From a virus: a stretch of 21,993 bases of DNA. The stretch is from positions 1-21,993 of IMG/VR virus record IMGVR_UViG_3300031758_000654; one strand, 5' to 3'. The translations under genes were made by a program, and so were the position numbers. The notes under the pieces were generated by a model that searched no databases, was not told where the DNA came from, and saw only the letters and a list, made by a program, of their open reading frames with translations. Positions 1 to 21,993 of the stretch are shown here, piece after piece; position 1 is the first letter of the stretch, and each line of letters opens with the position of its first letter.

Positions 1-75
1 GCCGTGGGAGAATTGGCAACTGCGAGTGTCACTTGGCCGATTTCGGGTGCCATCACAAAAGCAACATCCGCATAA
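1..75 (+). CDS. Probable major tail (tube) protein, C-terminal end only
   Basis: The first frame is open from the window edge to a TAA at 73-75 and gives 24 residues ending in TWPISGAITKATSA. A Thr/Ser/Gly-rich beta-type tail like this, directly before the tail assembly chaperone and tape measure, is the usual place for the tail tube protein of long-tailed phages. That protein polymerises around the tape measure to form the tail tube. Only the end is visible, so the call rests mainly on gene order; another small tail protein is possible. Confidence 0.5.
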   Translation, partial: AVGELATASVTWPISGAITKATSA

Positions 76-93
76 TAACTACAAGGGGGAAAA

Positions 94-372
94 ATGGACG
101 GACTGAAAATCCGCGTCAAGACGACTGATGGAATGGATGCAACTTATTCGTTGCGCCCGCGCATCATCGTTGAATTTGAAACAAAATACAACAAGGGCTT
201 GGCAAAACTTATCGCCGAAGAACAGAAGTTGGAACACATCTACTTCTTGGCTTGGTCGGCGATGAAACACAATGGTCGTGTCGTCAAGCCTTTTGGCTCC
301 GACTTCCTTGATACTCTTGAAGAAGTCTCGCTGGTCACAGACCCTTCTTCCGAATCCACAGAGACAGTCTGA
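94..372 (+). CDS. Tail assembly chaperone, short (G-like) form
   Basis: This 92-residue protein starts at an ATG preceded by a strong AAGGGGGA ribosome site. It has the traits of phage tail assembly chaperones: a compact N-terminal domain (IIVEFETKYNKGL), a tryptophan-containing helix (YFLAWSAMKHNGR), and an acidic, Ser/Thr-rich end (TDPSSESTET). These proteins coat the tape measure while the tail tube assembles. It sits between the probable tail tube gene and the tape measure gene, as expected. The frame ends at TGA 370-372, but an overlapping -1 frame carries a plausible second domain, so this is probably the shorter of two products. Confidence 0.75.
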   Translation: MDGLKIRVKTTDGMDATYSLRPRIIVEFETKYNKGLAKLIAEEQKLEHIYFLAWSAMKHNGRVVKPFGSDFLDTLEEVSLVTDPSSESTETV

Positions 373-500
373 TTTATTCAATAGCAGCTCTCTCTGTGGA
401 GACGGGAATTTCGCCGGTCGCATTAGTTGATGCGCCTGACGGTATTTTGGAAGCAATGTTTGTTTATGTGAAAGAACGAGCAAAGGCGCGGAACAAGTAA
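94..500 (+). CDS. Tail assembly chaperone, -1 frameshifted long (GT-like) form
   Basis: The -1 frame is open from 321 to the TAA at 498-500 and overlaps the short-form frame at 321-372. It encodes a helical stretch containing IYSIAALSVETGISPVALV and ending VKERAKARNK, which resembles the T part of GT chaperones in other actinophages. It has no ATG or convincing ribosome site of its own, and 127 bases would otherwise be empty in a tightly packed operon. A -1 ribosomal slip is known to make the long chaperone in many siphophages. I see no canonical XXXYYYZ heptamer; the nearest is CCCTTCT at 342-348, so the slip site is unresolved. The stop overlaps the next ATG (TAATG). Confidence 0.6.
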
Positions 501-1147
501 TGGACTCACCGAATTATCGGATTTCAATTCAGGGATTGAATAACACAATCTCTGCCATTGAGCGTTTCGCGCCTGATCTCAAGAAGCAACTTGATAAAGA
601 GGTCAAGGGTATTCTGAGCAAGATGGTCACAGAAGCCCGTGGCAATATCCCATTTGACATTCATCCGTCAGGTTGGGCAAGAGAAAACAAGAATGCGAAT
701 CTTGTTGGGCCATTACAACAAGGGCAAAGTCGCGGTTTATTCGTGCGCTTTGATGCAGCAAAAGCCAAAGCAGGAATCACTGCCTTGACTCCAAGTTCAA
801 AATCAAGCGCCACAGGTTTTCGCAATTCGTATGGGGTAGTTCAACGCAATGCCGCAGGTGCTATTTTTGAAACTGCCGGTCGCGGAAGTAAAGCAAGCAG
901 AGCAAGAACTCGTGCATCTCGATCTACAAATCCAACTGCATCTCAAGACTTTATTCAGACTCTTGAAAAGTATTATGGCGTTCTCCCAACTGCCAAAGGT
1001 CTTGGACAAGATAAAGGTCGCGCACTTATCAAGGCAGTTGATGACAACAAGAAGTCTGCGCAGCGTGCTATCTTTGAAGCGGTCAAGACTGCCGAATCAA
1101 AAGCACAAGCACGAATGGATGCGAATTTGAGCAGGAGAGAGGAATAA
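500..1147 (+). CDS. Hypothetical tail-region protein
   Basis: This 215-residue protein starts at an ATG that shares a base with the preceding stop (TAATG), so it is translationally coupled to the chaperone. It ends three bases before the tape measure start. The middle is rich in Ser, Arg and Ala (residues about 125-145). The C-terminal third is highly charged and predicted helical, full of Lys/Arg/Ala and ending NLSRREE. No enzyme motif, signal peptide or membrane segment is visible. Its position suggests a tail assembly or minor structural role, perhaps analogous to HK97 gp10-type proteins, although those normally lie upstream of the tail tube gene. I do not recognise the family. Confidence 0.65.
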   Translation: MDSPNYRISIQGLNNTISAIERFAPDLKKQLDKEVKGILSKMVTEARGNIPFDIHPSGWARENKNANLVGPLQQGQSRGLFVRFDAAKAKAGITALTPSSKSSATGFRNSYGVVQRNAAGAIFETAGRGSKASRARTRASRSTNPTASQDFIQTLEKYYGVLPTAKGLGQDKGRALIKAVDDNKKSAQRAIFEAVKTAESKAQARMDANLSRREE

Positions 1148-1150
1148 CCG

Positions 1151-3538
1151 ATGGCAATTATTGAACGCATTGTCACGGTCTACAACGACAAAGGTTCCAA
1201 GCAAGCTCTCAATGACCTCAAGAAATTAGAAGCAACCTTCACCAATTCTGCCAAGAAAATTGCCAAAGCCTTCGGCGCCGCCACTGTCGCGGCAGCAGCA
1301 TTGGCAACCAAACTCGCCGTTGACGGAGTGCAGGCCGCTATCGCGGATCAGAAGTCACAGGCTCTCCTTGCCAATGCCCTTCGCAACACGACAGGGGCGA
1401 GCGACAGTGCCATTGCTTCGGTTGAAGATTATATTTCGGCACAACAAAGATTAGTTGCAGTCACCGATGACGAATTAAGGCCATCGCTAACGACTCTACT
1501 GAATGCGACTCAGGACATTACTGAGGCTCAAGCGCTTCAGAGCCTTGCCCTTGATATTTCGGCAGGCGCTCAAAAAGATTTGCAGAGCGTTTCCTTAGCT
1601 CTTGCCAAGGCCGTCGGTGGCAATATCGGCGCTCTGACAAAACTTGGCGTTCCATTATCTGAGGACATCAAGAAGAGCAAAGACCTTAATGCCGCCTTGA
1701 AGGAACTTGGTTCAACATTTGCGGGCGCAGCATCTACACGCGCACAGACATTTGAAGGCAGAATGACTGCGCTTCGCATCTCTTTCAGCGAAGCCTTGGA
1801 GAGCCTTGGTTATGCTCTCATCCCTGTTCTCGAAGAATTAGCAAAAGTATTTCAGACGCAACTAATCCCTGTTTTTGAACAATTTATTGCGCAGAACAAA
1901 GATGAAATTGCCAAGACTTTAGGCGATGTCATTCAGTTTGCTCTTGGCGCCGCTAAAGCACTTGCAGGAATGTTCAAGACGATTTCCGACAACTTGACCA
2001 CATTCAAAGTCTTCGCTGGCATTCTCACAGGAATTTTTGTTGGAACAAAAGTTTATGCAGGCATCATCGCAGTCGTCGGCGCTCTCAAATTACTTACCGC
2101 TCAATTCAAGCGTCAGGCGGTCGCAGGCACTGCCGCAGGAACTGCCACCGCTTTCGCAACCGGCGGAACATCGGCATTTGCCGCCGCCGCAGGTCTTGTT
2201 GCCTTCGCTGCCGCCGCAGGAACGACTTGGTATGCCATCAATCAGTTGACCGATAGTGTCAATTCAAACAGTGCTGCCATTCAAACCAACTCGCAGGTTG
2301 TCAATAATCACCTCAAGGATTTAGGCAGGATTGCTCAGGCAACTGCTGCCGCCAATATACAAAACAAGAAGTTCGTCAATATCACGACGACTTCAACCAA
2401 GAAGACAAAAGAGCAACTTGCATCTGAGGCAGCTCTTGCCGCTCTTCGCAAATTAGGAGTCAAGCCAACAACTGAAAAAGACCCAATTCAGTTAGAAGCC
2501 GCTCGATTGAATTTGCTCAAGCAAGGCAATCTTGAAGAACAACGCAGACTTGCTGCAATCATTGCAAATGCCGAAGCGCAGATGAAAGTCAATGAAGCCG
2601 CTCAAAGATACGCAGACCTTCTTCAAGTTTTTGCAGATCGTCAAGTTTCAAGCGAAGAAGTGTCAATCCTTGCTCAAAAATGGGGTATCACTGCCGGTCA
2701 AGTTCTTGAATATATTGCTCGCATCTTCGCTGCCAACACCACTGATGTCAATGACAGTGCAGTTGTCAACCTTTTGATGAAGTGGGGATTGACAAAAGAA
2801 GAAGCCGAGAAGTATGTAGATTTTACACGCGCTCTCAAAGACGAAAAGATTGACGACAAAGAAGTTGAAGAACTGATGGGCAAGTGGGGAATGACCCGCG
2901 CTCAAGTTCTCGCTTATGCAAAACAAGTTCAAGATGGAACTGTCTTTTCGCAGACATGGGATGACCCTGGCAAAATGGCAGAACAATCGTGGATTGATGC
3001 CCTTGCCGCTCTGAATGCCTATCTCAAAGCCCTTGGCTCTGCCAACCTACCTGGTGGCGGCGGTGGTGGCGCAGGCGGCGGTGGCGGTGGCGGTGGCGGT
3101 GGAGCAGGTGGCGGCGGCGGTGGTGGCGGTGGCGGCCTCTTACTCACATCCGCCGGAACAAAAATTCAAGATCAAATCAACACTTTGACGGAATTGCGCG
3201 GAACTGTTGATGCAGGCTCTGCACTCGGATTCAAACTCAAAGAACAAATTGATGAGTTGAAAGATACTTTGACATTTGGTTCAGAATCTCTTGGCACTGT
3301 TGTTGACGAACAAAGCAAAGCAAAAGTGATGATGTCATTATCGCCAGGCACAATCACTTCAGGTTCAACATTTGATGTCGGCTCCTTCCGAATGAAAGAG
3401 AATGAAGGAATGACAATCAATGTCACTGTTCAAGGTAGCGTCACAAGCGAAGATGATCTTGCTGAGAGTATTCGTCAGAAATTGCTTGCAACTCAACAGA
3501 GTGGCGGTTCAATTCTCTATAATTCGCAGGTTCTCTAA
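1151..3538 (+). CDS. Tail tape measure protein
   Basis: At 795 residues this is the longest gene of the window, and it follows the chaperone. Tape measure proteins set tail length and are ejected with the DNA. The N-terminal half is an Ala-rich helical region, with hydrophobic segments near residues 285-318 (AGILTGIFVGTKVYAGIIAV) and 335-365. Residues about 490-596 hold three related helical units, each with a KWG core. Residues 635-662 form a run of 26 glycines broken only by two alanines, followed by a C-terminal domain. Using the usual 0.15 nm per residue, the tail would be about 120 nm. The stop overlaps the next ATG (TAATG). Confidence 0.9.
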   Translation: MAIIERIVTVYNDKGSKQALNDLKKLEATFTNSAKKIAKAFGAATVAAAALATKLAVDGVQAAIADQKSQALLANALRNTTGASDSAIASVEDYISAQQRLVAVTDDELRPSLTTLLNATQDITEAQALQSLALDISAGAQKDLQSVSLALAKAVGGNIGALTKLGVPLSEDIKKSKDLNAALKELGSTFAGAASTRAQTFEGRMTALRISFSEALESLGYALIPVLEELAKVFQTQLIPVFEQFIAQNKDEIAKTLGDVIQFALGAAKALAGMFKTISDNLTTFKVFAGILTGIFVGTKVYAGIIAVVGALKLLTAQFKRQAVAGTAAGTATAFATGGTSAFAAAAGLVAFAAAAGTTWYAINQLTDSVNSNSAAIQTNSQVVNNHLKDLGRIAQATAAANIQNKKFVNITTTSTKKTKEQLASEAALAALRKLGVKPTTEKDPIQLEAARLNLLKQGNLEEQRRLAAIIANAEAQMKVNEAAQRYADLLQVFADRQVSSEEVSILAQKWGITAGQVLEYIARIFAANTTDVNDSAVVNLLMKWGLTKEEAEKYVDFTRALKDEKIDDKEVEELMGKWGMTRAQVLAYAKQVQDGTVFSQTWDDPGKMAEQSWIDALAALNAYLKALGSANLPGGGGGGAGGGGGGGGGGAGGGGGGGGGGLLLTSAGTKIQDQINTLTELRGTVDAGSALGFKLKEQIDELKDTLTFGSESLGTVVDEQSKAKVMMSLSPGTITSGSTFDVGSFRMKENEGMTINVTVQGSVTSEDDLAESIRQKLLATQQSGGSILYNSQVL

Positions 3539-4785
3539 TGGCATCACCGCAACTTGGCGTCAGTATTGACTTTTCACAAGGCCCTGCCTTCGTCTCTACT
3601 GCTTTCACTTTAGACAGTGCCACAAAAGGTGTTCTCGGAACAGGTCAGTTGGCAGATTTTGATGCCAATGTGGACATCACTCCAAGTGTTCTTCGCGTCA
3701 GCGTTCGTCGCGGTCGCAATCGCCTTCTCAATAAGTTTGAAGCAGGAAGCGCGGTTGTAGAAGTTCGTGACCAAACGGGTGATTGGAATCCTGCCAACAC
3801 AAGTTCTATTTACTATCCAAATCTCATTCCTCTGCGCAAAATTCAGATATATGCCGACTATCTTGGCGTCAGATATATCCTCTTCACAGGTTACATCACG
3901 AGTTATGACCTTCAATTCGTGCGAGGCGTAGAATCAACTGACAAGGTTGTTCTTCAGTGCGTAGATGCCTTCAGGCTCTTCCAAAACGCACAGATTGACA
4001 CAGTTCCTGCGGCAGCCGCAGGCGACCTTTCAGGCACACGAGTCAACGACCTTCTTGACCTTACAAGTTGGCCTGAATCCTTGCGTGATATTGATGCCGG
4101 TGACTCTACCCTTCAAGACGATCCTGGCGGAGTTCGCAATCTCCTTGATGCAATTCAGACAGTTGAGCAAAGCGAGTTCGGTGCCTTCTTTATGGATGCC
4201 GAAGGTCGAGCAACCTTCTATGACCGCGACACAGTCAGCAAATATGCTGACGCAACTCCCTATGTTTTCAGCGATGATGGGATTGAACTTCCCTATGCAC
4301 AAATTGACCTTGCCTTTGATGACGCTTTGATTGTCAATGATGTGACAGTGACAAGGCTCAATGGCACCCCTCAGAATGTCTTTGATCAGACCTCGATTGA
4401 CACCTATTACATCCACGCAGGAACCCGAGAAGGTATCTTGGTTCAGACTGACGCCGAAGCCCTAGAGCAGGCAGAGATGATCCTTGATGCTCGCAAAGAC
4501 ACTCAGGTTCGCGTTGACTCTATGACTTTGAACTTGATGGAAGACAATTCCTCGTTAGTCATTGCGGGCTTGGATATGGAGATTTTCAACCTTGTAGATG
4601 TCACAAAGACGATGGCAGGGGCGACTTCCATCACTCGAGAAGTTTTTGTTCAAGGTCTTCAGCACGACATCACCCGCACCACCTTCACAACAAAGGTGTT
4701 GACGGCCGAGCCTATAATTCAGGCATTCATTTTAGATTCTGCAACTCAAGGCGTTCTTGATGTGGCAGGCGCTCTCAGTTACTAA
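3538..4785 (+). CDS. Minor tail protein (distal tail/baseplate type)
   Basis: This 415-residue protein is coupled to the tape measure by TAATG, the usual place for distal tail (Dit/Tal-type) proteins that cap the tube and hold the fibres. The N-terminal half is beta-rich, with a segment VEVRDQTGDWNPANTSSIYY, then IQIYADYLGVRYILFTGYI, typical of siphophage minor tail proteins. The motif LDSATxGVL occurs near both ends (residues about 24-32 and 399-407). No lysin or peptidase motif is visible. I am fairly sure it is a tail-tip component but cannot say whether it is the Dit or hub equivalent. Confidence 0.75.
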   Translation: MASPQLGVSIDFSQGPAFVSTAFTLDSATKGVLGTGQLADFDANVDITPSVLRVSVRRGRNRLLNKFEAGSAVVEVRDQTGDWNPANTSSIYYPNLIPLRKIQIYADYLGVRYILFTGYITSYDLQFVRGVESTDKVVLQCVDAFRLFQNAQIDTVPAAAAGDLSGTRVNDLLDLTSWPESLRDIDAGDSTLQDDPGGVRNLLDAIQTVEQSEFGAFFMDAEGRATFYDRDTVSKYADATPYVFSDDGIELPYAQIDLAFDDALIVNDVTVTRLNGTPQNVFDQTSIDTYYIHAGTREGILVQTDAEALEQAEMILDARKDTQVRVDSMTLNLMEDNSSLVIAGLDMEIFNLVDVTKTMAGATSITREVFVQGLQHDITRTTFTTKVLTAEPIIQAFILDSATQGVLDVAGALSY

Positions 4786-4797
4786 ATAGGAGAAAAA

Positions 4798-6210
4798 ATG
4801 GCAGGAGCAGGATATAAACTGTTCAACACCGGCGATGTCTTGACGGCCGCCCAAGTGAACACTTACTTGATGCAACAGACTGTGATGGTCTTTGCTAGTT
4901 CGGCAGCTCGCACCTCTGCTCTTTCGGGAGTCCTAGCCGAAGGAATGGTGAGCTACCTTCAAGACACCAACACCCTAGAGGTGTATGACGGATCAGCGTG
5001 GGTCGGCGCAACCGGCGACATTACAGGCTTGACCGCAGGCACAGGCATTTCAATCTCATCAGCAACAGGGCCAGTGCCAACTATCACAAGCGATGTCGCA
5101 ACGACATTCGACGCCAAAGGTGATCTCGTGGTGGGAACAGGCGCAGACACCTTCGCCAAGCTCACTGTTGGAAATTCAGGCGACACTATTGTTGCAGATT
5201 CTTCCGCCACAGTAGGATTGAGATATAGCGCTACACCAAGCGCCTCTAATCCAATTTTGAACTCGTCATTTGATATTTGGCAGCGCGGAACTTCTATTGC
5301 TGGAACTGGTGCTGTTCTTTATACGGCAGATAGATGGAGCACTAATGCTACTTCTTCATTCACAGTTTCTCGTCAAACTACTTCGGATACAACCAATTTA
5401 CCAAATATTCAATATTGCGCTAGATTTGCAAGAAATAGCGGACAAACTACAACGACTGCAGTTTCTTTTATTCAGTCAATGGAAAGTGCAAATTCTATTC
5501 CCTTTGCTGGCAAGACAGTAACAATGTCATTTTACGCTCGTAAAGGTGCAAATTTTTCAATGGCATCAGATAATCTTATTGTTTATCTAATTGGTGGAAC
5601 TGGAACAGACCAAAATTATCAAACTACTTATACTGGCGCGTCTTTTCCAATAAATAATCAAACTGCCACTTTAACAACTACTTGGCAAAGATTTTCATAT
5701 ACTGGCTCAGTTGCTACAACAGTTACAGAATTGACCGCGTATTTTCAATATCAAGGTGTTGGAACCGCAGGAGCAGCAGATTATTTTGAAATCACAGGTG
5801 TTCAGATAGATGTTGGCTCGGTTGCTTTACCATACCGCCGCAGTAGCGCAACACTCGCAGGGGAGTTAGCCGCTTGCCAAAGGTATTATTACCGAATTAA
5901 CGCTGATAGTGCTAACTCGGTTTTCGGTGTTGGTATGAACGCAGCATCAACGTCGGCAAATCATATGGTTAATTTCCCTGTATCAATGAGAGTCGCACCA
6001 ACATCACTTGAGTATTCAACTATTCAGGTGAGCGATTTCAATAACTATGGAACTGATGCAACAACTGCCGCATTTGGTTCAGTATCCACCAGCAAAAACA
6101 CCTGTATTTTATATATCAGCGGTATAACAGGATTGACCGCCAATCAACCTTCATTTCTTCGGGGCAAGACTCAAAACACCTCATACGTAGCGTTTAGTGC
6201 GGAGTTATAA
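4798..6210 (+). CDS. Tail fibre / receptor-binding protein
   Basis: This 470-residue protein has an excellent ribosome site (TAGGAGAAAAA) before the ATG. The N-terminal 75 residues (YKLFNTGDVLTAAQVNTYLM, then MVFASSAARTSAL) form a conserved virion-attachment module seen in many actinophage fibres. A Gly/Thr/Ser repeat-like linker follows to about residue 145. From NPILNSSFDIWQRGTS onward the sequence is a beta-sandwich, carbohydrate-binding-like domain (ADRW, WQRFSYTGS, GVQIDVGSVALPYR) and then a C-terminal receptor domain. It most likely binds host surface sugars. Base composition becomes clearly more AT-rich after about 5230, suggesting domain exchange by recombination. Confidence 0.85.
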   Translation: MAGAGYKLFNTGDVLTAAQVNTYLMQQTVMVFASSAARTSALSGVLAEGMVSYLQDTNTLEVYDGSAWVGATGDITGLTAGTGISISSATGPVPTITSDVATTFDAKGDLVVGTGADTFAKLTVGNSGDTIVADSSATVGLRYSATPSASNPILNSSFDIWQRGTSIAGTGAVLYTADRWSTNATSSFTVSRQTTSDTTNLPNIQYCARFARNSGQTTTTAVSFIQSMESANSIPFAGKTVTMSFYARKGANFSMASDNLIVYLIGGTGTDQNYQTTYTGASFPINNQTATLTTTWQRFSYTGSVATTVTELTAYFQYQGVGTAGAADYFEITGVQIDVGSVALPYRRSSATLAGELAACQRYYYRINADSANSVFGVGMNAASTSANHMVNFPVSMRVAPTSLEYSTIQVSDFNNYGTDATTAAFGSVSTSKNTCILYISGITGLTANQPSFLRGKTQNTSYVAFSAEL

Positions 6211-6212
6211 TT

Positions 6213-6365
6213 ATGAACAACATTAGAGAAATTGAAGTGCCAGATGTAGATGGTACAACGACAACATTCGTTATAATTGACAGAGGTAACGAGGAATTTA
6301 CCTCAATGCCTAAAACCTTATGGGAAGAATTAGAAGCCCAAAAGGAACTAGGCGGAACACTCTAA
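6213..6365 (+). CDS. Small hypothetical protein after tail fibre
   Basis: This 50-residue acidic protein (begins MNNIREIEVPDVDG, ends EAQKELGGTL) starts two bases after the fibre stop. A GGAG ribosome site at 6201-6204 lies inside the fibre's last codons, eight bases before the ATG. It has an N-terminal beta-like part (TTTTFVIIDRG) and a C-terminal helix (LWEELEAQ). Small proteins in this position are often fibre chaperones or accessory tail proteins, but nothing specific can be assigned. The AT-rich composition matches the 3' half of the fibre gene, so the two may have been acquired together. Confidence 0.6.
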   Translation: MNNIREIEVPDVDGTTTTFVIIDRGNEEFTSMPKTLWEELEAQKELGGTL

Positions 6366-6397
6366 TAGGAGTCATTCGCTAGGGGTATGATTCCACT

Positions 6398-7189
6398 ATG
6401 GATCACATACCACTAGAAGTCATCAAGGAAAAGCTTCACGACCGCTATCGGGCGCAGGGCTTCTCCGAAAACCTATTCCGCAACGATTGGAACCTCATCC
6501 TGCGCTCAGGCGTTCACCCACAGGTAGCGACTGAAGAGGACTTGCAGGCAGTCATTCTTCGAGCGAAATCTCAAGGCACTCGTGCCAACTATGGCTCGCG
6601 CCTGAAAAGCGTCTTCAATGCGCTCAATAAGATGAAGTTGATTACCAACAACCCAACCCTTGAGATGCCGGTCATCCGCAAGGGCAGAGGCATTCCGCAT
6701 CCGCTCACCAAAGGCGAAGCCGAATTGCTTATGACCGAAGCCCGAGAGCCAATGCGCTCGTGGTTCATTGTCGGTTGCCTAGCAGGACTGCGAGCAATGG
6801 AAGTCTCCAAGTTGCGTGGTCTTGACCTTGAGGAGACTGCCGAGGGTTACACCTTGCGCGTCTATGGCAAAGGCGGAACCGATCTTGCGGTGCCTATTGC
6901 GAACCGAGTCGCCGAAATCATCAAGGCCGCCAACACCAAGGGGCGCATCTTTCAAGTCACTCCGAACAAGCTCTCATCAAGGGCAAGTGCCGAGATGAAG
7001 CGACTTGGAATTGAACACAAGACATTTCACGCCTGTCGCCATTACTTTGCGACGACAATGCTTGAGAAATCAGGCGGCGACCTTTTGGCGGTGCGCGATT
7101 TGATGCGCCATTCGTCGGTTGCCACAACACAGATTTACACCCAACTCGCAACGGGGCGAACGAGGTCACTCGTTTCAATGATCAGTTAG
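6398..7189 (+). CDS. Tyrosine recombinase (integrase family)
   Basis: This 263-residue protein has the complete active site of the phage integrase family: R132 (LAGLRAMEV), K158 (YGKGG), H211-x2-R214 (TFHACRH), H238 (LMRHSS) and the nucleophile Y247 (QIYTQL). Residues 1-95 form a SAM-like core-binding domain with helices, and 100-263 the catalytic domain. It lacks the extra arm-binding domain of lambda-type integrases, so it is of the short XerC/D-like size. It would catalyse site-specific strand exchange, for lysogeny, dimer resolution or inversion. It lies within the late operon, with no attP or excisionase beside it. TATGAT at 6386-6391 could be a -10 element giving a nearly leaderless transcript; AGGGG at 6381-6385 is a distant ribosome site. 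Confidence 0.9.
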   Translation: MDHIPLEVIKEKLHDRYRAQGFSENLFRNDWNLILRSGVHPQVATEEDLQAVILRAKSQGTRANYGSRLKSVFNALNKMKLITNNPTLEMPVIRKGRGIPHPLTKGEAELLMTEAREPMRSWFIVGCLAGLRAMEVSKLRGLDLEETAEGYTLRVYGKGGTDLAVPIANRVAEIIKAANTKGRIFQVTPNKLSSRASAEMKRLGIEHKTFHACRHYFATTMLEKSGGDLLAVRDLMRHSSVATTQIYTQLATGRTRSLVSMIS

Positions 7190-7198
7190 GAAGACACA

Positions 7199-7456
7199 AT
7201 GGGCATCTCCACACGCCAAGTCACTGTCACCACATCGCCAACCATCTTGGTTGACAACACTGCCGAGGCAGAAGAAGTCCATCTGCACGCCGCAGGTGGT
7301 CAGGCGGTTTATCTTGGAGCTGCCGATGTAACAGGATCAACAGGATTCAAAATGGATAGTGGAGAAAAATTGACACTACAAAGCAAAAACAATCCCATCT
7401 ATGGCGTGACAGATACAGGCTCAACCGTCGTGCAGGTCTTGGTGATAGGACTATGA
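7199..7456 (+). CDS. Small beta-rich probable structural protein
   Basis: This 85-residue protein is made almost entirely of predicted beta strands (VTVTTSPTILVDN, QAVYLGAADVTGSTGFKM, TVVQVLVIGL). Phage virions often carry small beta-sandwich proteins of this kind with a VYLG...TGSTGF signature, thought to be decoration, collar or fibre-associated subunits. No catalytic motif is visible. It starts nine bases after the recombinase stop, and its own stop overlaps the next start (ATGA), placing it in the lysis-side transcript. The virion role is inferred from the fold pattern and the context. Confidence 0.6.
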   Translation: MGISTRQVTVTTSPTILVDNTAEAEEVHLHAAGGQAVYLGAADVTGSTGFKMDSGEKLTLQSKNNPIYGVTDTGSTVVQVLVIGL

Positions 7457-7656
7457 CCGCATTGGATTGGGCGTCTTTGGCCGTTGCCATCACGACAATT
7501 CTTGGTTCGGTCGCCATCGGCATCAAATGGCTCGTCAAGCATTATCTCAACGAACTCAAGCCCAATGGCGGATCATCAATGCGTGATAAGGTCAACCAAC
7601 TTGAGGAAAAAGTTGATTTTCTCACTGACCTTGTGAAGGAAGCTCTCAAACGCTGA
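7453..7656 (+). CDS. Small membrane protein with coiled coil, holin/lysis-accessory candidate
   Basis: The 67-residue protein has one hydrophobic segment (residues about 7-28, LAVAITTILGSVAIGIKWLV), then a charged, heptad-like helix (MRDKVNQLEEKVDFLTDLVKEALKR). This layout, immediately upstream of an endolysin, is common in actinophages, where such proteins serve as holins or accessory membrane proteins of the lysis cassette. It overlaps the preceding gene by four bases and the endolysin start by one (TGATG). A second hydrophobic protein lies at 8162-8359, so which one is the holin is open. Confidence 0.6.
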   Translation: MTALDWASLAVAITTILGSVAIGIKWLVKHYLNELKPNGGSSMRDKVNQLEEKVDFLTDLVKEALKR

Positions 7657-8264
7657 TGTGCAATAAACAACTTGATAATTTTCTCCACATAGCAAGCGCC
7701 GAAGTTGGATACATTGAAGGCCCTGCCGATAATCAAACGAAGTATCAGAAGGCAAATCAAGCTTGGTGTGGCGCATTCGTCAATTGGTGTGCAAAGCAAG
7801 TTGGCTTGAAAATCCCTGACTGCACCTACACACCGGCAGGGGCGAAGGCATTTGCCGAGGCGAAGCGGTGGCAACTCGTTGCCGATGCCGAGCCAATGCC
7901 AGGTGACATCGTTTTTTTTGACTTTCCTGCCGATGGCATTGACCGCATCTCGCATGTCGGTATCGTGGAAGCAGTCAATCCCAATGGCACCGTCACCTGT
8001 ATTGAAGGAAACACCGCCCCCGACACTAAGGGTGATCAACGCAATGGCGGTCAGGTTGCGCGTAAGATTCGCGCCTACAAAGTCAAGAATCGGGGGAAAT
8101 TGAAACCCTCTTTGCCGGTGTTCATTGTGGGCTTCGGCAGACCTAAGTTCAAGGAGTGCAAATGCTCGACAAAGACAAACTCATCGCAGTCGGTAGCACC
8201 TACGCAAGAGCGGGAGCGGCAGCAGTCGCAGCTCTCTACCTCGCCGACCCATCACGCCCTCTAA
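7656..8264 (+). CDS. Endolysin, CHAP-domain peptidoglycan hydrolase
   Basis: This 202-residue protein contains a CHAP amidase/endopeptidase domain at residues about 5-160: nucleophile C38 in AWCGAFVNWC, the PGDIVFFDF strand, H100 in SHVGIVEAV, and E117/N119 in CIEGN. It would cut peptidoglycan peptide bonds at the end of infection. No cell-wall-binding domain is recognisable. The last 35 residues are polar and low in structure and are encoded over the start of the next gene, so they may be dispensable. There is no signal peptide, so it needs a holin for export. Confidence 0.9.
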   Translation: MCNKQLDNFLHIASAEVGYIEGPADNQTKYQKANQAWCGAFVNWCAKQVGLKIPDCTYTPAGAKAFAEAKRWQLVADAEPMPGDIVFFDFPADGIDRISHVGIVEAVNPNGTVTCIEGNTAPDTKGDQRNGGQVARKIRAYKVKNRGKLKPSLPVFIVGFGRPKFKECKCSTKTNSSQSVAPTQERERQQSQLSTSPTHHAL

Positions 8265-8359
8265 AAGATTATGTTGCCGCATTTGCGGCCGCAGTCATTG
8301 GCCCAATCTTGAAGGCCATTGATCCTAAAGCGACAGAGTTCGGTCGCGGAAGTAAGTAG
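8162..8359 (+). CDS. Putative holin (small hydrophobic protein)
   Basis: The ATG at 8162 is preceded five bases upstream by a perfect AAGGAG (8151-8156), so I prefer it to the in-frame GTG at 8156. The 65-residue protein has two hydrophobic stretches, about residues 16-28 (TYARAGAAAVAALYLA) and 38-53 (YVAAFAAAVIGPILKAI). These are separated by a Pro-containing turn, with charged ends, which resembles small two-segment r1t-like holins. Its first 103 bases overlap the endolysin in another frame. Holins form membrane lesions that release the endolysin. Confidence 0.6.
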   Translation: MLDKDKLIAVGSTYARAGAAAVAALYLADPSRPLKDYVAAFAAAVIGPILKAIDPKATEFGRGSK

Positions 8360-8362
8360 TCA

Positions 8363-8632
8363 ATGAATCGGGGGAAGATTTTGGATGAGGCAAAACGCCT
8401 CACCGCAACGGATCGCAATGAAATATATGGCGACCCTTATACAAATCACAAACGCATCGCAGACCTGTGGAGTGTTTATCTTGAAACTGAGATAAGCCCT
8501 TCACAGGTCGCTTTGTGTTTATCGCTTGTGAAAATTGCTCGTCTCATTGAGTCACCGAATCACTTAGATTCTTACATTGATTTAGCCGCTTATGGCGCCA
8601 TTGCGGGGGAGATTTCTGATGCATCTGAATAA
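8363..8632 (+). CDS. DUF6378-like phage protein
   Basis: This 89-residue helical protein has the pattern of a phage family annotated as DUF6378: a helix ILDEAKRLTATDRNEIYGDP, then NHKRIADLWSVYL, VALCLSLVKIARL and HLDSYIDLAAYGAIAGE. The function of that family is unknown; its conserved YGDP and DSYIDLAAY motifs suggest a small enzyme or nucleotide-binding role, but this is not proven. It lies four bases after the holin candidate and overlaps the glycosyltransferase start by 14 bases. The family name is from memory of conserved motifs, not from a search. Confidence 0.65.
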   Translation: MNRGKILDEAKRLTATDRNEIYGDPYTNHKRIADLWSVYLETEISPSQVALCLSLVKIARLIESPNHLDSYIDLAAYGAIAGEISDASE

Positions 8633-9296
8633 CAATGTCGTGCTTGTTCCTACTCGTGGCAGACCGAAGAACGCGGTGGAAGTATTGCAAGCCCACAAGG
8701 AGTTCTCGTGCCGGTCAGACATTCTCTTTGTCATTGACACTGATGACGATGAACTTGTGAACTATCGCAGCGCAGTTGGCGTGGAATATATTGTTGAAGT
8801 TGAAAACAAAACGCGAGGAATGGCCTATCCCATCAATGTCGCTGCCAAGAAATATGCCAATGAGTATGAGTTCTTCACCTTTATCGGCGACGACCACAGA
8901 TTCAGAACGCCTGATTGGGATGTCGTATTGATGCGAGCTATCGGCAACCGCCCTGGACTTGCCTATGGCAATGACCTTTTACAAGGCGAGAATCTGCCAA
9001 CTGCGGTGATGATGTCAGGTGCCATTGTCCGTGGTCTTGGCGGGATGGTGCCACCGAAGTTGAAGCATCTCTATCTTGACAACTTTTGGAAACACTTGGG
9101 TGAAGACATTGGCAACCTTTCATATTTGCCAGGCATTATCATTGAGCATTTGCATCCGATTGCTGGCAAAGCCGAATGGGATGAAGGCTATCGAGCAGTC
9201 AATGCTCGTGAGGTCTATTCCTTTGACGCCTTGATGTTTGATAACTACATCAAGAGCGAAGATTACGCAGTTCTCGTCAAGAATCTCAAACAATGA
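8619..9296 (+). CDS. Glycosyltransferase (GT-A fold, family 2-like)
   Basis: I chose the ATG at 8619 because GGGGGAG lies seven bases upstream, rather than the ATG at 8592 deep inside the previous gene. The 225-residue protein opens with VVLVPTRGRPKNAVEVL, the nucleotide-sugar-binding start of GT-A enzymes. It has an acidic metal-site motif FFTFIGDDHRFRTPDWD near residues 80-96, and an acceptor region with MVPPKLKHLYLDNFWKHLGE. Such enzymes move a sugar from a nucleotide donor. No membrane segment is present. It forms a coupled cassette with the two genes downstream (four-base overlap), suggesting one pathway. Confidence 0.8.
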   Translation: MHLNNNVVLVPTRGRPKNAVEVLQAHKEFSCRSDILFVIDTDDDELVNYRSAVGVEYIVEVENKTRGMAYPINVAAKKYANEYEFFTFIGDDHRFRTPDWDVVLMRAIGNRPGLAYGNDLLQGENLPTAVMMSGAIVRGLGGMVPPKLKHLYLDNFWKHLGEDIGNLSYLPGIIIEHLHPIAGKAEWDEGYRAVNAREVYSFDALMFDNYIKSEDYAVLVKNLKQ

Positions 9297-10036
9297 AGTG
9301 CATTGCCTTCTCGCTCTATGGCAATGAGCCTCGCTACACCATAGGCGCCATCAAGAACGCGATTCTTGCTTCACGATATTTTCCCTTTGACGATGGCTTC
9401 ATTGTTCGCTTCTATATCAGCGTCAATTCAAGCGTTGATGAATCCATCATCTCAACTTTAGAACGAGTCAAAGGTGTGCAAATCGGCATCGTTGGCGAAC
9501 CTGAAGATCATCGGGCGAAGTTGTGGCGTTACTATGCCTTTTCTGATCCGCAATTCGACGCCGTCATCTGTCGTGATGTTGACGCTCGCCTGTCCTTTCG
9601 GGATCGAGTAGCTCACGAAGACTGGGAGCAGTCAGGTCTTGATTATCACATCATCAAAGACCATCCAAGCGGTCACGACTATCCCATCTCTGCCGGTATG
9701 TTTGCGGGCAAGACAAAGAATTTGCGCGATATGGAAAAGCAAATCAAAGACGCCAATGTCGGCAACTATTACACCACCGACCAAGACTTCTTGGCTTCAC
9801 AGATTTATCCACGCATCAAGGATTCAGTCCTTATTCACGATCCGTATTACGACACCAAGGTTGAAGGCGATTCGATTCGCACTAGGATTCCCTGCGATGC
9901 TCCGACGCCCTTGTCACACATAGGCGCAGCTCTCAATGCCGATGACACCTTTGTCTTTGATGTTGACCGAAAACTGAACGCATCTGATGGTTACTCTGAA
10001 AAATATGAATACGAAAGCGACAGGTGGGGGAAATGA
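9293..10036 (+). CDS. Second glycosyltransferase-like protein
   Basis: This 247-residue protein starts at an ATG overlapping the previous stop (ATGA). The N terminus CIAFSLYGNEPRYTIGAIKN and the DxD-type motif FDAVICRDVDARLSF (residues about 88-102) are typical of GT-A-fold transferases that handle nucleotide sugars with a metal ion. A later segment HDYPISAGMFAGK and YYTTDQDFLASQIYP could form the acceptor site. It shows little similarity to its neighbour, so the pair is not a simple duplication. The family assignment is by motif only; it could be a capsule- or teichoic-acid-type transferase. Confidence 0.7.
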   Translation: MKCIAFSLYGNEPRYTIGAIKNAILASRYFPFDDGFIVRFYISVNSSVDESIISTLERVKGVQIGIVGEPEDHRAKLWRYYAFSDPQFDAVICRDVDARLSFRDRVAHEDWEQSGLDYHIIKDHPSGHDYPISAGMFAGKTKNLRDMEKQIKDANVGNYYTTDQDFLASQIYPRIKDSVLIHDPYYDTKVEGDSIRTRIPCDAPTPLSHIGAALNADDTFVFDVDRKLNASDGYSEKYEYESDRWGK

Positions 10037-10896
10037 AAATCCTGATTACAGGTGACGAAGGCTTTGTTGGCACAAACTTCAAGAAGCATCTTGATAGCAA
10101 GAACAACCACATCACCGGCATTGACCTCAAAAGTGGCAGAGATGTCCGTGACTTCTTCGCCAAAGATGACACCAAATTTGATGTTGTCATTCATCTCGCG
10201 GCGATTGTCGGTGGCCGCGCCACTATTGAGGGGAACCCTTTGGCGGTTGCCGCCGACCTCGCCATTGATGCCGACCTCTTCCAATGGGCGCTTCGCACTC
10301 GCCCTGGTCATATCGTCTATTTCTCATCATCTGCCGCTTATCCGATCTATTTGCAGCGGGTTGAATACAAACAGAGCCTGAAAGAGTGGGATATAAATCT
10401 TGACCACATTCGCACACCTGATTTCACCTATGGGTGGGCAAAGTTGTCAGGTGAGATGCTTGCCGGTTATGCCAGGGCAGAAGGCTTGAAGGTCACAGTT
10501 TTGCGACCATTTAGCGGATATGGAAGCGACCAAAGCCTTGACTATCCCTTCCCATCTTTTATCAAGCGAGCCAAAGAGAAGGCGACACCTTTTGATGTAT
10601 GGGGTCGAGGAACTCAGGTGCGCGACTTCATTCATATTGAAGATGTTGTGCGAGCTACCTTTGAAGCCATTACAAACAAAGTTGAAGTCTCAAATCTCTG
10701 CACAGGAAGAGCAACCTCATTCATTGAATTGGCAGAACTAGCGATGATGCAGGCGGGATATTTGGCGGAAATACGAACCAACCCGAAGGCACCTGTCGGG
10801 GTTGCCTATCGGGTCGGTGATCCTAAGAAGATGCTCTCGTTCTACGAGCCGAAGATTTCGTTGGAAGAAGGCATTGCTCGCGCTTTTGCCGACTAG
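10033..10896 (+). CDS. NAD-dependent epimerase/dehydratase (extended SDR)
   Basis: The 287-residue protein begins MKILITGDEGFVGTNF, giving the Rossmann TGxxGFxG motif at residues 6-13. It continues with DVVIHLAAIVGG, the FSSSAAYP substrate/serine strand and the catalytic pair YGWAK (Y-x3-K), then RPFSGYG and VRDFIHIEDVV. These mark extended short-chain dehydrogenases such as UDP-sugar 4-epimerases and dTDP/GDP-sugar dehydratases. I start at the ATG at 10033, with GTGGGGG just upstream, rather than at the GTG at 10024; it overlaps the previous stop (ATGA). It probably makes the sugar donor used by the two transferases. It ends tail-to-tail with the leftward operon, overlapping by four bases. 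Confidence 0.85.
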   Translation: MKILITGDEGFVGTNFKKHLDSKNNHITGIDLKSGRDVRDFFAKDDTKFDVVIHLAAIVGGRATIEGNPLAVAADLAIDADLFQWALRTRPGHIVYFSSSAAYPIYLQRVEYKQSLKEWDINLDHIRTPDFTYGWAKLSGEMLAGYARAEGLKVTVLRPFSGYGSDQSLDYPFPSFIKRAKEKATPFDVWGRGTQVRDFIHIEDVVRATFEAITNKVEVSNLCTGRATSFIELAELAMMQAGYLAEIRTNPKAPVGVAYRVGDPKKMLSFYEPKISLEEGIARAFAD

Positions 10897-11129
10897 AACT
10901 GTTGCTCCATCTTGTTGATGGTGCGGTTGACATATTTAGGCCCAAGCCAATTCACAAACCATTGTGGAAAGGCGAAGGGCTTGCGTGCCTTGACAGGCAT
11001 TACAAGCAGAAGCAGTGGAATCCACAAGCCATAGAAGACTGACATCAGAGTCCAAAAGATGACGCTGCGACCCACGCTGAAAGCGTAGAACGCCGTGAAG
11101 AGAACAATGAGCAAATCAAGTCCATTCAT
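10893..11129 (-). CDS. Small membrane protein, last gene of leftward operon
   Basis: This 78-residue protein has two or three hydrophobic segments (about residues 3-17 LDLLIVLFTAFYAFS; 23-44 VIFWTLMSVFYGLWIPLLLLV), followed by a basic, aromatic tail (ARKPFAFPQWFVNWLGPKY). Its ATG follows the stop of the primase-polymerase gene with no gap (TAAATG), so translation is coupled. It ends within the last four bases of the epimerase gene on the other strand, and no terminator separates the two convergent units. Function unknown; a membrane protein expressed with regulators might serve superinfection exclusion, but this is speculation. Confidence 0.65.
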   Translation of the reverse strand: MNGLDLLIVLFTAFYAFSVGRSVIFWTLMSVFYGLWIPLLLLVMPVKARKPFAFPQWFVNWLGPKYVNRTINKMEQQF

Positions 11130-11588
11130 TTAGCACCATCCCATCACAGGCGCAGGTTGAATGTCTTTGACTATTTCGTAGAACTTTCCGTTCTCGTGTT
11201 GTGATCCTGCGGTCACGACATAGCCATTGAACTTGATGTCAACTCCTTGGCGCAATTTGCCACCAAAGGTGGCATTCGCAGGTGCCTGATAGTAGAGATG
11301 CAGACCATCGCCGGTGGCGACTGTGAAGGTGTCAAGTTCTAAACCTTCTGTGGTTCCGCCATTGCGAAAGTCCACATCCAAGACAACAAGATTGCTTGGC
11401 GCACAAGCGATGCCAATGTTGAGAAGCGGTGACCTCTCAAACCATTTCTTGACTGTGGCGGGCTTATTCGAGGCCGACTTATATCCCTGCTTTGCGATAG
11501 GAAAGAAGGGAACCTTTGCCTGCGGGTAGCAAGGCAAGACATACCAACCGCGCTCGGCAAAGGCGGTGGCGATTTCGGCGGTCGTCAT
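11130..11588 (-). CDS. Stand-alone primase-polymerase (PrimPol/AEP) domain protein
   Basis: This 152-residue protein is a single bifunctional primase-polymerase N-terminal-type domain. The AEP motifs are all present: motif I VVLDVDFRNGG (D71, D73), motif II GDGLHLYY (H97) and motif III GVDIKF (D117). The opening AFAERGWYVLPCYPQAKVP is the usual start of the fold. It lacks any helicase or C-terminal domain, unlike the large enzyme at 17592-19652. It may prime DNA, act as a repair or translesion polymerase, or serve a small replicon. Its ATG overlaps the upstream RHH gene stop (ATGA). Confidence 0.8.
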   Translation of the reverse strand: MTTAEIATAFAERGWYVLPCYPQAKVPFFPIAKQGYKSASNKPATVKKWFERSPLLNIGIACAPSNLVVLDVDFRNGGTTEGLELDTFTVATGDGLHLYYQAPANATFGGKLRQGVDIKFNGYVVTAGSQHENGKFYEIVKDIQPAPVMGWC

Positions 11589-11710
11589 TTGACGAACTCC
11601 TTGAGGAAATCAACGATTACTTCTGAGACTGTCTTGCCTTCTGACTTTGCCTTTACCATCGCCCGACGCCACAGTTGTTCGCTAACGCGGATGGATCGAA
11701 TCTTTTTCAT
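11585..11710 (-). CDS. Ribbon-helix-helix (Arc/CopG-like) DNA-binding protein
   Basis: This 41-residue protein starts MKKIRSIRVSEQLWRRAMVK and continues to a second helix, TVSEVIVDFLKEFV. A short basic beta strand (KIRSIRVS) followed by two helices, with a Thr-Val-Ser helix cap, is the classic ribbon-helix-helix dimer layout. Such proteins usually repress their own operon. It overlaps the genes on both sides by four bases (ATGA), so it is firmly part of the leftward operon. An antitoxin role is possible, but no toxin-like partner is recognisable. The gene is short, but its overlaps and fold pattern make it convincing. Confidence 0.75.
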   Translation of the reverse strand: MKKIRSIRVSEQLWRRAMVKAKSEGKTVSEVIVDFLKEFVK

Positions 11711-11898
11711 ATAAGTTCAATTCCCTTCTTTAGCATTAGTTGAGTGACTCGTGTGCGCGTTGCATCAATAGTCTTTTCAACATTCCCATATCGTTCTTGA
11801 TGATGTTCATAGCCAAAACTTCCCTCAGAACCAAGCAATTCTGCTTCATACAAAGAAAGAGCCTCATTGATAATCTGCCAATCCTTTTTGGTAATCAC
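11707..11898 (-). CDS. Small hypothetical protein in leftward operon
   Basis: This 63-residue mostly helical protein starts at a GTG whose last bases overlap the previous stop (GTGA), with AAGGTGG upstream as ribosome site. It contains WQIINEALSLYEAELL, a His-Glu-rich middle (YEHHQERYGNVEKTID) and a basic C-terminal helix (TRTRVTQLMLKKGIELI). No zinc-binding or catalytic pattern is evident. The operon context suggests it works with the regulators around it. I do not recognise the family. Confidence 0.6.
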   Translation of the reverse strand: MITKKDWQIINEALSLYEAELLGSEGSFGYEHHQERYGNVEKTIDATRTRVTQLMLKKGIELI

Positions 11899-12023
11899 TG
11901 CGACACCACCTTGTCTTTATGAGTTGCGTTGATGTGATTTGTCAAAGTCTGATGCGCAAACCCACTGCGCACTTCAATTTCTCTGCCACAGATAGGGCAG
12001 GCAACAATGCGATTGCTTGGCAT
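11895..12023 (-). CDS. C2H2-type zinc-finger microprotein
   Basis: This 42-residue protein contains C9-x2-C12, then 17 residues, then H30-x4-H35 (ACPICGREIEVRSGFAHQ, then LTNHINATH). The pattern matches a single C2H2 zinc finger of the kind seen in phage and bacterial small DNA-binding proteins. It starts at an ATG that overlaps the upstream gene stop (TAATG), and its own stop overlaps the next GTG start. It could bind DNA or act as a protein-protein adaptor. It is real by its tight coupling and the zinc pattern. Confidence 0.7.
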   Translation of the reverse strand: MPSNRIVACPICGREIEVRSGFAHQTLTNHINATHKDKVVSQ

Positions 12024-12259
12024 TATGCACGCAACTTTTCTGCGACAATCGCGTTGACAAATTCTTCAGCACAATCTTCGCACCACAACTCTGATTCGTT
12101 GTGGTTTGTCCACAAACGCTTCTTGTTTGTATCTTGAATGAAAATTTTGTGAACCTCACACATCAAAACCCACTTGCCACCATCTTCTTCTGACAAGCCG
12201 AACCAATTAACACTCGCCATTGTGACGAGTCCGTTTTTTGCTACTCTTTGCTGAATCAT
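12023..12259 (-). CDS. Putative zinc-binding small protein, first gene of leftward operon
   Basis: I start this 78-residue protein at the ATG at 12259, with GAAGGAAGG seven bases upstream; the longer open frame from 12328 would start within the promoter. It has C-x2-H (MCEVHKIF) and, about 23 residues later, C-x2-C (LWCEDCAEEF), a likely single zinc site. The context is a leader of about 40 bases behind a strong promoter at 12306-12335. It is the first of six coupled genes. Function unknown; a small regulatory or anti-host protein is plausible. Confidence 0.65.
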   Translation of the reverse strand: MIQQRVAKNGLVTMASVNWFGLSEEDGGKWVLMCEVHKIFIQDTNKKRLWTNHNESELWCEDCAEEFVNAIVAEKLRA

Positions 12260-12305
12260 TGTCTTGCCTTCCTTCGGAGCTACTACCTTTCGCCCCAATG
12301 AGAGA

Positions 12306-12335
12306 ATTAGAGCATCTCGTCTATACACCTGTCAA
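12306..12335 (-). promoter_or_regulatory. Leftward sigma70-type promoter
   Basis: Read on the minus strand, TTGACA (12335-12330, perfect -35) is followed after 18 bases by TCTAAT (12311-12306, five of six matches to -10). Transcription would start near 12299 and give a leader of about 40 bases before the ATG at 12259. It drives the six-gene leftward operon. It is the best promoter match I can find in the window. Confidence 0.65.
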
Positions 12336-12397
12336 TACATAGGCAATTAGGCGGTTCGGCGTGTCGCCCTCTAGGATGTCAGACCTTCCCCTCATAC

Positions 12398-12406
12398 TTA
12401 TCCACA
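12398..12406 (+). promoter_or_regulatory. DnaA-box-like site
   Basis: TTATCCACA is a perfect match to the bacterial DnaA box (TTATNCACA). It lies between the divergent leftward promoter and the rightward early genes. The 14 bases at 12399-12412 recur exactly at 20108-20121, where two more boxes are found. It could be a replication-linked or regulatory site; a chance match is possible, as the motif is only nine bases. Confidence 0.4.
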
Positions 12407-12426
12407 AGTCAGATGGAAGGGGTTTT

Positions 12427-12579
12427 ATGCAATATCTGATATTCGGGGGCGTAATCGCCTCTCTAGGGCTTCTGTGGGCCATTCTAAGCCTGCACGACGA
12501 CCCTTTGAAGGAAGGCATCAAACAGGCTCAGGCGTGGGAAACGGCCCAAAAGCGACTCCGCAAGGTGATGCCTGAATGA
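12427..12579 (+). CDS. Small single-span membrane protein
   Basis: I start this 50-residue protein at the ATG at 12427, which has GGAAGGGG just upstream, not at the GTG at 12361. One hydrophobic segment (residues 3-20, YLIFGGVIASLGLLWAIL) is followed by a polar helix (DPLKEGIKQAQAWETAQKRL). It would sit in the host membrane with its tail in the cytoplasm. It is the first gene of the rightward early unit and overlaps the next gene (ATGA). Function unknown. Confidence 0.6.
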   Translation: MQYLIFGGVIASLGLLWAILSLHDDPLKEGIKQAQAWETAQKRLRKVMPE

Positions 12580-12911
12580 GCCTATTCTCAGTTCACAATG
12601 CAAGCGATGGCACCTTTGTCCTCTACCTTGAGGAACAGGATGCCAATCTCGATCTTCTTGAAGATGTCGTCGGGCAGGTGCCTCTGTTAGCTCTTTCTCG
12701 TCTAGCAGAGCATTCACAAATTGAATCGCTCAAGTCCGAGCAAGCAGCCAGGCTCTTGGATAAAGTGCGATCGCAACTGCCCGATGTATGCGTCAAGGTG
12801 GCCTCCATCACCGAAGACGAGGCGTTGGCGTTGGCGGAACAACTGATTATGTCAGTGAAGTTCGCCCGCGCCGTCGCCGGTAAATCAACGAAACTAGAGT
12901 TGGTCAAATAA
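12576..12911 (+). CDS. Hypothetical early protein
   Basis: This 111-residue acidic, mainly helical protein overlaps the genes on both sides by four bases and one base respectively. It contains a beta start (FSVHNASDGTFVLYLEE) and helices such as ITEDEALALAEQLIMSVKFARA. No catalytic or metal motif is visible. Its place directly before the resolvase-like nuclease suggests a role in early DNA metabolism or host takeover. I do not recognise the family. Confidence 0.6.
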   Translation: MSLFSVHNASDGTFVLYLEEQDANLDLLEDVVGQVPLLALSRLAEHSQIESLKSEQAARLLDKVRSQLPDVCVKVASITEDEALALAEQLIMSVKFARAVAGKSTKLELVK

Positions 12912-13261
12912 TGGCTAATCCCAATGGTCGCAAAGGCTCTGCCTTTGAAATCGGAGTTCTCAAGTGGTTGCGTTCTCGTGGTGTCACCGCAGAGCGTTTG
13001 CGTCTATCGGGATCACAAGATGAAGGAGACATTGTTGCGTTCATTGCTGGCAAGACTTATGTGTTGGAACTCAAGAACCGCAAATCAATCTCGCTTCCGA
13101 CCTTTTGGGATGAGGCCTGCAAAGAAGCCAAAAACTATGCAAAGGCGCGGGGGCTTGAAGTAACACCACCATCATTTGTTGTGGTCAAGCGTCGCAATGC
13201 ATCTATTGAACGAGCTTTCGTTATCCAAGACCTTGAATCCTGGTTAGGTGAAAGACAATAG
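12911..13261 (+). CDS. Holliday junction resolvase-like PD-(D/E)XK nuclease
   Basis: This 116-residue protein has the core of an archaeal-type (Hjc-like) resolvase: GRKGSAFEIGVLKWL with E13, SGSQDEGDIVAF with D40, and YVLELKNRKS with E53-x-K55. It continues with a helix for dimer contacts (FWDEACKEAKNYAKARG) and a strand PSFVVVKRR. These residues form the metal site that cuts branched DNA. It probably resolves replication or recombination intermediates before packaging. It starts on the last base of the previous stop (TAATG). A related restriction-type nuclease cannot be excluded by sequence alone. Confidence 0.75.
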   Translation: MANPNGRKGSAFEIGVLKWLRSRGVTAERLRLSGSQDEGDIVAFIAGKTYVLELKNRKSISLPTFWDEACKEAKNYAKARGLEVTPPSFVVVKRRNASIERAFVIQDLESWLGERQ

Positions 13262-13731
13262 TGAATGCTCTACAATCGTTCTTCCCAACATTGCCACTGC
13301 TACCGCAAGCAAGTTGTCGAGGCATATTCAATCCAAACTTATTTTTTCCCGAATCAAGAGAACAAGAGGCAAAGTGTCTCCCAATCGTGCGTGCAATATG
13401 CGCCGGTTGTCCTGAACGAAAGGAGTGCTTGGACTACGCGCTCAAAGAACAGATACCTCACGGAATATGGGCAGGCACCACGCCTGCACAACGAGGTTTC
13501 GGACAAGGCTTTAGGAATCGAAAGACCGGCAGAATGAACCGATCCGATGCGATTAGAAGCCTTCATTCCTTTGGGCGAACACCGAAAGAAATCGCAGATA
13601 CTTTGAGAATTGAGTTGGCGTATGTCACTCAGGTTCTCAAGCGAGCTGCGAAATTGGAAGGAGAATCCCAATTACTCAACGCAGAAAAACATTCAGGGGA
13701 ATCATCATCATCATCGGAGTCAGCGCAATGA
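13261..13731 (+). CDS. WhiB-family regulator with C-terminal helix-turn-helix
   Basis: The 156-residue protein starts at a GTG that overlaps the previous stop. It carries the WhiB iron-sulfur cysteines: C19, then C47-x2-C50-x5-C56 (AICAGCPERKEC), and the turn GIWAGTTPAQR. These bind a 4Fe-4S cluster, and WhiB proteins act with the host sigma factor region 4. After residue 90 it has an extra HTH-like segment (FGRTPKEIADTLRIEL, then VTQVLKRA), unlike most short phage WhiB proteins. It ends in a serine run encoded by a TCA repeat that overlaps the next gene. C39 is an extra cysteine. Confidence 0.9.
   Translation: MNALQSFFPTLPLLPQASCRGIFNPNLFFPESREQEAKCLPIVRAICAGCPERKECLDYALKEQIPHGIWAGTTPAQRGFGQGFRNRKTGRMNRSDAIRSLHSFGRTPKEIADTLRIELAYVTQVLKRAAKLEGESQLLNAEKHSGESSSSSESAQ
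13656..13673 (+). promoter_or_regulatory. Strong ribosome site before a possible ATT start
   Basis: GGAAGGAG (13656-13663) lies seven bases before ATT at 13671. In that frame 19 extra residues precede the ATG at 13728, and no ATG, GTG or TTG occurs upstream as far as the stop at 13611. Starting at ATT would give a full signal peptide. ATT starts are rare but known, for example infC of E. coli. A weaker GGAG at 13716-13719 serves the ATG. Confidence 0.4.
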
Positions 13732-14099
13732 CCTCGATGTTCGTCAATGCAGCTTTCGCACCGCAACCGGCAGTGCCTGCATCGGTTATCTACAAAGAAC
13801 GACCAATCTTGGATCAAGTTGATGCGAAGAAATTGGCAAAGGCTTTGTTGACCAAGCAAGAGTATTCCTGTCTTACAAAATTGTTAGGCAAGGAGTCAGC
13901 GTGGAAGGCATCGGCAAAGAACCCGACATCTTCCGCCAAAGGAATTGGGCAGTTGCTTGATTCCACTTATCGCAATCTTGGGATGAAACATTCCCAAGCC
14001 TCGGTGCCGCAACTCGTGGCAACGCTCGCCTATATCCACAGGCGCCATGTGACTGCCTGCAATGCCTGGCAGTTCTTCAAAGAGAATAACTATTACTGA
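13728..14099 (+). CDS. Lytic transglycosylase-like (SLT/lysozyme-fold) protein
   Basis: The conserved core is YSCLTKLLGKESAWKASAKN with catalytic E56, then SSAKGIGQLLDSTYRNLG, then VATLAYIHRRHVTACNAWQF. This is the goose-lysozyme/SLT pattern found in actinobacterial secreted muralytic proteins. Cysteines C48 and C111 would form the disulfide typical of exported members. With the ATG start the protein has 123 residues and only a partial hydrophobic leader ending NAAFA. With an ATT start at 13671 it gains RRKTFRGIIIIIGVSAM, making a complete signal peptide with an A-x-A cleavage site. It may act on the host wall, yet it lies among DNA genes, far from the lysis cassette. Confidence 0.7.
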   Translation: MTSMFVNAAFAPQPAVPASVIYKERPILDQVDAKKLAKALLTKQEYSCLTKLLGKESAWKASAKNPTSSAKGIGQLLDSTYRNLGMKHSQASVPQLVATLAYIHRRHVTACNAWQFFKENNYY

Positions 14100-14112
14100 T
14101 TCGAGGGGATCA

Positions 14113-14433
14113 ATGTCAACTGAAATTGAGAAGGGCGTCATTGACTTTGACGAGTCAATAGCGATGTGGCTTGAGCAATATCGCAGCGCCCTAGCAAAAA
14201 TCAAAGAATGGGAAGAAGTTGCAGATGTAGCTCGCTCCCATATTGAAGCAGCACTTGGCGATGCCGAAGTTGGTCTATACAAAGGTCAACAGGTCGTTCG
14301 CTTCACAACGGTCACATCAACGCGATTTGATGTGAAACGCGCAAAGGAACTCTTGCCACCGCAGGTGCTTGATGTCCTACAAGTTCAAACAAACTCTCGT
14401 CGCTTCACTCTCGTCAATCAGGATCAGCAATGA
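14113..14433 (+). CDS. Nuclease-associated phage protein (YqaJ-linked type)
   Basis: I start at the ATG at 14113, which has GAGGGGAT just upstream. The 106-residue protein has a long N-terminal helix (SALAKIKEWEEVADVARSHI) and a beta C-terminal part (KGQQVVRFTTVTSTRFDVK, then TNSRRFTLV). A similar C-terminal module is fused behind YqaJ-type exonucleases in many phages. Here it is a separate gene, followed by a microprotein and then a PD-(D/E)XK nuclease. A role as nuclease partner is therefore plausible. The link to YqaJ is from motif memory, not from a search. Confidence 0.6.
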   Translation: MSTEIEKGVIDFDESIAMWLEQYRSALAKIKEWEEVADVARSHIEAALGDAEVGLYKGQQVVRFTTVTSTRFDVKRAKELLPPQVLDVLQVQTNSRRFTLVNQDQQ

Positions 14434-14519
14434 CACCACGAGTTGATTTCCCTTCCATTGATGCACCAAGCATTGTGGAAATTCCTGACTATGACGATGA
14501 AGATGAGGATGACGAATGA
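14430..14519 (+). CDS. Acidic 29-residue microprotein
   Basis: The frame MTPRVDFPSIDAPSIVEIPD is followed by YDDEDEDDE and a stop. It overlaps the upstream stop (ATGA at 14430-14433) and the nuclease start (ATGA at 14516-14519), so both ends show the coupling used throughout this operon and no bases are left over. The acidic tail could mimic DNA or dock onto the adjacent nuclease. Its shortness makes it easy to miss; the evidence is position and overlap only. Confidence 0.55.
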   Translation: MTPRVDFPSIDAPSIVEIPDYDDEDEDDE

Positions 14520-15259
14520 CTTTCACTTCGCCGGTATCGCCTGCAAAATCCCTTGGTCAAGGCCTCGCCGAGATCATTACGCAAGCAGGCATCTGGACTC
14601 CTAGAAGCAAGCAAGTCGTCATTGGGCCTTCTGAAATGGGTCACGAATGCACAAGGCGACTTGCTTACAAATTGCTTGATTGGGATAAGCCCAATGAGTC
14701 AGGCTCATCAAATTGGAGCGCCCAAGTTGGCTCTGCAATTCACAAATATCTTGCAGACATCTTTGCTCGCATTGAAGGCTATGAAGTTGAACAGAGAGTC
14801 ACCATTCGTGGCAACCTGACCGGCACAGTTGACCTTTATGACATCAAGCGTGGCATTGTCATTGATTGGAAGACGACAAGCCCTGCGCAGATGGATCGAA
14901 AGCGCAAAGATGGCGGCTCACCTATCTATCAAACACAGATTCAACTCTATGGCTACGGCAAAGCTCAGACAGGCGCAGTGGTCAATCAAGTCGCTCTCGT
15001 CTTCTTGCCCACAAGCGGTTCGATAGATGACATGCACATTGAACTTTATGACTATGACGAATCTGTTGCGTTGCGAGCCTTGGAACGCATTGACAACATT
15101 CACGCTCTACTGTCACAAGTAGATGTTGAAAGCAATCCGCAAATGTGGGAGATGATTCCATCTGCGCCATCGCGCCTATGTATTTTCTGCCCATATCACC
15201 TGCCCTATTCGCAAGACTTGACGAAAGGATGCGCAGGTGCAGCCGAAACTCGTAGTTGA
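14516..15259 (+). CDS. RecB/Cas4-like PD-(D/E)XK exonuclease with Fe-S cysteines
   Basis: This 247-residue protein shows the RecB nuclease order: helix with C45 (SEMGHECTRRLAYKLL), H76 (VGSAIHKYL), D106 (LTGTVDLYD), D117-x-K119 (GIVIDWKTTS) and the QxxxY motif (YQTQIQLYGYG). C45 together with C222, C225 and C239 (LCIFCPY, KGC) matches the four-cysteine iron-sulfur clamp of Cas4/AddB-type nucleases. It probably degrades DNA ends for recombination. It follows the microprotein with an ATGA overlap. It is not a CRISPR protein here: no repeats or other Cas genes are visible. Confidence 0.85.
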   Translation: MTFTSPVSPAKSLGQGLAEIITQAGIWTPRSKQVVIGPSEMGHECTRRLAYKLLDWDKPNESGSSNWSAQVGSAIHKYLADIFARIEGYEVEQRVTIRGNLTGTVDLYDIKRGIVIDWKTTSPAQMDRKRKDGGSPIYQTQIQLYGYGKAQTGAVVNQVALVFLPTSGSIDDMHIELYDYDESVALRALERIDNIHALLSQVDVESNPQMWEMIPSAPSRLCIFCPYHLPYSQDLTKGCAGAAETRS

Positions 15260-15263
15260 GACA

Positions 15264-15449
15264 ATGAATAAGTTTCAAGAGGTCACACTCAAGATTTTGG
15301 GTTGGTTTCTTGGGATCAGAGGCGAGGCAAAAATTGTCTATATCGCCTTTGACAATGAGATGGAGCCAACCATCAATGACCTAAAAAAATGGCACGAAGA
15401 AAATGAAATGAACAGACAACGACAAGTAGATAAGGAGACGGGGGAATGA
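15264..15449 (+). CDS. Small hypothetical protein
   Basis: I place the start at the ATG at 15264 (61 residues, MNKFQEVTLKILGWFLGI). A GTG at 15237, with AAAGGA seven bases upstream, would add nine residues and overlap the nuclease. The protein has a short hydrophobic helix (VTLKILGWFLGI), then IVYIAFDNEM and a charged end (EENEMNRQRQVDKETGE). It overlaps the next gene by four bases (ATGA). Function unknown; the hydrophobic part is too short for a confident membrane span. Confidence 0.5.
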   Translation: MNKFQEVTLKILGWFLGIRGEAKIVYIAFDNEMEPTINDLKKWHEENEMNRQRQVDKETGE

Positions 15450-15913
15450 CCTTCGCAGCACCATCCACACAGAGCGAATCCGTCAAGGTTGCAGACCTTG
15501 CAGGACACTTGCTCATCATCACACCGACTGAATACAAAGTCGGCATTGAAACAGTCCACGGCAAAGCCGAGGCAGTTGAGGTTGAAGTTATTGATCTCGA
15601 CACTAAGCAAACGCATTCATCACTTCTTTGGTTCAATGTAGCTCTACGCAATGCACTAAAGAACAAAATTGGGCAGAAGGTTCTCGCCCGCATCGGCCAA
15701 GGCGCCGCCAAGCCTGGCAAATCGGCTCCGTGGATTTTGGTTGATGCCACAGGCGATGCCAACGCCATTGCCCTTGCTAACGCCTATCTGACAAGCGCAC
15801 CTGCGCCTGCCATTGCAACACCTGCACCTGCGGCCGCACCTGTGGCAGCGACAGGTGGCATCACACCTGAAGTTGCCGCGCTCTTGGCACAATTAGGGGC
15901 GAAGCCAATCTAG
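15446..15913 (+). CDS. Probable single-stranded DNA-binding (OB-fold-like) protein
   Basis: The first 110 residues are beta-rich (VKVADLAGHLLIITPTEYKV, VEVEVIDLDT, LLWFNVALRNALK, GQKVLARIGQG, APWILVDATG). Residues 118-140 are an Ala/Pro-rich linker (APAPAIATPAPAAAPVAAT), followed by a short acidic helix. A folded nucleic-acid domain with a flexible tail is the layout of SSB proteins, and similar actinophage proteins lie beside Cas4-like nucleases. It lacks the acidic DDDIPF-type tip of cellular SSB. Its place between nuclease and replication genes supports the call, which remains inferred. Confidence 0.55.
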   Translation: MTFAAPSTQSESVKVADLAGHLLIITPTEYKVGIETVHGKAEAVEVEVIDLDTKQTHSSLLWFNVALRNALKNKIGQKVLARIGQGAAKPGKSAPWILVDATGDANAIALANAYLTSAPAPAIATPAPAAAPVAATGGITPEVAALLAQLGAKPI

Positions 15914-15921
15914 TTGTGAGT

Positions 15922-15953
15922 GACAGGCGGTTTTCCTTCCGTCTCCGCCTGTC
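15922..15953 (+). other. Perfect nine-base-pair hairpin
   Basis: GACAGGCGG (15922-15930) is the exact inverse complement of CCGCCTGTC (15945-15953), separated by a 14-base pyrimidine-rich loop. It stands nine bases after the SSB-like gene stop. No T-run follows, so an intrinsic terminator of the usual type is unlikely. It could be an RNA processing or stability element, or a protein site. Confidence 0.45.
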
Positions 15954-15995
15954 GTCATGCCGGTCGTCGGTGCCTACCTTTCCACCGATGACCAA

Positions 15996-16060
15996 AGCAG
16001 TGCCTGGGGGCGATGAGATACGGGGTCATTCATCGGCAAGTTCGATTCTTGCCACTGCAC
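15996..16060 (+). ncRNA. tRNA-like structure lacking a D-arm
   Basis: The T-arm is textbook: GCAAG (16036-16040), loop TTCGATT, CTTGC (16048-16052). The acceptor halves GCAGTG (15997-16002) and CACTGC (16053-16058) pair perfectly over six bases; the outermost A-A does not pair. GATGA (16012-16016) pairs with TCATT (16026-16030, one G-T) as an anticodon-like stem with a nine-base loop containing TACG, followed by a five-base variable region. The D-arm is replaced by nine bases. It may be a degenerate tRNA, an attachment-site relic or a regulatory mimic. No CCA is encoded. Confidence 0.4.
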
Positions 16061-16081
16061 TCAAAGAACAAAAGGAGTCAA

Positions 16082-16261
16082 ATGTGTCGCCATATTTATC
16101 AACGAGTTGCGGCCGAGATATGTCCTGACTGTGGGCGTGATACGCACGAAACAGATTTTGAATTGCAACGACAACTTCATAAGCAATGGATAGAAGATGG
16201 CAAGGCCGATTGGAATATTTGTCCACTCGGGGGAACACTGAGGGGATGGTGGTCAATATGA
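16082..16261 (+). CDS. Small zinc-ribbon-like protein
   Basis: The ATG at 16082 has AAAGGAG (16071-16077) four bases upstream. The 59-residue protein contains EICPDCGRDTHETD (C14-x2-C17) and an additional C2/H4 pair at the N terminus (MCRHIY), which could complete one zinc site. It ends NICPLGGTLRGWWSI, and its stop overlaps the methyltransferase start (ATGA). It may assist the methyltransferase or be independent. Function unknown. Confidence 0.6.
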   Translation: MCRHIYQRVAAEICPDCGRDTHETDFELQRQLHKQWIEDGKADWNICPLGGTLRGWWSI

Positions 16262-16998
16262 CAACGGCAGTGTCACTATTCGCAGGTGTTGGTGGTTTTG
16301 ATTTAGCTCTTGAGCGAGCAGGAGTCAAAGTTGTCGCATCGGTGGAGTGGGATAAGCACGCACAAAATGTGTTGAGAAAACAATTTCCAAATGCACAAGT
16401 ATTTGGCGACATTCAGGGGGTTACAGGTGAACAATTACGAGCAGCAGGATTTGATCCCACAGACGGAATCATCACAGGTGGATTTCCTTGCCAAGACCTT
16501 TCCGTTGCTGGAAAACGAGCAGGGTTGGCGGGATCGCGTAGTGGACTTTTCTGGGAAATCTGCCGACTCCTTGACGAAACACGAACGCAGACTTTTATCC
16601 TCGAAAATGTGCCTGGTCTACTTTCCTCAAATAACGGAAGAGATATGGCCGTCGTCATTGAAGCGTTGGTCGAGCGCGGGTATCGCATCGCGTGGCGGGT
16701 GCTTGATGCTCAATACTTCGGAGTTCCCCAACGACGCCGTCGAGTCTTCATTGTCGGATGTCTTGGAGACGCAGGGAGATCACCTGAAGAAATACTCGCT
16801 ATCGCCGAAGGCCGCGCAAGGTATCTTGAGAAGAGCAACGCGCCGAGGAAAGGTTCTGCCGGTGCCACTACAGAGCGCCTTAGAGACGGTCGCATCACAG
16901 ACACCTTGACAGTTGCAGACCTGACAAAATCACAGACATCAAATCAAGCAGTCAATTCAAATCTTTTGCAGGTTTCCAATGTGGTTCGTCAAGAGTAA
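16258..16998 (+). CDS. C5-cytosine DNA methyltransferase, N-terminal part (motifs I-VIII)
   Basis: This 246-residue frame has the SAM-binding motif LFAGVGGF (residues 7-14), catalytic GGFPCQDLS (C78), FILENVPG (E116-N117-V118) and FGVPQRRRRVF (158-164). These are motifs I, IV, VI and VIII of C5-cytosine methyltransferases. The start is the ATG at 16258, overlapping the zinc-ribbon gene; longer in-frame starts lie within that gene. The frame ends at TAA 16996-16998, before the target recognition domain. The rest is encoded in the overlapping +1 frame. It would methylate phage DNA against host restriction, provided the two parts join or associate. Confidence 0.85.
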   Translation: MTTAVSLFAGVGGFDLALERAGVKVVASVEWDKHAQNVLRKQFPNAQVFGDIQGVTGEQLRAAGFDPTDGIITGGFPCQDLSVAGKRAGLAGSRSGLFWEICRLLDETRTQTFILENVPGLLSSNNGRDMAVVIEALVERGYRIAWRVLDAQYFGVPQRRRRVFIVGCLGDAGRSPEEILAIAEGRARYLEKSNAPRKGSAGATTERLRDGRITDTLTVADLTKSQTSNQAVNSNLLQVSNVVRQE

Positions 16999-17578
16999 GC
17001 GAGCGCAAACAAGTGACGATGACGAAACTTGGGTTGCGGGGGGGGTCGTGCCGACATTGAATGCTTTTGATTGTGGAGATACAAGAGCGACGGTCTTAAT
17101 TTTTGAAGCAACACGAGTGGAAGATGTGAGAATTTATGAGAACTATTGTCCGACAGTTGCACGATATTGGGGAACAGGGGGAGCTCGTGTGCCTTATGTG
17201 TATGCGATACAAGGAACTGTGATAGGTCGCAGTGATAATGCAGGGCCACAAGGAAAAGGCTTTGCAGATGATGGAGAACCGATGTTCACATTGGATCAAG
17301 TAAGTGGTCACGGAGTTGCGATGGCATTTGATAGTTACAATCAAAGCGTCAGTGAAACTTCACAGACAATTCGCAAAGGTCAAGCAGGCAATGACCATGT
17401 CGGAATGGTGATGGAGAAATCAGTCGTGCGTCGCCTGACACCGACAGAGTGCGAGAGGTTGCAAGGATTTCCTGACGGATGGACAGAGGGCCAAGCCGAT
17501 TCGCACCGCTATAAACAAATGGGCAATGCGGTGGCGGTGCCGGTTGTCCAATGGATTATTGACAGACTTGTGAAGTAG
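16979..17578 (+). CDS. C5-cytosine DNA methyltransferase, C-terminal part (target domain and motifs IX-X)
   Basis: This frame is +1 relative to the N-terminal part and overlaps it by 20 bases from its ATG; it is open back to 16925. It encodes 199 residues with the recognition region (TWVAGGVVPTLNAFDCGDTR, IQGTVIGRSDNAGPQGKG), motif IX (RRLTPTECERLQGFPDGW) and motif X (YKQMGNAVAVPVVQWI). Together the two parts make a normal full-length enzyme. The possibilities are a true two-subunit enzyme like M.AquI, which is split at about this point, a programmed frameshift, or an inactivating or sequencing indel. A run of eight G (17038-17045) lies inside this part but is in frame. The ribosome site before the ATG is weak. 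Confidence 0.8.
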   Translation: MWFVKSKRAQTSDDDETWVAGGVVPTLNAFDCGDTRATVLIFEATRVEDVRIYENYCPTVARYWGTGGARVPYVYAIQGTVIGRSDNAGPQGKGFADDGEPMFTLDQVSGHGVAMAFDSYNQSVSETSQTIRKGQAGNDHVGMVMEKSVVRRLTPTECERLQGFPDGWTEGQADSHRYKQMGNAVAVPVVQWIIDRLVK

Positions 17579-17591
17579 AAGAAAGGGAGCA

Positions 17592-19652
17592 ATGACGGGG
17601 GAAATCTTACGAACAGCGCTTGAGTTCGCTGCCAATGACATCTGCGCCGTTCCTGTGGCAACAGATGGAAGCAAGCGACCGGCACTGACGAATTGGAAGC
17701 AGTATCAAGAACGCTTGCCCGTCCCGCAAGAATTGTTGACCTGGTTTCAATCGGCAGAAGGGGTCGGTGTCATCTGCGGAAAAGTCAGTGGCAACTTGGA
17801 GATGTTGGAATTAGAAGGCAGAGCAGTTGCCGACAAGTTACACCTTGACCTCAAAGAGATGGCACACAAATCAGGTCTTGGCGATGTATGGGATCGCATC
17901 AATGCCGGTTATGTTGAAGTCACACCGTCAGGCGGTTTGCATTGGCTCTATCGAATAGATGGCGAAGTTCCTGGCAACACCAAACTTGCCCGTCGCCCTG
18001 GCGAAAATGGCGGCATTGATGTTCTCGCCGAAACGAGAGGCGAAGGTGGCTTTGTCATTGTCGCACCGACCAATGGCACCTGCCATCCGTCAGGCGGAGC
18101 GTGGACAATGCTCGTCGGCGGGCCGAAGTCAATCCCGACCCTGACGGTGCCTGAGCGCGATCAACTCCACAAATTATTCGTCACCTTTGATGCTATCCCT
18201 AAGCACGAGTCCATCACTGAAGACATCAAGCAACGAGTTGAAAGCTTGACGCCAGGGGATGACTACAACGCCAAGGTCAGTTGGGAGCAGATTCTTGAGC
18301 CTCTTGGATGGTCGAAGGTCTACACCACTCGTGACAAAGTCACCGCATGGCGACGACCTGGCAAGAATGAAGGGGTCAGTGCCACCACCAATCATGCAGG
18401 CAATGACAAGTTCTTTGTCTTTTCAACAAGCACACAGTTTGAAGCAGAGCGATCCTATTCAAAGTTCGCAGTCTTCACACTCGTTGAACACGGCGGAGAC
18501 TTCGCAGCATCTGCCCGCGCCTTACGCTCTCAAGGCTACGGAGAAGCACGCAAGGAATTGGGAACCTTAGAAGTCCACTCACCGAGCCTTGTTCAATTAC
18601 ACAATGAAGATGGCGAGGTCATTGAGTCATCGTGGATACCGAAGCAGATTGAAGAGACTGATCTTGATGACGAGAACCCGCCATCTATGCTCAAGAGAGA
18701 AGATGGGAACTGTCTGCTCTACGCAGGCAAGGTCAACGCCATCTTTGGTGAGAGCGAATCAGGCAAGACTTGGATTGCACTTGAGGCCATCCGCCAAGAG
18801 TTAGCGAAGAACAACATCGTCTTTTATCTTGATTTTGAAGATTCGGCTCGATCCATTATCAATCGCCTCAAAACCTTGAAGGTGCCGACCGATAAGTTCA
18901 AGCTCTTTCGTTATGCCAACCCTGACGAGCCATTGGGTGAGGGCATCGGTGAAATTATGCGCACCCAAATCATGGCGTATCTGCCGACTTTGATTGTCGT
19001 AGATGGTGTCAATGCCGCGATGAACCTGCTCGGACTTGACCTAGAGAAGAACAAAGATGCCACTACCTTCTCACAGAAGGTCTTGAAGCCCTTAAGAATC
19101 GGCGGAGCAGGCATTCTCACCATTGACCATGTCACCAAGAGCAAAGACAACCGAGGCAACTACGCCATCGGCGCACAGGCTAAGAGAGCCGATATTGATG
19201 GCGCGGCCTTTGCGGTGTCAGTGGCGATGCCATTTGGCAGAGGCATTGACGGCGCCTTGGACATTACTTGCACCAAGGATCGTCCTGGCTTTGTCCGTGC
19301 CATCTGCCCTGACGCCAAGACGGTCGGCGTCGCCAACCTGCGCTCGTTGCCTGACGGCGGCATCTCGGTTTCCATATCAGGTGGAATTGTCAAAGTATCC
19401 ACACGAGAGCAGAAGATGGAAGCAGTCTGCGAGCTACTTCGCCGGTGTGGGTATGAGATGGGCAGGAATCAGATTGCCGATCACCTTCGAGAGGAAGGGC
19501 ATGGAATGAAGGATGCCGAGCTGAAATTTGTTATGGAGAGTCTTGTGAGCAATGGTCATGTCACCTATCGCAAAGATGGACAGAAATATCTTTACGGGTA
19601 TCAGTCCGACTTCTTTGCCAATGATGTTAAGCCTTGGACTCCTAATGAGTAA
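17592..19652 (+). CDS. Primase-polymerase/helicase fusion (PrimPol + RepA-like AAA ATPase)
   Basis: The 686-residue enzyme has an N-terminal PrimPol domain (about 1-210) with motif II SGGLHWLYR (H117), motif III GGIDVLAETRGEGG (D143) and the strand FVIVAPTNGTCHPSGGAW. Its motif I reads NLEMLELEGRA, with E73-x-E75 where most AEP enzymes have D-x-D. The middle holds a RepA/DnaB-type ATPase: Walker A GESESGKT (386-393), DFEDSARSI, Walker B LIVVDG (D471) and ILTIDHVTK. The end (about 620-675) is a winged-helix-like domain. It would unwind and prime phage DNA. It has a good GGGAG ribosome site. An iteron region follows directly. Confidence 0.9.
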   Translation: MTGEILRTALEFAANDICAVPVATDGSKRPALTNWKQYQERLPVPQELLTWFQSAEGVGVICGKVSGNLEMLELEGRAVADKLHLDLKEMAHKSGLGDVWDRINAGYVEVTPSGGLHWLYRIDGEVPGNTKLARRPGENGGIDVLAETRGEGGFVIVAPTNGTCHPSGGAWTMLVGGPKSIPTLTVPERDQLHKLFVTFDAIPKHESITEDIKQRVESLTPGDDYNAKVSWEQILEPLGWSKVYTTRDKVTAWRRPGKNEGVSATTNHAGNDKFFVFSTSTQFEAERSYSKFAVFTLVEHGGDFAASARALRSQGYGEARKELGTLEVHSPSLVQLHNEDGEVIESSWIPKQIEETDLDDENPPSMLKREDGNCLLYAGKVNAIFGESESGKTWIALEAIRQELAKNNIVFYLDFEDSARSIINRLKTLKVPTDKFKLFRYANPDEPLGEGIGEIMRTQIMAYLPTLIVVDGVNAAMNLLGLDLEKNKDATTFSQKVLKPLRIGGAGILTIDHVTKSKDNRGNYAIGAQAKRADIDGAAFAVSVAMPFGRGIDGALDITCTKDRPGFVRAICPDAKTVGVANLRSLPDGGISVSISGGIVKVSTREQKMEAVCELLRRCGYEMGRNQIADHLREEGHGMKDAELKFVMESLVSNGHVTYRKDGQKYLYGYQSDFFANDVKPWTPNE

Positions 19653-19760
19653 CTGTTTCCCTGTTTCCCAACTGTTTCCCACTATTTCGGGAAACACCAC
19701 CGACTCGAGCGTGCCAACTGTTTCCCCGTTTCCCCCCTATAAGGGGGGAACGGGAAACAG
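19653..19760 (+). repeat. Iteron array and long hairpin, probable replication origin
   Basis: CTGTTTCCC occurs directly at 19653-19661, 19661-19669, 19672-19680 and 19718-19726. An 8/9 inverted copy is at 19689-19697 and an exact inverted copy (GGGAAACAG) at 19752-19760; a partial copy GTTTCCC lies at 19728-19734. The last copies form a hairpin of about 18 base pairs with two bulges: arm 19718-19737, loop TATAA, arm 19743-19760. No T-run follows, so it is not a typical terminator. Iterons beside a primase/helicase gene suggest an origin. The remaining bases to 19785 carry GAGG as ribosome site for the next gene. Confidence 0.65.
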
Positions 19761-19785
19761 GGCAACGGTCACCCCGAGGCAATAG

Positions 19786-20136
19786 ATGAATCAAGATTTC
19801 AAGCCAATCAACTGTTCAAGGTGCGGCGCCCTCATTTGGGCAGGTATCTCGTGGGCAGGCTTTGCTCGCAGACTTGATACCCCGAGACTGACCATTGAGG
19901 AAGAAGTCATCAAGCGCCTGTCGGGTCTGATGACCTACGAGCTACACCGCACTCGAGTTTCCTTTGAAGCGGTGGAGAGAAGTCTCAATCGCATCAGGTG
20001 GGCCGCACCGAACAAAGACCGAGTCATTCTTGCCGATCACACCTGCCAAGGATGGCGACTCTTTGAATCTGAGCCGCCTTCATATTGGTCAAAGTTATCC
20101 ACAGTCCTATCCACAAGTCAGGAGCCTGCCTTCTAA
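19786..20136 (+). CDS. Putative zinc-binding hypothetical protein
   Basis: This 116-residue protein opens with NCSRCGALIWAGISWAGFAR (C10-x2-C13) and later has LADHTCQGW (His and Cys), which could complete a zinc ribbon. The middle is helical and basic (IKRLSGLMTYELHRTRVSFE, then RIRWA). It follows the iteron region and is coupled to the next gene (TAATG). Two DnaA-box-like sites lie in its 3' coding end. A DNA-binding or replication-accessory role is inferred from position. Confidence 0.6.
   Translation: MNQDFKPINCSRCGALIWAGISWAGFARRLDTPRLTIEEEVIKRLSGLMTYELHRTRVSFEAVERSLNRIRWAAPNKDRVILADHTCQGWRLFESEPPSYWSKLSTVLSTSQEPAF
20095..20115 (+). promoter_or_regulatory. Pair of DnaA-box-like sites
   Basis: TTATCCACA (20095-20103, perfect) and CTATCCACA (20107-20115, one mismatch) lie 12 bases apart on the same strand and face, inside the 3' end of the zinc-binding protein gene. 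They stand about 340 bases from the iteron array. The second box is followed by the same AGTCAG found after the box at 12398. The sites may recruit host DnaA to the phage origin, but coding constraint could explain them. Confidence 0.4.
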
Positions 20137-20876
20137 TGCAATGCAATGTCTGCAAGTCTGAGATTGAAACCGAATGTCGCAGTTGCTTCGGCCGCTTGAG
20201 GGCCATCTTGAAAGAGTTGCCACAGTTGCAATATGAGGCGGGCTTTTACCTTGAGCCATCTCGCACCGGCAGTGGCGCCGTCACCGCCGAACGCTCTATT
20301 GGGATCAATGTCAATGCCCTTGATTTCTCAATGGCGACCGACCTTTTGGCAATCCTGCACAGTTGGGAGTCAATCATCAGGCGCGAGAGGGCGCTGACAC
20401 TGCCTGCCTTTGTCATTAAAGAGCCGACTACTCATTCCGAAGTCTTGGCGACTTGTGAGTTCCATATCGCCCACTTATCGTGGACATTGCAACAACCATG
20501 GGCATTAGACTTTGCAGGGGAAGTATGGGGCTTGCATGCTCGGGGGCGTGCGGCTGCCAAGAAGTTCAAGGAACAGGCAAGGCGCATTCCCTGTCCGACT
20601 GATGACTGCAAGAGATTTGTTGTCATTGATGTTGAGCAGTTGTCGCAAGATGTCAGTTGCTTTGGATGCAAACAAAGTTGGTCTGTCTTGAGATTGGTGG
20701 CATTGGCAATGAGTAATCCGAACCGCAGATTCTTCCTTGATGTGGAAGCCATCTCTGCCTGGCTACAAATGACACAACGCGAGGTCTATCGGTTAGTCAA
20801 GAAGTTTGATATTGAGAAGCGCGGATCAACTTACGACCTGCAAGCGATTATGAAAGCAAAACAACAAAATGCCTAG
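20136..20876 (+). CDS. Zinc-ribbon protein with C-terminal helix-turn-helix
   Basis: The start is the ATG at 20136 in TAATG, giving 246 residues. Three modules are visible. The N terminus is a treble-clef-like CNVCKSEIETECRSCFGRL with four cysteines. Residues about 160-195 form a second zinc ribbon (IPCPTDDCKRF, then VSCFGCKQSW). The C terminus is an excisionase/MerR-like HTH (DVEAISAWLQMTQREVYRLV, then GSTYDLQAIM). It probably binds DNA as a replication or transcription regulator. It lies after the origin region. No enzymatic motif is evident. Confidence 0.7.
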   Translation: MQCNVCKSEIETECRSCFGRLRAILKELPQLQYEAGFYLEPSRTGSGAVTAERSIGINVNALDFSMATDLLAILHSWESIIRRERALTLPAFVIKEPTTHSEVLATCEFHIAHLSWTLQQPWALDFAGEVWGLHARGRAAAKKFKEQARRIPCPTDDCKRFVVIDVEQLSQDVSCFGCKQSWSVLRLVALAMSNPNRRFFLDVEAISAWLQMTQREVYRLVKKFDIEKRGSTYDLQAIMKAKQQNA

Positions 20877-21075
20877 AATGTTGTCAAGCTTCTATGCTAC
20901 GCTTGCGCTATCAGAGTTCCCTATCTCGGAACAATCACTCAACGAAATTGATGAAGCTCTTGGTCACGCATCAAGAGCGCGAAACCTTCCTCACTACACC
21001 ACGCGCCAACGCGCCATTGTTGACGAGTTTATAGATGATTTGCTCGATATACGATGGGAGTTGACGCAGTGCTAA
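20869..21075 (+). CDS. Small hypothetical protein
   Basis: This 68-residue, mostly helical protein overlaps the HTH gene by eight bases. It contains SEQSLNEIDEALGHASRARN and a C-terminal acidic helix (QRAIVDEFIDDLLDIRWEL). No metal, catalytic or membrane pattern is visible. The next gene begins within its last codons, so it sits in the same transcript. I do not recognise the family; it may be a small adaptor or host-takeover protein. Confidence 0.55.
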   Translation: MPRMLSSFYATLALSEFPISEQSLNEIDEALGHASRARNLPHYTTRQRAIVDEFIDDLLDIRWELTQC

Positions 21076-21266
21076 ACATTTCAATTAGCATCGGTGATGT
21101 TGAGACAGAACTTACAACGGATCAAAACCTTTCCTTTGATGCCATTGAGACATTGTTGAATCGCGCAGTTGCTGCAACTCTTCAATCGTATCTGTCACTT
21201 CCTACTGAGGATCGTCTTGCAAGCTTCGGAACGGATGATGACGATGAAGAGGAAGATTCAGACTGA
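21069..21266 (+). CDS. Small acidic hypothetical protein
   Basis: I prefer the GTG at 21069, which has GGGAG about eight bases upstream; an ATG at 21054 would add five residues. The 65-residue product has a beta start (LNISISIGDVETELTTD), a helix (FDAIETLLNRAVAATLQSYL) and a strongly acidic end (TDDDDEEEDSD). The acidic tail recalls that of the 29-residue protein at 14430-14519. Its last 23 bases are shared with the endonuclease VII-like gene in another frame. Function unknown. Confidence 0.55.
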   Translation: MLNISISIGDVETELTTDQNLSFDAIETLLNRAVAATLQSYLSLPTEDRLASFGTDDDDEEEDSD

Positions 21267-21636
21267 TGACTTTGTCACCTGTCGAATCTGTAAGCAAACT
21301 AAAGAACCACTCTTCTTCCCATTTCAGAACAAAGCAGAAAACAAACGACACACAATATGCAAAAGATGTCGTCAATATCATCGCGCAATAATCAATCTTT
21401 CAGTTGAAGAATATGAACAACTTTTAGAACAACAGAACAACTGTTGTGCGATTTGTGGAATACATAAAGACGAACTCAAAGTGAAACTCTATGTTGATCA
21501 CAGTTACATCACGCATCAAGTGCGTGGATTACTCTGTCACAAATGCAACAGTGGATTATCATTCTTCAAAGATAACCCTGCCCACCTTGCGATGGCTATT
21601 GAATACTTAGTGAGAAACGATGGCATTACTTCCTAG
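21244..21636 (+). CDS. Endonuclease VII-like HNH/treble-clef nuclease
   Basis: The C-terminal half shows the recombination endonuclease VII signature: CCAICGIHKDELKVK, then LYVDHSYITHQVRGLLCHKC and NSGLSFFKDNPAHL. The two C-x2-C pairs bind zinc, and D-H with N forms the cutting site. An N-terminal region with CRICKQTKE and ICKRCRQYHR adds another zinc knuckle. The family resolves branched DNA. The start is uncertain: the ATG at 21244 gives 130 residues (MKRKIQTDDF), and ATGs at 21235 and 21238 are alternatives; none has a clear ribosome site. It overlaps the acidic gene upstream and the HNH gene downstream. Confidence 0.8.
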   Translation: MKRKIQTDDFVTCRICKQTKEPLFFPFQNKAENKRHTICKRCRQYHRAIINLSVEEYEQLLEQQNNCCAICGIHKDELKVKLYVDHSYITHQVRGLLCHKCNSGLSFFKDNPAHLAMAIEYLVRNDGITS

Positions 21637-21934
21637 ACCTTGTTCGCAATGTGGAACTGTTGTTCGCAATTCGCATTTGTGCGCACAATGTAAGCGCAAG
21701 AGAGAAGCACTGCGGCCATCTCGTCAAGAGCGTGGATATGATTACAAGTGGCAAGAGTTGTCAAAGCTCGCTCGGCGGTTGCAACCATTCTGTCGCATTT
21801 GTCACTCGGCATTTGACCTGACGGCGGATCACATAATTCCACTTAGTCAGGGCGGATTGAATACCTTGTCGAATGTGCAAGTTCTTTGTCGTTCTTGCAA
21901 TTCATCATTAGGAAATAAATCAAAAAAGAATTAG
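21620..21934 (+). CDS. HNH endonuclease, probably packaging-associated
   Basis: This 104-residue protein contains an N-terminal zinc knuckle (PCSQCGTVV, LCAQCKRKRE) and a full HNH core: PFCRICHSAFDLTADHIIPL, then GGLNTLSNVQVLCRSCNSS. The D-H pair, the N and the C-x2-C pairs are all present. Small HNH proteins of this form usually lie just upstream of the terminase genes in long-tailed phages and help packaging. The window ends 59 bases after its stop, so this could not be verified. It overlaps the previous gene by 17 bases. Confidence 0.85.
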   Translation: MALLPRPCSQCGTVVRNSHLCAQCKRKREALRPSRQERGYDYKWQELSKLARRLQPFCRICHSAFDLTADHIIPLSQGGLNTLSNVQVLCRSCNSSLGNKSKKN

Positions 21935-21993
21935 GCCCCCACCGGCACTTCTCGGTATGGGTAAAAAGTGCAGGAAACGAGCGCGTAAAGCAC

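Follow-up and report, generated by a model that had tools for sequence, protein, structure and literature searches.

Introduction

Several replication systems have been described in which an initiator protein is encoded next to the DNA repeats that it recognizes. The Staphylococcus initiator helicases SaPI Rep and SCCmec Cch2 carry a C-terminal DNA-binding domain, and their iteron origin lies directly downstream of the gene (PMC7581432). The P4 alpha protein combines priming, unwinding and the binding of origin repeats by a winged helix in a single polypeptide with a Toprim-type primase, while pRN1 encodes ORF904, a PrimPol-helicase-winged-helix protein whose gene is immediately followed on its 3' side by an essential stem-loop; at oriV of RSF1010 (IncQ), iterons are accompanied by hairpins that serve as priming sites, and primase and helicase are separate proteins (PMC4234260). 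On the Streptomyces plasmid pWTY27, the gene of a predicted primase/polymerase is adjacent to direct and inverted GTGGGAAC repeats, and RepA protects a long inverted repeat (PMC3583192). Finally, the RepA_N DNA-binding domain and the iteron origin of PLE satellites covary and are swapped as modules, with experimentally shown specificity, and the swap allows escape from an origin-cutting nuclease (PMC8263062).

The origins of phages that replicate with a PrimPol are mostly unknown. Here, we analysed a virus record of 21,993 bases (the window; position 1 is its first letter), in which a compact repeat cluster with a hairpin follows the gene of a PrimPol-helicase.

Results

A repeat cluster and a hairpin follow the PrimPol-helicase gene

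The motif CTGTTTCCC occurs in the window in five exact copies, four direct and one inverted, and all of them are confined to a cluster that starts directly at the stop codon of the PrimPol-helicase gene (Table 1); the initial annotation had likewise placed it directly after this gene. Dinucleotide shuffles gave an expectation of 0.17 exact copies per window, and none of 100 shuffles reached five. A second inverted copy had been counted previously; this one matches in only 8 of 9 positions, whereas the four direct copies and the other inverted copy were confirmed as exact.

Table 1. Coordinates of the replication gene, the repeat cluster and the downstream gene in the window
Feature	Position	Strand	Remarks
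PrimPol - RecA-like (AAA_25) helicase - winged-helix replication protein, 686 aa	17592..19652	+	Pfam, Foldseek
C-terminal winged-helix domain, residues 603-672, putative iteron reader	19398..19607	+	AlphaFold, Foldseek, trees
Predicted recognition helix, residues 641-653	19512..19550	+	Residues 640-641 (KD in the window) track the repeat class
Iteron 1, CTGTTTCCC	19653..19661	+	Reads AACTGTTTCCC when the stop codon is included
Iteron 2	19661..19669	+	8 bp past iteron 1
Iteron 3	19672..19680	+	11 bp past iteron 2
Inverted imperfect iteron	19689..19697	-	GGGAAACAC on the plus strand, 8/9 match to CTGTTTCCC
Hairpin / dyad	19718..19760	.	C-run/G-run core, flanked by iteron arms and containing TATAA (CTCTTTAGAG or CTATAAG in relatives)
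Iteron 4, outer left arm of the hairpin	19718..19726	+	Exact CTGTTTCCC
Degenerate iteron copy, CGTTTCCC	19727-19734		Inside the left hairpin arm
Inverted iteron, outer right arm of the hairpin	19752..19760	-	Exact CTGTTTCCC
Downstream gene, phrog_10480, CxxC ... C	19786..20136	+	Right border of the cassette, linkage control

The cluster ends in a hairpin whose outer arms are themselves iterons. We found 19 paired positions between the arms (19718-19738 and 19742-19760), two one-base bulges in the left arm and a loop of ATA within TATAA, in good agreement with the hairpin of about 18 base pairs and a TATAA loop reported before. Treated as single-stranded DNA, the region folds with a z-score of -5.25, and none of 200 shuffles was equally stable. 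No clear AT-rich unwinding element was obvious at this short form of the cluster, and no tRNA reading of the region was found.

The 686-residue protein upstream matches the Pfam families Prim-Pol (1.5e-10, residues 9-174) and AAA_25 (1.7e-6, residues 375-518). A PDB sequence search returned only weak matches, all to RecA, and a full-length AlphaFold model was poor (pLDDT 62), with RecA and KaiC as its Foldseek matches. The C-terminal 88 residues, by contrast with this full-length model, are predicted with good confidence as a winged helix of three helices (605-619, 625-634 and 641-653) and a beta hairpin, with a pLDDT of about 87-89 in the core. The best Foldseek match of this domain is 2mh2 (TM 0.90 on the target), followed by Fur, PadR and ArsR regulators.

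Two further features of the window are recorded here. A stand-alone PrimPol domain of 152 aa at 11130-11588 (minus strand; Pfam E 1.8e-28) is a better match than the main PrimPol. A C5 cytosine methyltransferase is spread over two overlapping ORFs (16186-16998 and 16979-17578, plus strand) that match profile positions 3-169 and 249-323, which may reflect a split gene, a frameshift or a sequencing error.

One layout with at least five repeat sequences

Is the cluster a common feature of viruses with this protein? Three protein scans of viral contigs yielded 90 loci with at least 150 nt of sequence after the protein. By a strict motif count the cluster is present in 88 of these, and the remaining two (L063 and L065) carry diverged copies; relatives with the same protein and without repeats, which the initial annotation had named as evidence against an origin, were not encountered among the 90 loci. 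The layout is common to essentially all of these relatives, and at least five different repeat sequences occur among them. Read on the minus strand, these are GGGAAACAG (class A, to which the window belongs), CGGAAC(A/G)GT (class B), GGGAACAGT (class C), AGGTTC(G/A)GT (class D) and GGCGCGGTT (class E), and a distant protein group, group F, has B-like repeats. The pattern GG...C(A/G)G is common to the repeat classes. Direct copies are spaced by 8/11 bp in classes A and B and by 10 bp in D and E. Within each locus, every repeat copy, including those in the hairpin arms, switches class together. Across 13 hairpins of different classes, 90.3% of the cells pair, compared to 39-60% with the arms slid, 29 two-sided changes were counted, and none of 500 shuffles came as high; this pattern would come equally from a duplex dyad or from a real hairpin.

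In six loci (L039, L041, L064, L137, L146 and L181), the PrimPol gene and the cluster are separated by extra genes (up to about 960 bp), at a position that resembles an insertion hot spot. In L137, L146 and L181 the repeats are still found beyond the inserted genes, and in L039, L041 and L064, the insert loci with an assigned class, the repeat class matches the winged helix despite the intervening genes. A longer form of about 200-300 bp, with extra inverted copies and a ACGCTCAA/TTGAGCGT dyad, was observed in seven loci (L024, L036, L042, L044, L053, L068 and L074).

Outside the PrimPol relatives, exact CTGTTTCCCTGTTTCCC was found in only two viral contigs, and neither was accepted as a cluster: L093, an unrelated viral contig of 69 kb, has a (TGTTTCCC)10 microsatellite of about ten tandem copies between genes (9640-9730), and L094 holds one chance-like match. 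In two Arthrobacter phages that we examined, with a PrimPol about 41-46% identical, no repeat cluster was present right after the gene. A search of the genome collection returned two distant partial matches only, thus identifying neither a host nor a prophage.

Similar arrangements were observed in other actinobacterial replicons. In the Streptomyces phage Dagobah (L105, 4065-4260), a RadB-like helicase gene has GAACCGGT repeats at its 3' end, and the hairpin that comes next shares the CTCTTTAGAG core. In three actinobacterial plasmids (L208, 4205-4540; L209, 3150-3345; L210, 3700-3800), genes for a PrimPol or a RecA-like helicase have repeat clusters at their 3' end or just past it; the repeats are, in this order, TGCAGGGA, CCTGCCC with a CCCCTCTAGGGG core hairpin, and GGGAACCACC.

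The repeat class follows the winged helix

With five classes, a tree of residues 1-598 needs 17 changes of repeat class, whereas the winged-helix tree needs only 4, which is the minimum. The downstream gene served as a linkage control: its tree requires 14 class changes, where that of the winged helix, for the same 58 rows, requires 5. For class D, the helicase tree offers seven independent pairs, and in all of them (7 of 7, p = 0.016) the repeats and the winged helix of this class switch jointly; class A alone gives three independent co-switches, which is not significant. Indeed, the replacement is limited to winged helix and repeats in several pairs whose flanks are 92-98% identical. In the pair L021/L035, for example, identity is 92-96% in the helicase, 51% in the winged helix, 49% in the repeats and 98% in the next gene.

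Of all 686 positions of the protein, residue 641 predicts the class best (94%, baseline 38%), and it sits at the tip or start of the predicted recognition helix; the best column of the downstream gene reaches 72%. In 97 proteins, residues 640-641 are KD in class A, (S/A/G)N in B, NN in C, G(S/G) in D and GN in E and F. These two positions distinguish A, C and D from one another and from the B/E/F group in every protein. Trees, swaps and recognition helix together favour the earlier suggestion that the C-terminal winged helix of the upstream protein may be the reader of the iterons. The swaps further indicate that winged helix, iterons and hairpin constitute one putative specificity cassette, about 0.4 kb in the window phage, which is exchanged as a unit between related phages.

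When winged helix and repeats already differ between two phages, recombination within conserved flanks would transfer both of them even without any functional coupling. The swap borders do sit in highly conserved flanks, so that the divergent block must move as a whole, and the repeats lie less than 150 bp from the codons of the recognition helix; it is conceivable that the two merely travel together and that another protein reads the repeats. We consider this unlikely, since it leaves unexplained both the concerted change of every repeat copy and the rank of residues 640-641 as best predictors, and since the match persists across several hundred bp of intervening genes, whereas the downstream gene, although nearer to the hairpin, fails to track the class.

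Position of the cluster in the genomes

In ten long contigs we found one cluster per genome, in most of them about 2.0-2.3 kb from the right end, and in three contigs terminase genes come after that right end. One contig of 33.4 kb has an exact 127-nt repeat at its ends, which closes the circle, and the ends of contig G007 are similar, not identical. The initial annotation had proposed a peak of the cumulative GC skew at the cluster as a check. This check gave no support: the ten contigs, including the circularly closed one, showed no consistent extremum or turn there.

In classes E and F, the repeats are immediately preceded by a perfect DnaA box, TTATCCACA (read as TGTGGATAA), and about 185 nt further on there is an 8/9 box; no such flanking pair was seen in classes A-D. 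The nearest exact DnaA box TTATCCACA of the window lies within the downstream gene (20095-20103, plus strand), there is an 8/9 copy at 20107, and two class A contigs likewise have exact DnaA boxes about 450 nt after the PrimPol gene.

Discussion

Based on class changes that follow the winged helix, on the swap pairs, on residue 641 and on the single cluster per genome, we consider it very likely that the cluster is an iteron replication origin whose reader is the winged helix of the phage's own PrimPol-helicase, and that it is located in a cassette swapped between phages, with at least five specificities. The locus shows the signature of an iteron origin, i.e. several short direct repeats beside an initiator gene that are kept in relatives. 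The initial annotation had proposed a likely phage origin from the letters of one genome; the layout kept in relatives and the coupling to the winged helix now lend comparative support to this proposal.

Could the cluster act mainly as an operator, at which the winged helix binds and represses the downstream operon, while replication begins elsewhere? Only 26 bp lie between the end of the dyad and the next gene, the cluster of the six loci with inserted genes keeps its place upstream of the downstream gene and not beside the PrimPol gene, and plasmid iterons often regulate as well. However, a promoter scan found no sigma-70-like promoter in 19300-20300, a direct iteron array plus a dyad exceeds the needs of a simple operator, DnaA boxes flank the cluster in classes E and F, and in the well-studied analogues the initiator gene is directly followed by the origin (PMC7581432, PMC4234260), all of which makes a mainly regulatory role improbable. 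A role of the hairpin as transcription terminator or as RNA element behind the PrimPol gene, as its strong GC-rich stem, its covarying arms and its position just past the stop codon might suggest, is highly improbable, given that no T-run follows the stem, that the terminator scan did not report it, that Rfam gave no match for the region, that its arms are iterons matching the direct copies outside the hairpin and that the element lies far from the PrimPol stop codon in several relatives.

At an iteron origin of this kind, the winged helix would bind the iterons and thereby assemble or load the PrimPol-helicase. Melting or folding would then occur at the inverted iteron pair around the GC-rich core, a dyad or hairpin which is probably the site of PrimPol melting, loading or priming. 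Ectopic origin copies are able to block lambda (PMC4488673), and this points to a possible selective reason for origin switching, namely that the phages probably escape in this way from origin decoys, satellites or co-infecting relatives. More tentatively, we speculate that the repeat classes represent natural origin "incompatibility types", in which at least five repeats are each matched by their own winged helix, the specificity stems largely from residues 640-641 and 645 of one recognition helix, the cassette is swapped under selection from decoys, satellites or co-infecting relatives, and the iteron-armed hairpin is the start site of the PrimPol.

The family thus supplies a compact origin together with a built-in comparative code between a few residues of one helix and the DNA that they probably read, and its natural chimaeras amount to swap experiments. 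Questions of origin specificity, of how it evolves and of the part that it may play in phage-satellite or phage-phage conflict become directly testable. From the layout we also anticipate origins in related actinobacterial phages and plasmids, such as Dagobah, pKRAD02 and p-XQ-29-C.

In comparison with known systems, the combination of a fused PrimPol, RecA-like helicase and winged helix with an iteron-armed hairpin and at least five specificities was not found described in the literature that we searched, although each described system shares a part of it. The window phage resembles SaPI Rep/ori and SCCmec Cch2 in having a C-terminal DNA-binding domain on the initiator helicase and an iteron origin downstream, but these rely on a separate primase protein, whereas the window phage combines PrimPol, RecA-like helicase and winged helix in one fused protein. 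With P4 alpha the window protein shares the winged helix; it does not belong to the P4 alpha type, which joins a Toprim primase to an SF3 helicase and a winged helix, since its own domains are an archaeo-eukaryotic Prim-Pol and a RecA-like helicase. The likeness to pRN1 extends to a PrimPol-helicase-winged-helix protein and a stem-loop 3' of its gene; however, pRN1 has an SF3 helicase and no iterons, so that a stem-loop origin of the pRN1 type does not describe the window, with its iterons and RecA-like helicase. The repAB-iteron locus of pWTY27 is likewise an actinobacterial replicon with a predicted primase/polymerase beside repeats, but divides the functions between two separate proteins. 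RSF1010 also has iterons and hairpins at its origin, yet uses three separate proteins, and its hairpins are priming sites, a role that the hairpin of the window may share. To our knowledge, the RSF1010 hairpins are not built from iterons. A parallel in evolution is provided by the PLE satellites, in which DNA-binding domain and iteron origin are exchanged as a module, as in the window's relatives; there, the module belongs to a satellite with another initiator family and two specificities, whereas the present family has at least five, and holds them in the phage's own replication gene.
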